Both the position numbers and the translations under genes were made by a program. From assembly GCA_030527015.1 (NCBI GenBank), contig JAUNBR010000007.1:1-64000 (forward strand): 64,000 bases of DNA, in the 5' to 3' direction. The notes under the pieces are model-generated. The model was not told the DNA's origin, did no database searches, and was given only the letters and a program-made list of their open reading frames with translations. This stretch comes from Planctomycetia bacterium (GTDB lineage Bacteria > Planctomycetota > Planctomycetia > Pirellulales > Thermoguttaceae). Positions 1-64,000 of this stretch are shown in pieces; position 1 is the first letter of the stretch, and the number at the start of each line of letters is the position of its first letter.

Positions 1-35
1 ATCACTAAGATTGGAAGCGTTGTCAAGTGGGAAAA

Positions 36-366
36 ATGGAAAATTACAAATTATCTCAAAGAAATTTTGGAAAATTGCGCCGTGAGCACAAAAAAACTCA
101 CGAAAAGTGGGTGGCGGACAGGTTAAAAGCGGTTTTTCTGCTCGGAAGCGGCTGGTCGGTCGGCGACGTGGCAGAGGTGCTGATGGTCGACGAAAATACC
201 GTGCGCGTTTACTTTCAAAAATGGAAGTCCGGCGGAATCGACGCGCTCAAACAGCGTCTTTTGCGAGGTCGTGCGACCAAACTTACCGACGCTCAGAAGG
301 TGGAGCTCGGGAAGTGGCTGGATGAAAATCTCTGTCAAAAAGTGGCTGAAATCCAGCGGCATGTTT
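36..366 (+). pseudogene. IS630-family transposase, N-terminal fragment
   Basis: This is the start of a DDE transposase of the IS630 family. The first about 110 residues are a helix-turn-helix DNA-binding region (LLGSGWSVGDVAEVLMVDENTVRVYFQKW is split here as GWSVGDVAEVL and ENTVRVYFQKW), followed by the usual K/R-rich linker. The ATG at 36 fits better than the GTG at 27, because the protein then begins MENYKLSQ; no strong ribosome binding site is visible. Coding similarity stops at about 366, where a palindromic element is inserted at a TA. The rest of the gene continues, broken up, as far as 2572. The left end of the insertion sequence lies before the window. The copy is inactive: it is interrupted, frameshifted and partly amplified. 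Confidence 0.8.
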
Positions 367-471
367 TATACGGATTCCACTTTAAATTTCCATTTCGTGC
401 GGCTCTGAACGCAGGCATTTTCAGCGAAGCAAAAATGCCGAGGAAGCGGGATTCATTATGCATCGGATATA
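367..471 (+). repeat. Palindromic MITE-like element inserted in the IS630 transposase
   Basis: Full copy, arm A to arm B. It starts TATACGGATTCCACTTTAAA, has the core hairpin GGCATTTT/AAAATGCC, and ends in a degenerate arm B (GCATCGGATATA). It separates the transposase N-terminal region from the next coding block, so the insertion came after the IS. The TA at each edge fits the TA target used by IS630 transposases. Confidence 0.85.
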
Positions 472-474
472 AAA

Positions 475-646
475 ATGTATCACGTTTTTTTTACCCGATC
501 CGGAATGTGCAGTTTTTTGAACCGCCTCGGATTCGTCTACAAAAAACCGAAGCACGTGCCGGGCAAAGCGGACCCCGAAAAGCAAAAAGAATTCGTCGCG
601 ACGTATCGAAAACTCCGGAAAAACGCGGGTCCAAACGAATTTTTTT
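475..646 (+). pseudogene. IS630 transposase, middle fragment (first array unit)
   Basis: The frame starting at 475 encodes the region between the HTH and the first catalytic Asp of IS630 transposases: SGM..LNRLGFVYKKPKH, then VPGKADPEKQKEFVATYRKL, ending FFLSDA, where the D is the expected first catalytic residue. It is cut off by a second palindromic element at 647. The same block recurs three more times further right, at about 425-bp spacing and in worse condition. Confidence 0.75.
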
Positions 647-755
647 TATCCGATGCACGGTAAAATTTCACTTCTCCGGCATTTTGCTTTCGCTAAAAAT
701 GCCGGAGCGTACAGAGTCGTGGAAAACATGGAAATTTTATGGAGAATTATTTATA
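647..755 (-). repeat. Palindromic MITE-like element (array unit 1)
   Basis: Arm B to arm A copy. It begins TATCCGATGCAC, has the core CCGGCATTTTGC...AAAATGCCGG, and ends ...ATTTATA. It sits exactly after the SDA codons of the transposase. The same junction (SDA followed by an element) is repeated in the next three array units. Confidence 0.75.
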
Positions 756-1081
756 CGTGGAAAAATGTCGGAAACGTGTCATGTTAAATCACCGTCTTAA
801 ATTCGGACTGGTTCGTCTGGCAGATGGACTAAAAGAAATTATCACGCTGGCCTGGTGAAAAATTATGTCGGAACGTGTGAGAAATTTTGAGTTATGAGTG
901 GAGCACGTATGACGTTTTAATTTCGTGCTGACAGATGGATAAATTACTGCGCCAACTAGATTTTGTCTAGAAAAAACGAAGCACGTGCCGAAAAACGCGA
1001 ATCCCGAAAAGCAAAAAGAATTCGTGGCGAAGCACCGTAAACTCCGAAAAAACGCGTGCGAAAACGTTTTTTGTACGTAAT

Positions 1082-1185
1082 GAGACGATAAATTTCGCTA
1101 TTTTCGACATTTTTCTTAACAAAACATACCTGTTTTCAGAGTCGTGGAATACACAAAAATTTAGGTAAAATTAGTCAGATGTAAA
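1082..1185 (-). repeat. Degenerate palindromic element (array unit 2)
   Basis: Decayed copy in the second unit of the array. Arm B and the centre are barely recognisable (GATAAATTTCGC, GACATTTTTCTTAACAAAA), but the landmark TTTTCAGAGTCGTGG of the A side is kept. Confidence 0.5.
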
Positions 1186-1498
1186 AATTGAGTAAAGTCG
1201 TCTCAATAAATTACCGCCATAATATCGGACCGATGATTCGTCTGGCACATAGACTAAAAGAAATTGTTGCGTTGACCTGGTAAAAAAACATGTCGGAACG
1301 TTCGTGAAATCTTTCGTCGTGTGTGGAGCACGTATGGCGTTTTACTTTCATGTTCGCAGATGGATAAATTACTGCGCCGACTGGGTTTCATCTGCAAAAA
1401 ACCGAAACACGTGCCGTGAAAATCGGACCTCGAAAAGCAAAAAGAATTCGTCGCGACGTACCGTAAACTCCTGAAAAACGCGGGTCCAAATAAAGTTT

Positions 1499-1607
1499 TA
1501 ACCGATGCACGGTAAAATTTCGCTTTTTTCGGCAATTTGCTTCGCAAAAAATACCTGCGCGTTCAGAGTCGTGGAAAAATGAAAATTTTAAGGAGATTTA
1601 CATAGAT
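1499..1607 (-). repeat. Palindromic element (array unit 3)
   Basis: Arm B to arm A copy with CCGATGCACGGTAAAATTTC at the left, a corrupted central hairpin, and the A side keeping CAGAGTCGTGGAA. It sits at the same place relative to the transposase segment as the copies in units 1 and 4. Confidence 0.6.
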
Positions 1608-1919
1608 GTAAGAATTAGGGAAATCGTCAAAATAAATTATCGTCTTAGTATTTGACGAATCCGTCTGATAAATAGACTAAATGAAATCGTCACGCTGGCC
1701 TGGTAAAACTTTATGTCGGAACGTGAAGAAATTTTACGTCGTGAGTGGAGCACGTATAGCGTTTTACTTTCATGTTTGCAGATGGATAAGTTACTGCGCT
1801 GACTCGGTTTCGTCTAGAAAAAACCGAAGCACGTGCCAGAAAAAGCGGACCCTAAAAGCAAAAAGAATTCGTCGTGACGTACCGTAAACTCCTGAAAAAC
1901 GCGGGTTCAAACGAGGTTT

Positions 1920-2022
1920 TTGTCCGATGCACGGTAAAATTTCACTTCTCCGGCATTTTGCTTTCGCTAAAATTGCTTGCGTTCAGAGTCGTGGAAAACG
2001 GAAATTTAGAGTGGAAACAGAT
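1920..2022 (-). repeat. Palindromic element (array unit 4)
   Basis: Last array copy, with CCGATGCACGGTAAAATTTC, the GGCATTTTGC core and an A side ending GGAAATTTAGAGTGGAAACA. Immediately after it the transposase resumes at HPRH, so this copy splits the catalytic domain between the first Asp and the following His. Confidence 0.65.
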
Positions 2023-2030
2023 TTCGGCGA

Positions 2031-2572
2031 CGGCTGCCATCCGCGGCACCAAAGCATTCCTGCTTACGGCTGGATTCGACGTGGCAAAGAACATGCGCTG
2101 AAGTCGAATTCTTCGCGGCAACACGTGAACATTAACGGTTTGATAAACATCGACACGCACGCGACTTGCGTCGATTTTCCCGAGACCGTGAACGCGAAAA
2201 CGACGATTCGTCTTTTCAAAAAATTGATTTCTCGGCACGATCCGAAAACCGTCATTCACGTTTTTGTCGACAACGCTCGATATTATCGCGCCGCACTTTT
2301 GCGCGAATTTTTATCCCACACGAAAATTCGTCTGCATTTTTTACCAACTTACTCGCCGAACTTAAATCCGATCGAACGTTTATGGTGATTTTTCAAGAAA
2401 AAAGTGCTCTAAAGCCGATATATTCCGGAATTTTCAAAAAAACCGATATATTTCGGAATTTTCAAAATTTATACAAGAATGCAAAAACTTCTTCCGCCGC
2501 AGAAAACGGTATCGCGCAGAACTGCGCACGCTGATAAATGAAAAGCTTCATCTTGTCGCAGGCGAAAACTGA
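2031..2572 (+). pseudogene. IS630-family transposase, C-terminal catalytic fragment
   Basis: The reading resumes as HPRHQSIPAYGW and runs through VNINGLINID, then VDNARYYRA (second catalytic Asp) and LPTYSPNLNPIERLW (catalytic Glu), the signature end of IS630/Tc1-type DDE enzymes. Directly after the Trp there is a TGA where the family has a codon, then FFKKKVL and a second stop. A 27-bp tandem duplication at 2414-2467 disturbs the following segment. A last piece ending YRAEL.TLINEKLHLVAGEN and a TGA at 2570 gives the original C-terminus. The gene is clearly dead. Confidence 0.8.
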
Positions 2573-2594
2573 ATTTTAACGTGGCATGAGTATA
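2571..2594 (+). repeat. Right terminal inverted repeat of the IS630 relic
   Basis: Right after the transposase stop the sequence reads GAATTTTAACGTGGCATGAG then TATA. Arm A of the dispersed element, read outward, is GAAATTTAAAGTGGAACCAG then TATA. By eye 20 of 24 positions match, so the IS end and the element end appear to be the same recognition sequence. Confidence 0.65.
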
Positions 2595-2653
2595 AAATTC
2601 CTGGTGATGTGGAAATTTATAGTGCATCGGTATATAATGCATCGGACATAAAA
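2595..2653. repeat. Fragments of palindromic element (arm B ends)
   Basis: Two arm B ends follow the IS right end: GTGGAAATTTATAGTGCATC then GGTATA, and directly after it AATGCATCGGACATA. No centre or arm A remains. Confidence 0.5.
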
Positions 2654-2685
2654 AAACCGAAACGTGATTTTTCGTCACGCTTCGA
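2650..2685 (-). terminator. Rho-independent terminator of the VIT-VWA gene
   Basis: On the minus strand the sequence forms CGAAGCGTGA, a short loop, TCACGTTTCGG, then a run of T. It lies about 30 bases after the stop codon at 2716. There is a T-run on the plus side too, so it may work in both directions. Confidence 0.65.
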
Positions 2686-2715
2686 TTTTTGTAATTTACC
2701 GATTTACAAAAATAG

Positions 2716-5700
2716 TTATTTTTCCACTTCTCCGATCGTGAAGGTTCCGTCCACGTTATCCAGCTGAAACATCAGAACCTTTCGCGTCTGAGTCGGACGC
2801 CCCCAGTCCGTGTAAACTTCGGCCTGAACCGTTACCGGTCCCAAAAGTTCCACCGACTGACTGCCATAATAATGCGCCTGGATCAGATATTTTCCAGACA
2901 TTCCTGTTTTAATCAGATACTCTTCCGGACCATATCCCTGTGTAAAATCTCGGGAAATCATTCCGCCGATCGTGGAAAGATTATGCTGATAATTCACTTT
3001 TTCGTCCGAGGGTTCCGTCACCCACAGATCGATATCCGTGTTATCCGCATCCCACTCCATGACGATTCGAAAGTCCAGATCCATTTTCTTCACCAGCCGT
3101 TCATCCACGGAAAGTTCCTTCACGCCAGCCTCCTGTAAACGTGGGATTACCAGCACGTTCATTTCATCCAGCGCGAAAAGTTCAATTTCTGAAAATCGCT
3201 CGTCCCAGGGATTTAATACCACTTCTTTCAGCAGTTCGAGCGCTTCCAGAAGTGAGTTTTTCACGCTCTGATCCGTGGCGGGCTTTCCTTCCGTGGAAAG
3301 AATCAGAGCCAGCGCCAAATCACGATAAGAATGCGGTTCCTCTGCACGCATCCGTTTTATCCGACGAAAAACGTCCACCGCCAGGGCCGGTTCATTCATC
3401 TGCATCAGACGCCGAGCAAGAATCCGAAGAAGAGGCACGTTTTCCAGTTCCAGCTCTGCGAGATTACTGATCACGCGCACCGCTAAATCATGTTTCCCCA
3501 TTTTCTCCAGTAAAGTGGCGCACTCCATGAAAAATCGAGAATCTTCCGCGAAATCTTTCCGAAACTTCAGATACTCTGCATACGCTTTTTCTGCACCTGC
3601 CGCTTTCATCGCGTCCAGATACTCACGCGCCACTTCCTGTTCACGTACCACAGATTTCTTCATCACCATGCCAAATTCTGACACAGCAGACTCACTATCC
3701 TCCACGATAATTTCCTCGTACTGCTGCTGCTCTATAATACCTTCCTCATCTTCCGCTTCCATGACGGGAACCGGTATTTCCTGTGGGGAATTCCCTTCCG
3801 CGTCATTTTCCATTCTTCCAGCGAAACCTGAGGAGGCCGCCTCGGGTAAATGAGGCACCCCGGTTCCTTCATCACCACCAAAAAAGTCACTCGAGTCGCC
3901 CGCTTCTTCCGCATCTTCTTCAGTACTTTTATATTTAAAATCTTTCGGATATTTAAACTCCGTACTCCACCACGTGACTCGGTTCTCCCACATGGCCAGC
4001 ACCTCTTCCATTTTCGAAAGGCGCGACTCGGCCTGCTGCTTTTCCACCGTATCCATTCGGCGAAGATATTCATCCCGCATTTCCGGCAAAGATTCCGGAG
4101 GACAAATTTCGTAGTCCAGGTACTGCTGCAGAGAATCCAGCACCAGCAGAGAAGTTTCCGGAGTCACCAGTCCGAATTCTTTTCCCAGCGATTCTATTTT
4201 CTCTCGATTCTCTTCCGGAAAAATCACCAGTTCCGCAAGTTTCGTCTGCGCGTACACTCTTTCCGCCAGCCGAGAATTTCCTGTTTCCGCCGTCAGCTCA
4301 TATTTTTGGACATGACACACATTTCCATCCACGGAATATGTTAATACCAGTTCACCGGTGGGTGCAGTCATTCTGCCAGCGACAATAATATCTCCCATCA
4401 CCGGACGATCCAGTTTCGGAAATGTTTCATCCAGAAGAATATTCGTCCCCTCTATTTTTGAAAGAATGACAGGCCGCCCATTCATCTCCGCGACGATTTT
4501 TTCCGGCGTAATTTTATTCAGGTGAAAATAACTCCCTCCGTTTAAAATCGCCATTTCACGTAAACGTGGTGTGTCCACCTGACTTCCAGAAGCGAAAACA
4601 TGAAGTGGGCACCGTGCTTCAGACACTTTTCCGCATTTTTGATTACCAAAATTCCAGATTCCATCCGTAAACAAAAATGCCCGTGAAGATGCCGTGTTCC
4701 CCGTATTTTCACAGGAAGAAAATTTGATCGCTCCCGGTGCAGTTCCTCCGTCATACGGAAGTTCTTTAAGGGTCTGAATCAGCTTTTCGACATCCGCCGC
4801 TCGGCTCTCTTTCCCCATAATAAATCGCTGGGCAGGACACGCCACATTCCGAAACACGACGAGATCCAAAGAAATTTCACTCGCGGAACATGTCTTCAAA
4901 AAATATTCGAGAAATTCATATTCTTTCGTAAAATCCTTATCCGCACGAGATCCGGACGCATCCCAAAAAACGCTCAGTTCCATTTTTTCTTGCAGGCCTT
5001 CCATGCGAATCTCCTGCTTCTGCACTCCAGGCACCTCTTCAAAATTCGGACATTTCGCCTGAAGTGCAAAATAAATTTTCTCATTTCCAAAACGTACTTT
5101 TTCCTCGTTTCCAGAGTATGATGAAACCAAAATATTCCGCGCAAGAGAATCTGAATTTTCTTTTCGCGGAAGTAAAATTACCAGATCATCATTCGGCAAA
5201 AAGTTCTTCCGCTGTGTTTCCGCCACGTAACTTTCGCGCCAGGTAAACGTCAGATCCTGCAGTGCACCTTTCGCCACCTCCGGTGGGCATTCCGGTTTAA
5301 TTACCTCCAGACGCAGACGAAAATCTTCCACCGCCGACGCGAATTTCAGAGGTAAACGAAACCTCTGTTCATTCGTCCGAGGATCTGTCTCCAGGAACGT
5401 AATATACTTTACCCGAATCGTCCGCGTCCCTCCGGCAGGAAGCGGAAACACCCGTGTTTTAAAGCTGTTTCCACCACTCCATTCCACCAGACCAGGATCT
5501 ATTTTTTGACGCACCACTTTCTCATACGTGACCCGTGCACGTTCTTTTGTCACCGCCACGCCATCTATCATTTCACCGTCCACGTCCAGAGCATACCCAT
5601 CCACCGTCACTCCTTCAGGCAGCGGAAAGTACAGATTTCCCGCCAAATCCCGTTCCGTCTGATTACGAAAAATCATCGTAGCCACAACTTCCGCCGCGAA

Positions 5701-5931
5701 AGACTGAACCGTTACGTTCACGTCATACCCTGCCAGAGTCATGGGCACCGACTTCCCTTCCGTGTCTTTCGCCACCAGCGCAGGCACCGCCATTCCTTCT
5801 CCACCGCCAGAACGTTCCACCGCCTTCACGGGTTCTGAACCTTCCGCAGCCCAAGATGTGCCAGAAAAAACAGTTCCGCAAAGAAAAAAAACGACGATAA
5901 AAAGACAAAAATTTTTCACATAAAAAAACAT
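2716..5931 (-). CDS. Secreted VIT and VWA domain protein with C-terminal DUF2135-like domain
   Basis: A 1071-residue exported protein. An N-terminal signal peptide (hydrophobic residues 9-24, AWA-like cleavage near 29) is followed by a vault/inter-alpha-trypsin (VIT) domain at about 62-180. Next is a von Willebrand A domain with the metal-site motif DASGS at 324-328. Residues about 690-780 are acidic and low-complexity, about 800-930 look like TPR helices, and the last about 130 residues (WDADNTDIDLWV, RDFTQGYGPEEYL) resemble DUF2135, as in YfaP-type proteins. Such proteins are probably cell-surface adhesion or assembly factors, but the actual role is unknown. It stands alone, has its own terminator, and starts at an ATG preceded by GGAAAAATATT. 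Confidence 0.85.
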   Translation of the reverse strand: MFFYVKNFCLFIVVFFLCGTVFSGTSWAAEGSEPVKAVERSGGGEGMAVPALVAKDTEGKSVPMTLAGYDVNVTVQSFAAEVVATMIFRNQTERDLAGNLYFPLPEGVTVDGYALDVDGEMIDGVAVTKERARVTYEKVVRQKIDPGLVEWSGGNSFKTRVFPLPAGGTRTIRVKYITFLETDPRTNEQRFRLPLKFASAVEDFRLRLEVIKPECPPEVAKGALQDLTFTWRESYVAETQRKNFLPNDDLVILLPRKENSDSLARNILVSSYSGNEEKVRFGNEKIYFALQAKCPNFEEVPGVQKQEIRMEGLQEKMELSVFWDASGSRADKDFTKEYEFLEYFLKTCSASEISLDLVVFRNVACPAQRFIMGKESRAADVEKLIQTLKELPYDGGTAPGAIKFSSCENTGNTASSRAFLFTDGIWNFGNQKCGKVSEARCPLHVFASGSQVDTPRLREMAILNGGSYFHLNKITPEKIVAEMNGRPVILSKIEGTNILLDETFPKLDRPVMGDIIVAGRMTAPTGELVLTYSVDGNVCHVQKYELTAETGNSRLAERVYAQTKLAELVIFPEENREKIESLGKEFGLVTPETSLLVLDSLQQYLDYEICPPESLPEMRDEYLRRMDTVEKQQAESRLSKMEEVLAMWENRVTWWSTEFKYPKDFKYKSTEEDAEEAGDSSDFFGGDEGTGVPHLPEAASSGFAGRMENDAEGNSPQEIPVPVMEAEDEEGIIEQQQYEEIIVEDSESAVSEFGMVMKKSVVREQEVAREYLDAMKAAGAEKAYAEYLKFRKDFAEDSRFFMECATLLEKMGKHDLAVRVISNLAELELENVPLLRILARRLMQMNEPALAVDVFRRIKRMRAEEPHSYRDLALALILSTEGKPATDQSVKNSLLEALELLKEVVLNPWDERFSEIELFALDEMNVLVIPRLQEAGVKELSVDERLVKKMDLDFRIVMEWDADNTDIDLWVTEPSDEKVNYQHNLSTIGGMISRDFTQGYGPEEYLIKTGMSGKYLIQAHYYGSQSVELLGPVTVQAEVYTDWGRPTQTRKVLMFQLDNVDGTFTIGEVEK

Positions 5932-5956
5932 AATATTTTTCCTTATATACTGGATT

Positions 5957-6057
5957 TATAATGGTCCCACTTTAAATTTCCGTTTTATGAGGTTCTTTAA
6001 GCAGGCATCTTTAGCGAAGCAAAAATACCAGAGAAGATTTATAGTGCATCAGGTATA
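5957..6057 (+). repeat. Palindromic MITE-like element
   Basis: Arm A to arm B copy. It starts TATAATGGTCCCACTTTAAA, has the core GGCATCTTTAGCGAAGC, and ends AGTGCATCAGGTATA. It fills most of the gap between the convergent end of the flavoprotein gene and the start of the VIT-VWA gene, upstream of the latter. Confidence 0.8.
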
Positions 6058-6138
6058 ATTTACCCATTTATTATGAAGTGCAAAAAAACATAAAAGGCGA
6101 ATATCTATTTTTGTATTAAAAAAGTAATGGAATAATTT

Positions 6139-7389
6139 TTATACGTTCACTTCTGCCGCCGCGACACCGGAAGAAAAAGCGAACTGAAGATTATACCCAC
6201 CAGTATCCCCATCCACATCTAAAATTTCACCGCAAAAATATAAGCCAGGCCTTATGCGAGACTCCATGGTTTTCCGGTTCACTTCCGTTAACAAAACACC
6301 TCCAGCGGTACACATGGATTCCCGAAAGTCGCCAGGATGATGAATGAAAAATGGGTAATGAAGAAGCACATGAAGAATAGTTTCCCGTGTTTTTTTGTCC
6401 ACTTCCCAAGCATATAAATTTAGAGGTACGCCACACAGACGTAACAGACATTCTGTTAAACGCTCCTGAATCTGAAAATGCTGTGAAATCAGATTCTTTA
6501 CCATTTTTTTACTGTTATGCGTAAGCATATCCAAAAATAAACGCTGAAAATCTTCCGCGGTTTTTGCCTCATTATGTTCCGGAAAATGAATGGTCAGAGA
6601 GTCTCCCGGACAGAAATGTCGGCTCATGTCGAGAATACCCGGCCCAGAAAATCCCTGGTGCGTCAGAAGAAGATTTCCGACATGCGTCATGATTTTTTGA
6701 CGATTACGCCAGAGTGTAAAAATCCGATTTTTTAGCGAGATCCCAGCACATGATCCGAAAGGATAAGAACGGATATAAACGGGCGTCAGCGCAGGACGAA
6801 CCTCCGTAATGGTGTGTCCCAGCATTTTTGCCAGTATGTATCCATCTCCGGTGGAACCGGTGCGCGGCCATGATTTTCCTCCCGTGGCCATGATTAATTT
6901 TTTCGCGCGCCATTTAAAATTTTTCTGTCCCGCCAGAGTGCTTACCTGAAAACATGAGTCCTTCTCCAAAAACTCTACTTTTTGTGCGCTGTGTGAATAA
7001 AAGATGTGAACACCATTTTCATTACACGCTTTCAGCAGCGTATTTAAAACATCCTCAGCACGATACGTTACAGGAAAAACCTTTCCGTCCTCACGTTCTG
7101 TTAATTTTAATCCGCGCGAAGAAAAAAACTGTGCTAAATCCCGATTCGTAAAAGCCAGCAGACATGGTTTCACAAATTGCGTACTCGGATGATAATGCTG
7201 AAAAAAAAGGCGCATATCCCCGCCATGAGTTAAATTACACTGACCGCTGCCCGTGACGAGGAGTTTTTTCCCGGCAGAGGAATTTTTCTCAAGAATCGCG
7301 ACGCTTTTTTCTTTACCATGACAGGCCGCCGAGATTAAACCTGCAGGACCGGCACCGAGAATCAAAACATCATAAAAAGGAATACGCAT
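6139..7389 (-). CDS. HI0933/YhiN-type FAD-dependent oxidoreductase
   Basis: A 416-residue flavoprotein of the HI0933 (YhiN/BaiN) family. It has an N-terminal dinucleotide-binding motif GAGPAGL near residue 12, then GSGQCNLTH, the family block GGKSWPRTGSTGDGY around 165-185, and the C-terminal flavin-contact block GEILDVDGDTGGYNLQ. The length is normal. The substrate is not established for most members; one family member reduces bile-acid intermediates, but nothing here supports that. Its ATG lies 5 bases after the stop codon of the macrodomain-methyltransferase gene, so the two are probably translated from one message. Confidence 0.88.
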   Translation of the reverse strand: MRIPFYDVLILGAGPAGLISAACHGKEKSVAILEKNSSAGKKLLVTGSGQCNLTHGGDMRLFFQHYHPSTQFVKPCLLAFTNRDLAQFFSSRGLKLTEREDGKVFPVTYRAEDVLNTLLKACNENGVHIFYSHSAQKVEFLEKDSCFQVSTLAGQKNFKWRAKKLIMATGGKSWPRTGSTGDGYILAKMLGHTITEVRPALTPVYIRSYPFGSCAGISLKNRIFTLWRNRQKIMTHVGNLLLTHQGFSGPGILDMSRHFCPGDSLTIHFPEHNEAKTAEDFQRLFLDMLTHNSKKMVKNLISQHFQIQERLTECLLRLCGVPLNLYAWEVDKKTRETILHVLLHYPFFIHHPGDFRESMCTAGGVLLTEVNRKTMESRIRPGLYFCGEILDVDGDTGGYNLQFAFSSGVAAAEVNV

Positions 7390-7394
7390 AAAAA

Positions 7395-8660
7395 TCAGAC
7401 TTCCATTTTTCGCGCAAGATAAAGATATGGTAAACTGCCGAAAGCCTCAAAAGTTTCCAGGTGAAATCCCGCACGACGCAAAAGCTCTTCCATGATCCAG
7501 TGAAACGTACTGTTCTCACAGGAAATATGACCATAAAGAGCCTGGCGCATGACGTCATCTTTTATATTTTCCGTAAAGCATGAAAAATAATTATAAATAT
7601 CTGAAATACCGAAATAATCACAGGCGTAAATTACGTCGACCAGACAAAATATCCCTCCCGGTTTCAGAAGACGATGAATATTTGCCAGCGCGGCCGCCTT
7701 CCATACATCCGGTAAATGGTGCAGAGCCAGACTGGAAATGACGGCATCATAAGATTCCGGGGCATCCTGAAACGTCAAAAAACCTGCCTGAAAGAGACGG
7801 ATATTCGAAACGCCTTCCTCTCTGTTTTTTTGCTGTGCATATTCCAGCATTACCGGGGAAATGTCGATCGCCGTAACCTCCGTGAATTTTTTCGCCGCCG
7901 CTCGAGCAAAAGCCCCGGTGCCGGTGCCGATTTCCAGTATTCTCGCCTCTGAAGGTAAATTCAGACGCTCAAGTAAAAACGCATTTTCTTTCGCCACATC
8001 CCGAATGGCCCCCATCCGTGCGTCGTAACGCGCGACCTGCTGGACATCCAGATAATTTGTCGTCGATGTAAAATCGATTTCCGAGAACATCCACGGCGGA
8101 AGAATACTTTCCGCCGGAAAAATAATTTTTGCCGCACGACAAAAAGCCGATTCTGCTGAAGCATCAAAAAGTACGAAACGAATCAGGCGAAATGTTTGTG
8201 ACGGATATGATTCTAAAAAAGATCGGACCGTCCGTAACGCGATTTCCGCTGCTTCCGCCAGAGGATACCGATACGCGCCCGTGCCCAGAGACGGGAAAGA
8301 CACGGAAAGGCAGTGATTTTCTGCTGCACATTCCAAAGAATTCCGATACGCGCTGGCCAGTAATTCAGCTACTTCCGCAGATTTATGTTCACTCCACCGC
8401 GGCGCGACAGCGTGTATGACATATTTCGCATTTAACTCGCCCGCTCCGGAAATGACCGCCTGACCTGTCGGACAGCCTTTCGGATACCGCCGCCGTGTTT
8501 CTTCCATAATAGACGGCCCGCCGCCGCGGTGAATCGCACCGTCCACACCTCCTCCACCCGCCAGAGAGGAATTCGCCGCATTAATAATCGCGTCCACTTC
8601 CTGATGCACGATATTCCCTATAATCAGCTCGATCTGCGTATTCCGAAAGCGTATTTTCAT
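7395..8660 (-). CDS. Macrodomain fused to a class I SAM methyltransferase
   Basis: A 421-residue two-domain protein. Residues about 1-170 are a macrodomain of the YmdB/Af1521 kind: VDAIINAANSSL, GGGGVDGAIHRGGG and GCPTGQAVISGAG line the ADP-ribose pocket, and SLGTGAYRYPL is the second loop. Residues about 190-421 are a Rossmann methyltransferase with motif I ILEIGTGTGAFARAA and post-I VTAIDISPVML. The macrodomain probably removes or reads ADP-ribose or O-acetyl-ADP-ribose; the methyltransferase substrate is unknown. I chose the ATG at 8660 (MKIRF) over a TTG 21 bases upstream. The gene is followed at once by the flavoprotein gene. Confidence 0.87.
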   Translation of the reverse strand: MKIRFRNTQIELIIGNIVHQEVDAIINAANSSLAGGGGVDGAIHRGGGPSIMEETRRRYPKGCPTGQAVISGAGELNAKYVIHAVAPRWSEHKSAEVAELLASAYRNSLECAAENHCLSVSFPSLGTGAYRYPLAEAAEIALRTVRSFLESYPSQTFRLIRFVLFDASAESAFCRAAKIIFPAESILPPWMFSEIDFTSTTNYLDVQQVARYDARMGAIRDVAKENAFLLERLNLPSEARILEIGTGTGAFARAAAKKFTEVTAIDISPVMLEYAQQKNREEGVSNIRLFQAGFLTFQDAPESYDAVISSLALHHLPDVWKAAALANIHRLLKPGGIFCLVDVIYACDYFGISDIYNYFSCFTENIKDDVMRQALYGHISCENSTFHWIMEELLRRAGFHLETFEAFGSLPYLYLARKMEV

Positions 8661-8720
8661 ATATTTTCTCTTTCTGTCCAAACATTTTGTCTGGTTCCAT
8701 TTTATACCCCCGATACATTA

Positions 8721-8812
8721 TATATCTGATACACTATAAATTTCCGCGTCCACAGCATTTTTGTTTCGCTGAAAATGCCGAGGAAGCGAAATTTTATAGT
8801 GTATCGGGTATA
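8721..8812. repeat. Symmetric (B-B) palindromic element overlapping a gene end
   Basis: Both ends are arm B: TATATCTGATACACTATAAA on the left, and AGTGTATCGGGTATA on the right. The element is therefore nearly a perfect palindrome around TTTGTTTCGCTGAAAATGCC. An extra arm B end lies at 8704-8720. It supplies the stop codon and the last residues of the leucine-rich-repeat gene. Confidence 0.8.
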
Positions 8813-10815
8813 AATGCCCTCTCCTGAAATTTTTTTGCCGCAGCCGGCGTGGTTACCGATGACCGTTTACCAGAGTTAGCGAATGCTCTGAATCCAATTT
8901 TTGTTACACTCTCCGGAATGTTTACGCTCGTCAATTTATCGCAAAACGCGAACGCTTCATCTCCAATCTTCGTAACCCCCTCCGATATATTTACACTGCG
9001 GAGGCCACTACATCTGAGAAATGCCCGATCTCCAATTTCCATCACGCTCTTCGGTATATTTACACTGCTCAGACCATTACATCTAAAAAACGCTCTTTCC
9101 CCAATTACCCTTACCCCCTGCGGTATCTCCACACCTGTCAGGCTGCCACACTGGAAAAACGCTAATGCTCCGATCTTCTCCACGCTCTCCGGAATGGTAT
9201 ATGCCCCCATTTTTCCATTCGGATACGCCACAAGAGTTTTTCCATCTTTAGTAAAAAGAACACCCTGAATACTTTTAAATTGCGGATTTTCTTCTTCACA
9301 CTCAAAAGAAATCAGAGAAGAACAGCAGGCGAACGCTCCGTTTTCTATTTCCGTTACACTGCGCGGAATGGTTACTGAAATTAACTCATAACACCGGAAA
9401 AATGCTAATGCCCTAATTTTTACCACTCCTTCTGGGATAATTACAGACTTCAGTTTTTCACAGTCAGCGAAAGCTCGGGCACCAATTTCTGTCACCGGTA
9501 ATCCCTCTATCTCCGCAGGAATCTCAACTTTTTCTAAAGATGCATTTCTTAACCGGACAAAATAAATTTCACCACCCGATTTCGTATATTCAATAATTCC
9601 AAAAGGTGCCCGTTTTATATACACCTTTTCATTCGCCAGATCATTCAAAACTATTTTTATAAAATCCTTCTTTCCGTATCTTTCCGCCTCAGAATCTTTT
9701 TCCGTGTGAATCGTCAAATTATCACAGCCAGTAAACGCCGACTCCCCGATTTCCTCCACACTCTTTGGAATGGTCACCGTTCTCAGATTTAAACATCCAA
9801 AAAATGCACCGTCTCCTATTTTTTTAATATTCTTTGAAATACTTACAGAACTCAGCGTATTACAGTCTCGAAACGCCCTGTGCCCAATTTCTGTCACACT
9901 CTCCGGAATACTCACGCTGACCAGCCTCTGACAGTCCGCAAATACCGATTCCTCTATTTCCGTCACCCCTTCCGGAATAATCACAGAAGTTAAGGCAGTA
10001 CATGTATGAAACGCGGATTCCCCGATTTTAATCACATTCTCTGGAATGGTAATCGACGTAAGCCCTGAACAGTGATAAAATGCCAATTCTTCAATTTCCG
10101 TCACACTCCCGGGAATACGAACAGACGTCAAACTGTCACAAAACGCGAACGCCGCTTTTCCAATTTTCCTCACCCCCTCTGGAATAATCACTGAGGTTAA
10201 TCGTGTACAATTCGCGAACACCCCCATTTCTATTTCCGTTAAATTCTTCGAAATGGAAACCGTCTGAAGCCCTGTGCATGTGTGAAATGCAGACCCTCCT
10301 ATTTTTACCACACTGTCCGGAATGGTCACCGAGGTTAACTCTTCACACTTCGAAAACGCCTTTTCTCCAATTTCTGTCACGTTTTTAGATATATCCACCG
10401 ACGTAAGACCACTACAATTATTAAACGCGCCCGGCCCAATTTTTATCACGCTCTCCGGTATAATCACTGACACCAGACCAGCACACGAATGAAACGCAGA
10501 TTCACCAATTTCCGTTACCGGTAAATTATTAATCGTCGCAGGAATCTTTAGTCTCGTCAGTGCTTTATTTCTTAAACCCGTAATACAAATTCCGTCTTCC
10601 GTCTCTTCATAATTCAGATTTTCTGCCAGATGGCGTTCCCTTTCCTTTTTTCCGGCAGGACCTAAAATCCAGATCGACAGGCCAGATAAAATCGCGATTC
10701 CCACTACAAGAAATGTGAGTCGAAGAAATCCTTTCCGTGAGCGTACAGTCATACATCTTTTTCGATCGTTTTTCTGCCCGCACGACGATTTTACATATAA
10801 ATTATTTTTGCCCAT
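8794..10815 (-). CDS. BspA-type leucine-rich-repeat protein, membrane-anchored
   Basis: A 673-residue protein with a single N-terminal hydrophobic segment at about 29-50 (LTFLVVGIAILSGLSIWIL), which suggests a signal anchor with the rest outside the membrane. The body holds about 21 repeats of 23 residues of the LRR_5/BspA type, with consensus LTSVIIPESVTEIGESAFHC. They form a first block of about 12 and a second of about 9, separated by a non-repeat stretch around 365-420. Such proteins often bind surfaces or other proteins. The ATG has AGGAG at a good distance. The last residues (IPDTL) and the stop are encoded by the palindromic element at 8721-8812, so the natural C-terminus may have been changed by that insertion. 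Confidence 0.88.
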   Translation of the reverse strand: MGKNNLYVKSSCGQKNDRKRCMTVRSRKGFLRLTFLVVGIAILSGLSIWILGPAGKKERERHLAENLNYEETEDGICITGLRNKALTRLKIPATINNLPVTEIGESAFHSCAGLVSVIIPESVIKIGPGAFNNCSGLTSVDISKNVTEIGEKAFSKCEELTSVTIPDSVVKIGGSAFHTCTGLQTVSISKNLTEIEMGVFANCTRLTSVIIPEGVRKIGKAAFAFCDSLTSVRIPGSVTEIEELAFYHCSGLTSITIPENVIKIGESAFHTCTALTSVIIPEGVTEIEESVFADCQRLVSVSIPESVTEIGHRAFRDCNTLSSVSISKNIKKIGDGAFFGCLNLRTVTIPKSVEEIGESAFTGCDNLTIHTEKDSEAERYGKKDFIKIVLNDLANEKVYIKRAPFGIIEYTKSGGEIYFVRLRNASLEKVEIPAEIEGLPVTEIGARAFADCEKLKSVIIPEGVVKIRALAFFRCYELISVTIPRSVTEIENGAFACCSSLISFECEEENPQFKSIQGVLFTKDGKTLVAYPNGKMGAYTIPESVEKIGALAFFQCGSLTGVEIPQGVRVIGERAFFRCNGLSSVNIPKSVMEIGDRAFLRCSGLRSVNISEGVTKIGDEAFAFCDKLTSVNIPESVTKIGFRAFANSGKRSSVTTPAAAKKFQERAFIPDTL

Positions 10816-10950
10816 TCTTTTTCTCCTGGATTAATTTTCCACTTTATTTTCGTTTCGCGCGATCATAAAAACAGGTGTTCTCAGAGAAGCAAAAAATTAA
10901 GGAAAGCAAAAAATTACAAAATATTAATCATAATTATATCATTTTTCATA

Positions 10951-11058
10951 TATACTGATTCCACATTTAAGTTTCCTTTTTGTACGGTTCTGAAAGCCAC
11001 GGCATTTTTCGCGAAGAAAAATCCCGAAGATGCGGAAATTTATAATGTACCGAGTATA
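10951..11058 (+). repeat. Palindromic MITE-like element
   Basis: Arm A to arm B copy, starting TATACTGATTCCACATTTAA and ending ATAATGTACCGAGTATA, with the core GGCATTTTTCGCGAAG. Confidence 0.8.
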
Positions 11059-11137
11059 TTTATCATTAACTATAATCTGATCTGACAAAATGTCAAGCGA
11101 TATACACAGAGAAAATATTCTTTTCCACCTGCTTCTT

Positions 11138-11243
11138 TATACCGATTCTCGTTTAAATTTCCGTTTTCACGAGAACACGGGAGGCGTGGTGCTTAGCTCC
11201 GACGGCAGTTTTTAAAACGAAAATTCAAAATAGTAGGAGTATA
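11138..11243 (+). repeat. Degenerate palindromic element with altered centre
   Basis: Arm A is recognisable (TATACCGATTCTCGTTTAAA). The centre is replaced by an unrelated G+C-rich stretch, CGGGAGGCGTGGTGC. The right edge ends GGAGTATA. It is counted as an element on arm A only. Confidence 0.45.
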
Positions 11244-11253
11244 AATTTCCATT

Positions 11254-11498
11254 TTTATGTGTCTCCACTTTAAATTGCCGTTTTGTGCGGTTCTGAAAGC
11301 CGGCATTTTCCACGAAACAAAAATGCCGGGGATACGTAAATTTATCGTGTATCGGATATATGTAATTCTGAAAACCAGCATTTTCCGCGAAGCAAAAATA
11401 CCGGCCTGCCTGTCAGCAGACAGGGAAACTGGAAATTTACAGTACTTCGCGTATAATAATGCCGGGGATACGGAATTTTATCGTGCATCGAGCATACC
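11254..11498 (+). repeat. Cluster of two palindromic elements and one fragment
   Basis: The first copy, 11254-11360, runs from a decayed arm A (GTCTCCACTTTAAATTGCCG) to ATCGTGTATCGGATATA, with a perfect GCCGGCATTTT/AAAATGCCGG core. The second, 11357-11455, shares the TATA with the first. It lacks most of arm A, carries an extra small hairpin CCTGTCAGCAGACAGG, and ends CAGTACTTCGCGTATA. A third arm B half follows to about 11498. Confidence 0.75.
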
Positions 11499-11527
11499 AA
11501 AAAAAAAGAGGCGTCAAAAAACGCCTC
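11499..11527 (-). terminator. Rho-independent terminator of the pyrophosphatase gene
   Basis: Minus-strand hairpin GAGGCGT, loop TTTTTG, ACGCCTC, followed by a run of at least eight T. It lies about 35 bases past the stop codon at 11563. Confidence 0.85.
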
Positions 11528-11562
11528 TAAATTTCAAATTTTCAGTTCTGATTTTACAATAA

Positions 11563-14532
11563 TTAACCGAAAACTGCAAATTTCACGATCAGACCTGCGG
11601 CCACGACGGAAACCATACTCATGAGTTTAATGAGAATGTTCAGGGACGGACCAGTCGTATCTTTGAAGGGGTCACCCACGGTATCACCGACGACGGTCGC
11701 CTTATGCGTATCCGATTTTTTACCACCGAAAACGCCCGTTTCGACATATTTCTTCGCGTTATCCCACGCACCACCGGCATTCGCCATGTACACCGCCACG
11801 CAGAAACCAGTCGTCAGCGTTCCGACCAAAAGACCGATAACGCCCGTCACGCCCAGGAACAGACCCACGACCACTGGCAAAATCAGACCCAGCAGTGACG
11901 GAAGAATCATTTCCTTCTGCGCAGCTTTCGTAGAAATCGCCACCGGTTTCTTGTAATCCGGCTTATTCTTATATTCCATAATTCCAGGAATTTCCTTGAA
12001 CTGACGCCGGACTTCTTCCACCATACCGCCCGCAGCGCGTCCGACCGCCATCATGGTCATCGCGCCAAAGACGAACACACTCATCGCGCCGAGGAAAATT
12101 CCCACCAGCACTTTCGGGTTCAGCAGGTTACAGGTGTAATAATTCATCCAGTCCATCATGTTCGCGCTCTTCACGCTTACCATATCCGGCCGAGCTTCCA
12201 GCGTCTCGGGAATAAACGGACAGCACTTCATCACATTTTCATCCAAAAATTTCGGACCGGCTTTCACGTCTATCGATTTCCACGTTTCATTCGACTTCGC
12301 CCAGGTTAATTCCTCGGGCGCACCACGATAAATCAGATTCGTGTCATTCGGATTATTCGCCTGATTCGGCATCACCAAATAAGATTCCGGGAACCATTCC
12401 TTACCCTGCTCCTTATATTCCGCTTTCTGCTTTTCCGTGGCTTCAAAACCAGGATAATACACCACAAACTGATTCGAAACTTTATAATAACCGACAGGAT
12501 TCGCCTGATCCTTTTCGATAATCTCCACAGCGGTCGTACCCCAGCGCTCGAAACCGACACGAACTTCCTCGATATACGCCGCCAAAAGTGCAAGCGCCGT
12601 CAGAGCTGCAGAACCGATCGCGAAACCTTTTCCAGTCGCCGCAGTGGTGTTTCCAAGAGAATCCAGCGCGTCCGTACGCTCACGAACTTCCGGAGGAAGT
12701 TCCGCCATTTCCGCGTTTCCACCCGCGTTATCCGCGATCGGACCATAAGCGTCCGTGGCCAGCGTAACACCCAGCGTACTGAGCATACCCACCGCCGCGA
12801 TACCCACGCCGTACAGACCCAGCGAGAAAATCTTCACGTTCGTGAAATCAAAACCTGTCGTAAAGCCGAAAGCCAGAAGCGTCGCGATTCCGACGATCAC
12901 CACCGGTGCCCAAGTACTGAACATACCTTCCGCGATTCCAGCGATAATAACTGTCGCCGGCCCCGTTTTACCCTGCTCGGCAATTGCCCGCGTGGGCTGA
13001 TATTCATAAGAAGTCCGATATTCCGTCCATTTTCCAATTAACCATCCAGCCGCCAGACCGGTAACGACGGAAAGACCCGCCCATTTCGCCGTGCCATCCA
13101 TCAGGAAATACGCCACTAAAATGGAAATCACCGCGATAATCAGTGAGGGGAAATTCACGCCTTTTCCGAGAGCTTTCAGCAGCGTTCCCTGATCCGCGTT
13201 TTCTTCCGTGCGCACAAGGAAAATACCGCAGATGGACAGCGCGATACCCACCGCCGCCAACAGAACGGGCAGGAACAGTGCGTTCAGCTGAAATTCCTGT
13301 GACATTCCCATGGCCGCATATGCCGCCACACCGAGAGCTGCCGTGGAGAGAATCGAACCACAATAAGATTCATAAAGGTCCGCGCCCATACCGGCCACGT
13401 CACCCACATTATCACCCACGTTATCCGCGATCGTCGCCGGATTACGTTTATCATCTTCCGGAATCCCGGCTTCCACTTTACCCACGAGGTCCGCGCCGAC
13501 GTCCGCCGCTTTCGTGTAAATACCACCACCGACACGCGCGAACAGCGCCTGCGACGAAGCACCCATTCCGAAGCAGAGCATCACGACGGTAATTTCCGTC
13601 AGAGACATGTTCCAGCTAAACATGGGGAACAGCCAGTATAATGCGCCGAACCACAGCACGATATCCAAAAGTCCCAGACCGACGACCGTCAGACCCATCA
13701 CCGCACCAGAGCGGAACGCGACCTGAAGTCCCTGATTCAAAGATTTCATCGCGCCAGCCGCAGTACGGGAAGACGCCCAAGTCGCCGTTTTCATACCGCA
13801 CCAGCCTGCCAGACCGGAGAAGAAACCACCCGTCAGGAACGCCCATGGAACGATTTTATTCTGAACATTCAGGCCAAAAGCCAGGTACATTAAAAACGCC
13901 CAAATTACGACAAAGAAAATACCGACCACTTTATACTGCTGCCAAAGATATGCGTCCGCGCCCTCACGAACCGCCGAGGCGATGGAAACCATTTCTTCGT
14001 TTCCTTCATCCGCCTCCATCATGGTCACATAAAATTTACGGGCAAAAACTAAAGCGGAAATCGCACCGGCCAGAGCCAGAATCCAGAAAAATCCATATTT
14101 ACCAGCGAAACTTACGCGCGCATCCGCACTTTTTTCCTGCCCTCCTGATTCCTTCGTCACATTTTCATTCACCGGGGCTTCCGCTGTCTGCGCCGGTGCC
14201 GAAACTTCAGGAGTCGCTGCCGGTGCCGTCTGCGCCGGTGCCGGTGTTTCAGGATTCACTGCCGGTACCGTCTGCGCCGGATCTACAGGTGCTGCTGCCG
14301 GTGTTTCAGGCGCCGGTGTCACGGATACTGCCGGGATCTCAAGAACCGGGGCCGGTGCCGCAGGTGCTGCTTCAGGTGCCAAAACTTCAGGATTCGCTGC
14401 CGGTGCCGGAATCTGTGTATTTTCGGGAGTTACTTCCTGCGCATGAGTTACTCCTCCCATGACAAAAGCCGTCAGCGCGACTGCCGCCAGCATATGGCGC
14501 TGAAGAAGCTTCAAAATTTTACCGCTCTTCAT
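11563..14532 (-). CDS. hppA: Membrane-bound ion-translocating pyrophosphatase
   Basis: It couples hydrolysis of pyrophosphate to Na+ or H+ export across the membrane. At 989 residues it is well above the usual 650-800. Diagnostic motifs are [11 protein letters not shown] at 344-354, [16 protein letters not shown] just after it, [16 protein letters not shown], and [15 protein letters not shown] near the C-terminus. The motif [10 protein letters not shown] carries Ala where potassium-independent enzymes have Lys, so potassium dependence is expected. Unusual parts are a signal-peptide-like N-terminus (residues 1-31, ending THAQ) followed by about 100 Pro/Ala-rich residues, and a long hydrophilic loop of roughly 120 residues after the [10 protein letters not shown] helix. 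AGGAG precedes the ATG. The gene is monocistronic, with its own terminator. Confidence 0.95.
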
Positions 14533-14689
14533 AATTTAAATTTCTCCTAATCATCGAACGTTGGAAAAAGGTGAACTAAAGAAGAACCAGAGCCAACGCG
14601 CCTTCCGTTCTTCGTTTTCCTAAACACAAAAAACTATTATTTCCTTATTCTCTTACCTGATGCACTATGATTTCTTATTTTCCCGTTTT

Positions 14690-14805
14690 TATACCCGATA
14701 CACTATAAAATTTCGCTTCCCCGGCATTTTGCTTCGCTGAAAATACCTTCCAGCCTGTCCGCAGACAAAAGAAGTGGAATTTAATTTAATAGTGCACCGG
14801 ATATA
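14690..14805. repeat. Symmetric (B-B) palindromic element
   Basis: The left end is TATACCCGATACACTATAAA, and the right end, AGTGCACCGGATATA, is also arm B. The centre has CCCCGGCATTTTGCTTCGC and an inserted CCTGTCCGCAGACA hairpin half. Confidence 0.75.
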
Positions 14806-15112
14806 AAATAATAAACCTTCATCAGGAATGATAAATTTTGTATAACGTGTGCTTTTACGTGCCCGAGAAGGTGCACTAAAACCACTTTATGAAGTAATAC
14901 GAATTTACCCATTATTAACCTTCAGTCTATCTTATGGAGGCGTGGGCTGTCAAGCGGGGGCAGTGGAAATTTCTCACGATTCGTAAAATATTTTTAGAAA
15001 TTTTACTAAAATTTTCCTATAATCTAAATTTAGCCATATTTTTGTACTCTATATATGTTTTATCTCTGAAAAATCATGAGGTTTTATTTCTCTAAAACTT
15101 TTTATATCCGAT
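14806..15112. other. Gap with no gene seen
   Basis: AT-rich sequence between two palindromic elements, upstream of ilvN. I see no open frame with coding character, no RNA gene and no leader-peptide attenuator. CCCGCTTGCCGGGA further right (15288) is a short weak hairpin. Confidence 0.4.
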
Positions 15113-15209
15113 ACACGAGGAATTTCCGCTTCTCCGGCATTTTACTTCACTGAAATGCCCGGCTTTCAGAACCGCACAAAACGAAAATTTAAACGAAAAC
15201 CAGAAATAT
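15113..15209 (-). repeat. Palindromic MITE-like element
   Basis: Arm B to arm A copy, from TATATCCGATACACGAGGAA to AAACGAAAACCAGAAATA, with the core CCGGCATTTTACTTCACTG. Confidence 0.7.
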
Positions 15210-15483
15210 GCCTGACGGATCATAAATCCCCCCAAAAATAAAACCATAATGATTCATGTTCTGCTCTGTACTTTACTTCAGAATACCCCCGCTTGCCGGG
15301 AGAATAGGATGATGTAAAATAAATTAAAATTTTGTGCTCGACACACTTAACACAGATTCCGCATTAAACTTCTATTTTTCATGTGCTGCCTGGTGATATT
15401 TCTTCACCATCAGAATGTTCGACTGAAGAACCTTATCATGTGGAAATTTAATGGAGAACCTGATATTAGGAGTAAAATAGATA

Positions 15484-15969
15484 ATGGAACATTTACTTTC
15501 CGCTTTAGTTCAGAACGTCCCCGGTGTCTTGTCCCATATTTCCGGGATGCTGGCTTCCAGAGGATATAATATTAGTAGTCTGGCGGTGGGGGAAACAGAA
15601 GATTCCTCTCTGTCCCGCATGACGATCGTCGTAAAAGGGGATGCCGCCATTCTGGAACAGGTACGTAAACAGCTGGAAAAAATCGTAACTGTCGTAAGTG
15701 TGGACGATATAAGCGCAAAAGATTATGTGGAACGGGATCTGGCTTTAATCCGCGTAAAGGCAGACACGAAAGCCCGGATCCGTGTCAGGGAATTAGTGGA
15801 TATTTTCCGAGCAAAAATCGTGGATGTGGCGCCACATTCTGTTATCGTGGAAATCTGCGGTAAAGAACGAAAAATTGAGGCTTTTATAGACCTTATGCGG
15901 GATTTTGAGATTTTGGATGTCGTCCGCACAGGCCAAATCGCGCTGGCACGCGGAAATGAAATCGAGTAA
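15484..15969 (+). CDS. ilvN: Acetolactate synthase small (regulatory) subunit
   Basis: Regulatory subunit of acetohydroxyacid synthase, the first common enzyme of valine, leucine and isoleucine synthesis; it gives valine feedback and activates the large subunit. The 161 residues match the usual length. An N-terminal ACT domain (VQNVPGVLSHISGMLASRGY) covers residues 1-75, and a C-terminal domain (ERDLALIRVKA) covers about 82-155. AGGAG lies 10 bases before the ATG. ilvC follows 155 bases downstream. The large subunit gene is not in the window, so the enzyme is encoded at two places. Confidence 0.95.
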   Translation: MEHLLSALVQNVPGVLSHISGMLASRGYNISSLAVGETEDSSLSRMTIVVKGDAAILEQVRKQLEKIVTVVSVDDISAKDYVERDLALIRVKADTKARIRVRELVDIFRAKIVDVAPHSVIVEICGKERKIEAFIDLMRDFEILDVVRTGQIALARGNEIE

Positions 15970-16124
15970 TTTATCCATTAATATAATTAATGTATAATAT
16001 AATAATGTATCTTTTATACATTTAATCATTTCATGGAATAAAACATATATTTTAGTAATCGGGGAAAGTTTCCCATAATGATTACAGTTTCAATAAAAAT
16101 CATATTAATTGAAGGAGAGGTATC

Positions 16125-17129
16125 ATGGCCGCAAAAATGTATTATGATAATGACGCAGATCTTTCTTTGCTGAAAGATAAAACCGTCGCGATTCTTGGTT
16201 ATGGCAGTCAGGGACATGGTCATGCCCAGAATCTGCGAGACAGCGGTATTCGTGTTATCGTCGCGGAACTGGAAGGCACACCGAATTATGAAACGGCAAT
16301 TAAAGATAAATTTCAGCCCATGAGCATTCCTGAAGCCGTAAAACAGGCGGATCTGATTACGATTCTTTTGCCTGATGAACTTCAGGGACGGATTTTCCGT
16401 GAAGAAATTCGAGATAACCTGAAACCAGGAGCACTTTTAATCGCGTCACACGGATTTAATGTGCATTTTGGCCAGTTTAACGTTCCCAAAGAAAATAAAT
16501 TTATCATGATCGCGCCAAAAGGCCCCGGCCATTTAGTCCGTGCGGAATTCGTAAAAGGAGCTGGCGTCCCCTGTTTAATCGCCCTGGGAGAAGGGGCCGG
16601 AGATGCAGAGCGTGCACTGGGCCTGGCGTACGCAAAAGGAATCGGCGGCACACGTGCTGGTGTTATCGAAACGACATTCGCAGAAGAAACCGAAACGGAC
16701 CTTTTCGGTGAGCAGGTCGTGCTCTGCGGTGGTCTGTCCGCTCTGATTAAAGCTGGTTTCGAAACGCTGGTGGAAGCGGGTTACCAGCCAGAAATGGCAT
16801 ATTTTGAATGCGTCCATGAAGTTAAATTAATTGTAGACCTGATTTATCAGGGCGGCCTGAGTTATATGCGTTACAGTATTTCGAATACTGCGGAATATGG
16901 TGATTATGTGACCGGTGACCGACTAATTACCTGCGAAACGAAAAAAGAAATGAAAAAAATCTTGGCCGAGATTCAGGATGGAACTTTCGCGCGAAACTGG
17001 CTGCTGGAAAATCAGGTAAACGCCCCTCACTTTAAGGCCATGCGCAAAAAAGAAGCACAGCATCAGGTGGAAACGGTCGGAAAGCAGTTACGGAAATTAA
17101 TGAGCTGGATCGACGCAAAAGAAGTGTAA
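16125..17129 (+). CDS. ilvC: Ketol-acid reductoisomerase (NADP+)
   Basis: It converts acetolactate or acetohydroxybutyrate to the dihydroxy acid with NADPH and Mg2+, the second step of branched-chain amino acid synthesis. At 334 residues it is a class I (short) enzyme. The Rossmann motif is [17 protein letters not shown] at about 27-43. Catalytic helices carry KGPGHLVR and EQVVLCGG, and the metal ligands lie in the [11 protein letters not shown] stretch. The start is clear, with AAGGAGAGG seven bases before the ATG. ilvN is directly upstream, suggesting shared regulation. Confidence 0.97.
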
Positions 17130-17223
17130 AACTTTTTCCTAATTTATTTAAAAAAACAGTTTTTTTATAATCTCTTGTGAAAATTAAAGTTTCGCAAAAT
17201 AAGATTTTTGTGTAAATATAATA

Positions 17224-18093
17224 ATGTTTTTTTTGCTAAAAACTAAAAAGTGCCGATGGATTTTTCTGTCGGCATTTTCGTTTATTCTGATTTTTTTGCC
17301 CGTTTATGCTTATTTTTATGAATCGCGCGCATTACGTGCCGTTCATTTTGAGGTGACCAGTGAAGATTTACCGGCGGGTTTTGACGGATTTAAAATTCTT
17401 TATATTTCTGATATTCATCATGGCTGCCGAGGAAGTTTTAACCTTATACCAAAAATAATTGAAATAACACGACAAGAATCACCTGATATTATTTTTTTTG
17501 GCGGAGATTATTCAGAAGATTATACCAGGGAAATGCAGAAGGAATGTTTTGAGGCACTTCGGCCCCTTTCCGCACCTTATGGAAAATATGGCGTTTTGGG
17601 AAATCACGATTACCTGCCCTGCCCTCTGCTGACGATTCACCAGATGGAAACATTCGGAAAAATTACGTCCTTAAATGATACCGGAGTCTGGATCCAAAAA
17701 GGACAAGACAGAATTCGTGTTTTCGGAACGGAATATCTTTGGGATCAGAACGCTCCTCTGGCGTTCCCGCGATATGAGGTAAGTTTTCTGAAAAAATCAG
17801 ATTTTGTGATTTTTTTACCTCATTCTCCTGACCATTTTGAACGTTTTACGGCAAAAGAAAAACAAAAACTGGATCTGGTGCTGGCCGGGCACTCCCATGG
17901 AGGACAAATTACTTTTTTCGGACTCTGGGCACCAGTTTCCGTCATTCACCATAAGGAATATATGACTGGATGTACAAAAAAAGATTTTGGCACGACCGTC
18001 ATCACTTCGAACGGTGTGGGCACGAATGTTTTTCCGTTCCGTTTTTTTGCACCTCCTCAAATTTTGTGTGTTACCTTAAAATGCGGAAAATAA
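17224..18093 (+). CDS. Membrane-anchored metallophosphoesterase (YkuE/YaeI-like)
   Basis: A 289-residue calcineurin-type phosphoesterase with one N-terminal membrane segment (about 13-31). The metal-binding series is complete: SDIHHG, then FFGGDYSED, LGNHDY and AGHSHGGQI. Family relatives include UDP-2,3-diacylglucosamine hydrolases of the LpxG type and YkuE, so a lipid or cell-envelope substrate is plausible but not shown. The ATG at 17224 starts directly before the hydrophobic segment. No strong ribosome binding site is visible. Confidence 0.88.
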   Translation: MFFLLKTKKCRWIFLSAFSFILIFLPVYAYFYESRALRAVHFEVTSEDLPAGFDGFKILYISDIHHGCRGSFNLIPKIIEITRQESPDIIFFGGDYSEDYTREMQKECFEALRPLSAPYGKYGVLGNHDYLPCPLLTIHQMETFGKITSLNDTGVWIQKGQDRIRVFGTEYLWDQNAPLAFPRYEVSFLKKSDFVIFLPHSPDHFERFTAKEKQKLDLVLAGHSHGGQITFFGLWAPVSVIHHKEYMTGCTKKDFGTTVITSNGVGTNVFPFRFFAPPQILCVTLKCGK

Positions 18094-18179
18094 AATGTTT
18101 AAAATAAGTGACATTTAGGAATTTTCCAGGCACGTTTCTATTTCTTTTTTAACTTTTTTTCAAAAACGGGTTTCTTCTC

Positions 18180-18208
18180 TTGGAAATCTTTTCGGTATCC
18201 GTTATAAT
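18180..18208 (+). promoter_or_regulatory. Sigma-70-type promoter of the transglutaminase-like gene
   Basis: TTGGAA, 17 bases, then a perfect TATAAT, ending 85 bases before the start codon at 18294. Confidence 0.6.
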
Positions 18209-18293
18209 CATACGTATAAAGCGTTTCTGATTTAAAAATTTTTGAAAAAACATCAAAAAAATTTTTGTATTTTTTATAAAAAGGAATTTCACG

Positions 18294-19265
18294 ATGAAAG
18301 CCAGACATTATATTTTTATATTAACGTTCGTTCTCTTATCACTTTATACTGGCTTTTCTTATGGACAGTTTAAGGACGAAAGTGAAACCGTTACGCCAGG
18401 CGGTGCGCCTCTGGGTGAAAGTATTATAGAGTACTGGGAATCTGGAGTGGAATTAAACGCCAGTCGGGGAGAATGTAAAAATGTTCGAGCGGTGGTTCCT
18501 GTGCCCACGAACTGGAAAGAACAGAAAGTTAAGCTGGTAAAAGAAGATATTTCTCCGCTGGCGAAAATAAGTTTCAGAGACGTTAAAGGCGGTGGAAAAA
18601 TGCTCATGATTAATATTCCGGTTTTACCAGCTCGGGCAAAAGAAAAAGTCATCCTTCGGTACGAAATCGAGTGTTTCGCCACGGAGGCTCCGTCAGACAC
18701 CAGTATTTATCAGAAAGCGGAAAATGTCAGCAAAAATCGGGATCTTCGGCTTTATTTACAGCCCAGTCCAAAAATTGAATCGAAAGATAAAAAGATCACA
18801 AAATTAGCAAAAACGATCGGCGTGGACGCAGAGAATGCGTGGAAAGAAGTGGAAGCCGTATATGATTGGGTACGGGAAGAAATAAAATATGAGAATGGAC
18901 CACAAAAAGGCGCACTGGCTGCGCTAAAAGATAAAACGGGAGACTGTGAAGAACTGACCGCGCTTTTTGTGGGAATCTGCCGTGCAAAAGGTATTCCGGC
19001 ACGTGTCGTGTGGGTTCCGGGTCACTGTTACGCAGAATTTTATCTTGTGGATGCGGAAGGAAACGGTCACTGGTTTCCGTGTCAGACGGCCGGGGACAGA
19101 GCTTTCGGTGAAATGCCTTTTCAGTATATCATTCTGCAAAAAGGGGATTCTTTCGAAACACTCCTGGATAAAAAACCAGTAAAGGTGCCGTATATTCCCG
19201 TCCAACTAAAATCTCTGGAGGCTCAGCCACATGCAAAATTTATCACAGAAAAAGTTGTGCAGTGA
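18294..19265 (+). CDS. Secreted transglutaminase-like protein
   Basis: A 323-residue exported protein with signal peptide residues 1-24 (cleavage near SYGQ). Residues about 165-260 form a transglutaminase/protease core with the full triad: Cys218 in GDCEELTALF, His244 in VPGHCYAEFYL and Asp253. The N-terminal half is a beta-rich region typical of bacterial members. Such proteins cut or crosslink peptides in the envelope; the substrate is unknown. The ATG follows AAAAGGAATTTCACG, a good ribosome binding site. It appears to be a single-gene unit with a consensus promoter. Confidence 0.88.
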   Translation: MKARHYIFILTFVLLSLYTGFSYGQFKDESETVTPGGAPLGESIIEYWESGVELNASRGECKNVRAVVPVPTNWKEQKVKLVKEDISPLAKISFRDVKGGGKMLMINIPVLPARAKEKVILRYEIECFATEAPSDTSIYQKAENVSKNRDLRLYLQPSPKIESKDKKITKLAKTIGVDAENAWKEVEAVYDWVREEIKYENGPQKGALAALKDKTGDCEELTALFVGICRAKGIPARVVWVPGHCYAEFYLVDAEGNGHWFPCQTAGDRAFGEMPFQYIILQKGDSFETLLDKKPVKVPYIPVQLKSLEAQPHAKFITEKVVQ

Positions 19266-19269
19266 TTTA

Positions 19270-19551
19270 TGCTCTGATTCAACTTTAAATTTCCGTTATG
19301 CGTGCCTCTAAAAACAGGAGCTCCTCAGTGAAGTATACTGGTTCCACTTTAAATTTCCGTTTTTTGCGGCTCTGAAAGCAGGTATTTTCAGCGAAGTAAA
19401 ATGCCGAGGAAGCGAAATTTTATCGTGTATCCGGTATAAAATTTTGTTTTGCACGACCACCGCTTTCTGTATTTCATATGCCGTGAAATGCAGAACAAGA
19501 AAACGATTTATAGTGCTTCCAGCGATAAAATTTATAGTACTTCGAGTTATA
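19270..19551 (+). repeat. Palindromic element (19334-19438) with flanking fragments
   Basis: The full copy at 19334-19438 runs TATACTGGTTCCACTTTAAA to ATCGTGTATCCGGTATA. To its left, 19270-19332 is an arm A half ending in GTGAAG. To its right, between 19505 and 19551, are two more arm B ends (ATAGTGCTTCCAGCGATA and ATAGTACTTCGAGTTATA). The whole gap before ppx is made of this family. Confidence 0.8.
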
Positions 19552-19623
19552 AAATGTTCGTTAATGTGGAAAAAACTAAAATTTCATATGAAATCAAGAA
19601 ATCCTCCTTTTTAAAATAATCTG

Positions 19624-21168
19624 ATGAGCACGTCCTTCGAAACAGCAAAATTAATTGGCGTAATAGATATCGGATCCAACTCAATTCGCCTGGCTCTGGC
19701 ACATGCGAATCAGGACGGTACTTTTGACGTTTTTGAAAAACTTCATCGTGGAGTATGGCTGGGAAAAGATACTTTTCGCCGGGGAGCTCTCGGTTCTCAG
19801 GCCATGAAAGCAGCGATCGATATTCTTAAATTTTTTCATGATGTATTAAAACATTATGGAGTAACCGATTTTCGAGTTTTGGCCACCACGGCGATCCGAG
19901 AGGCATCTAATGCTGATTTTTTTGTAGAGCGCGTACGTCTGGCGACTAATTTAGAAGTGGAAGTAATAGACGCCACAGAGGAAGTTCAGTTTACTGCCAC
20001 CGCGGTGATGGCGAATGTTCAGAAAGCGATTCGTGAAATCCAAAAACCTTTACTTCTGGCAGATGTCGGCGGAGGAAGTACCCTACTGACGATTCTGCAA
20101 AATAGCACGGTCATTAACTCACAGACCTTAAATTTAGGTTCCGTCCAGCTGCAAGAAATGCTTGCGGATACAGACGCCACACCCGGAGAGATAAAGGAAT
20201 TAATGCTGCACGCGATCCAGGAAATACTGGACTCCTCTGAAACTTATTTTCCCATGCAGGATGCAGAAATTTTTATTGCCACAGGAGGAGACGCACGATT
20301 CGCGGCCGAACAGGTGGGAACCGTTACCATGTTCGAGCATCTGAAATGTATCCCGTATAAATCGCTTGAGGAACTTACCGAAAGATGCGCACGATATGAA
20401 CCGCAGCGGCTGTGTCATAAATTCGGCATTCCACTGGAAGATGCAGAAACTCTCGTACCTGCATTATTAACTTATCTGGAATTATTAAGTCGTACTCAGG
20501 CGAAAAATCTGCTGGTTTCCTCTGTTTCCATGAGAGATGGTGTTTTACTGGCTCTGGCCAGGGACGTTTGGGGACGAGAAAATATCTCGTATCGGGAGGA
20601 TATTTTGGACTCAGCGAAATCTTTGGCAGCCAAATTTCATATCGACATTTCTCACGCTCAGAAAACATCAGCTCTTGCGGAACGCATTTTTGATGAATTG
20701 CGTCCAGAACACGGACTGGGGAGTCATCACCGGCTGCTTCTTTCTGTAACGGCTCTTTTACAGCACGCGGGGCGTTTTTTAAGTAACCGTGCCTTTCATA
20801 AACATTCCTATTATTTAATCGCGAATTCAGAAATATTTGGTCTCCGCCGTACCGATCTGGAACTGGTGGCGTTAACTGCACGTTACAGCCGCCGAGGAAG
20901 TCCGAAAATTTCACACCCGCAGTATATGGCTTTACCGCGTCAGTCACGACTGGTGGTCAGTAAACTGGCAGCCATTCTAAGAATCGCCGATTCTCTGAAC
21001 CACGGAGAATGCCCCGCTGCGGAGCGCATCCGTTTTCAGCGTGAGGGAGATGAACTCATTCTCCACTTACCGCCACAAGAAGGTTTTTTACTAAAACTCA
21101 GTATGCTGGAATCTCAGGGAAAAATGTTTGAAGACGTTTTTGGAATCCGAGTGAGTTTTGAAGATTAA
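19624..21168 (+). CDS. ppx: Exopolyphosphatase / guanosine pentaphosphatase family
   Basis: A 514-residue Ppx/GppA enzyme that removes phosphate from polyphosphate chains or pppGpp. The actin-like fold motifs are present: VIDIGSNSIRLALA at 13-26, LATTAIREASN, LLADVGGGSTLL and ATGGDARFAAE. The C-terminal half (about 310-514) is the HD-like helical domain. The length is normal for the bacterial long form. It lies 150 bases upstream of ppk on the same strand, so synthesis and breakdown of polyphosphate are encoded together. Either activity is possible by sequence; the ppk neighbour favours Ppx. Confidence 0.93.
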   Translation: MSTSFETAKLIGVIDIGSNSIRLALAHANQDGTFDVFEKLHRGVWLGKDTFRRGALGSQAMKAAIDILKFFHDVLKHYGVTDFRVLATTAIREASNADFFVERVRLATNLEVEVIDATEEVQFTATAVMANVQKAIREIQKPLLLADVGGGSTLLTILQNSTVINSQTLNLGSVQLQEMLADTDATPGEIKELMLHAIQEILDSSETYFPMQDAEIFIATGGDARFAAEQVGTVTMFEHLKCIPYKSLEELTERCARYEPQRLCHKFGIPLEDAETLVPALLTYLELLSRTQAKNLLVSSVSMRDGVLLALARDVWGRENISYREDILDSAKSLAAKFHIDISHAQKTSALAERIFDELRPEHGLGSHHRLLLSVTALLQHAGRFLSNRAFHKHSYYLIANSEIFGLRRTDLELVALTARYSRRGSPKISHPQYMALPRQSRLVVSKLAAILRIADSLNHGECPAAERIRFQREGDELILHLPPQEGFLLKLSMLESQGKMFEDVFGIRVSFED

Positions 21169-21178
21169 AGCGTATCAT

Positions 21179-21281
21179 GTACCCGATGCACTATGAATTT
21201 TCGTTTCCCCGGCATTTTTATTTCACTGAAAATGCTTTTAGAGCCGCACAAAACGAAAATTAAAAAATGGAATCAGGTATA
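21179..21281 (-). repeat. Palindromic MITE-like element between ppx and ppk
   Basis: Arm B to arm A copy (TACCCGATGCACTATGAATT to TGGAATCAGGTATA). It fills the ppx-ppk gap and could form a stem in the joint transcript. Confidence 0.8.
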
Positions 21282-21321
21282 TATCAAAACATAACATAAA
21301 TTTTGATTAAAATAAAATCTC

Positions 21322-23769
21322 ATGACACTAAAACAAAAAAAATATTTTCCAGACAACTCACCTTACATCCTTCGTGATTTAAGCTGGCTGGAGTTTAATG
21401 ACCGGGTAATGCAGGAAGGACTAAATTCGCAGCTTCCGCTGGGAGAACGTCTGCGATTTTTAGCGATCGTCAGTTCAAATCTTGATGAATATTTTAAAGT
21501 TCGTGTGGCCAGTGCGAAACAGAGAGTGGCCTCCGCGTCTTTTTGTTCATCTTTTGAAGAAATCTCGGATCAAGATTTATTAAAGAAAATTTCACTTCGC
21601 TCTCACCAGCTGGTTCAAGAACAGACGGAAGGAATTCTTGCCTGCATGAAAGAGCTTTCCGAGTATGGAATAAATCTGCTTCGGTACCAGGAGCTTTCGC
21701 CGAAAGATAAAAAATATTTGCGCACGATCTTTGAAACAAATATTTTACCTGTCCTAACACCCATGGCGGTGGAAGATTTATCGCCGTCACCTCTTCTTCC
21801 TTCCTTACAGTTACATGTCGCATTATGGCTGCGGATTCCGGTAACGACAGAAAATCATTTTAATAAAAGTGCTTCTTCCCCACCACCTGTTTCACAAAAA
21901 ATTTCACCAGAAACAGAAAATGAAATTTCCTTTTCTGGAGAAGACGAGAAATCCAAGATCCCTGGTGCCATTTCCCGAAAAGGCGCAAAAACAGGAGGAA
22001 AGACGAAAAAGAAAAATCCAGAAAATTCGAATGAAAATCTTGGGAAAAATAAAAAAACTTCCTCAAAAAAAGGAGCGGCTCTCCTGGAGGTTTCCCAAAC
22101 ATCTTTAGAATTAAACCCGAATGAATTTTCTGAAGCCCAGAAGCATGACGGCCCGTCCGATTCTTCTTATATGGAAAAACTCGCCGTCATTCCGGTTCCC
22201 ACTCACCTTTCACGTCTGGTTATGCTGTCAGAGGAGGGAAATGCCGCGAATTATGTTTTTCTGGAAGAGATTATCGCGGAAAACGCGGATCTGCTTTTTC
22301 CGGGGTGTGAAGTTTTGGCCAGCGCGATTTTTCGAATTACCCGTGATGAAGATGTGATCATTCGAGATCAGGAAATGGAGGATATGACGAAAACGATTCG
22401 TGATGCCGTTCTTTCCAGGAAACGCCGTAATGCAGTTCGACTGGAAATTTCCGCAAAAACGGATCCACGCATCGAGCGAAAACTTTTGGAGATGCTGTCA
22501 TTAACAGACGCAGATGTTTACACAAATTCTGCTCTGCTGGACGCGACGATTTTTTTTGAACTGGCACGTTTTCCCGCATTAAAAAAAGCATGTTATGAAG
22601 ACTGGCCCGCTGTCCACGCTTATGACCTGATGGAAACAGATAATATTATGGAAACGGTCGCCACGCGCGACGTAATGCTTTTTCACCCATACGAAAAATT
22701 TGACCCGGTAATCGAATTACTGCAGACTGCGGCGGAAGATCCGGATGTTTTGGCGATTAAACAGACGCTTTATCGTACCAGCGGAGATTCCTCGATCGTG
22801 AAAGCACTTAAAAAAGCGGCCACGAACGGAAAAGAAGTCGTGGTTTTAGTAGAGCTGAAAGCACGTTTTGATGAAGCGCAAAATGTAGAGTGGGCTCTGC
22901 AGCTGGAAAATGCGGGATGTCATGTAATTTATGGAGTCGTCGGTCTAAAGACCCACGCGAAAGCCATGCTTATCGTTCGTCGCCAGCATGGGCGTATCCA
23001 GCGGTATGTCCACCTTTCCACCGGGAATTATAATGAGAAAACGGCCAAGCTGTATTCAGATATCGGCCTGATGACCGCACACCCGGAAATTACGGCAGAT
23101 GTCGCGGCTTTCTTTAATCTGCTTACCGGTTATTCGGAAGTCGTCGGATGGAATCGGCTCACCGTGGAACCTTTTCGTCTTAAACGCCGATTTTTAGAAC
23201 TTATAGATCGAGAAATCGATTTTTCCTCCCCTGAGCATCCAGGCCGAATACGGATGAAACTAAATTCTCTGGAAGACACAGACATGATAAATAAATTATA
23301 TGAAGCGTCCCAGCACGGAGTAAAAATTGACATTAATGTTCGTGGAATCTGCTGCCTGCGTCCCGGTATTCCTGGCCTTTCCGAAAACATCCACGTCCGT
23401 TCCATCATCGATCGGTACTTGGAACATGCCCGAATTTTTGAATTCTTAAATGGCGGCCATCCTGAATTATATTTATCCAGCGCGGACTGGATGACGAGAA
23501 ATCTTGAACGGCGCCTGGAAATTATTTTCCCTGTTCTTTCACCCGTTATCCGGCACCGACTCAGTAATATGCTGGATATTTATTTTGCGGATAATGTAAA
23601 AGCTCAAATTCTTTACCCTGACGGACACTGGGAAAAAGTCTTTTCTGAAGCAGGAGAAGAACCGATTCGCGCACAGCAGATGATTTATGAAGAATGTGTG
23701 GCGAATTCCACTGCTTCGGCACACCCTCCCTTACGTTATATCCCGCTTCGGCACAAAGAAAAGGATTAA
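21322..23769 (+). CDS. ppk: Polyphosphate kinase 1 with a charged insertion
   Basis: It makes polyphosphate from ATP. The 815 residues exceed the usual about 690. The N-terminal domain starts YILRDLSWLEFNDRV. The catalytic core has FHPYEKFDPVIELL, IKQTLYRTSGDS, VVLVELKARFDE, and the conserved His in YVHLSTGNYNEKTAKLY. Between residues about 177 and 285 there is a low-complexity Lys/Ser/Glu-rich stretch in the N-terminal region, ahead of the conserved LAVIPVPTHLSRLV. That explains the extra length and is probably an exposed loop. It lies downstream of ppx with only a palindromic element between them. Confidence 0.95.
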   Translation: MTLKQKKYFPDNSPYILRDLSWLEFNDRVMQEGLNSQLPLGERLRFLAIVSSNLDEYFKVRVASAKQRVASASFCSSFEEISDQDLLKKISLRSHQLVQEQTEGILACMKELSEYGINLLRYQELSPKDKKYLRTIFETNILPVLTPMAVEDLSPSPLLPSLQLHVALWLRIPVTTENHFNKSASSPPPVSQKISPETENEISFSGEDEKSKIPGAISRKGAKTGGKTKKKNPENSNENLGKNKKTSSKKGAALLEVSQTSLELNPNEFSEAQKHDGPSDSSYMEKLAVIPVPTHLSRLVMLSEEGNAANYVFLEEIIAENADLLFPGCEVLASAIFRITRDEDVIIRDQEMEDMTKTIRDAVLSRKRRNAVRLEISAKTDPRIERKLLEMLSLTDADVYTNSALLDATIFFELARFPALKKACYEDWPAVHAYDLMETDNIMETVATRDVMLFHPYEKFDPVIELLQTAAEDPDVLAIKQTLYRTSGDSSIVKALKKAATNGKEVVVLVELKARFDEAQNVEWALQLENAGCHVIYGVVGLKTHAKAMLIVRRQHGRIQRYVHLSTGNYNEKTAKLYSDIGLMTAHPEITADVAAFFNLLTGYSEVVGWNRLTVEPFRLKRRFLELIDREIDFSSPEHPGRIRMKLNSLEDTDMINKLYEASQHGVKIDINVRGICCLRPGIPGLSENIHVRSIIDRYLEHARIFEFLNGGHPELYLSSADWMTRNLERRLEIIFPVLSPVIRHRLSNMLDIYFADNVKAQILYPDGHWEKVFSEAGEEPIRAQQMIYEECVANSTASAHPPLRYIPLRHKEKD

Positions 23770-23807
23770 AAACGAAAATGGATTACACTTTACACAGTCC
23801 CTACTTT

Positions 23808-24122
23808 TATGCTGGAGTTCCTTTAAATTTCCGTTTTATGTGGCTCTGAATGCACAGGTATTTTTAGCGAAGCAAAAATATCCGAGAAGCGGAATTATAA
23901 TGCTTCCGATATAAAATTCCATTTTGTGCGATTCTGGACATGCCAGTATTTCCAGCGAAATATACCTGGGAATTTCCTTTAAATTTCCGTTTTATGCAGC
24001 GCTAAATACACAGGTATTTTTAACGAAGCAAAAATATCCGAGAAGCGGAATTATAATGCATCCGATATAAAAGCAGGCATTTTTAGGGAAGTAAAAATGC
24101 CTGCCGACCTGTCTGCGGACGG
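23808..24122 (+). repeat. Cluster of two palindromic elements and a hairpin fragment
   Basis: Copy one is 23808-23913 and copy two is 23961-24069. Both run arm A to arm B and share the variant centre CACAGGTATTTTTA.CGAAGC and the end TATCCGAGAAGCGGAATTAT, so they look like recent duplicates. From 24072 there is a lone core hairpin, GCAGGCATTTTT, eight bases, AAAAATGCCTGC, then the CCTGTCTGCGGACGG variant. They lie between the convergent ends of ppk and pheT. Confidence 0.78.
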
Positions 24123-24178
24123 AGAAAACAGAAATTCATCACGCAAAGATACAGCATAACTCACCAGCCAGATTTCTC

Positions 24179-26719
24179 TTATGCGCGCATGGCGATTCCT
24201 TCTTTTTGCAGGAAGCTCAGCCATTTCTGACGAAAATCATCGATTTCCTCTCCAGAAAGCGTGTGGTCATCCGCGCCGATCCAGAAACGCCAGGTGTAAC
24301 TTCCCTGCGTTTTTTCCAGACCTTTACCTTTATAACAGTAAAGAAATTCACGGCGTTTTAAAAGTGGATGCGTAAATTCCGCCAGTTTTTCCTCCAGCGC
24401 AGCGTAACCGGCATCCAGATCCCAGACGAGAGAAAAATCTTGCCAGGAAACAGGATAAACCGCCAGCGGTTCAGGTTTAAAATCAGGAAAAACAGACACG
24501 TCCAATTTATAAAATTCCAGCTCGAACCACACGACCTGCCCACCTTCCGGCACCACGGTCTGAAGCAGTTTTCCATCCAGAACCCCGAGTGCTCCGATTT
24601 TTACTCCATCTTTCGGATTTCCCAAAAACACTTCCACCCAGTAACCATCCTGCATCCACGGTGCGGCAGAACCAGAAACAGTCGCATTTTGCGGAGTTCC
24701 AGACACGAAGGAAAGTGGACGGTGCAGTAATTTTCCGAGATCTTCCAGTGCTCCTTTCACTGCCCGATAATGGTCTTCCAGTGTGCCGAAAGCAGTCGTG
24801 GAGTAACTGACACCCGCCAGATGTGTTCTTTCATCACACTGTCCGATCCACTGCGTGTCTCGTCCGACCGCCGCAGAGGGAAGCGTCTTCCCCTCCAGGT
24901 TTTTAGGCTCCGCCGCGATCTGCGTTTCAGTCTTCTGATTATACACATTCCCGATTTCAAAAAAGCGGAAATGATCCCGATTTCCCCGATTTTTCCCCAC
25001 TAACTGTAAAAGCGTGGGCATCAGTGAAGTACGCAGGAAACGGTAATACGTAGTCGCAGGATTCCGAAATTCCATTAAATTTTCCGGGGCATACTGAATC
25101 TGTGCCAGCCAGTTACTGTCCATCCATGAATAATTATGAACTTCCGTAAAACCATGCGCCGCAGCCAGTAATTTTCGTGCCTGATGTTCTGCCCGTAATG
25201 CTTTATTTAAATGTAGTGGCCGAATGGGGACCTCAGGCAGCTGAGGAGGAATCTGATCGTAACCATATACCCGCAGAACCTCTTCAATAATATCTTCAGA
25301 AATGGAAATGTCTTTTTGGCTGCGAAATGGTGGAATATTTACCAGCAGACGACCATCCTCCGCAAAATTTGCGCCAAAACCCAGCCGATGAAGAATATTT
25401 AAAACCGTCTGAAATGGCAAAGAAATTCCCGCCAGCCGGTCCAGCGTACCCGCAGGAATTTCCAGCGCGCGATATGCATCTTTTAAATCACCGTCCCAAG
25501 AAAATCGACTGGTTACATTAAAATTTTCTCCGGATTCTTGCAAAAGCTGCAAAATTCTTCCCGTGGCGACTCGAGTATTCACCGGCGGCTGACTTTTCTC
25601 AAAACGCTGTGAGGCATCACTGCGTAAATCCAGACGTACTGCCGTACGACGAATTCTTGCTGCGTTAAAATTCGCGCTTTCAAGATATATTTCTTTCGTC
25701 GTGGGTTTAATTTCACTGTCTCGGCCACCCATAACGCCCGCCACTCCGATCGGCGTTACCTGCCTTCCATCATCATTACAGATCATTAAATCTTCCGCGA
25801 GCATTTTTCGCTGCTGACCGTCCAGCGTAATGAAGTTCAGTTCTTCCTTTCCTGTAAACTGCTGAACCGTCGCGACACGAATCGCATCCACGTGATCCCC
25901 ATCAAAAGCATGCGTGGGCTGTCCCAGCTCAAACATAACGTAATTCGTCACGTCCACCATAAGATCTTTCGTACGCTGTCCCAGTGCGTGCAGACGTACC
26001 TGCATTTTCACTGGTGCAGGCGGAATATTCGGCATTTTCAGTGAAATACAAGAATAACATGGGCAGTTCGTCAGATCATCCACCATGATTTTTACCGGTG
26101 GAAGTGACTCAAATTGTGTAAGATCCATCTGTGGTAACGGTTTTAACTCACGCTCAAAAATCGCTGCGAACTCTCGCGCGAATCCGTAATGCCCCCACAG
26201 GTCGGGCCGGTGCGTCAGACTCTTATTATCGATTTCTATAATCATATCTTCTTCTGGAATCAGAGCTTCCAAAGAAGTACCGTTCTCCACATTTCGTGGA
26301 ATGGAAAAAAGTTCTTCATGCCAGCGACTGAGGCCTATTTCTTTCGCCGAACATAAAATACCTTCACTTAAATGACCTGCCATTTCTGTGGGTATAATCT
26401 TCTCGCCACCGGCAATTTCTGCTCCCACCGGCGCAAAAGGCGCTTTTATTCCCACGACACAGTTTGGCGCTCCACATACCGAGGAAAATTTACCCGCTTT
26501 TCCACAGTCCACCGTAACGTAAGTTAATGTTTTTCCACTCTCCAAAAGAATTTTTTCTGCCGAAATAACCTCTCCGACAAAGATTCCTTTTACATTTCTC
26601 CGTATTATCTCCCAGCCCTCCACCTCCGCGGTGGCCATGGTCAGACGATCCGCGATCTGCTCCGGAGTAATTCCTTGAAGATCCACAAAATCAGAAATCC
26701 AGTCTAATGAAATGTACAT
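24179..26719 (-). CDS. pheT: Phenylalanyl-tRNA synthetase beta subunit
   Basis: Beta subunit of the alpha2-beta2 enzyme that charges tRNA-Phe. The 846 residues fit the long bacterial form. Residues about 40-150 are the EMAP-II-like tRNA-binding domain (VGEVISAEKI, VCGAPN). The B3/B4 editing domain spans about 210-400 (SLTHRPDLWGHYG precedes it), the B5 domain follows at about 405-490, and the FDX-ACB anticodon-binding domain is the last about 90 residues (YPVSWQDFSLVW). pheS is not next to it, which is unusual; upstream there is only an unrelated secreted-protein gene. The ATG at 26719 begins the standard MYISLDWISDFVDL. Confidence 0.96.
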   Translation of the reverse strand: MYISLDWISDFVDLQGITPEQIADRLTMATAEVEGWEIIRRNVKGIFVGEVISAEKILLESGKTLTYVTVDCGKAGKFSSVCGAPNCVVGIKAPFAPVGAEIAGGEKIIPTEMAGHLSEGILCSAKEIGLSRWHEELFSIPRNVENGTSLEALIPEEDMIIEIDNKSLTHRPDLWGHYGFAREFAAIFERELKPLPQMDLTQFESLPPVKIMVDDLTNCPCYSCISLKMPNIPPAPVKMQVRLHALGQRTKDLMVDVTNYVMFELGQPTHAFDGDHVDAIRVATVQQFTGKEELNFITLDGQQRKMLAEDLMICNDDGRQVTPIGVAGVMGGRDSEIKPTTKEIYLESANFNAARIRRTAVRLDLRSDASQRFEKSQPPVNTRVATGRILQLLQESGENFNVTSRFSWDGDLKDAYRALEIPAGTLDRLAGISLPFQTVLNILHRLGFGANFAEDGRLLVNIPPFRSQKDISISEDIIEEVLRVYGYDQIPPQLPEVPIRPLHLNKALRAEHQARKLLAAAHGFTEVHNYSWMDSNWLAQIQYAPENLMEFRNPATTYYRFLRTSLMPTLLQLVGKNRGNRDHFRFFEIGNVYNQKTETQIAAEPKNLEGKTLPSAAVGRDTQWIGQCDERTHLAGVSYSTTAFGTLEDHYRAVKGALEDLGKLLHRPLSFVSGTPQNATVSGSAAPWMQDGYWVEVFLGNPKDGVKIGALGVLDGKLLQTVVPEGGQVVWFELEFYKLDVSVFPDFKPEPLAVYPVSWQDFSLVWDLDAGYAALEEKLAEFTHPLLKRREFLYCYKGKGLEKTQGSYTWRFWIGADDHTLSGEEIDDFRQKWLSFLQKEGIAMRA

Positions 26720-26998
26720 ATATTATATCCTGGCATAAAAACTTTCTTAAATCTGCGGGACGTCAGTGATACTTCTTCTGGCAATTTTCATTCCATAACC
26801 ATACATCTCTGAAAATCCATCATTCCGGAAAACCGTATTCGCTGAAACAGCCTGAATGATCTGTGGAACACAAAAGATAATATTTAAGGAGAGAAAAATA
26901 GGAGAATCCGTATGACATCCCAACGAAAAATATACGAATATATAATTATAGAATAACATTTTATCACTCGGCGAGAAAAAAACAAGCGGCGGGGCATT

Positions 26999-27104
26999 TA
27001 TATCCGATGCACTATAAATTTTCGCTTCCTCGGCATTTTTGTTTTACTGAAAATGCCTGCATTAAGAGCCGCACAGAACGGAAAATTAAAGGAGAGCCCG
27101 TATA
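26999..27104 (-). repeat. Palindromic MITE-like element
   Basis: Arm B to arm A copy, TATATCCGATGCACTATAAA to AAAGGAGAGCCCGTATA, with the core CTCGGCATTTTTGTTTTACTG. Confidence 0.8.
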
Positions 27105-27114
27105 ACATAAAAAA

Positions 27115-27142
27115 ACAAGAAAAAAACCCGGAATATTCCGGG
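27115..27142 (-). terminator. Rho-independent terminator, minus strand
   Basis: The perfect palindrome CCCGGAATATTCCGGG is followed on the minus strand by seven T-like positions. It would end transcripts of the secreted-protein gene whose stop is at 27403; the palindromic element at 27267-27374 lies between. Confidence 0.7.
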
Positions 27143-27266
27143 CGCATCTAATTTTTTCCTCTGTTTTATGTCTGATATATCACTAAACTTACATTTTCTT
27201 TCCGCTTCTCACGATTCATGAAATACGTTTTCTGAACTGCAAAAAACAAAAAAATCAAAATTAAAG

Positions 27267-27374
27267 TATACCTGATTCTTCTTTAAATTTCTGTTTTATG
27301 TGCTTCTGGAAGCAGGGCATTTTCAGTAAAACAAGAATGCTGAGGAAGCGAAAATTTATAGTGCATCGGATATA
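27267..27374 (+). repeat. Palindromic MITE-like element
   Basis: Arm A to arm B copy, TATACCTGATTCTTCTTTAA to ATAGTGCATCGGATATA. It lies right after the stop of the minus-strand secreted-protein gene. Confidence 0.8.
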
Positions 27375-27402
27375 AATATCAAAAATTTTCTTTTTTCCAT
27401 AT

Positions 27403-28533
27403 TTACCAGCTGGCAAATCTTCCGCCTGTATTTACCACAGGTCGGCGCGGTACAACAATAACTTTTGGTGTAATATCAAAAAGAACTCCTTTTACTTCTT
27501 TTAATGATTTACGTACCACACCGGACATCCCAGGATTAGGATTCGCTGTCGCGCTAAAAACTTCAAAAATTTTCTGAATTTCAGGATCCACGACAAATTC
27601 TCCGTTCTCCCAGTCTCCGACTTTATTAAAACTTCCGATCGTAACGATACTCGCGTAATGATCACGGAAAACATATGCCTCATATCCCTTTTTTCGCAGA
27701 GCATTACACAGTTTTAAAGCGTTTTCATCAGCTTCAGCCAGTGTCTGTTTTGAATCGACCATTTTTTCATCACTGGACATAATTTCTAGAATTTTTTGTT
27801 GGTTTAATGTGGAAACACCTTTCAGAACCGCCACCTGCACAGAATACATTCCAGGACAGTCCAGCAGTGAATATTTTTTAATGTCTTTATTCGCGTTTAG
27901 AACGGTTTTATCCAGACCACGAGATACAAAAAGTTCTTTAGGTAAAAGAGGATTCGGCGTCATAAATGCATTTTGCATGGGAGTACGTGTCTGGCGATTC
28001 GATTCAGGAGTACTGAATAGCGGGTGAGTCGCTTCACTCATTCCCCCTTTTTGCAGACAGGTGGGTGTCATTTTATGGATCCGTTCCAGCGTTTTTGCAG
28101 CCGATTTATCGTCCAGATTCGAATAATTTCCCACGAGAACGGCATATTCTGTCAGATTTTTCTTATTCAGATAACGGCATTTCGTACTAATTTTTAATTC
28201 TCCAGATTCTTTATCGTATTCCCAGTATGGTAAGCCTTCCGTACTATCAGAATCTTCATGCACACGAAAATAAATGTACGCATTCATCCGATTCTGCCGG
28301 AGTTCCTGAACCAGCGTTTTAGCTCTTTCATATGCCACGTCCGGATTTTCGTCCGCAAAAACCATCGCCATAATTAACCATGGCCCATGCTGTTTCGTCA
28401 GCATATAAGATTCCTCTGATGACGCAGCCTGTTTCCTTCCCCAGAATCCCTGGCAGAACCCGAAATCAGAAGAAAACACGCATACGGTTACAGCACACAT
28501 GAAAACTAAAATAATTTTTCGTAAAAATAACAT
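27403..28533 (-). CDS. Secreted protein of unknown function
   Basis: A 376-residue exported protein; I do not recognise its family with confidence. The signal peptide covers residues 1-28 (CVFSSDFGFCQG). The mature part seems to contain two similar alpha-beta stretches, one around residues 50-155 (GPWLIMAMVF, ELRQNRMNAYIYF, YAVLVGNY) and one around 230-310 (YSVQVAVLKG, LRKKGYEAYVFRD, IVTIGSF). The pattern of a strand, a helix, then an x-AY-V strand and a V-x-IG-F strand recalls SPOR (peptidoglycan-binding) domains, but that is an inference from the pattern only. GGAGAG precedes the ATG. It sits alone between pheT and the FHA gene. Confidence 0.75.
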   Translation of the reverse strand: MLFLRKIILVFMCAVTVCVFSSDFGFCQGFWGRKQAASSEESYMLTKQHGPWLIMAMVFADENPDVAYERAKTLVQELRQNRMNAYIYFRVHEDSDSTEGLPYWEYDKESGELKISTKCRYLNKKNLTEYAVLVGNYSNLDDKSAAKTLERIHKMTPTCLQKGGMSEATHPLFSTPESNRQTRTPMQNAFMTPNPLLPKELFVSRGLDKTVLNANKDIKKYSLLDCPGMYSVQVAVLKGVSTLNQQKILEIMSSDEKMVDSKQTLAEADENALKLCNALRKKGYEAYVFRDHYASIVTIGSFNKVGDWENGEFVVDPEIQKIFEVFSATANPNPGMSGVVRKSLKEVKGVLFDITPKVIVVPRRPVVNTGGRFASW

Positions 28534-28591
28534 ATTTTCTCTCCGTTCAGAGTACCTCTACACTCGAAATACAGTAAAAATGTTTATCTTT

Positions 28592-29118
28592 TATGCCTGA
28601 TAAACTTAAATTTTGCTTTTCCTGTCCGCCGGCAGGCGGCCGAATTTTGCTTCACCGAAAATGCCGACTTTTCCAGACATACAAAATGAAAATTTAAAGG
28701 AGAATCAGTACAAAAACAGTAAAACCTGCCAAAACGGTGGGATTTTAGCAAAAAATGAAACTTTACGCCAGATCAAAAAACCATATTTTTATAAAAAATA
28801 TTAAATTTCAATAATTTTTTTTGAAATCTGAGCGTACTCTCGACATTTTTAGAAAACATGATATACTTTAATTTCATCTCGGAAAATATTATATATCCGA
28901 TGCACCATAAATTTCCGCTTCACCGGCATTTTTGCTTCGCTGAAAATGCCTGCCTTAAGAACCGCACAAAACGGTAAGTTAAAGTGAAAACAGATAATAT
29001 CCGATGCACCATAAATTACATTTTTGTACGTTTCGGAAAATCCAGATTTTTTAGAGAAGCTAAAACGCCTGTCTGCCAGAGGGCAGGGAATGCGGAATTT
29101 TATAGTACTTCAGATATA
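28592..29118 (-). repeat. Three palindromic elements in the gap before the FHA gene
   Basis: The copy at 28592-28709 has arm B, the variant hairpin CCTGTCCGCCGGCAGG and then arm A. The copy at 28892-28999 is arm B to arm A with a clean GGCATTTTTGC core. The copy at 28998-29118 shares the TAT with the previous one, has arm B at both ends, and carries the variant CCTGTCTGCCAGAGGGCAGG. Between 28710 and 28890 I see no gene. Confidence 0.72.
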
Positions 29119-29340
29119 AAATGAAAATTTTACCGAAGTACGAAGAGGTTTCTCCTTACCGTACTTTACGCACAGGAATATAAAATTTTATCATGTGTGA
29201 ATAAACTTTCAGAATAAAATAAGAAAAATCTGAAAAATAACATGAATTTAATAGGACATATAATATAATTGAGACAAAAAGTGAGAGCGTGTGCTCAGAA
29301 ATAGAAAATTTTTTAAGGAAAGAGATAAGCGAGAAAAAAG

Positions 29341-31011
29341 ATGGCTCTTCTAAGATTAATAAAGGGATTTTCGCCTGGAAAAACATTTTTACTTGGAGAA
29401 AATGCAGTAACGCTTGGGCGCAGTCATGAATGTGAAATTTTACTGGAGGTTCCTTCCGTAAGCCGAAAGCATGCACGAATATTTTACCGAGGTGGGAAGC
29501 ACTTTTTAGAGGATCTCGGCAGCCGAAATGGAACGCTGGTAAATAACATACCCATTCATGAAACTGTGGAATTACATAACCGCGACAGAATTCAGGTATG
29601 TAGTATCATAATTTCTTTTATGGAAGACGGGCATGAGAATGATTCGGAGGACAGTACCGATTTTCAGGCGCAGATGGTGGATGACGTGGAGGATTCTCAG
29701 CAGTCATCGTATATGGCGACATTTGACATGTTCAAAAACCATAACCAGATGGGGATGACGACAGTAAAAGCAGAGGACAAATTAAAAGCGTTAATCGCGA
29801 TCGGACGTCATTTAGGGGAAGTCGTTACACTGGAAGAGGTTCTGCTGCATATTTTAGAAAGTCTTTTTGATATTTTCCCGCAGGCAGACCGAGGTATTAT
29901 TGTTTTGCGGGATCCGGTTACGGGACGTCTGCAGCCGAAAGCACTAAAACAGAGGAATCCTGATAATGAAGAAGTGCGATTAAGCCGCACGATTCTGCAA
30001 AATGTAATTTCCTCCGGTCATGCGATTCTTTCCGCGGACGCGGCGAACGATTCACGTTTTGATATGGCGGTAAGTATCGTTTCGTCGCCGATTCGCTCGA
30101 TGATGTGTGCGCCTTTAATCGGAATAGACGGCACGGCGATCGGTGTTCTGCAGCTGGATGCGTCGACGACCATGCGAAAGTTTACTGCGAATGACCTGGA
30201 ACTCTTAGCCAGCGTGGCGAATCAGGCAGCCATCGCGGTGCAGAACGCTCAGCTGATGGAAAGAGCCATGGAAGAAGCCTCCCTGAGGCGCGAACTGTCG
30301 GTGGCGCACACGGTGCAGCAGGGACTTTTGCCTGCCGCACGGCCATTTTTGAATGGTTTCGAATTCTTCGATTATTATGCTCCCGCAAAAATGCTTGGTG
30401 GTGACTATTATGATTACGTGCCTCTGGGAAATGGAAATCTGGCATGTACACTGGCTGATGTTTCGGGAAAAGGTATTTCCGCTTCTCTTCTGATGGCAAA
30501 ACTTTCTGCTGAAAATCGTTATAACCTGGCTCTGAATACAGAACTTTCGGACGCTATTTTTTATCTGAATAATACCTTTTGTGACCAGCGCTGGGACGAT
30601 CGTTTTGTAACGCTCGTTACGGCGATACTTCAGCCACTTTCGGGTGAAGTAAAAATAGTAAATGCCGGACACGTGCCTCCGATTATTGTCAAAAAAGATG
30701 GAACCGTCCAGGTAAAGGATGATATTATCGGCGGTCTGCCAGTCGGCGTAATCGAGAATTCAGAATATGAGGAAGTGACCCTTACCCTGGAACCGGGAGA
30801 TTCCCTGTTCATGTTTACGGACGGCGTAACGGATGCGATAAACGAAAAGGCAGAAATGTTCGGATTAAACCGGGTTTTATACTGCTGGAGCACACCTTTC
30901 ACTTCCATTCAGCAGCAGGGTATGGCCTTAATTCGTGATATTCAGCGTTTTGTTGGCACCGTTCCGAATGCGGATGATATATGTGTTCTTGGTATTCGAA
31001 GAACTGAATGA
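29341..31011 (+). CDS. FHA-GAF-PP2C (SpoIIE/RsbU-type) signalling phosphatase
   Basis: A 556-residue cytoplasmic signalling protein. The N-terminal FHA domain (residues 1-95) has GRSHECEILL, SVSRKHARI and LGSRNGTLVN and binds phosphothreonine. A GAF sensory domain covers about 145-310 (FDIFPQADRGIIVL, LLASVANQAAIAV). The C-terminal SpoIIE-like PP2C domain (about 315-556) has the metal ligands in MLGGDYYDY, LADVSGKG and FTDGVTDA. It probably dephosphorylates an anti-anti-sigma factor or another Ser/Thr-phosphorylated partner; FHA suggests input from a Ser/Thr kinase. No partner gene is next to it. Confidence 0.93.
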   Translation: MALLRLIKGFSPGKTFLLGENAVTLGRSHECEILLEVPSVSRKHARIFYRGGKHFLEDLGSRNGTLVNNIPIHETVELHNRDRIQVCSIIISFMEDGHENDSEDSTDFQAQMVDDVEDSQQSSYMATFDMFKNHNQMGMTTVKAEDKLKALIAIGRHLGEVVTLEEVLLHILESLFDIFPQADRGIIVLRDPVTGRLQPKALKQRNPDNEEVRLSRTILQNVISSGHAILSADAANDSRFDMAVSIVSSPIRSMMCAPLIGIDGTAIGVLQLDASTTMRKFTANDLELLASVANQAAIAVQNAQLMERAMEEASLRRELSVAHTVQQGLLPAARPFLNGFEFFDYYAPAKMLGGDYYDYVPLGNGNLACTLADVSGKGISASLLMAKLSAENRYNLALNTELSDAIFYLNNTFCDQRWDDRFVTLVTAILQPLSGEVKIVNAGHVPPIIVKKDGTVQVKDDIIGGLPVGVIENSEYEEVTLTLEPGDSLFMFTDGVTDAINEKAEMFGLNRVLYCWSTPFTSIQQQGMALIRDIQRFVGTVPNADDICVLGIRRTE

Positions 31012-31056
31012 TGTTCTCTCAAAACACATGGCATTTCACACGGCGGGAAACTGACA

Positions 31057-31470
31057 TATACTGGTTCCAATTTAAAATTTCGTTTTGTGCGGCTCTGAAA
31101 GCAGGTTTTTTCAGCGAAGCAAAAAAGCCGGAGAAGCGGAATTTTATAATGTATCGGGTATATGACATGTCGGCACACATAACAAGAAAAAACACGGAAG
31201 AATTCATGAAAATATAAACACGAGTCAGGTGCATGAAAATATTATTTTTTTTGTAATATTATTCCTGACATATACTGGTTCCACTTTAAATTTCCGTTTT
31301 AAGAGGCTCTGAAAGCAGGCTTTTTCAGCGAAACAAAAATGCCAGGAAAGCGGAAATTTATCGTGTATCGGGTATATAAAATTTCACTTCACCGACATAT
31401 TTTTGTTTCGCTGAAAACTCCGGCTTTTGTGACCGCGCGAAACTGAAATTTAAAGTCGATTCAGTATATA
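31057..31470 (+). repeat. Three palindromic elements, two sharing one TATA
   Basis: The copy at 31057-31162 (arm A to B) and the copy at 31271-31376 (A to B, 106 bp, closest to consensus) are in the same direction. A third at 31373-31470 (B to A) begins in the TATA that ends the second. They fill the gap between the FHA gene and the YmdB-type gene, and the third reaches to within 20 bases of that gene's ATG. Confidence 0.82.
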
Positions 31471-31488
31471 AAATTTTGAAAGAAAAGT

Positions 31489-32304
31489 ATGCGTCTGTTA
31501 CATATCGGGGATGTCGTCGGCACTCCAGGCCGGAAAATTATCGTGAAAGCGGTAAAGGCTCTTAAAGCACATTACGGTTTAACCGCCGTCTGCGCGAATG
31601 CTGAAAACGCCGCCGCAGGGTCTGGCCTGACACCCAAAATTTATGAAGAGTTAATCTCCGCAGGTGTCGACTGCATTACCATGGGAGATCATGTTTTTCG
31701 CCGAAAAGAGATCATCCCTGTTTTAGAGCGCGAATCACGAATCGTGCGCCCCGCGAATTATCCTCCCGAATCACCAGGCCGGGGGCATGTCCTCCTGACA
31801 CTTACTCATGGCGCGCGCTGTGCGATTATAAATCTTTTAGGCCGTGTTTTCATGCAGCCGGTGGACTGCCCGTTTCATGCCGTGGACAAAATTTTGCGTA
31901 CGTTACCTGCCGATATTAAAATTATTTTTGTCGATTTTCACGCAGAAGCCACCAGTGATATGCAGGCCATGGGCCGGTATTTAGATGGTCGTGTGACAGC
32001 CGTTTTAGGTACGCACACACATGTCGCCACCGCGGATGAACAAATTTTTCCCGGGGGTACCGCTTTTCAGTGTGATGTGGGAATGACTGGCCCCATGGAC
32101 AGTATTATAGGCCGGAAAATTGACCGTGTGCTGGAGACCATGACGACTGCCCGACCCACGATTTATGATGTGGCCGAAAATGATATTCGTTTACACGGTA
32201 CGATCGTCGATTTTGAGTACACCACCGGAAAGGCCACCGCCATTCAGCGCCTGACTCTGAATATGGAAGAAGCTGAAAAACTGGCCGCTTCTGTTCCTTC
32301 ATAA
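31489..32304 (+). CDS. YmdB-type (TIGR00282) metallophosphoesterase
   Basis: A 271-residue binuclear metal phosphoesterase of the TIGR00282/YmdB family, some members of which hydrolyse 2',3'-cyclic nucleotides or cAMP. The family start MRLLHIGDVVGTPGRK, the NAENAAAGSGLT loop, ITMGDHVFRRKEI (usually GNH/GDH-W), VDFHAEATSD and GTHTHVATAD are all present. The length is typical. The ATG at 31489 lies 18 bases after a palindromic element, so its ribosome binding site (AAGAAAAG) is only partly canonical. Confidence 0.93.
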   Translation: MRLLHIGDVVGTPGRKIIVKAVKALKAHYGLTAVCANAENAAAGSGLTPKIYEELISAGVDCITMGDHVFRRKEIIPVLERESRIVRPANYPPESPGRGHVLLTLTHGARCAIINLLGRVFMQPVDCPFHAVDKILRTLPADIKIIFVDFHAEATSDMQAMGRYLDGRVTAVLGTHTHVATADEQIFPGGTAFQCDVGMTGPMDSIIGRKIDRVLETMTTARPTIYDVAENDIRLHGTIVDFEYTTGKATAIQRLTLNMEEAEKLAASVPS

Positions 32305-32349
32305 AATAAATGCAATAAATCTTCCTAAAGAAAAATGTCCAATTTATTT

Positions 32350-32433
32350 TGGTCTTCTGTGTAAATTTTCACTTTTATAGCATTTTACTTCTGAAAATGC
32401 CGGAAAAGCAGATTTTATAGTGCATCGGGTATA
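32350..32433. repeat. Short degenerate palindromic element
   Basis: About 84 bp, with the core GCATTTTACTTCTGAAAATGCCGG and the arm B end ATAGTGCATCGGGTATA at the right. The left end is eroded. Confidence 0.55.
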
Positions 32434-32687
32434 AATTTTCAGAAATTTAAGAATCTGGGAAATTTACGTAAAAAAACTTATAACATAATTTTTTTATTTT
32501 TTCATAAATTAAAAAGATTTTTATAAAAAATATACTTGTTTTCCGAAAAAGTTAGAGGTGGCTAAACTTTCTGTGAAAATATGACGATTATAATGATTAT
32601 ACGGATTATGTTGGTAATGAGGGTTTACGACATGCATACCGAATCGAATGGATTTTATAATAAATCAATTTTTAAATGGAGTGCAAG

Positions 32688-33209
32688 ATGTCGAATCTCT
32701 CAAAAAAAGTCTTGTGGGGACTTACCGCGACCTTCTGTATCATTTCATCTTCCGTGGCTCAAAAACCGCAGGAAGGATACGTAAGGCCAGCTAATTATTC
32801 TTCCCCCATATGCGGCCCAGTTCATTCTCTTCAGAAATCGTCCTCTTTATTATTAGCTGCGGACCCATTTCAGTATCAGACTCCGGAAAATAATGCGGGT
32901 TTTGTTCCGGCGCGAATGGTTTCTTTACCTCCTGAAATTAAGCTGGTGGGGGTTTTAATGTTAAAAAATCGTCCTGCACTGGCGGCGGTCCAGTTCCCCG
33001 GCACCGGAAATCGTCCGGGTGAAATTCATTACGTCCAGGAAGGAGATGATATCGAGATTCCTCGATATTTGTTACAGAATAGCAAAAGACGGGGAACGAC
33101 ACAAGAAGAAACAGCAGAGATTCTCTTTTTGAAAGTTCAAAAAATTACGTCGCAGCATGTGGAGGTCAGCTCTCAGAGTAATCTGGAGGACCGGCACTAT
33201 CTTCGATAA
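32688..33209 (+). CDS. Secreted PilP/GspC-like component (predicted)
   Basis: A 173-residue exported protein with a signal peptide in residues 1-24 (SKKVLWGLTATFCIISSSVAQ). The C-terminal half, LVGVLMLKNRPALAAVQF through VQEGDDIEIPRY to VQKITSQHVEV, follows the strand order of the periplasmic HR domain of GspC and of PilP. That fits its place directly before the secretin gene. The family call is an inference. I take the ATG at 32688, which has GGAG seven bases upstream, rather than the ATG at 32676. It is the first gene of a long pilus/secretion locus. Confidence 0.65.
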   Translation: MSNLSKKVLWGLTATFCIISSSVAQKPQEGYVRPANYSSPICGPVHSLQKSSSLLLAADPFQYQTPENNAGFVPARMVSLPPEIKLVGVLMLKNRPALAAVQFPGTGNRPGEIHYVQEGDDIEIPRYLLQNSKRRGTTQEETAEILFLKVQKITSQHVEVSSQSNLEDRHYLR

Positions 33210-33242
33210 GTATGAAACAGGAAATCTCTGGAGGATCTAATT

Positions 33243-35429
33243 ATGTTTTACCGATTTTTTGTTATAAGTCTCGGAATATTATCCGGGACACTCATTTACT
33301 CTCAGGAAAAGGTTTCCGTATGGGATGCTTCGATAAATGATATTCCTGCGGCGAATATTCCGATGAATGTTCCCTCTCATATCTCCACGAATCTTCCTGT
33401 GGACGGTATTTCGGTAATAGAGAATCCGGCATGGGATTCCACGACTGAATATATTCCTGGCATGCAAAATTCTCCACAACAAAAATTACGTCAGATTTTA
33501 CCATCTTCGGAAAATTCAGATTTTGTTTCACCGGCTCAAAAGGAAATTCGTCCACAGGCAGAAACTCCTCGTCCACAGACGGCCCGATTTCATCTGGAAT
33601 CGAAACGGCAGAAAGATTCTGCCCAGCATGAGGTTTCGGGAACACGGCGAAGTAAGTTACCGGATATGGAAATTACATCTTTAAATATTAAAGGAATGAC
33701 ACTTCATGAATTTTCCCGATTATTGAGTCAGGGGGCGGGCTGGAAAGTCGTCGTCAGTCGTGAAGCAGGGGACCTGGAAATACGAACATATTTTGAAAAT
33801 ATCCGTGGTGAGGACGCGATTCGCGCAATTTGTCAGGCGAATAATTTATGGTATCATCTGGATGAAGATACAGGAATTATTAGCATCATGACGGTGGACG
33901 AGTACCGCCGCGGCATTCTTTCTCATTCACAAGATACGGTGAAGGTGGTAACTCTCATTTATCCAGACGCCAGAGCGGTGGGAGACGCGATTCAGCGGCT
34001 TTTCAAAAATCGGGTGGTCTGGACGCCGCCGGATGATTATCTGGATGATCCGATCGAGGATATCGAGAGGGCTTTTGAACGGATGGAAAGCATAAATGAT
34101 CAGGTACAAGATTTACAGCAGAGTTTAGGAAATTCCAGACGCTCGAGTAGCTCCAGCTCCAGTTCCAGCTCGGGCAGAAGTTCCTCACGGCGCAGCCAGC
34201 AGAATCAGGACCCTCTGGCAGAGAATCGTGTCGTGGAAGATATTCAGCAGGATGTGGCGGAAGAGAAACTCATCGCGCAGCTGACGGGTGCGGCAGAAGT
34301 TCAGGGCGGAAATTTAGGTAATCCGGGAATCGTGTATATCTCCGCTTTTCGTGGAAGTAATGATCTGCTGCTGCGTTCTTCTGATCCGAAGGCTGTGGAT
34401 GAAGTAATGAAAGTAATTGCTCAGCTGGATAAACCAAAACCTCAGGTACTGCTGGAAGTGAAGGTTCTGGATCTGACACTCAGCGACGATGAATCTTATG
34501 GTTTCGACTGGCTTTTTAATAAAGGTGATGCTTCCGGTGGGCGTTCCACGGGAATAAATCAGAGCACACTGGGAAGTAACTTCGGGACCATGGAAAAACC
34601 TGTGGCCGGTTCTCTGGTTCCACAGGGAAATGGTCTGGACCCGAAAGCCCTGGTGCTGCAGGTCGTGACGGATGAAATCGCCGCAAGAATTCAGGCCATG
34701 CAGGAAAGCGGCAGGGCAGTCGCTCTGGCCACTCCGAATTTATGTGTCGCGGACGGAGAGGCATCTCGTATTTTCGTCGGAACCGAGACGACCGTTTTAA
34801 CCTCCGTCTCCGTCAGCAGAAGTACGTACTCGGGCACGACCACGACTTCTGATACCGTTTACTCCCCTGAAACCGAGCGATTAAATGTCGGTACGACGCT
34901 CCTAATTACGCCTCGGATTCATGCCGACAGAACCACTACCATTCGGATCGCGCAGGAAGAATCCCAGGTGGGTGATTCTCAGACCATTACTTATGGTCCG
35001 GAAAGTTTCACTTCCCGAGATATAAAAACCAGAACGGTCACCACCACCGTAATCGCAGCGGACGGACAGATCAGCGCGATCGGCGGCCTGATTCGTGAAG
35101 AGGCAGAAGACCAGGAAGTCGGTGTTCCCGGCCTGATGAAAGTCCCGTATTTAGGTACGCTCTTTAAAACTTCCTTTAAAAATCGTGAACGGCATGAACT
35201 GCTGGTACTGATTCGCCCACACATCCTTCTGGCTCCCGGTGAGGCGGAACCCGTCTCGCAGGATATGCTGGAACGATTAAGTACGCACCCCAGCGCCCAT
35301 GGACAGATTCCCTCCATGAGAATCGGTGAAGGCGTCAGCGTGGTGAATGAACGGATTTATGACATTCCTCGGCAGGCTTTTAAAGCTGTAAAATGTCAGG
35401 CTCAGCCCAGCTCCACGAAAGGATTTTAG
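33243..35429 (+). CDS. Secretin (PilQ/GspD family) outer-membrane pore
   Basis: A 728-residue secretin forming the outer-membrane channel of a type IV pilus or type II secretion machine. The signal peptide is residues 1-20. An N0/STN-like domain follows at about 145-225 (NIKGMTLHEFSRLL), then an N1-type domain at about 230-290. A Ser/Arg-rich linker at 299-318 contains ten Ser in a row. The secretin core is about 400-690 (ATPNLCVADGEASRI, VGTTLLITPRI, GGLIREEAEDQEVGVPGL, ELLVLIRPHIL). GGAGG precedes the ATG. It lies 33 bases after the PilP-like gene and 3 bases before the lipoprotein gene. Confidence 0.94.
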   Translation: MFYRFFVISLGILSGTLIYSQEKVSVWDASINDIPAANIPMNVPSHISTNLPVDGISVIENPAWDSTTEYIPGMQNSPQQKLRQILPSSENSDFVSPAQKEIRPQAETPRPQTARFHLESKRQKDSAQHEVSGTRRSKLPDMEITSLNIKGMTLHEFSRLLSQGAGWKVVVSREAGDLEIRTYFENIRGEDAIRAICQANNLWYHLDEDTGIISIMTVDEYRRGILSHSQDTVKVVTLIYPDARAVGDAIQRLFKNRVVWTPPDDYLDDPIEDIERAFERMESINDQVQDLQQSLGNSRRSSSSSSSSSSGRSSSRRSQQNQDPLAENRVVEDIQQDVAEEKLIAQLTGAAEVQGGNLGNPGIVYISAFRGSNDLLLRSSDPKAVDEVMKVIAQLDKPKPQVLLEVKVLDLTLSDDESYGFDWLFNKGDASGGRSTGINQSTLGSNFGTMEKPVAGSLVPQGNGLDPKALVLQVVTDEIAARIQAMQESGRAVALATPNLCVADGEASRIFVGTETTVLTSVSVSRSTYSGTTTTSDTVYSPETERLNVGTTLLITPRIHADRTTTIRIAQEESQVGDSQTITYGPESFTSRDIKTRTVTTTVIAADGQISAIGGLIREEAEDQEVGVPGLMKVPYLGTLFKTSFKNRERHELLVLIRPHILLAPGEAEPVSQDMLERLSTHPSAHGQIPSMRIGEGVSVVNERIYDIPRQAFKAVKCQAQPSSTKGF

Positions 35430-35432
35430 AAA

Positions 35433-36149
35433 ATGAATGTAACGATAAAAATATTCATCGTGTTTTGGGTTTCCCTCTGCCTTCTTCAGGGTTTAGGCTG
35501 CCACGCGATACACCATCATGGTAAACCAATAAAAGTTGAACCGGAAATTGCTTTGGGTACTTTCGGACAGGCAAAATTAGATCAGGAATCTGGTAATTAC
35601 CTGAAAGCCGTGGCGGGTTATCGGGAAGTCATCTCCTGTTCCCCCGATCCACTGGAACGTGACAGGGCAAAAATCGCTGCCGCAGAGTGTCTCATGGAAA
35701 TGAAAAAGTATCCTGCCGCCCTGGCCGCTCTGGAACCGCTGCCTTTACAGGTAAACACCGAAATGGACGCTCTTAAACTCGCGCTGGCTGGCGAAACCTT
35801 ATTATACCAGCACAGAAACGAAGAAGCGGAAGTTTATCTGGAAATCGCGCTAAATTCCTTGGACCTGGAGGATTCCGTCACCCAGATTCAGGCCGGTAAT
35901 GTGGAAGTCCTGCCAAAATGGGCCGCACCTGCCGCCGCGAATCTCGGCTGCGCCTGTCTGAAAAATGATAAACCCGAAGAGGCCATGGTCATGTACCAGT
36001 TCGCCGCCATGATTTACCGAGCTGCTGGAAATTCTTTGGCCGCCGATAAAAATCAGAGAATGTATGACGACTTGGCGAACGTCATTCGGCTTTACGCTCC
36101 CCATAAACCTGTGCCCGTGGTAAAAGGTTTCCACGCCGGCAGATTTTAG
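35433..36149 (+). CDS. TPR lipoprotein, possible secretin pilotin
   Basis: A 238-residue protein with an N-terminal export signal ending LLQGLGC; the Cys at about 24 may be lipidated, although GLGC is not a classic lipobox. The rest is helical, with TPR-like repeats (QAKLDQESGNYLKAVAGYREV, ECLMEMKKYPAALAALEPL, CLKNDKPEEAMVMYQFAA). Its start lies 3 bases after the secretin stop. TPR lipoproteins of this kind (PilF/PilW type) help secretins assemble, so a pilotin role is likely but inferred from position. Confidence 0.75.
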   Translation: MNVTIKIFIVFWVSLCLLQGLGCHAIHHHGKPIKVEPEIALGTFGQAKLDQESGNYLKAVAGYREVISCSPDPLERDRAKIAAAECLMEMKKYPAALAALEPLPLQVNTEMDALKLALAGETLLYQHRNEEAEVYLEIALNSLDLEDSVTQIQAGNVEVLPKWAAPAAANLGCACLKNDKPEEAMVMYQFAAMIYRAAGNSLAADKNQRMYDDLANVIRLYAPHKPVPVVKGFHAGRF

Positions 36150-36173
36150 CATCCAAAAAGGCGCACCTCATTT

Positions 36174-36434
36174 TATACCCGATAAGTATAAACTTCCACT
36201 TCCTTAACAATTTATACCCGATACAGTATATACTGGTTTCATTTTAAATTTCCGTTTTTTGCGGCTCTCTTAAAGCAGGCATTTTCAGTAAAGCAAAATG
36301 CCGGGGAAACGAAAATTTATAGTGTATCGGGTATAACATCTTCCCTCAGTATTTTTATTTCACCGAAACTTTTGTTTCACAGAAAATACCTGCTTCCAGA
36401 ACCGTACAAAACGGAAATTTAAAGTAAAATCAGA
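36174..36434 (+). repeat. Palindromic elements between lipoprotein gene and pilT
   Basis: Two arm B ends sit at 36174-36228. A full A-to-B copy at 36229-36335 (TATACTGGTTTCATTTTAAA to ATAGTGTATCGGGTATA) follows. A degenerate B-to-A copy at 36333-36434 shares its TATA, and its arm A (AAATTTAAAGTAAAATCAGA) ends directly at the pilT start codon. The pilT translation start region is therefore made of element sequence. Confidence 0.78.
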
Positions 36435-36435
36435 C

Positions 36436-37473
36436 ATGAAACTTAAAACAGATGAACTTTTACACCACCTGATCGAACAAAATGGTTCCGATCTGCATCT
36501 GGTGGCCGAAAATCCTCCCATGATTCGCGTTCATGGAATACTCCTTCCCTTACAGGAACACGACATTTTAACTTCTGAGGAAACGGAATTCCATATTTCT
36601 CAGATGGTTTCCGAGTCGGCCATGCAGGAACTGCGGAGCACCGGGGAACTGGACGCCGCGCTGCAGCTGGAGGGGGGACACCGGCTGCGTATTAACGCTT
36701 ATCGCCAGCAGGAAAGTTTCGCGGCAGCGTTACGTTTATTGCCGAACCGATTTTTCTCACTGGAGGATTTAGGCCTGCCCACGAAAGTTTTAGAGCATAT
36801 TTGCCGCCTGCATTCCGGTCTGGTCCTGGTTACCGGCGCCACAAGCAGTGGAAAATCCACGACCATCGCCAGTATCATCCACCAAATTAATCTTGAGCGT
36901 CCCTGCCATATTCATACGATCGAGGATCCCGTGGAGTATCGGCATCACAGCGCGAAAGCACTCGTCACCCAGCGTGAAGTCGGTACCGACACGAAAAGTT
37001 TCGCCGAAGCGCTCCGACGTTCCATGCGTGAAGACCCAGACGTTATCGTCATCGGCGAAATGCGAGACCTGGAAACCATGTCCGCCGCTCTGACCCTGGC
37101 GGAAACCGGGCACCTCACTTTCGGAACCCTCCACACCTCCACCGCCGTCCAGACCATTTCCCGTCTGGTAAGTGCTTTCCCCGCCGCCCAGCAGGCACAG
37201 GTGCGCATTCAGCTGGCCTCCACCCTCCAGTACGCGATCTGCCAAAAACTCGTCCCCTGGGACGCCGGCGGAGGAAGATCTCTCGTCGCCGAAATTCTCG
37301 TCGTGAATCCCGCTGTCCGTGCCATGATTCGTGATCAAAAAACACACCAGATTCGTACAGTTATGCAAACAAACTTTGACGCCGGGATGAGAACCCTCGA
37401 ACAGTCTTTAGAAGAGGCCGTCCGAAGTGGAAAAATCTCGAGAAAAACCGCTGATCTTTATTTAGAAATTTAA
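36436..37473 (+). CDS. pilT: Type IV pilus retraction ATPase
   Basis: A 345-residue hexameric ATPase that drives pilus retraction. Walker A is GATSSGKST at about residue 134-142. The Asp box is around EDPVEY, Walker B is DPDVIVIGEMRDLET, and the His box is LTFGTLHTS. The PilT C-terminal signature AIRNLIRE appears as AVRAMIRDQK, supporting PilT over PilB. The start has no good ribosome binding site because the palindromic element abuts it. Its presence shows that the locus makes a retractable pilus or a related machine. Confidence 0.94.
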   Translation: MKLKTDELLHHLIEQNGSDLHLVAENPPMIRVHGILLPLQEHDILTSEETEFHISQMVSESAMQELRSTGELDAALQLEGGHRLRINAYRQQESFAAALRLLPNRFFSLEDLGLPTKVLEHICRLHSGLVLVTGATSSGKSTTIASIIHQINLERPCHIHTIEDPVEYRHHSAKALVTQREVGTDTKSFAEALRRSMREDPDVIVIGEMRDLETMSAALTLAETGHLTFGTLHTSTAVQTISRLVSAFPAAQQAQVRIQLASTLQYAICQKLVPWDAGGGRSLVAEILVVNPAVRAMIRDQKTHQIRTVMQTNFDAGMRTLEQSLEEAVRSGKISRKTADLYLEI

Positions 37474-37551
37474 AATACACAAAATAAGTAAACTTAGTGC
37501 ATGCTTTACTAAAATTTTCTCAAAATTTTTCTTAAAAAACATTCCCCCCTC

Positions 37552-37579
37552 TTGAAATTTCTTTTCTTCGTGATATTTT
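37552..37579 (+). promoter_or_regulatory. Possible promoter of the prepilin genes
   Basis: TTGAAA, 16 bases, TATTTT, followed by TATGTATATC. It would give a long leader before the main prepilin at 38143. The match is moderate. Confidence 0.35.
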
Positions 37580-37700
37580 ATGTATATCAAGAAGTTTAGA
37601 CTGGGCTAAAATTTTTAGTAGTACTATCTTCTCTCTTGGGACGAGAAGATGCCTCGAGGAAAAGCAGAAAGGAGTGGGGAATTTTTTTCTCTAATGATTT

Positions 37701-37937
37701 ATGGTCAGTTATCCAGACATGGAAAACGATGCAGTTATTCAGTGTATTTGTTCCCGATACGCAGACTTAATGCAGCACGACGGTTACGGCGAAATGCGAA
37801 TCGACATTCGCATCTTAAAGCGTGGCCAAAAAGAAGTCATCGTCAGCAGCGGAAAGCAGTATCGTTTTGTTGTAAATTCACCGATTCCTGTTACGGCGGA
37901 CAGTGAAGAGGTGCTTCCTGAAGACAGGAAAAGTTAA
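37701..37937 (+). CDS. Small hypothetical protein upstream of the prepilins
   Basis: A 78-residue frame (or 72 from the ATG at 37719, MENDAVIQC). The composition looks coding (YADLMQHDGYGEMRIDIRIL, KEVIVSSGKQYRFVV), and it lies in the same direction between pilT and the first prepilin. No domain is recognised. It might instead be part of a long leader. Confidence 0.45.
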   Translation: MVSYPDMENDAVIQCICSRYADLMQHDGYGEMRIDIRILKRGQKEVIVSSGKQYRFVVNSPIPVTADSEEVLPEDRKS

Positions 37938-38142
37938 TCGCCGATCTTTTTTCGCTTCTTATGGAAGAGAGGTAAGCGCGCTATTTATTTTCGTCGCGAA
38001 TGTGGGTTTCGGACGGGTGTTATTAGTTTTTCGGAACTTTTGTTTTTTCATACTGGGTGGATCGCCGACGTGGAGAGTGTGGTTTTCTTACGTTTATGCC
38101 GGCACAGCACCCAAACACTTTGTAAGAAAGGAACCCTATAAA

Positions 38143-39180
38143 ATGAGAAAAGGTTTTACTTTAATTGAATTATTAATCGTTATTGGTCTTTTGGCCGCTC
38201 TGGCCGCCGTTCTGCTCCCCTCTCTGATGGGTGACCGAACCACTGCACTGGAAGGTGTCTGTAATTATAACCAGGCAGGAACGCTCCGTACGCTGAAGCA
38301 ATTTGAATCGATGACCTCTGGCATGCTGCCAAACGGCCTTCATACAGGTTATGAAGTATCGACTGGTAACTCCCCCATGTCTGGACTGCCGACGGTTTTA
38401 AAAGCGAACATGCAGAATTCCGGCGCGACGACTCTCACCGCGGGTGACGTGGCGGCGTTAGCTTCTGTGGGTATTACGAAATTAGCATATGGCTCGGGCG
38501 ATCCAGCCGGTACGACGGAAGACGCGAAAGTGGGTTATGAGTATGTCGCCGTGGGAAAAGAAATCGCGGATGTAATCGCCGGCACCACCGCAGGAACCTG
38601 GGTGGACGACGCAGGCGCCGATTATACTTTTAACGGGAAAACTATCACACTTTTAGAGCAGGAAGGGTACACCAAGATCATTCCTCTTTTCATCGCTCCC
38701 ACGACAGACTGGACCGCTCCACAGACCACTGCCTGGACGAAAGGTTTCTCGGTGGGGATGGACGTTCCCGGTGCCTGCCCCATTCCTGAAGGTGATTTCG
38801 CGTATTACGTGGCGTACGTCGGATTAAAATCGGATGGTTACGCGACCTACACAGCCTCTGGCGTCAGCGGCGGGGGAATCGCGTCAGTGCCCGTTCCTTC
38901 CAGTGCAGAAGCGGAAGATGACACGCAGATGCAGACCTTCATTAATGATGCGGTGACCGCATGGAATACAGCGAATCCGGATCAGGTCTGGACTTTAACT
39001 TGGGGCACGGCCTCCACCGATTCGGATGGTGTCGTCACGCTGTCCGCCACGGCGGAATGTGTGGACGCTGGCGGAGATCCAGTCGGAACAGGTTCTTACT
39101 CCATTACCTACGATCCGAATGCCAGGAAAGCAAAACTTCTCGGAACCTCCTGTCCGGAATGCGGAATCACGAATCCGTAA
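38143..39180 (+). CDS. Type IV prepilin-like protein, first of three
   Basis: A 345-residue prepilin. The leader is MRKG, then the mature N-terminus FTLIELLIVIGLLAALAAVL with Glu at position 5, the class III cleavage signal recognised by PilD. The rest is a large globular part, rich in Gly, Thr and Ala, with a C-terminal cysteine pair (CPECG). The start chosen is the ATG at 38143, preceded by AAGGAACC; the longer open frame upstream is not coding. A strong terminator follows at 39242. A size above 300 residues is large for a major pilin. Confidence 0.85.
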   Translation: MRKGFTLIELLIVIGLLAALAAVLLPSLMGDRTTALEGVCNYNQAGTLRTLKQFESMTSGMLPNGLHTGYEVSTGNSPMSGLPTVLKANMQNSGATTLTAGDVAALASVGITKLAYGSGDPAGTTEDAKVGYEYVAVGKEIADVIAGTTAGTWVDDAGADYTFNGKTITLLEQEGYTKIIPLFIAPTTDWTAPQTTAWTKGFSVGMDVPGACPIPEGDFAYYVAYVGLKSDGYATYTASGVSGGGIASVPVPSSAEAEDDTQMQTFINDAVTAWNTANPDQVWTLTWGTASTDSDGVVTLSATAECVDAGGDPVGTGSYSITYDPNARKAKLLGTSCPECGITNP

Positions 39181-39241
39181 GATGATTTACATCGTGTGAA
39201 AGGAATCTTCACATCACGTGAAGCTACAAAACGAAGTTTTT

Positions 39242-39273
39242 CCCGGCGGTGGGAGACTGTCGCCGGGTTTTTT
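39242..39273 (+). terminator. Rho-independent terminator after the first prepilin
   Basis: CCCGGCG, a 12-base loop, CGCCGGG, then TTTTTTATT. It lies about 60 bases after the stop codon, so the first prepilin can be transcribed as its own message. Confidence 0.85.
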
Positions 39274-39347
39274 ATTATTTCCCCATTTCATGCCCCTACT
39301 TCCGGCAGCGTGAGTAAAATTAACTTCATAATATAAAGGCTGATTCC

Positions 39348-39986
39348 ATGTGTAAACGAAACGGTTTTACGCTGATTGAACTGCTGATCGTTATTGGACT
39401 GCTGGCCGCGCTGGCGTCCGTCTTTTTTTCCCACTTCACCGGCACGAAGGAAGAAGTGGCTCATGATCCTATCGTCCAGAAAGAGCTTTCCGACATCCAA
39501 CGAGCGTTTCATCGCATGGCGGTGGACTGCGTTTTGCAGCGAGATACGCATTATCTTAAAATCGCGCAGTACGGTCTGGCTCCGCTGATGGCCAACTCTC
39601 TGCGGACGGACGGTACGGATAACACGAATTGGCAGTTCCCGATCTGGGATAATGAACGTGGCCGTGGATGGCGCGGACCTTACATTTCCAGTGAAGGTTA
39701 CCGGGAAATCGATCCTTCTTCCGTAGGGCAAAAATCTGGAAACCGAACGGAGCGTATCCCGGTTTTAACTTCCCCTCACGCACAGTCTGAGACCGACAAA
39801 TATTATTATCGTGTACTGGCGGTCGACGCAGACGGAAAGATTCTTTCCCCGGCCGAAATGGACACCCCCGACGAAGTGAAGAATGTGGATCAGTTTTGGG
39901 TTATTTTCCCCGAAACGGAATCGTGGGGCGAGAACATCAGCAGCGTTCCCGAAACGAACCGACGCAGACTTTTAATTGGAGATTAG
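39348..39986 (+). CDS. Pseudopilin (GspG-like), second of three
   Basis: A 212-residue pseudopilin with leader MCKRNG, then FTLIELLIVIGLLAALASVF. The body has the GspG-like WGxPY pattern in weak form (GRGWRGPYISSEGYREIDP). It probably forms the pseudopilus or initiates pilin assembly. It lies 4 bases before the third prepilin gene, so the two are translated as a pair. The first prepilin is separated from them by a terminator. Confidence 0.82.
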   Translation: MCKRNGFTLIELLIVIGLLAALASVFFSHFTGTKEEVAHDPIVQKELSDIQRAFHRMAVDCVLQRDTHYLKIAQYGLAPLMANSLRTDGTDNTNWQFPIWDNERGRGWRGPYISSEGYREIDPSSVGQKSGNRTERIPVLTSPHAQSETDKYYYRVLAVDADGKILSPAEMDTPDEVKNVDQFWVIFPETESWGENISSVPETNRRRLLIGD

Positions 39987-39990
39987 AAAA

Positions 39991-41655
39991 ATGCCGAATA
40001 TGCAGGAACGTATGAATCTCGAAAATCGCCGCCGGCCGTTCCGAACTGACCGCACCGGTTTTACGCTGCTTGAACTTCTGGTCGTTCTGGGAATTATTAC
40101 CGCGCTTTCCAGTCTGGCACTTTCGTATGTCGATAATCTTCACACCGGCCAGCGCAAGGACCGCACGACGCAGCGTCTGAATGAACTCGAAACGCTGCTG
40201 CACGGTGACGGTCAAAACGCCGGGGTTTTTCTCTCCGACATGGGGCGGCTCCCGATCGCGCGAGAACTGGACACCACGAACGGGCAGGAAAAAGACGTCT
40301 GCACCACCGATTCCACCACGGGCTGGATCACGCCTTCTGGAAAACTTCTTTCCGAACTGTGGGACGGCGATATTTTCAAATTTCGTTATGCCATCCCTGG
40401 TGACGAAACGCCGAGAGTTCCCAGACCGTTTTTGTATTACCAGGGTTATGACGGGGATATTTTATCGTTTCTGACGGAAGTAAATTCTGACGCTTCCGTA
40501 ACCCTCGGCGAAATACACTGTCCGAAAGTCACGCTGGAGTGCGGCTGGAAAGGGCCGTATCTGAACGTGCAGGCGGGAAAAAATTATTATGACGGTTTCG
40601 GAAACGATTTCCGCGTAAATGCGGACACGGGCAGCGGAAAAATCGCCGACCTGCTCTGGCCTCGTGACACGATTCTGGAAGTGGGAAGTTTTGGAGAAAA
40701 CGCCGAGGCGGATAAGGATTATTGGCTGGAAAACCCGCCGGAAGAAGAAGTCGAATGGCATCACCGCGACGATCTGAGGAAATTATCCGAAACACGGATT
40801 TTCGCCACGCTGGTAGTGCGAATCTTAGTGCGAAATTATTCCGGAGGACAAATGACGTGGGTGACGCCACAATTTTATGACGAAAAATTTATCCCGGTTT
40901 TCAGCACGACAGAAACTTATACTGACGCGGAGGTGGTACGCTCCGACGACTCGAACACTGGGGAAAAAGGAGACCTCTTTCGGATCATTCGTTCCGGAAT
41001 GACGGCCACGGGCGGAAGCCTTAAACGGGGAAACACCTTCATCGACGATCATGGTAATGAATGGCAGTGGACGCCGTACACACGAAAATTCACGCACCTG
41101 CGCGCGGCGGTCTTCTCTCCGGCGGTGGAAGAAAAACCGACTATAATTGACGGAGAAGACAAAAAATATACTGGAATACGCGTCACGACAGCGCAGTTCG
41201 CGAAATGGTCGGAAACATCCGGCGGAACGACGATCACGCGCAGTAAATGGGGAATGGGTGATCCGGCGGGCATGACTCCGAGTGCCGTTTTTCACAAAAA
41301 CGATTTTTTTGCATGGACAGTTCCGCCAAATCATGCATCGGGTGACCTTACCTTACTTTATGAGGAACCTGCTCTTCGTGAAGTGAATGGCCAGAATTAC
41401 CCTCAGCATTCCCCGGAACCGGTGGTGGACGGTGACACGCCCGGAGAGGTATGTTTCACTCGCCTGACACCGGGCACGCGAAAATTATTCGTTTACGCTT
41501 ATCTTTTTAATGACCTGGACGGTGACGGAATAAAAGACGCGGGAGAGCCGTACAGTCAGGCCGTGCATTCAGGAATTCAGACGATCGAACTAAAGCCAGG
41601 CGTTAATTTCGCGACGATTTATTTAAGCGAAAATCTCGATGAGTTTTTGCCTTAA
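39991..41655 (+). CDS. Large minor pseudopilin, third of three
   Basis: A 554-residue protein with a prepilin N-terminus (TGFTLLELLVVLGIITALSSL after an unusually long leader of about 25 residues; shown here as FTLLELLVVLG). A middle segment repeats GWKGPYLNVQAGKNYYDGFG. Near the C-terminus NDLDGDGIKDAGEPY resembles a calcium-binding DxDxDG loop. A size above 500 residues suggests a tip adhesin or GspK-like protein. The start chosen is the ATG at 39991, with GGAG nine bases upstream and 4 bases after the previous stop. Confidence 0.8.
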   Translation: MPNMQERMNLENRRRPFRTDRTGFTLLELLVVLGIITALSSLALSYVDNLHTGQRKDRTTQRLNELETLLHGDGQNAGVFLSDMGRLPIARELDTTNGQEKDVCTTDSTTGWITPSGKLLSELWDGDIFKFRYAIPGDETPRVPRPFLYYQGYDGDILSFLTEVNSDASVTLGEIHCPKVTLECGWKGPYLNVQAGKNYYDGFGNDFRVNADTGSGKIADLLWPRDTILEVGSFGENAEADKDYWLENPPEEEVEWHHRDDLRKLSETRIFATLVVRILVRNYSGGQMTWVTPQFYDEKFIPVFSTTETYTDAEVVRSDDSNTGEKGDLFRIIRSGMTATGGSLKRGNTFIDDHGNEWQWTPYTRKFTHLRAAVFSPAVEEKPTIIDGEDKKYTGIRVTTAQFAKWSETSGGTTITRSKWGMGDPAGMTPSAVFHKNDFFAWTVPPNHASGDLTLLYEEPALREVNGQNYPQHSPEPVVDGDTPGEVCFTRLTPGTRKLFVYAYLFNDLDGDGIKDAGEPYSQAVHSGIQTIELKPGVNFATIYLSENLDEFLP

Positions 41656-41880
41656 TAGAAAACACAGATGATGTGTTTCATAACACAAGAAACATAAGCG
41701 TAAACTTCCGTGAGTGAACGGATGCGGTGGGGATGAGGTATGGACACCGGTAAACACAAAAATGAATGATGGATTTTTCACGATTCAGGCCGAAGGAAAA
41801 TGCTTATCGTGGGTTTCGCAGAGGTGACACTTCTGTCCATGAAAATGATTTCCGGGCTCCGCATGACGGTAATGAAAAAC

Positions 41881-41984
41881 ATACTGGATCTCCCTTAAAT
41901 TTCCGTTTTATGCGGTTCTGACAGCAGATATTTTTAATGGAGCAAAATGCCAGAGAAGCGGATTTTTATAGCATATCAGGTATA
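41881..41984 (+). repeat. Palindromic MITE-like element before the PilM-like gene
   Basis: Arm A to arm B copy, ATACTGGATCTCCCTTAAAT to ATAGCATATCAGGTATA. It is the only full copy between 36.4 and 45.9 kb. Confidence 0.78.
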
Positions 41985-42053
41985 AAAGAGGTTTTTCTCA
42001 AAACGAAACGACGTATGTAGTATTTTCAAAAAAAGTAAAGAGAGTGATAAAGT

Positions 42054-43445
42054 ATGGGACTATTTTTTTCACGGAAAAAAAGCCGTGTTGCGGTGCTGGT
42101 TCATGATGGCGAACAGTGGTACGGTTATGTCATGACGTATGCTCGTCCACGGTGGCGGCGTGAGGCGGAAATGAAATGTCCCGGAAAAAATCCACGTCAG
42201 ATTCCACCGGGATTACTGGATTTCGCGGAAAAAAATAATGCGGCACGGATACGAATTTTAGTTTCGTCGGAATTAATCACACTTCCCTCGGTGGAATTTC
42301 CACCAGATTTATCGCCGGAAGAAATGCAGATGGTCGTCCAGGGCGTGATGTCCGAACAGACAGATTTAGAAATCGGCACCGTGCGTGTGGCGGCGGCATA
42401 TGCGGAGCGGTTTCATATGGGGGCCCCGCAGGAAATGCTTCTGGTGGCGTCTTTCGAAAACGCACTTTTAGAGACTTTTGAGAAAAATTGCCGCACGATT
42501 CGCATTCCTCTGGAAGGAATCGGGTGCCTGGAAATGGCACTTTTAGGCGCACACGCGAGAGAAAACGCAGATCGAAGATTTCTCTTTCTGAAACGTGATT
42601 CAGGTTTTTACGTAACTCACGCGACGGATTTTCTGCCCATGTCGGTAAACGCCCTGCCCCTGGGCGCGCTGGAGGACACTCGGGGACGAGAATCGGAACG
42701 TCTTCAGAGGGCGGGAAAACGTCTGGAGTCACAAAAAGATGTGCCTCTTTCGGTGCTTTCCGCCTTCACGATTTCAGAAGATCGGCGCGTGGAATTAAAC
42801 ACCGTCTTCGGCGAAAACACGGACGTAAAATGGACGGAATACAGTGCTTTTTTACAGATGGCGGCAGAAGAAGTGGCACAGGCCGAGTATCCCGGTGCGC
42901 CGGATGGTGGCGGAGCGGTCTGCGGTCTGGGAGAAGAAGATAAAGATCCATATATCGCCGGAACGTGGCTATTTTTCTTGGTGATTATTCTGGCGGTGGT
43001 TTTCGTCTGGGGTGCCCACATGAAATTACAGAGGGAATTAGAGGGAATCGAGAGAAAATCCGCTGCATGGAAAGCCCTTCAGGAAGAACGTAAAAAACAA
43101 AATGACATTCTGAAAAAAATTGATTCGGAGCGCACACGTTACGAAAAAATCACGGCGATCCTTCAGGATAAAAACGTTTTTCCGCCAGGTTTCATGGAAA
43201 TACTAAATGTCCTGAATGAAAAAATGCCTCCGTATACCAGATTAAATTCGATTCACCAGCTTTCGCCGGGAGGGTATGCGCTGACGGGATGCACCCGTTA
43301 TCAGGAAGGACTGATGGAAATGATTCCCATGCTGAACACCGCTTTACAGAGTGTTTCGTATGTCGCAGAATTATCGAAACTGGAAAAACGCGAAGAATCG
43401 CGAGAGCAGGATTTTCTTATTCGGATCACACCACAGAAAAAATAA
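42054..43445 (+). CDS. PilM-PilN/GspL-like fusion protein
   Basis: A 463-residue inner-membrane assembly protein. Residues about 1-290 resemble the actin-like cytoplasmic domain of PilM/GspL (VLVSSELITLPSVEFP, LLVASFENALLETFEK). A single membrane helix follows at about 303-321, then a coiled coil (LQRELEGIERKSAAWKALQ) and a small ferredoxin-like periplasmic domain as in PilN. It would join the secretion ATPase to the inner-membrane ring. The next gene (PilO/GspM-like) starts 14 bases later. Confidence 0.75.
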   Translation: MGLFFSRKKSRVAVLVHDGEQWYGYVMTYARPRWRREAEMKCPGKNPRQIPPGLLDFAEKNNAARIRILVSSELITLPSVEFPPDLSPEEMQMVVQGVMSEQTDLEIGTVRVAAAYAERFHMGAPQEMLLVASFENALLETFEKNCRTIRIPLEGIGCLEMALLGAHARENADRRFLFLKRDSGFYVTHATDFLPMSVNALPLGALEDTRGRESERLQRAGKRLESQKDVPLSVLSAFTISEDRRVELNTVFGENTDVKWTEYSAFLQMAAEEVAQAEYPGAPDGGGAVCGLGEEDKDPYIAGTWLFFLVIILAVVFVWGAHMKLQRELEGIERKSAAWKALQEERKKQNDILKKIDSERTRYEKITAILQDKNVFPPGFMEILNVLNEKMPPYTRLNSIHQLSPGGYALTGCTRYQEGLMEMIPMLNTALQSVSYVAELSKLEKREESREQDFLIRITPQKK

Positions 43446-43459
43446 ATTACGAGGAAAAA

Positions 43460-44266
43460 ATGCGAGTCATTCGGCGTCAATTACGCGCATGGCGTGAAGA
43501 TTTTCAGAAAATATGGGGTAAACTGAAAACGTTTCATCGAACTGCGCTGGGAATTTTAATAGCCATCAGCATGGTTTACGGTGGCCGGGTCCAGTGGATC
43601 GATCCGATAAACACTAAAATCGCGGAAGCACAGGAAGCCCTGAAGGAAAGTAATCCGCCGGATCCCATTCCGACGATCGAGACGGATGATGAAGTCCAGG
43701 AAACGCTCGCCAAAATCGAAGGTCGAAAAGGGACACGCGATAAACGAAAAAAGGAAATGGAAGCGATCATCGACTCGCGGCCAAAAGTCACACTACAAAA
43801 TAAAGAACGTACCTGGGCTGAATTCACCCTTTTATTTTCGAAAAATCATCTGCTGCTGGTTTCCAGCGCGCCGTTTTCAGACACGCCCGCGGCGACTTCC
43901 GCAGCTCCGAATTCCACGAGAGTGCGTTCCACATCTCGTGCGAAAACAGCAGTAAAAAGTCAAGAAAAAGAAGTGGCTTCCGAGAATAACCAGTCTCCGT
44001 TTCCCACGGAAAAATATCAGTTTCACCTGGAGGGAACGTTTAAAAATATTCATTCCTTCCTGGAGGAAGCTGCGAAATATCCTTACCCTTCTAAAATTGA
44101 CCAGATTCAGTTAGGTCTGACTCTGCCTGAGGAAAGTGACGTGAAAAATCGTGAAACGAATATGGATTTTACTCCCATTTCCGCTGCGCCGGCTCCGGGT
44201 GTGGCACCAAAATTACAACTAAAGTTTCATTTTACCTTATATATTCAGGAAGTAAAAACGAAATAA
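43460..44266 (+). CDS. PilO/GspM-like protein
   Basis: A 268-residue inner-membrane protein. The N-terminal helix is about 29-42 (TALGILIAISMVYGG), followed by a coiled coil and a C-terminal domain (YQFHLEGTFKNIHSFLEEA), the PilO/GspM arrangement. A Ser/Ala-rich linker lies at about 145-180. The ATG at 43460 has GAGG six bases upstream; an upstream extension of the frame overlaps the previous gene and is not used. Confidence 0.75.
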   Translation: MRVIRRQLRAWREDFQKIWGKLKTFHRTALGILIAISMVYGGRVQWIDPINTKIAEAQEALKESNPPDPIPTIETDDEVQETLAKIEGRKGTRDKRKKEMEAIIDSRPKVTLQNKERTWAEFTLLFSKNHLLLVSSAPFSDTPAATSAAPNSTRVRSTSRAKTAVKSQEKEVASENNQSPFPTEKYQFHLEGTFKNIHSFLEEAAKYPYPSKIDQIQLGLTLPEESDVKNRETNMDFTPISAAPAPGVAPKLQLKFHFTLYIQEVKTK

Positions 44267-44400
44267 ATCATCACACGGTTCCATGAACTCCACACTAAAA
44301 TACACACGAAAATAACATGTTCCATGTATTCCGTGGGACGTGAAATACAGGTGTTTTGGCCACTTAAATTTAAATAGAATCAGCATAAAGAGGTGTTCCC

Positions 44401-45855
44401 ATGCATCAGTCCGTTCAGCGCGTTCTGGATCTTAACCGAGTCGTGGCGTCACGTCAGGCACTTCAGATGGTGCCCGGCTCACTGGCGCGGCGACTGGGAA
44501 TTTTGCCCGTGATGGTTTCCGACGATCAGCTTCATATCGTCATGGCGAATGATGAAGATGATCTCGCGCTGTCACAGTTTGAGGCACAAATCAGCCTGCC
44601 CGTATACGTGGAAAGAACCTATAATCCGGAAAAAATACCGTCACTTTTGCGACGATATTATCCGGAGCGCAGCCAAAATGACGGCACCCCCCTGGCTCTG
44701 CTGGAAGAAATTATTAATCGCGCGATTCTGTATCGTTCCAGTGATATTCACCTGGACCCCGAAAGCACCGGCGGCGTGGTGCGCCTAAGAATAGACGGCC
44801 TGATGCAGAAAGAACGTACCATGTCACTGGATGGACTAAATGAATTGGTTTCCGCGATTAAAGTATCGTCAGGCATGGATATCGCGGAGAAACGTGTGCC
44901 GCAGGATGGGCAGCTTTCCATGACGATAGACGGTGAAGAAATTTCCATGCGCGTGGCGACAGTTCCCACACTGTACGGAGAGAAAACCACGCTGCGTATT
45001 TTGGCCACGGAAAGTGTCGCGGCGGAACTTGCGTCACTGGATTCTTTGGGAATGAGCACACGCCACAATGAATTATTTCAGACGACTTTAGGGTACCCTC
45101 ACGGCGTCATTCTCCTTTCCGGACCGACAGGAAGTGGGAAAACGACGACACTTTACGCTGCGCTGCGGCACCTGAAGGAACCGGGAACGCTGCACATTTT
45201 GAGTATCGAAGACCCGGTGGAAATTCCACTGGACGGAATAAATCAGATCCGAATCGACAGTGATCGCGTCAGTTTTGCCCGGGCACTGAGAAGCACGCTG
45301 CGGCATGACCCGGACGTAATCATGATCGGTGAAATTCGAGATGGTGAAACGGCGGACATCGCGGTAAAAAGTGCTCTGACAGGGCATCTGGTTTTGTCGA
45401 CACTTCATGCGAACGATTCGATCGGCGTGATTTCCAGACTTTTGAATCTCGGAGTGGCACCGGAACTGGTGAACTCGGCTTTACGGCTGGTGGTGGCACA
45501 GCGTTTAGTGCGCAGGCCATGCCCTCACTGTGTTCAGTGGAGATCCGCGGATGGGTCAGAACAACTTTTATTCGGATGGGCACCAGAAGAGCAGGTACAG
45601 GTTCCCATGACACATGGCTGCCCTCTGTGTCATGGAACAGGATATGCCGGACGTCTGGGATTATACGAAATGATTCCGATGGATAATTCATTTCGAGCGA
45701 TGATTCGTGCAGGTGAGAGTGAAGAGAAAATGGCAAAATATGCTTTCGAAGAATTATCTCTGCCCACACTCCGGCAGGACGGGGGGCATAAAGTACGCCT
45801 GGGAGAAACCACGATCGCTGAGGTTCAGCGAGTCGCTTTCCAGATGGATGTATAA
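44401..45855 (+). CDS. Assembly ATPase of the PilB/GspE family
   Basis: A 484-residue motor ATPase that polymerises the pilus or pseudopilus. The N-terminal half contains a short N1E-like domain. Walker A is GPTGSGKTT, the Asp box is IEDPVEIPLDG, Walker B is DPDVIMIGEIRDGET, and the His box is LVLSTLHAND. The zinc tetracysteine, CPHC in the first half and CPLCHGTGYAGR in the second, separates it from PilT. Because PilT also occurs here, either the PilB or the GspE name is possible; I leave the symbol empty. Confidence 0.93.
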   Translation: MHQSVQRVLDLNRVVASRQALQMVPGSLARRLGILPVMVSDDQLHIVMANDEDDLALSQFEAQISLPVYVERTYNPEKIPSLLRRYYPERSQNDGTPLALLEEIINRAILYRSSDIHLDPESTGGVVRLRIDGLMQKERTMSLDGLNELVSAIKVSSGMDIAEKRVPQDGQLSMTIDGEEISMRVATVPTLYGEKTTLRILATESVAAELASLDSLGMSTRHNELFQTTLGYPHGVILLSGPTGSGKTTTLYAALRHLKEPGTLHILSIEDPVEIPLDGINQIRIDSDRVSFARALRSTLRHDPDVIMIGEIRDGETADIAVKSALTGHLVLSTLHANDSIGVISRLLNLGVAPELVNSALRLVVAQRLVRRPCPHCVQWRSADGSEQLLFGWAPEEQVQVPMTHGCPLCHGTGYAGRLGLYEMIPMDNSFRAMIRAGESEEKMAKYAFEELSLPTLRQDGGHKVRLGETTIAEVQRVAFQMDV

Positions 45856-45891
45856 TGAATGGCGAAAAATTTTCTCTGTCCGACACATTCA

Positions 45892-46176
45892 TATACCCGA
45901 CGCACAATAAAATTTCCCCTCTCCAGTATTCTGCACATACTGGTTCACTTTACATTTCCGTTTTTTGTGGTTCTGAAAGCAGGCATTTTCAGCGAAGGAA
46001 AATACCGGGGGAGCGGAAATTTATAGTGTATCCGGTATACAAAAATTCTGTTTTTGTGTGCTCACGCGAAACTTCTGTTTTGTGTGTTCACGCGAAGCTT
46101 CTGTTTTTGTGTGGCGCGCGAATCTTCTGTTTTATATGGCGCGCGAAACTTAAATTTAAAGTGAAAACAGTAAAGA
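45892..46176 (+). repeat. Palindromic element with an expanded 26-bp tandem repeat
   Basis: An arm B fragment at 45892-45935 is followed by a full A-to-B copy at 45936-46039. Then 46043-46147 holds four tandem units of 25-28 bases (CTTCTGTTTTGTGTGTTCAC plus GCGAA), ending in an arm A (AAATTTAAAGTGAAAACAG). The units look like a duplicated stretch of the element's A half, next to the pilC-like gene. Confidence 0.7.
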
Positions 46177-46191
46177 TATAATCCAAGAAAC

Positions 46192-47421
46192 ATGCCGACT
46201 TTTACTTATAAAATCCGAAAAAATGGCCAGACTCTGACAGGAAAAGTGGAGGCCGAGACGGTAAGCACCGCGGCGAAAGAACTGCGTCAGGGAGGCGGAA
46301 TCGTGCTGCAGATTCAGGCGACTTCAGACATATCCGCCACTTCCTCTGAATCGGGGAGAACGCTCCCGCAATTCTTCATTTCCAAAACACAGATCGAGCT
46401 TTCTCTGCGACAGTTGGCGTCTCTGTTAAAAGCAGGGGTTCCTGTTTTAACTGCACTGGAAGCGGTGGGAACACAGTCGTCGTCCGCGCTGGGGAAAATT
46501 TATATGCGTGTGGCGCAAAAAGTTCGCCTGGGATATTCGATGAAACGTTCTCTGCAAGAAGAGGCCTCCTGTTTTGGAAAAGTAACGATCGGTCTGATAG
46601 ATGTCGGGGAGGCGAATGGAACGCTGGATGAAATGTTTCTTTACGCGGCGAATCTGATGGAACGCGGGCGGAAAATTAAAAGCCAGATCGTTCAGGCGTT
46701 TACTTATCCGGCGATCGTAATGGTGGTCGCGATGGGTGTAAGTTATTTTCTGGTGGTGCATGTACTTCCTAAAATTATGGAATTTATAGTAAAGCAGGCA
46801 AAAAATATAGAAATGCCTCTGCCCACGCGAATGCTCATGGCGACGAATGATTTTCTTTGGGCATATGGTGTGTATTTAATTTTGGTGCCCGTGATTCTAG
46901 TGGTCATGTATGTTCTGGCGCGGAGAAATCCGGACGTATGCGAAAAAATGGATTATGCCATGCTTTTTATTCCCCTGCTGGGAAAAGCATTTCGAGAACA
47001 CTCGAACACCATGTGGTCTCAGACGCTGGGCGCGCTGGTGAAAAGCGGAGTGGATATTCTGGTCGCACTGGAACTGGTGGAAGGCGTCATGAGTAATAAA
47101 CATTATGCAGCTCAGATACGAATTATCCGTGAATATGTACGTCAGGGAGGTTCACTGAGTAAGGGAATTCAGTACACGACTCTAGCGAAATTTTGCCCCA
47201 TGTGTCTTTCCATGGTTTCCGTCAGCGAAAGAAGTGGAAGCGTGGATACGGCACTATTAAGTGTCGCGGATTATTCTGAAGAACAGTTATCGCGCCGAGT
47301 GGCCATTCTTGGAAAATTGGTGGAACCAGTACTTTTTGCTTTTATTGGCTTAATCGTCGGTTTTATATATTTCGCTTTCTTCCTGGCGATGATGGCCACC
47401 ACCCACAGCGCGGCAGGGTGA
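46192..47421 (+). CDS. Inner-membrane platform protein of the PilC/GspF family
   Basis: A 409-residue integral membrane protein with the duplicated GspF/PilC fold. The first domain carries QLASLLKAGVPVLTALEAV, and the second carries LGALVKSGVDILVALELV. Membrane helices are at about 175-195, 225-245 and 380-400. It sits at the base of the machine and binds the ATPase. It is the last recognised gene of the pilus/secretion locus. A palindromic element begins 2 bases after its stop codon. Confidence 0.92.
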   Translation: MPTFTYKIRKNGQTLTGKVEAETVSTAAKELRQGGGIVLQIQATSDISATSSESGRTLPQFFISKTQIELSLRQLASLLKAGVPVLTALEAVGTQSSSALGKIYMRVAQKVRLGYSMKRSLQEEASCFGKVTIGLIDVGEANGTLDEMFLYAANLMERGRKIKSQIVQAFTYPAIVMVVAMGVSYFLVVHVLPKIMEFIVKQAKNIEMPLPTRMLMATNDFLWAYGVYLILVPVILVVMYVLARRNPDVCEKMDYAMLFIPLLGKAFREHSNTMWSQTLGALVKSGVDILVALELVEGVMSNKHYAAQIRIIREYVRQGGSLSKGIQYTTLAKFCPMCLSMVSVSERSGSVDTALLSVADYSEEQLSRRVAILGKLVEPVLFAFIGLIVGFIYFAFFLAMMATTHSAAG

Positions 47422-47422
47422 G

Positions 47423-47527
47423 TATACTGGTTCTCCATTAAATTTCCGTTTCCAGCTGATCTGAAACAGATATTTTCAGCGAAAGTAAAATCCCGGAGAT
47501 GTGGAATTTTATAGTATATCAGATATA
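47423..47527 (+). repeat. Palindromic MITE-like element directly after a stop codon
   Basis: Arm A to arm B copy, TATACTGGTTCTCCATTAAA to ATAGTATATCAGATATA, starting at the end of the PilC-like gene. Confidence 0.8.
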
Positions 47528-47625
47528 ATTTTTCTTTTTCCGTCCGCCGACAGGAAGGCCAGTATTTTTACTTCGCAGAAAATCCCGCCGTCAGATCCGC
47601 ATGAAACAGAAATTAAAAAAAGCCG
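47524..47625 (-). repeat. Degenerate palindromic element sharing TATA with its neighbour
   Basis: It follows the previous copy and shares its end. It contains the CGTCCGCCGACAGGAAGG variant hairpin, then ATTTTTACTTCGCAGAAAAT and a decayed arm A. Beyond it, to 47843, I see one more arm A end near 47735 and no gene. Confidence 0.55.
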
Positions 47626-47843
47626 CATAAACAGTAACATGCCCCCCCTTTTTCTTTCTTTATATAAGGGTGTAAAATATATCATGGGTGTAACACTTTT
47701 CGTGATTCCACATTTTGTGACCTCAGGAAACTAAAATTTAAAGTGGAAACGGGCCACGAAAGTATGTTTTCAGATGATACCGTACGAAGATGGTAAGGTG
47801 CGGTACGAGGCAAAAAATAAATTGGAGGAAAAAGAGAGCTAAA

Positions 47844-49037
47844 ATGAAAAAATATATTTTACTTCTGTGTACGGCATGCGTGATATTCGGAGTCATCCAG
47901 AAATCTCGCGCAGAAGAAGGTGAATGTGTGCGGACCCGTGGTTTCGCGGTATTCGATAATAGTGGAAAATTTAAACCGTATGAATTTACACGTCATGCGG
48001 TGGGTGAAAATGACATTTTAATCGAGATTCTTTATTGCGGAATCTGCCATACAGATGTTCATTATATTCACGAAGACTGGGGAAAAGAAGAATTTCCCAT
48101 GGTACCTGGTCATGAAATCGCGGGCCGAGTGGTTCAGGTGGGGAAAAAAGTCACAAAATTTAAGGTGGGAGATTACGCTGGCGTGGGATGTATGGTAAAT
48201 TCATGCGGGAAGTGTGACGCATGTTCCCGTGACTGGGAAATGTACTGTCCGCAGCGAGTACTGACATATCCCGATAAAGATCCTTTTCATGGAAATACGC
48301 AGGCACAGGGAGGTTATGCAAATAATATCGTCGTTAGTGAAAAATTTGCAATTAAAATTCCAGAAAAAGCAAAAATGGAAAAAGTGGCTCCCCTTTTCTG
48401 CGCTGGAATTACGACTTATTCCCCGATTCGTTACGCGAACATTAAAAAAGGAGATGTCGTGGCGGTGGCGGGATTCGGCGGTCTGGGGCATATGGCCGTG
48501 CAGTATCTTGTGGCTCTCGGCGCAGAAGTCACAGTTTTTGACGTGACGGAAGAAAAACGTGAAGACGCCCTGCGTCTGGGTGCGAAAAAATATGTAAATG
48601 TAAAAAAAGCAGAAGAGATGAAAGGACTGGAAAACACGTTCCGATTTATCCTCAGTACGATTCCTGCGAAACATGATCCCGTTATGTATATTCGTATGTT
48701 GGCCGTGGATGGAGAAATGGCTGTCGCGGGAATTCCTGCGGCGGCAGACATGGCGTATATTCCTGTGGGAGCACTGGTTTCCCTGTCCCGGAGAAAAGTT
48801 TATGGAACCCTGATCGGAGGAATCAGCCAGACACAAGAGATGCTGGATTATTCCGTGGAAAATGGAATTTATCCTGAAGTGGAAATTATTCCTGCGGATC
48901 CGAAAGAAGTTTCCCAGGCACTGGAAAATCTCCGGACAGGAAAAGCAAAATTTCGTTATGTAATCGACATGCGCACGTTAAATGAAGAGATAAACAAAAT
49001 TCCTGTTTCATCTGAAAAAATAAAATGCGCTGAATAA
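47844..49037 (+). CDS. Zinc-dependent alcohol dehydrogenase with a signal peptide
   Basis: A 397-residue medium-chain dehydrogenase close to the YahK/cinnamyl-alcohol dehydrogenase type. Catalytic zinc ligands are Cys in YCGICHTDVH and His in PGHEIAG. The structural zinc site is SCGKCDACSRDWEMYC. The cofactor motif is VAGFGGLGHMAVQ. Ahead of the domain is a typical Sec signal peptide (MKKYILLLCTACVIFGVI, then QKSRAEEG), odd for an enzyme that needs NAD(P)H. The ATG at 47844 is preceded by GGAGG and AGAGAG; an upstream frame extension is not supported. It has no functional neighbour. Confidence 0.88.
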   Translation: MKKYILLLCTACVIFGVIQKSRAEEGECVRTRGFAVFDNSGKFKPYEFTRHAVGENDILIEILYCGICHTDVHYIHEDWGKEEFPMVPGHEIAGRVVQVGKKVTKFKVGDYAGVGCMVNSCGKCDACSRDWEMYCPQRVLTYPDKDPFHGNTQAQGGYANNIVVSEKFAIKIPEKAKMEKVAPLFCAGITTYSPIRYANIKKGDVVAVAGFGGLGHMAVQYLVALGAEVTVFDVTEEKREDALRLGAKKYVNVKKAEEMKGLENTFRFILSTIPAKHDPVMYIRMLAVDGEMAVAGIPAAADMAYIPVGALVSLSRRKVYGTLIGGISQTQEMLDYSVENGIYPEVEIIPADPKEVSQALENLRTGKAKFRYVIDMRTLNEEINKIPVSSEKIKCAE

Positions 49038-49095
49038 AAAGTAAAATGGAGCTCCTGGTTTTTTAGAAAATCGGGATTTCAGGACTTTTGAATTT

Positions 49096-49237
49096 TTATA
49101 CCCGATACATTTATATCCGATATACTAATACTGGTTCCACTTTAAACGGAAATTTAAAGTGGAACCAGAGTATACTTCGCTGAAAATGCCTGCTTTCAGA
49201 GCCGCACGAAACGAAATTTTAAAGTGAAACCAGTATA
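49096..49237. repeat. Mini (A-A) palindrome and arm fragments
   Basis: An arm B end and a short remnant precede the mini-palindrome at 49128-49174. That consists of arm A, four bases, and arm A inverted (TACTGGTTCCACTTTAAA ... TTTAAAGTGGAACCAGAG, then TATA). The right half of a normal element follows to 49237 (CGCTGAAAATGCCTGCTTTC through AAGTGAAACCAGTATA). Confidence 0.75.
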
Positions 49238-49244
49238 TAATTCG

Positions 49245-49275
49245 TAAAAAACAGGCTGTCTGTTCGGCAGCCTGT
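49245..49275 (-). terminator. Rho-independent terminator, minus strand
   Basis: On the minus strand: ACAGGCTG, nine-base loop, CAGCCTGT, TTTTTT. It would end transcripts of the citrate synthase gene, whose stop is 290 bases away. Confidence 0.75.
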
Positions 49276-49445
49276 GTATCTCCATATTAATCGTGCGACA
49301 AAAAAGCATAAAAAGAACATGCGCCCCATGCATGATAAATTTCACTTCCGCGGCGTTATGTTTCCCTGCCCGCAGCAGAACGGACAAAAATTCCCCCTGC
49401 GTTCATATGCCCGATACATTATAAATTTTGTTTCGCGGTATTTTT

Positions 49446-49549
49446 TATATCCGATACACTATAAATTTCCGCTTCCCCGGCATTTTGCTTCGCTGAAAAT
49501 GCCTGCTTTCAGAGCCGCCAAAACGGAAATTTAAAGTGGAACCAGTATA
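49446..49549 (-). repeat. Palindromic MITE-like element
   Basis: Arm B to arm A copy, TATATCCGATACACTATAAA to TAAAGTGGAACCAGTATA, with a clean GGCATTTTGCTTCGCTG core. An arm B fragment precedes it at 49407. Confidence 0.85.
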
Positions 49550-49566
49550 AAGATACGAAATAAAAT

Positions 49567-50865
49567 TTAACGTTTTTCACGCGGAATATAATCTGTTTTG
49601 GGCGTTCCGACATAAATCTGACGCGGACGCATGATTTTTGAATTCGGAGTATCGTGCAGCTCTTTCCACTGCGCGATCCACCCGGGAAGTCGGCCGATCG
49701 CGAACATGACGGTAAACATGTTCGTGGGAATATGCATGGCACGTAATAAAATACCGCTATAAAAATCGACATTCGGATAAAGTTTTCTCTCCACAAAATA
49801 CGGATCTTTAAGTGCCAGCTCTTCTAGTTTTCGCGCGATATCCAGTAAAGGATCCCGTTCTTTCATTTTCAGCTGAGAAAAAACTTTATCACTGGCGTCT
49901 CGAAGAATTTTTGCACGAGGATCGTAATTTTTGTAAATACGGTGCCCGAAACCAAAAAGCCGGAAAGGATTTTGCTTATCTTTTGCCATCCGAATACAGT
50001 CTTCAGGCGAAAGGCCTCCGTCATGAATGCCTTTTAACATTTCCATCACTTCTACATTCGCGCCACCATGTAAAGGTCCCCATAAAGCACTGACTCCGGC
50101 AGCACATGAGGCAAAAAGATTCGCCCGGGCAGAACCGACGGTCCGAACGGTGGCGGTACTACAGTTCTGTTCATGATCAGCATGAAGAATAAGAATTAAA
50201 TTCAGCGCGTCCTCCACCGCCGGCGAAATTTCATACTGTTTATAGGGAATGGAAAACATCATATGCAAAAAATTCGCACAGTACCGTAAATTGGGATCCG
50301 GATATATGTAAGGCAGGCCTTTACTGCGCCGGTATGAAGAAGCAGCGATCGTTCTGATTTTACTGATGAGCCGGGCAGCGACCTGCAAAAATTCCTCATC
50401 ATTATCCAGCACAAGCAAATCTCGATGAAAACATGCCAAATTACTGAGCATGGCTGAAAGCTGAGCCATGGGGGGTGCTCCGGCAGGTATGTTTCGAAAC
50501 TGGTACCGAAGATTCTCGTGTAAAAGTTCATTATTTTCCAATAAAGTGCGGAATTCCAATAATTCCGTCATCGTCGGCAGCTTTTCTTTTATTAATAAAT
50601 AGGCCACCTCTATAAAGTTCGGCGTTTTTGTCACAAATTGCTCGATCGGAATGCCACGATAACGTAAAATGCCCTCTTCCCCATTTATAAAAGTAATTTT
50701 ACTTTGGCATACGGCCGTACTGCCCAAAGAAGGATCGTACGTCAGAATTCGGTGTTCCTCATACAGTCTGGAAACGTCCACCGCGACATCCCCTTCCGTC
50801 CCACGAATTACAGGAAGTTCTATTTTTTTGTCGCCAAGAGTAAGAATCGCTTTTTCTGCTGTCAT
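49567..50865 (-). CDS. gltA: Citrate synthase
   Basis: It condenses acetyl-CoA and oxaloacetate to citrate. The 432 residues match type II (hexameric, Gram-negative) enzymes. An N-terminal domain starts EKAILTLGDKKIELPV. Catalytic His residues occur in LILHADHEQNCS and in WGPLHGGAN, and the Asp region is GFGHRIYKNYDPRA. The ATG at 50865 has GGAG seven bases upstream. A longer frame up to 50952 would read into the palindromic element and is rejected. The terminator at 49245 lies downstream. Confidence 0.96.
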   Translation of the reverse strand: MTAEKAILTLGDKKIELPVIRGTEGDVAVDVSRLYEEHRILTYDPSLGSTAVCQSKITFINGEEGILRYRGIPIEQFVTKTPNFIEVAYLLIKEKLPTMTELLEFRTLLENNELLHENLRYQFRNIPAGAPPMAQLSAMLSNLACFHRDLLVLDNDEEFLQVAARLISKIRTIAASSYRRSKGLPYIYPDPNLRYCANFLHMMFSIPYKQYEISPAVEDALNLILILHADHEQNCSTATVRTVGSARANLFASCAAGVSALWGPLHGGANVEVMEMLKGIHDGGLSPEDCIRMAKDKQNPFRLFGFGHRIYKNYDPRAKILRDASDKVFSQLKMKERDPLLDIARKLEELALKDPYFVERKLYPNVDFYSGILLRAMHIPTNMFTVMFAIGRLPGWIAQWKELHDTPNSKIMRPRQIYVGTPKTDYIPREKR

Positions 50866-50920
50866 ATCAGTCTCCGTTCCGTATTTTATTTTAAGTGCAT
50901 TATTTATAGTAGAGATATTA

Positions 50921-51335
50921 TATACCCGATACACTATAAAATTCCGCTTCAAAATTCTGTTTCACCGGCATTTTGCTTCGCCGAAAATACCTGCTTTCAG
51001 AACCGCATAAAACGGAAATTTAAAGTGGAACCCGTATATATTAAATTTTTTTAAAGTTTTCATGCTGGCACACATAAATTTCCGCTTCCTCAGCATTTTT
51101 ATTCTCTAAAAGTGCCTGTTTTAGAGCCGCATAAAACGGAAATTAAAATAGAGTCAGCATATTACAGAAATATCTGATTCGTATTACTGCAAAAATACGT
51201 CTTTAAAAAATCGGCATATATAATAAGATGCATTAAATAATTCCGACACACGATAAAAATCTGTTTCATCGGTATTTTTACCTGTGGAAATTTTAATTTT
51301 TCGCAGCAAAATGAAACAGAAATCTAAAATATCAC
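50921..51335 (-). repeat. Three palindromic elements upstream of gltA
   Basis: 50921-51038 is a full B-to-A copy with an added AAAATTCTGTTTCACC stretch. 51064-51162 is a B-to-A copy with eroded arm B. 51232-51335 is strongly decayed, with AAATCTGTTTCATCGGTATT remaining. Confidence 0.7.
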
Positions 51336-51414
51336 TAATTTTATTTATTATATAATATCTTACTGGCGCGGAAAGCCCCCCGATAAGCTTTATCGTTCAC
51401 ACACCATAAAATCT

Positions 51415-51667
51415 TATACCCGATGCACTATGAATTTCCGCTTCCTCGGCATTTTGCTCCGCTGAAAATGCCTGGCTCTCCGCGCCGCACAAAACGAAAT
51501 TTTAAAGTGGAACCAGTATATATGGACATTTTATAGGATGCGACATACTTCATGCACGATAAAATCACATCTCGCGTCCGCCGAGACAGACCAGCATTTT
51601 TACTCAAGAAAATGTCAATTTTTGTATGACAGCACAAAATGGAAATTTAAACTTTAATCAGAGTATA
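51415..51667 (-). repeat. Two palindromic elements downstream of the metzincin gene
   Basis: 51415-51520 is a clean B-to-A copy (TATACCCGATGCACTATGAA to AAAGTGGAACCAGTATA). 51545-51667 is a longer variant with GCGTCCGCCGAGACAGACC inserted, ending AATCAGAGTATA. Confidence 0.75.
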
Positions 51668-51681
51668 CGTATTCAAAATAT

Positions 51682-54495
51682 TTATCCTTCTTTTTCCTGA
51701 TACACAGGTAATGCCTGAATGGCCGTTCTTAAATATTCCAGAGTTTTGTCTGCCTGACGATTATTTTGCGGTTTCTTAAACTCTTGTGGCATGTCGATTT
51801 TCATGGGAATAAAATCTTCAAAACGAAATTCATTCGCAATTTTTTCCAGTGAAATACTTCCGTTTTGTACTGCGACAGAAAAAGCGACACCCGCCAGATC
51901 TGCGTTAAGGTCTGTGATGTCAAAACCACTTCCTCCAGGGCGATCATCATGAAATTCTTTTTCTAAACCGATTTCTTCCACCATTCCAGGTGATAAATGG
52001 GCGGCCAGCGCAGCAGAAATCGAAAAATGTTGGCAAAGATCGGCACGTCCCAGCGCAGAAACATTTCGGAGGTGTTTTTTTCGTGCATTTTTAATTTCAG
52101 AAGTTTCCAGTGAACGAAAACGTTTTCCATATGCAGGTAAATTCTGTAATAACTCTGACGGATCCAGCAAAATTCCCACCGACAAAAGAAACGCGATACG
52201 CGCTGTTTTCCCTTCTTCTGAATCCGCTGCTTTATCCCCTCCGACATTTTTCGCAGCAGATGCCGCATAACGAATTACACTTTCTGTAAATTTATCTTCT
52301 GGAAATTCGCCAGATGGAGTGGTCATCAGTTCTTTTTTTGTGGTAATCGCGTTCAGCGTGAACGCCAAAATATATTGTGCTGTACGTAAAGGAAGCTGAA
52401 AATTTTCCACCGTCTCATACTCCCATTCACCTTCCTGTAAAGAAATAAGTGCTGTATTTTCAGTACGAGCACTTTTTTCCTCTTTATTTTTGGGCGAAAC
52501 TGAAGAGGGACGCGAAGAAGAAATTTTTGAAGGTTCTTTTTCTTCTGATTCTTTTTGAAACTCTTTTTTGGAAGAGTTTTCATGAATCTCTGATGTATGA
52601 CCTCTAATAATTCCAGAAATCCCCAGTGGATCTTCTTCATTCATTTCACTGGCGGATCCTTCGGACATTCCCACGCGCGTTTCGTCACCAGAATCTAGTG
52701 TCCCTGCATTTTCACCCAAAAGAATTTTAAGTGGATCATGATTTTCCGCCTGTGCCTGCTCTAAAGATTCTGATTCTTGCGCTTCTTCCATTATTCCCAG
52801 TGGATCTTCAGGATCATATGCTGTTTCAGCTATTTTTTCGATTATTTCTGTTTTTTCCTGGTGTTCAGACGCAAGTTTTTTTACACTTTCCGAAGTATCT
52901 GGTTTCATATCTTTTAATCGGAGAATGGCCAAAAGAAATTCCACGTTCGGATTTTTTTCCACCGGGGTTTTTGTATTCGCAGCCTGATATTCCGCCGCAG
53001 TCTGAAACAGTTTATATGTCGCGATAAGTTTTTGTTGAATATCTGTCTCGATTTTTTGTGGGGTAAAAGGACCTTTTGCACGATAATACTGACGGATCCA
53101 AAGATTCATCGCCAGGGTATTTAACGGGTCATATGTAATCACGAAATCTGAAAGTCGGCCACGCCTGTCTTTCATGACCGTTCGCATGATGGAATTCTCG
53201 TCTGTCGAATGAGCTGCTCCCAGATAATGTCCCATTTCATGCAGGAGTGTTTCCAGACGTTCCACTTCTGTCGTGCCCGGCGCGGCTTCTCGTATTAATA
53301 TATACGGAAAAAATGGGTGACCTGCGACACCTAATTCTGTTTTTCCGATACTCCAGTTTTTATGACCTGTAAAGCCGATCGCCAGCGTGGCGGGAGCGAC
53401 TCTAACTTTTTGCTCAAAATCCCGAAGCAGTTCCCGTATGTCTTTCGCTGCCGAAAATGACGTCCATGTACTGACATCTATAATATGTAAACGTACAAAA
53501 CATGTTCGTTCAAGAATATCAGATGCTGCCTTAATTCTTGCCCGTGCACGCTTCTCCCATACATCCAGAGCCTGCGGAACTTTATCATCACACAAAATAC
53601 GCACGGGTATCACCAAAATTTTAGGGGCTCTCGGCGCGGAACTTACTCCAGGAATAAGCTCTGTACTTTCCGTAACTCCTGGAATTTTCCTCATGCTTAA
53701 TTCGCTGTGTACCGCTTTCAGATAATCTTCCTCTATTTTTAACGGTGCTGGTGGGGCACCGTTCCGTGTATTTTTTTTATAAGTATAATCTGGTCCCAAA
53801 ACATAAAGATCCAGTTCCTTATTCGTATCTGCAAAAACCTGAATCTGATCTTCCTGTAACAGCTTTCTGCTTACTTTCTCTCCCTGCTGAAACACGATTT
53901 CCGCGCCAGGAACATACGGAACCGCAGTCGTTTCGCCGACTCGTAAATTTTTCGCCTGGCGTGTTTTATCCGGAAATATAAGCCAAAATGCGACATTTCC
54001 GCTGGCATAATTCGCTAATACCGTAATTTTCTCCGGATAAATCGCTTTCGGTGGTGTATAATTTTCCGGAATATCTGTCGGTAAAGAGGCCAGTAAAACA
54101 TCTGCATCAGCACCTGATTCAGCGAATAATGTTTCTTCGAAATTCGAATTTTCAGCATTTTCCTCATTCGGAGCTTCTTCGACAAGTATATTTTCTGGAA
54201 ATTCTGTATTTATCCAGCCAGGCATATCTTCCGCCGTGGGCGCCCAAGAAGCGGCCGGTTTTTCTTCAAATTTCGTTTTCGCCGAAAGTATTTCTTCCGT
54301 AACGGTATCTCGTGCAGCGATTCTTACCGGCGGCGTTTCTTCTTCTGCTTCTGCCGTTTTTAATTCTCCATAAGAAAATATAAAAAATGTAAAAATAGCT
54401 AAAATGGGAAAATATAATGGACTGCATCTCCATTTTTTTACGGTCAGACGCTCAAAATTTAAAAAAATTTCCAGATTCATACTCTCATCTTTCAT
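51682..54495 (-). CDS. Large exported metzincin-like zinc protease (predicted)
   Basis: A 937-residue protein with an N-terminal membrane or signal segment at about 26-43. Residues about 290-470 form a metallopeptidase domain with the full metzincin motif HEMGHYLGAAH at 419-429 and a likely Met-turn at Met437 (ENSIMRT). The following about 300 residues include a Glu/Ser/Lys-rich disordered part (about 560-700) with three short DPLGI/DPLKI-like repeats, and a helical C-terminal region. It may cleave proteins outside the cell. The start may be the ATG at 54495 or the one at 54480. Confidence 0.82.
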   Translation of the reverse strand: MKDESMNLEIFLNFERLTVKKWRCSPLYFPILAIFTFFIFSYGELKTAEAEEETPPVRIAARDTVTEEILSAKTKFEEKPAASWAPTAEDMPGWINTEFPENILVEEAPNEENAENSNFEETLFAESGADADVLLASLPTDIPENYTPPKAIYPEKITVLANYASGNVAFWLIFPDKTRQAKNLRVGETTAVPYVPGAEIVFQQGEKVSRKLLQEDQIQVFADTNKELDLYVLGPDYTYKKNTRNGAPPAPLKIEEDYLKAVHSELSMRKIPGVTESTELIPGVSSAPRAPKILVIPVRILCDDKVPQALDVWEKRARARIKAASDILERTCFVRLHIIDVSTWTSFSAAKDIRELLRDFEQKVRVAPATLAIGFTGHKNWSIGKTELGVAGHPFFPYILIREAAPGTTEVERLETLLHEMGHYLGAAHSTDENSIMRTVMKDRRGRLSDFVITYDPLNTLAMNLWIRQYYRAKGPFTPQKIETDIQQKLIATYKLFQTAAEYQAANTKTPVEKNPNVEFLLAILRLKDMKPDTSESVKKLASEHQEKTEIIEKIAETAYDPEDPLGIMEEAQESESLEQAQAENHDPLKILLGENAGTLDSGDETRVGMSEGSASEMNEEDPLGISGIIRGHTSEIHENSSKKEFQKESEEKEPSKISSSRPSSVSPKNKEEKSARTENTALISLQEGEWEYETVENFQLPLRTAQYILAFTLNAITTKKELMTTPSGEFPEDKFTESVIRYAASAAKNVGGDKAADSEEGKTARIAFLLSVGILLDPSELLQNLPAYGKRFRSLETSEIKNARKKHLRNVSALGRADLCQHFSISAALAAHLSPGMVEEIGLEKEFHDDRPGGSGFDITDLNADLAGVAFSVAVQNGSISLEKIANEFRFEDFIPMKIDMPQEFKKPQNNRQADKTLEYLRTAIQALPVYQEKEG

Positions 54496-54503
54496 TTTTA
54501 ATA

Positions 54504-54608
54504 TATACTGGCTCTCGTTTAAATTTCCGTTTTATGCGGCTCTGAATACCACATTTTCAGCGAAGTAAAAATACCGAGATGCGGAATTTTATAACACTTC
54601 TGTTTTAA
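54504..54608 (+). repeat. Palindromic MITE-like element at a gene start
   Basis: Arm A to arm B copy, TATACTGGCTCTCGTTTAAA to a decayed arm B. It abuts the start of the metzincin gene on the minus strand. Confidence 0.7.
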
Positions 54609-54964
54609 AATGCCTGTTTTGATGGCAGCACAAAACGATAATTGAACGTGAATTCGGTTTATGACCGAAATAATCCGTTTAATCATAATTATTAATATCA
54701 TCGTTACAGAAGGACAATGAAAATTAGTAAACGTATTCATTTTTTTGCATTTTTACAAAATTTTACCAAAATTAGCAAAATTTTATTTTTCGTTTTAATA
54801 TTCCATTCATTTTCATTTTACTCAGAGATAAGCAGACTTTTCATTTTCTCCTTAATATAATCACGGTCTGTCAGAATTTTAGTTTTTTGAAAACAAAATT
54901 TTGAGTTTTCCTCTTTTGATTATCACACTAATTTTATTTAATTTTTTTTCTTTTTTCTTTACGG
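54609..54964. other. AT-rich gap with no gene seen
   Basis: Mostly A and T, with runs such as TTTTACAAAATTTTACC. I see a short arm A remnant (54615-54660) but no frame with coding character. Confidence 0.4.
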
Positions 54965-55083
54965 TTCTATAAATACTCATTTTTTTGCCAAACAAAAATA
55001 TCGGGGTGCGGAATTTTTGTTTCGCTGAAAATTTTCTCTGTTTCAGAGCCACATAAAACGGAAATTTAAAGTGAAATCAGTAT
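54965..55083. repeat. Degenerate palindromic element built of two halves
   Basis: The first half resembles the A side and core (TTTTTTTGCCAAACAAAAAT). The second half is TTTCGCTGAAAATTTTC followed by arm A inverted, ending AAATCAGTATA. Confidence 0.5.
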
Positions 55084-55160
55084 AATAATAATTTCGTACT
55101 GAAACATCATAAAATTCCCCGACTTCTCGCATCCATCGTGCGTAAAGTTTTGGATTTTTA

Positions 55161-55489
55161 TATACCCGATACACTATAAAATTTCCGCTTCACCGGCTTT
55201 TTTGCTTCGCTGAAAAAGCCTGCTTTTAGAGCCGCACAAAACGAAATTTTAAATTGAAACCAGTATAGTTCTCCGAATACGAAAATTTCACACCGTGCCG
55301 GGTATACAAAACGTGAAGGATGTAATATCATTAAAGAGAAATTCTGGTGTACCCATTCACTGGAAATGGAACATATTTTATATTTATACTGGTTCCACTT
55401 TAAATTTCCGTTTTGTGCGGCTCTCGAAACAGGCATTTTCAGCGAGCTAAATGCCGGTGAAGCGGAAATTTTATAGTGTATCGGGTATA
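55161..55489. repeat. Two opposite palindromic elements before the SelA-like gene
   Basis: 55161-55267 is a B-to-A copy. 55385-55489 is an A-to-B copy (TATACTGGTTCCACTTTAAA to ATAGTGTATCGGGTATA). An arm B fragment lies at 55270-55306. The second copy ends 28 bases before the SelA-like start codon. Confidence 0.82.
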
Positions 55490-55517
55490 TAATAAATCGA
55501 AAACTTAGGTATGCCTC

Positions 55518-56957
55518 ATGCAAAATCCATTAAAAAACATTCCTTCTTTAGGTGAAATTTTAGAGAATCCCGCGGTAAAATCTCTGCTGAATAAAATCAG
55601 TCATGGGGAAATCGTATCCACGACTTTAAACGTAATGGACGAATTAAGAAGTCGCGCGGCCTTAATCGCGACGCAGCGTACGCTTCCGACTGTAACTGAA
55701 ATCGCGGATTTAATCGCGAAGCGGATCACACAGGGAGACCCTTCTCAGATCGGAGCGGTAATAAATGCCACGGGCGAATTATTTCCTGAGACTTTAGGCC
55801 CTCCTCCTTTAGCCGAAGAAGCGGTAAACACAGTAACCGCCTTTTTGTCGGATTATCCCGGAATGGGAGAACCGCTCTCCATATGGAATCCTCGCCGCCA
55901 GGAAATGTCGCTGGAAAAACTTCTAAATAAACTCACCGGTGCGGAGTCAACGATCGTCTTAAACAGTACCGCCGCAGGAATTTTATTAATGTTTTCGACT
56001 TTTTCCGGCAGTGAAAAGAAAAAAATCGTAATTTCTCGTGGACACCTTTACGAAAGTCGTCGCCGCAAATTTCGTGTCACCGATCTGGCACGTGCGGTCA
56101 GTGTACCTTTATGCGAAATCGGAACGACGAATCGGACTCTGGCCACGGATTATTCATACGCGCTGGCACAGGAAGATACTGCCTTTACCTTTTATGCTTT
56201 TCCCGGGCATTTTTCCGTTACCGGCGCTTCAGAAATGGCCTCTCTCTCGGAAGTAATAAAAGTGTCCCACCCTGTGCGTAAACCCGTTTTTGTCGATCTG
56301 GGACTGGGTGGTTTAATAGACATGGACGCCGTCTTAGGAAGTTCACTCCCCTCGGCAAAAAAAGCTCTGAAGGAGGGTGCCGACCTGGTCTTAATTTCAG
56401 GCGATTATATGTTAAACGGCCCCGCCTGCGCCATTTTAGCCGGAAATCGTGAATTGATTCAGATGTGTAAGGAGAATCCCTTCGCGCCCGCTTTCTCTTG
56501 TCCCCCTCTGGTGCAGACCGCCCTGGAAGCGACACTCGAAAAATATATGAATGCACAGAGTTTACGCACTTCCGTACCGATTTTACAGTTACTGGACACA
56601 CCGATCGAAAATCTGCGTTATCGGGCACAGCGAATCGTGCGCCGACTGGAACCCTTAAGCATCATCGGACAAGTAAACATTCGTACTGTCTTGGCGCAAA
56701 TCTTTAACGGCTTTCCTGAAACGCCTTTACTGGAAACGGTCCAGATCTGCATCCGACCAAATAACGTAAACGGTATGGACGCCCCCGCTATCATCGGGCG
56801 AATCGCGAATCGCCTTTCCGCCAGCAGACCCGCGGTATGGGGAAACCTGGAACATGACACTCTCGTACTGGATTTACGCTGCGTTTTTCCCAGACAGGAC
56901 GCCGCTCTGGTGGAAGCTTTTGAGAAATTACCTGGTGCTGACAGTGTGGACTTATAA
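55518..56957 (+). CDS. SelA-like PLP-fold protein without the PLP lysine
   Basis: A 479-residue protein with the overall order of L-seryl-tRNA(Sec) selenium transferase: an N-terminal helical part (IPSLGEILENP), VINATG at 81-86, LNSTAAGILL at about 148-157, EIGTTNRT at 200-207, and a sheet ending VFVDLGLGG. The PLP-lysine site, which is normally SGDKLLGGPQ, reads SGDYMLNGPA; residue 297 is Tyr, not Lys. LEYDLETG and other tRNA or substrate blocks are also changed. It is therefore unlikely to act as a selenium transferase, and I give no symbol. Nothing else of the selenocysteine pathway is nearby. Confidence 0.85.
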   Translation: MQNPLKNIPSLGEILENPAVKSLLNKISHGEIVSTTLNVMDELRSRAALIATQRTLPTVTEIADLIAKRITQGDPSQIGAVINATGELFPETLGPPPLAEEAVNTVTAFLSDYPGMGEPLSIWNPRRQEMSLEKLLNKLTGAESTIVLNSTAAGILLMFSTFSGSEKKKIVISRGHLYESRRRKFRVTDLARAVSVPLCEIGTTNRTLATDYSYALAQEDTAFTFYAFPGHFSVTGASEMASLSEVIKVSHPVRKPVFVDLGLGGLIDMDAVLGSSLPSAKKALKEGADLVLISGDYMLNGPACAILAGNRELIQMCKENPFAPAFSCPPLVQTALEATLEKYMNAQSLRTSVPILQLLDTPIENLRYRAQRIVRRLEPLSIIGQVNIRTVLAQIFNGFPETPLLETVQICIRPNNVNGMDAPAIIGRIANRLSASRPAVWGNLEHDTLVLDLRCVFPRQDAALVEAFEKLPGADSVDL

Positions 56958-57014
56958 CATTCACATACCACGCTCCAGAACGACTTTCCTCCGTGAGAAT
57001 TTTATTAGATCATT

Positions 57015-57120
57015 TATACCCGATGCACGATAAATTTCCACTTCTCCGACATTTTGCTTCACTGAAAATACCTGCTTTCAGAACCACAAAAAACGGAAAT
57101 TAAAGCGGGCACCAGGTATA
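57015..57120 (-). repeat. Palindromic MITE-like element
   Basis: Arm B to arm A copy, TATACCCGATGCACGATAAA to TAAAGCGGGCACCAGGTATA, with the core CCGACATTTTGCTTCACTG. Confidence 0.78.
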
Positions 57121-57181
57121 TTTTTTGAAAAAACTTATTTCGACTTTTTCATGAAATTTTAAAAAGACCGTATCATCATTA

Positions 57182-57391
57182 ATTCCGGGGAGGGTGAGCA
57201 CTCCTGCTCTCCAGAACTCCCCCCACCCTTAACCGGCATACCTGTCAGAGAAGAGAAATTTAACACCTCCCTCTTCGGAGTCAGCGCAGTGGAAAATCGC
57301 GCGGCAGTTTTCCGGGAATACGCTTCGCTTCGTCCACGGCTCCTGAGGCAGCCGACAGGGTATTCCGGGGAGGGTGAGCACTCCTGCTCTC
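57182..57391 (+). repeat. Pair of identical 30-bp direct repeats, 180 bp apart
   Basis: ATTCCGGGGAGGGTGAGCAC followed by TCCTGCTCTC occurs at 57182-57211 and again at 57362-57391. Each copy can fold (GAGCA, CTCC, TGCTC). The sequence between is more G+C-rich than the neighbouring gaps and holds no convincing gene. Confidence 0.75.
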
Positions 57392-57487
57392 TGCCAGGGT
57401 GTTTCGGAACGAGAACGCGTTTTTTGGTTTCAAATCACACTTAAAAATTAAAAATAGAAATAAACTATCATCATGGAGAAATAAAAA

Positions 57488-59230
57488 ATGAGTGACGACT
57501 GCAAGCAAAATTTATCTCAAAACAGTTTGGACGCATTCGGCAATTATGAAAATTCCGATTACGAAGTGGACACTGAGCTTCAGGAATTGTCACAAGGAAT
57601 GCTTTTGGCGGGAAAATATTGGCTGGAAAACCAGGTCGGACAGGGCGGAATGGGCGTGGTCTGGAAGGCATTCGACCTGATTGGATCGCGGCGGAACGTC
57701 GTGCTGAAGTTTATGCCCAAGGAAATTCGCCATAACGAAGATGCGATGGATCAGGTGAAGAAGACGTTCAAAAAGATTCGTCGATTTCATCATTCGAATA
57801 TTTGCCCAGTTTACGCGCTGGAAAAGGATGGGAAATTTGGTTATTACGTCGTGATGAAATGGCTGAAAGGCTTGTCGCTGGCCGAGTTCCGGGAGCAGAA
57901 AAAATTTCGTCAGGAAATGATTTTTCCGATCTTAAAACCTCTGGCCGAAGCGCTGGATTACGCACACACGCAGGGAGTGATTCACCACGGCGTGAATCCG
58001 GGCAACATATTTCTTCCGAAGTCCGAAGACGGGACAATTCGCACTGTGCAGCTGAGCGATTTTAATCTTGCGGCGGAGATTCTCCAGGCGGACACGGCGT
58101 TTCACACTTTTTTGCAGCTCAAGACCAGCGGAAGCATGGCGTACATGCCACCGGAACAGTGGGAAGGAAACCCTCAGCAGCAAGACGCGCGCACCGACCA
58201 GTACGCCCTGGCAGCCGTGGCGTACGAGCTTTATTCCGGCCACCTTCCCTTCATGGCGGCGAACCCCGAAATGCTGCGCCTGTGCATTTTACAAGACCCG
58301 CCGGAAGAAATCATAAGCGCCCCGGCACACGTTAATTCCGCACTGCAAAAGGCTTTAGCGAAAGACCGTAAAGACCGATTCCCGTCGTGCATGGCGTTTA
58401 TGAACGCGCTTTCCGATCCGACATTTTCCGTGTCCTTACCGACTCCCGTGAAGACGGATGTGGAGATGAAAAAGCTTCGCGAGGACGCGGAGCGGCGGGC
58501 GCAGGAAAAATTGGAAGCAGAGCGGAGGCCATCCGAAGATCCGGAACCCGGCGTGCGCATGGTGAAAACGATAAACGGCGTGGAGTTCGCGTTTCGCTGG
58601 TGCCCGGCGGGAGAATTTATGATGGGCAGTCCGTCGTCGGAAGCTGGGCGAGATAACGACGAAACGCAGCACCGCGTGACGCTCACAAAAGGTTTCTGGA
58701 TGCTGGAAACACAAGTGACGCAAGAAATGTGGCAAAGCGTGATGGGAAATAATCCGAGTCGTTTTAAAGGGAACAAGCTGCCTGTGGAGTGTGTAAGCTT
58801 GGACGACTGCCAGGAATTTTGCCAGAAGCTGCGTAACCTCGGCTTAAACATTCAGCTTCCCACGGAAGCGCAGTGGGAGTATGCGTGTCGCGCGGGCACG
58901 ACAGGAGCATACGCAGGAGACTTGGATTCCATGGCATGGTACGATTCCAATTCAGACTCGACGACCCACGCAGTGGGGCAGAAAAACCCGAACGCCTGGG
59001 GCTTATACGACATGCACGGAAACGTCTGGGAGTGGTGTGCCGACTGGAAAGGAAGTTATATAATCGGTTCCGTCACCGACCCGACGGGACCTGCATTTGG
59101 CTCGTACCGAGTGATTCGTGGCGGAAACTGGGGCATCATCGCGAGGTACTGTCGTTCGGCGGTTCGGGGCCGCGATATACCGACGTACCGCGGCGATTTC
59201 CTCGGTTTCCGCCCGGTTCTCGTCCCTTAG
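57488..59230 (+). CDS. Predicted pseudokinase fused to a formylglycine-generating-enzyme-type domain
   Basis: A 580-residue protein. Residues about 40-320 have the Ser/Thr kinase (PknB-like) fold: a glycine loop GQGGMG at 51-56, Lys74 in VVLKFMPKE, and MAYMPPEQW. But the catalytic loop HRDxKPxN reads HHGVNPGN (166-173), so the Asp and Lys are absent, and DFG reads DFN at 191-193. Catalysis is unlikely. A charged helix follows at about 325-355, and the C-terminal region (about 358-580) is an FGE-sulfatase/SUMF1-type domain (GEFMMGSPSSE, LPTEAQWEYACRAG, HGNVWEWCADW, RGGNW). GGAGA precedes the ATG. Codon use is closer to that of the cas genes than to the older neighbours. Confidence 0.88.
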   Translation: MSDDCKQNLSQNSLDAFGNYENSDYEVDTELQELSQGMLLAGKYWLENQVGQGGMGVVWKAFDLIGSRRNVVLKFMPKEIRHNEDAMDQVKKTFKKIRRFHHSNICPVYALEKDGKFGYYVVMKWLKGLSLAEFREQKKFRQEMIFPILKPLAEALDYAHTQGVIHHGVNPGNIFLPKSEDGTIRTVQLSDFNLAAEILQADTAFHTFLQLKTSGSMAYMPPEQWEGNPQQQDARTDQYALAAVAYELYSGHLPFMAANPEMLRLCILQDPPEEIISAPAHVNSALQKALAKDRKDRFPSCMAFMNALSDPTFSVSLPTPVKTDVEMKKLREDAERRAQEKLEAERRPSEDPEPGVRMVKTINGVEFAFRWCPAGEFMMGSPSSEAGRDNDETQHRVTLTKGFWMLETQVTQEMWQSVMGNNPSRFKGNKLPVECVSLDDCQEFCQKLRNLGLNIQLPTEAQWEYACRAGTTGAYAGDLDSMAWYDSNSDSTTHAVGQKNPNAWGLYDMHGNVWEWCADWKGSYIIGSVTDPTGPAFGSYRVIRGGNWGIIARYCRSAVRGRDIPTYRGDFLGFRPVLVP

Positions 59231-59449
59231 TTCATGTATGAGCGAATCGCGAAGGAGGTCGAGCGACATGCGCGAAAATAGCGAAAACGGAAATTTAAAG
59301 GAGAATCTATACAAAAATAAAAATCGCGGTTCGATTTAGGAAAATATGGAATATTTTTCGCTGCCGCCGCCCATTCACATTCCGCTGCCACTCCATGCAC
59401 TTCTGTGCAGTAAGACCGTCTTTTTGTCTGCCATTTTCCCGACGCTTTT

Positions 59450-59555
59450 TTTACCCGATACATTATAAAATTCAGCTTCACCGGCTTTTTTGCTTCGCTG
59501 AAAAAGCCTGCTTTCAGAGCCGCACAAAACGAAATTTTAAATTGGAACCAGTATA
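59450..59555 (-). repeat. Palindromic MITE-like element
   Basis: Arm B to arm A copy (ACCCGATACATTATAAAATT to AAATTGGAACCAGTATA). It is the last full copy before the CRISPR-Cas genes. Confidence 0.82.
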
Positions 59556-59630
59556 TTCTCGCGGCATAAGTCGGTCAAAAAAAATTTCAGAAAAAAAGAT
59601 AAATTTCTATTATTTTTTTGTCTTTGTGTC

Positions 59631-59659
59631 TTGACTTTTCCTCTGCTGGGCGTCATACT
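59631..59659 (+). promoter_or_regulatory. Sigma-70-type promoter of the cas operon
   Basis: TTGACT, 17 bases, CATACT, ending 70 bases before the cas3 start codon. It is one of the best promoter matches in the window. Confidence 0.6.
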
Positions 59660-59684
59660 GAAATTATCGATAGTCCCTAGGACG

Positions 59685-59716
59685 TTTGCGGAATTTTATT
59701 AGTGTATCGGGCACAA
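59685..59716 (+). repeat. Arm B fragment at the cas operon boundary
   Basis: GCGGAATTTTATTAGTGTAT then CGGGCACA is a right-hand arm B remnant lying in the cas3 leader, just before the ribosome binding site AAAGGAGG. Confidence 0.55.
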
Positions 59717-59728
59717 AAGGAGGAATCC

Positions 59729-62254
59729 ATGATTTTACCGGTAAAGGAATGCCTTGCGAAAACTAAAAAGATAGACGGAACACTCGAAAAAGGGTGCGAC
59801 GTTTCGACACACCTACGGGCCACGTTTCGTGTCGGGCTGGCCATATTGAACTTTCTGCGGGGAACGCGTGCTGGGGATTTATTCGAAACCAGAGACCTGC
59901 TTGGGGCGCTCTTGCACGACATCGGAAAGCTGACGCCCGCGTTTCAGGATAAGATTTATGGTGCGCTGGGAATGGCGCTGAATTTGGTGGGGGTGGAGGT
60001 ACAGGATGAAAATCATGCCGCCTCTTCGCGGACGATTTTGAAGGGTTGGAAATTGTACCATCTCGCGGATCTGGCGGGAGATCATCATGGTTGGGTTTGC
60101 AAGGGAAAATCTTCTGGCGCACATCTGGGGCAGAGCGGTTGGAAGGAAAACCAGCGTGCTGTGGCGGAGGCACTGTGTCGAGAATTTGGGCTGGAGCTGG
60201 AGGATGTTCCGTACAAGTGGGGTTCCCCGAAGTTTCGGCTGGTGCAGGGGCTGACGTCGCTGGCGGACTGGCTCAGTTCCGGGATGGATCTGGGAGCGGA
60301 TGAGGAGCTTTCGGACGAGAAAATCCAGTCGGTGATAAGCGGTGCAGGATTCGTGCCATTTCGGGTGAATGAGGGACTGTCGTTCGAGGAGATTTTCGGG
60401 TTCCCGCCGTTTGCGGTGCAGTCGCTCATGGCGGAAAAGATGGTACCGGGCGGTGTGTATGTGCTGGAAACTGAGATGGGCGGCGGAAAGACGGAAGCGG
60501 CGCTGTATCTGGCGTATCGGTTGCTGGAAAAGGAACGGCACAACGGAATTTACTTCGCGTTGCCGACGCAGCTGACCTCCGACAAAATCCACGAGCGGTT
60601 TAAGGAATTCCTGAAGAAGATCCTTCCCGAGCAGGAATCCCGCCGGGCGCTTTTGCTTCATGGTCAGGCGTGGCTGCGGAACGAATTGTATAGTTCTGAT
60701 GGCGAGGAAATGGAGCAGCGAGCAGCCGACCGCGACGCGTGGTTCGATCACCGCAAGCGGGGGCTTTTGGCTCCGTTTGCCGTCGGAACGGTGGATCAGA
60801 TTTTGATGGCGGTCATTAATGTGCGGTACAATTTCATGCGTGCGTTCGGCGCGGCAGGAAAGGTGGTTATTCTTGACGAAATCCACAGTTACGACGCGTA
60901 CACCGGGACGCTGATTCAGGCGTTGATCAAAATGCTGCGGGAAATGAACTGCACCGTGATTCTCCTCAGCGCGACGCTCACTCGCCAGACACGTAACGAC
61001 TTATTGGGAAATTCGGACGGAACGCCAAATCCGTTGGAATCGTGCTATCCGCTTTTGAGTTATCACGATGGAGAAGCGGTGCAATTTGAGAAGACGGAAC
61101 CGCCTCAGAGCAAAACGGTGTCGATTGTTTCGAGCCGGAAAGTGGAGGATTCTATTGACCGTGCGTTGGAAAAAGCGGAAAATGGCGAGTGTGTTCTCTG
61201 GATCGAAAACACGGTGCGCGACGCACAGAATGTGTTTCGCATTCTCCGCGCACGAGCCGAGAAAAATATCCAGGTCGGGCTGATTCACTCCCGATTTCCC
61301 AGTTTCGTTCGTTCTCGACAGGAGAAAAAATGGACGGAGCTTTACGGGAAAAACGTGACGGCCGAAACGCGCGCCGGGGGGAAGATTCTCATCGGCACGC
61401 AGGTTCTGGAACAGTCGATCGACATCGACGCGGACTATCTCATCACCCGACTCTGTCCGACGGACATGCTCCTTCAGCGCATCGGGCGGCTCTGGCGGCA
61501 CCGGCGTCTCGACGCTCTTCGGCCTTCCACGGCCCGGTGTGTGGTGGAAATTTTGAACGAGGAGCCATATGCGAATCGCCCAGAATATAAAAAGCCCCCG
61601 CATGAAAAGCATTACGTCTATGCACGGTACGTTCTGGCGCGTTCGCAGGAAGTGTGGGAAAGCCGATCGGAAATTGTTTTGCCCCGCGACATGCGGACGC
61701 TGCTGGAGGAGACGTACACCGAGCGAGAGGAAACGGGATATTATAAGGGATTGAAGGAGGAACTGGAAAAGCGAAAGGATGTGTTGGAAGGGCTTGCCCG
61801 TTTGAGTCAGGGAGATGCAGAACGCACCAGGAAAGACGAGGAAGGTCTGGGCACCCGTTACAGTGAAGAAGCCACGGTGGAGCTGCTGCTTCTGGAAGAT
61901 TGCGACCGAGAAAACGGGCGATTAAAACTCCATGGCAGAGAGGGTTTCTTGACGATTCCGGGCAAAAATGCCACGCCGAGAGAGAAGTTTTGGGTTTCCC
62001 GAATCCTGACAAAACACCTGATTCGTGTGCCGGAACATGCCGCGCCGGCGTACGAATCGTTCAAGCTCGATTTTCTGAGCCATCTATTATATATTGGTCA
62101 AAATGAGGATCGCCCCATTCGCGCAGCGTTCATCGACTCCTGCGGGGGGATACTCCGGGATTTTTCCCATAACGTGGTGGAGTCGGGAAAATATAAGTTA
62201 GGATACCAAGAGAACATCGGGTATTTTTATGCAGCGGAAGAAAAACAGAAATAG
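59729..62254 (+). CDS. cas3: CRISPR-associated nuclease/helicase Cas3 (type I-E)
   Basis: Recruited by Cascade, it nicks and unwinds target DNA. It has 841 residues. The N-terminal HD nuclease has His28 in STHL, His63-Asp64 in LLHDIGKLTPAF, and the His pair at 119-120 (LAGDHHGW). The SF2 helicase part has Walker A EMGGGKTEA at 249-257, DEIH at 383-386, LLSATLT, and the arginine-finger block VLEQSIDIDADYL...QRIGRLWRH. The ATG at 59729 is preceded by AAAGGAGG. The next gene is cse1, so the system is type I-E. Codon choice (more G- and C-ending codons, many TTG and AAG) differs from the older neighbours. Confidence 0.95.
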   Translation: MILPVKECLAKTKKIDGTLEKGCDVSTHLRATFRVGLAILNFLRGTRAGDLFETRDLLGALLHDIGKLTPAFQDKIYGALGMALNLVGVEVQDENHAASSRTILKGWKLYHLADLAGDHHGWVCKGKSSGAHLGQSGWKENQRAVAEALCREFGLELEDVPYKWGSPKFRLVQGLTSLADWLSSGMDLGADEELSDEKIQSVISGAGFVPFRVNEGLSFEEIFGFPPFAVQSLMAEKMVPGGVYVLETEMGGGKTEAALYLAYRLLEKERHNGIYFALPTQLTSDKIHERFKEFLKKILPEQESRRALLLHGQAWLRNELYSSDGEEMEQRAADRDAWFDHRKRGLLAPFAVGTVDQILMAVINVRYNFMRAFGAAGKVVILDEIHSYDAYTGTLIQALIKMLREMNCTVILLSATLTRQTRNDLLGNSDGTPNPLESCYPLLSYHDGEAVQFEKTEPPQSKTVSIVSSRKVEDSIDRALEKAENGECVLWIENTVRDAQNVFRILRARAEKNIQVGLIHSRFPSFVRSRQEKKWTELYGKNVTAETRAGGKILIGTQVLEQSIDIDADYLITRLCPTDMLLQRIGRLWRHRRLDALRPSTARCVVEILNEEPYANRPEYKKPPHEKHYVYARYVLARSQEVWESRSEIVLPRDMRTLLEETYTEREETGYYKGLKEELEKRKDVLEGLARLSQGDAERTRKDEEGLGTRYSEEATVELLLLEDCDRENGRLKLHGREGFLTIPGKNATPREKFWVSRILTKHLIRVPEHAAPAYESFKLDFLSHLLYIGQNEDRPIRAAFIDSCGGILRDFSHNVVESGKYKLGYQENIGYFYAAEEKQK

Positions 62255-62345
62255 GAAAATCATTGTATCGGTTAGAAAATTTTCATGTTTGGCTTGTGTT
62301 TTCCAAAAATTTTGAGGTTATTTCCAATGAAATAGTCGTAAATCC

Positions 62346-62374
62346 GGACTTCCTCACGCGAGTGGGGATGTACA
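62346..62374 (+). ncRNA. Isolated type I-E CRISPR-repeat-like hairpin between cas3 and cse1
   Basis: A single 29-base unit resembles the type I-E repeat: the stem TCCTCAC, loop GCGA, then GTGGGGA at 62351-62368 forms seven pairs (one G-T), and it is followed by TGTACAG in place of the usual TGAACCG, which would be the 5' handle of a crRNA. There is no second copy and no spacer array. It lies 33 bases before the cse1 start, directly upstream of the ribosome binding site AAAGGAAA. It could be a crRNA-like regulatory RNA or a Cas6e-binding element in the cas mRNA. Confidence 0.6.
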
Positions 62375-62401
62375 GTTATTTTATCAGAAAGGAAATTTTA
62401 T

Positions 62402-63958
62402 ATGATTGCAGAAAAAAAATCCTTTAACCTGGTGGACGATCCGTGGATTCCCATCGCGGGAGTCGGCGAGCGGAGCCTCCGGGATGTGTTTGAGCACCCA
62501 GAGTATTTGCGTCTGGGCGGCACGGCGGTGGAGAAAGTCGTAATCCTTCGCCTTCTTCTCTGTATTGTCCATGCTTCCACGCCGATTCCCGATGAGGAAG
62601 CGTGGGCGGAGTTGACGTTGGAGCAGATTTCCCAAAACGCGCTTGCCTATCTTGAAAAGTGGCACGACCGTTTTGACCTCTATGATGAGGAACTCCCGTT
62701 TTTACAGTTCCCGCAGTTGAAGGGGAAGTGTGCGAAAGCCGGGCTGGAGGGTATTGCCTGGACGGCGGCCAGTGGAAACAAAACGCTCCTGACGCAGTGG
62801 AGCGGCATGAAGCGCTTTTCCGACGCGGAAGCGGCTCGGCTGATTCTGTGCGGCACGTCCTACGGCAGCGGAGGGAAGAAGTACGACCTTAAGGCAAAAA
62901 TTGATCCTGCGGGTCCCGACAAGGGGAAATCCGCTTCTCAGGGAACCCTGACCGGTTACAGTGGTTATCTTCATTCGTTCCTGCTTGGGGAAACGATTTT
63001 GGAGACGCTTTATCTCAATTTATTAACGGAAGAAGAGGTGAGGTCGCTGTGCCTGTTTCGCGAATCAAATCCCCTGGGGTGTCCCTTTTGGGAAGCGATG
63101 CCGACCGACGAAGGCGGTTCCAGTGCCGAGGCGTATCGTTCGACGTATCAGGGGCATTTGTTTCCGTTGAATAAGTTTTTTTGCCTTCACGAAGATTCTC
63201 TTCTAATGACCGAGGGCATTTCGTATCCCACACACAAGCAGGGGCAGTGGGACCCGGGAATCGTGCTTTTTTATGGTACAAAACCGGAAGATACCCGTGC
63301 CCTCTGGTGCGATACCGAGAAAAAGCCATGGCGGCAATTGAGTTCGCTGCTGCAATTTTTGGATGTGAACACGAACTCCACCATGCCAGCGTTTTTAATT
63401 CGTGGGCTGGACAAGATGGATCGTTCCCATGACCGAATGTTCGGAATTTGGACGGGGGGTGTGGGTGTCAACAATAATTCCGGGGAGCAGTACGTCTCCG
63501 CGAAAAAAGATTACGTCGAGTCGGAATTCACCATCCCGATGAGTTGGTATGAGGGGCGAGATGAAGTCCGTGGGGCAAGCTCTTTCCTGCGCTACAAAAA
63601 TCTTATGCAGACGTTGGACGATTACGCGTCCGTGCTTTACAGTGCGGTAAATCGTTATTTCAAGTCGCTGGACGAACAGCGCAGCGGCGACCTGGCGAAA
63701 CAGGCGGTACAGCTTTTTTGGGAGAAGATGGAACCAGCAGCGCAGGCGATTATTGATTTGAGCTTGGAGAAAGAGGAGTCCGAGGAGGTTTTGGCCGCGG
63801 AAAAAGCGTGGCAGGGTGTGGCACGTTCCTGTTACGACCAGTTTTGTCCCCATCAGACTCCGCGACAGATTCAGGCGTATGTTCAGGGCACACCGTACTT
63901 TGGGAAAAAATCTGACAAGACAAAACCCGTGAAGAAAGTCAAAAAGGAGAAGGTATGA
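62402..63958 (+). CDS. casA: Cascade large subunit Cse1 (Cas8e)
   Basis: Large subunit of type I-E Cascade that recognises the PAM and starts DNA unwinding. It has 518 residues. The start MIAEKKSFNLVDDPWIPI is the family signature, SLRDVFEHPEYL follows, and the GTSYGSGGKKY stretch at about 158-168 lies where the family's PAM/L1 loop is. The C-terminal four-helix bundle is about 390-518. The ATG follows AAAGGAAATTTTAT. The TGA stop overlaps the ATG of the next gene (ATGA). Confidence 0.93.
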   Translation: MIAEKKSFNLVDDPWIPIAGVGERSLRDVFEHPEYLRLGGTAVEKVVILRLLLCIVHASTPIPDEEAWAELTLEQISQNALAYLEKWHDRFDLYDEELPFLQFPQLKGKCAKAGLEGIAWTAASGNKTLLTQWSGMKRFSDAEAARLILCGTSYGSGGKKYDLKAKIDPAGPDKGKSASQGTLTGYSGYLHSFLLGETILETLYLNLLTEEEVRSLCLFRESNPLGCPFWEAMPTDEGGSSAEAYRSTYQGHLFPLNKFFCLHEDSLLMTEGISYPTHKQGQWDPGIVLFYGTKPEDTRALWCDTEKKPWRQLSSLLQFLDVNTNSTMPAFLIRGLDKMDRSHDRMFGIWTGGVGVNNNSGEQYVSAKKDYVESEFTIPMSWYEGRDEVRGASSFLRYKNLMQTLDDYASVLYSAVNRYFKSLDEQRSGDLAKQAVQLFWEKMEPAAQAIIDLSLEKEESEEVLAAEKAWQGVARSCYDQFCPHQTPRQIQAYVQGTPYFGKKSDKTKPVKKVKKEKV

Positions 63959-64000
63959 CAGAAGAAACAAAGAAGAAGGTTAATGCCGCCAATTTTGTGG
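63955..64000 (+). CDS. Start of the next Cascade gene, probably Cse2 (partial)
   Basis: The ATG at 63955 overlaps the cse1 stop (ATGA). Only 15 residues are inside the window (MTEETKKKVNAANFV). The call as Cse2/CasB rests on operon order in type I-E systems; the sequence itself is too short to prove it. Confidence 0.55.
   Translation, partial: MTEETKKKVNAANFV

Follow-up and report, generated by a model that had tools for sequence, protein, structure and literature searches.

A probable decayed CreR-type mini-CRISPR in the cse1 leader of a planctomycete type I-E locus, with intact counterparts in sister genomes

The gap between cas3 and cse1 in the type I-E CRISPR-Cas locus of a planctomycete probably contains, at positions 62297-62374, the decayed copy of a CreR-type mini-CRISPR situated in the leader of cse1. 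Its regulatory function has most likely been lost, and its second repeat, psiR2, is a probable substrate of Cas6e. The window, meaning the whole stretch of DNA analyzed, comprises the first 64,000 bases of a 73,411-base contig of a draft genome (G000; 3.84-Mb assembly, about 93% complete).

The cas locus and its relatives

A complete type I-E locus occupies the final part of the window and the next 9.4 kb of the contig. NCBIfam models recognize all of cas3, cse1, cse2, cas6e, cas7, cas5, cas1, and cas2 there, so that the type I-E assignment of the preliminary description was upheld, and together with an array the full complement of the type (cas3, cse1, cse2, cas7, cas5, cas6e, cas1e, and cas2e) is present. 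The same description had reported no array, which is true inside the window, but the contig continues for 9,411 bases and carries, after the cas genes and on the same strand, an array starting at contig position 68,157 with 53 intact copies of the repeat AATTTCCCCGCATGCGCGGGGGTGTTTC at a period of 61. The features of the gap and the two genes that border it are as follows.

59729-62254, plus strand: cas3 (TIGR01587, 193 bits)
62297-62325, plus strand: psiR1, first repeat in degraded form (TGTTTTCCAAAAATTTTGAGGTTATTTCC); handle-like tail, TTATTTCC; placed by alignment to psiR1 of G052 and G049
62326-62345, plus strand: psiS, 20-nt guide-like stretch AATGAAATAGTCGTAAATCC, aligning as an ortholog of the G049 and G052 guides
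62346-62374, plus strand: psiR2, repeat-like hairpin, identified by its fold, by matches to array repeats, and by positional orthologs in G049 and G052
62351-62357 and 62362-62368, plus strand: stem of psiR2 (fold), with loop GCGA at 62358-62361 and handle-like tail at 62368-62375
62402-63958, plus strand: cse1 (casA) (TIGR02547, 159.5 bits)

The Cse1 lineage of this locus occurs in seven of the eight genomes of the genus, and a wider search of the order returned no further members of it. Two genomes, G049 and G052, have the cas3-gap-cse1 arrangement of G000; the comparison is thus one of three genomes sharing the gap, all genomes compared are drafts (MAGs), and intact mini-CRISPR units are known from few species.

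Several other features of the locus were recorded. Between the cas operons of G000 (window position 59729 onward; L001:1-4066) and G052, identity is 86% for cas3, 61% for cse1, 93% for cse2, 82% for cas6e, 59% for cas7, 87% for cas5, 82% for cas1, and 89% for cas2, which gives the operon a mosaic look, as if Cse1 and Cas7 had been exchanged or were evolving fast between near-identical neighbors. The array contains a tandem duplication of three successive spacer-repeat units (L001:5131-5500; 183 nt, 99% identical), and at its end (L001:7390-8098) a degenerate repeat runs into an opposite-strand open reading frame (ORF) resembling a truncated phage tape-measure protein. Directly 5' of the cas operon, at 57488-59230, lies an ORF that, judged by eye, looks like a fusion of a protein kinase with a domain of the formylglycine-generating-enzyme type. 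Dispersed intergenic repeats of TTTCAGAGCCGCACAAAACGGAAATTTAAA- and GTGTATCGGGTATA-like units are present in many copies in the window (27061-55253 and elsewhere) and in the genome.

Anatomy of the unit in the cas3-cse1 gap

The preliminary description had placed in the 147-base gap (62255-62401) a hairpin with a seven-pair stem and a GCGA loop, and both the coordinates and the fold proved correct. psiR2 forms 7 pairs, TCCTCAC/GTGGGGA, around the GCGA loop (-12.3 kcal/mol, z = -3.0), with 2 of 200 shuffles as stable; the folding of the whole gap is unremarkable (z = 0.4). When the array repeat of G049 was scanned over the 64-kb window, psiR2 was the best site (22/28; runner-up, 18/28), and over its full length psiR2 matches that repeat at 23/29 positions. 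The unit had also been expected to resemble the genome's own array repeat; this likeness is only moderate (17/29), the stem reading CCTCAC/GTGGGG versus CCCCGC/GCGGGG, with G-C replaced by A-U and C-G by U-G, so that pairing is kept. Because psiR2 is the best match in the window to the sister repeat and differs from its own array repeat by stem changes that preserve pairing, we regard the hairpin, on these comparisons, as real and CRISPR derived. By analogy with type I-E repeats, Cas6e is predicted to cut psiR2 after 62367.

In the preliminary description, psiR2 was a single repeat-like unit. Alignment has shown otherwise: a degraded second repeat lies at 62297-62325, separated from psiR2 by a 20-nt spacer-like stretch. 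The order and the spacing (to 1 nt) of psiR1, psiS, and psiR2 recur before cse1 in all three gap-sharing genomes, with psiR1, the 20-nt guide, and psiR2 followed by the cse1 ribosome-binding site. Pairwise alignment of the gaps gave z = 13.6 for G049 versus G052, z = 7.2 for G000 versus G052, and z = 4.5 for G000 versus G049 (0.15% of shuffles), and a multiple alignment was also made. As judged from these alignments, psiR1, psiS, and psiR2 together form a degenerate mini-CRISPR in which psiR2 is the second repeat, and the hairpin has positional orthologs before cse1 in G049 and G052, as its conservation in related genomes had been anticipated. The window copy may have kept two repeats around a guide: its layout is homologous to that of its relatives, but its psiR1 lacks a hairpin, the minimum free energy being 0 kcal/mol (no stable hairpin) in G000 versus -7.6 in G052 and -6.6 in G049.

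The preliminary description further supposed that a solo repeat would guide over the cse1 start. This idea is not supported: the guide is upstream, at 62326-62345, and had been put on the wrong side because only psiR2, the repeat that still folds, was seen. Comparison of the 32 bases that follow psiR2 with the cas promoter, proposed in the same place, found nothing. As a candidate guide, 62376-62407 reached a best cas-promoter score of 11/17, and its one seed-rule match elsewhere, on contig C16 of G000 in a superoxide-dismutase-like gene region, was taken as chance.

Guide-target pairs in the sister genomes and other mini-CRISPRs of the genus

That the unit belongs with CreA- or CreR-like, CRISPR-derived regulatory RNAs, as the preliminary description had suggested, is well supported by the sister gaps, which hold an intact repeat-guide-repeat unit matching a promoter on the cse1 side. 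In G052, the guide GTTGAAGTGGTTGTTAAACT matches the target GTTGAAGTGGTAGTTAAATA with mismatches at positions 12, 19, and 20 and a PAM of AAT, 7 nt past the -10 element of TTGATC-17-TATAAT. In G049, the guide GCTAATTTGGTCGTTGAACC matches GCTAAATTGGTTGTTGATAA with mismatches at positions 6, 12, 18, 19, and 20 and a PAM of AAC, likewise 7 nt past the -10 element, here of TTGACA-17-TAGAAT. Both promoter-like sites lie in the same cas3-cse1 gap as the mini-CRISPR, and the likeness between guide and target ends at the guide borders. In type I-E Cascade, every sixth base of the guide is flipped out (PMC5904413), which makes pairing dispensable at positions 6, 12, and 18; up to position 17, the guide-target pairs of the two genomes have mismatches only at the flipped-out positions 6 and 12. 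Scored with these rules, the match in the gap has a guide-letter permutation p of <5e-5 in G049 and 1.5e-4 in G052 (single-letter shuffles of the 20-nt guides).

About 8 of the 20 positions differ between the G049 guide and the G052 guide, and since each still fits its own target, guide and target have changed together. Both PAMs conform to AAY. A C or T directly follows the array repeat in 48/53 spacers of G000, 103/117 of G049, and 28/29 of G047; this is consistent with a PAM whose last base is a pyrimidine and agrees independently with AAY. CreA has been shown experimentally to act with exactly positions 1-5 and 7-11 paired and has two highly divergent repeats (PMC8501985). In both sister genomes, two degenerate repeats flank a spacer-like guide near the cas genes, and this guide matches a cas promoter by PAM and by seed (1-5, 7-11). 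At the level of sequence, the anatomy, the homology, the guide-target match, the PAM, and the mismatch phase are all established for these relatives. A guide-target pair was also searched for upstream of cse1 in G046 and G048, and none was found there.

We propose that in the sister genomes the gap promoter would transcribe the mini-CRISPR together with the Cascade genes and that Cas6e would cut psiR1 and psiR2, releasing a crRNA-like RNA. Cascade carrying this RNA would recognize the guide-like site by its AAY PAM and by pairing at seed positions 1-5 and 7-11; with the bound site 7 nt downstream of the promoter -10 element, it would repress its own synthesis. The partial complementarity would permit binding without destruction.

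Two further units suggest that the genus uses mini-CRISPRs of this sort. G051 has a stand-alone mini-CRISPR on another contig (L064:1498-1590; G051:C201), whose guide TGTATCGGTTACATTAACAG matches two sites upstream of cse1 (L037; permutation p = 5e-5). Site 1, TGTATTGGTTAAATTAAATC, has a PAM of AAT and mismatches at 6, 12, 18, 19, and 20; site 2, TGTATAGGTTATATTATAAT, has a PAM of AAC and mismatches at 6, 12, 17, 18, and 20 and lies inside the promoter-like sequence TTGACA-17-TATATT. G000 itself has a second mini-CRISPR, on contig C63 (minus strand, about 34299-34559; L080:4300-4560), in which the guide CGTTTATTTTCATTTAATTA matches CGTTTATTTTCTTTTAATTG at 18/20 positions, with a PAM of AAT and mismatches at 12 and 20 (p = 2.5e-4). 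The target is about 150 nt upstream of the unit, soon after a TATAAA box, with room between target and guide for a small toxin-like gene or RNA, as in CreTA. The unit is divergent to an adjacent cas12a gene broken into at least two frames (L080:4892-9000), and it may be a CreTA-like module that is located next to a type V-A remnant and is run by the type I-E Cascade. The C63 unit, the sole other strong repeat-like unit of G000, was also considered as a second trans mini-CRISPR aimed at cas3 and was set aside, as it has no match to the cas contig.

Further mini-CRISPR features were seen in the genus. The second-repeat stem of the G051 unit, CCTCGC/GCGGGG, has the same U-G wobble as psiR2 of the window. 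On contig C63 of G047 (L081, reverse strand, 4700-4850), a promoter, TTGACA-17-TACAAT, is followed by a repeat-spacer-repeat unit whose guide has a PAM-and-seed match on the opposite strand in its own leader, with a nonsignificant permutation p of 0.2 to 0.35. On contig C9 of G048 (L083:1400-1560), a promoter precedes a mini-CRISPR with two repeats and a spacer that is largely palindromic, directly in the leader of a gene whose beginning is AAA ATPase-like; a search for a target of this unit found none.

Fate of the window copy and relation to known systems

The window guide departs from this pattern. A consensus scan found no promoter-like site in the 147-base gap of G000, and its best correspondence with a cas promoter is the second of these two features.

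59631-59659, plus strand: predicted cas3 promoter, TTGACT-17-CATACT (consensus scan)
59657-59676, plus strand: best cas-promoter match to psiS, ACTGAAATTATCGATAGTCC (14/20; PAM CAT; mismatches at 2, 9, 10, 14, 15, and 17), weak and probably due to chance

If psiS guided Cascade to 59657-59676, the window unit would be a working CreR repressing the whole cas operon. The match overlaps the -10 box of the predicted cas3 promoter, a promoter-proximal placement like that of the targets in G049 and G052, and within the 81-nt promoter core it has a p of 0.005. This value rises to about 0.07 (0.068) for the intergenic region and to 0.67 under the type I-E rules (score, 11/17), and 2 of the 53 ordinary array spacers match the cas3 promoter region as well or better. 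The PAM is CAT instead of AAY, seed position 2 is mismatched, and the mismatches are off the 6/12/18 phase kept by the cas-targeting pairs and by the C63 pair. Three further 14/20 matches to psiS occur within the same 23 kb, and psiR1 has no hairpin. We consider a working CreR in G000 quite improbable. Nor did other searches yield a target: with an AAY PAM and exact pairing at positions 1-5 and 7-11, psiS has no site in the 73-kb contig or the 3.84-Mb assembly; allowing one mismatch to this rule gave 9 sites in the G000 genome versus 11 in controls; a whole-genome search gave 16 matches versus 17 in reversed controls; and comparison with the CRISPR leader and with the gap itself gave p = 0.58 to 0.86. 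Moving the frame of psiS by +1 or -1 gave no target in the contig. The window copy thus has no PAM-and-seed match to a cas promoter and fails the rules satisfied by its cas-targeting relatives and by the C63 unit. A target in trans could be absent from the assembly, which is about 93% complete.

Alternatively, psiR2 alone may matter, as a Cas6e binding or cleavage site that separates the cas3 and cse1 messages or tunes cse1 translation, the version that the preliminary description favored. psiR2 is the only part of the unit that still folds well, it lies 34 nt before the cse1 ATG (26 nt in G049, 23 nt in G052), and Cas6e is 82 to 85% identical among the three genomes. The strong hairpin with its pairing-preserving changes could also reflect selection rather than decay. 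However, this hairpin would be needed in the relatives to supply the mini-CRISPR with its 3' repeat, and its conservation thus requires no extra role, and G047, in which cas3 and cse1 are almost adjacent, manages without a psiR2-type hairpin. An exclusive role of this kind seems unlikely to us. That psiR2 is a chance hairpin or an unrelated structure, such as a weak terminator or a ribosome-site hairpin, is very improbable: short hairpins are common and the gap as a whole folds unremarkably, but no other site in the 64 kb comes near its match to the sister array repeat (22 versus 18 of 28), and its position and the flanking psiS and psiR1 are homologous in two relatives (z, 4.5 to 7.2).

The window unit is best read as a decayed or rewired CreR locus that keeps one Cas6e-type hairpin. 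Because promoter and target have disappeared from the gap, psiR1 is unfolded, and the guide has no rule-matching site, CreR function has most likely been lost in G000, where psiR2 would remain as a Cas6e substrate in the cas3-cse1 transcript. A more far-reaching and rather unlikely scheme is that in this genus the 5' leader of the Cascade mRNA contains a guide for the repression of Cascade itself and that one Cas6e cut in psiR2 both finishes the autorepressor RNA and generates the 5' terminus of the cse1 mRNA, so that repression is coupled directly to the processing of Cascade mRNA; in the window lineage, the guide would have been lost and the cut site kept as a processing element.

CreRs, cas-regulating RNAs from modulatory mini-CRISPRs, were reportedly described by Liu et al. 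in Cell Host & Microbe in 2023 (doi 10.1016/j.chom.2023.08.005). Reviews citing this work present them as RNAs made from mini-CRISPRs through which the Cas proteins of types I-B, I-E, and V-A are autorepressed, by way of limited promoter complementarity (PMC13131331, PMC12737573, PMC12948488). The units of G049 and G052 fit this kind in sequence, in that degenerate repeats surround a guide at a cas locus and this guide is complementary to a cas promoter to a limited extent, with a PAM plus seed, in a subtype (I-E) among those reported; the window copy would be their degenerate ortholog. The units of G049 and G052 differ in their position between cas3 and cse1, within the Cascade gene leader and just downstream of the targeted promoter, while the G051 unit acts, if at all, in trans and the window copy has no target that was found. 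CreA of CreTA shares the two highly divergent repeats, the seed at 1-5 and 7-11, the tolerance of mismatches at 6 and 12, and repression of its own promoter, and creTA of H. hispanica likewise sits between cas genes (PMC8501985, PMC9458426). In contrast to CreTA, no toxin RNA or gene separates the guide unit from the promoter that it would repress in G052, where target and psiR1 are about 20 nt apart and the transcript leads into cse1. Solitary repeat units (Racr) are also repeat mimics bound by Cas6, but Racr are phage-encoded inhibitors (PMC10651486), whereas the window unit, neither a single repeat nor encoded by a phage or mobile element, is part of a cas operon of the host and includes a guide and another repeat. 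An ordinary one-spacer type I-E array would have the same repeat-spacer-repeat order, but here the guide is 20 nt rather than 32 to 33 nt, the repeats are divergent, and the target is a self promoter with mismatches at flipped positions.

With these findings, the range of CreR-type autorepression, in which an RNA guides the repression of Cas proteins, would come to include a planctomycete genus. Guide and target that change together across species while the 6-nt pairing phase and the PAM are kept provide comparative evidence for function, and three orthologs in differing states within similar operons offer a test of the fate of such a regulator once its promoter is lost.
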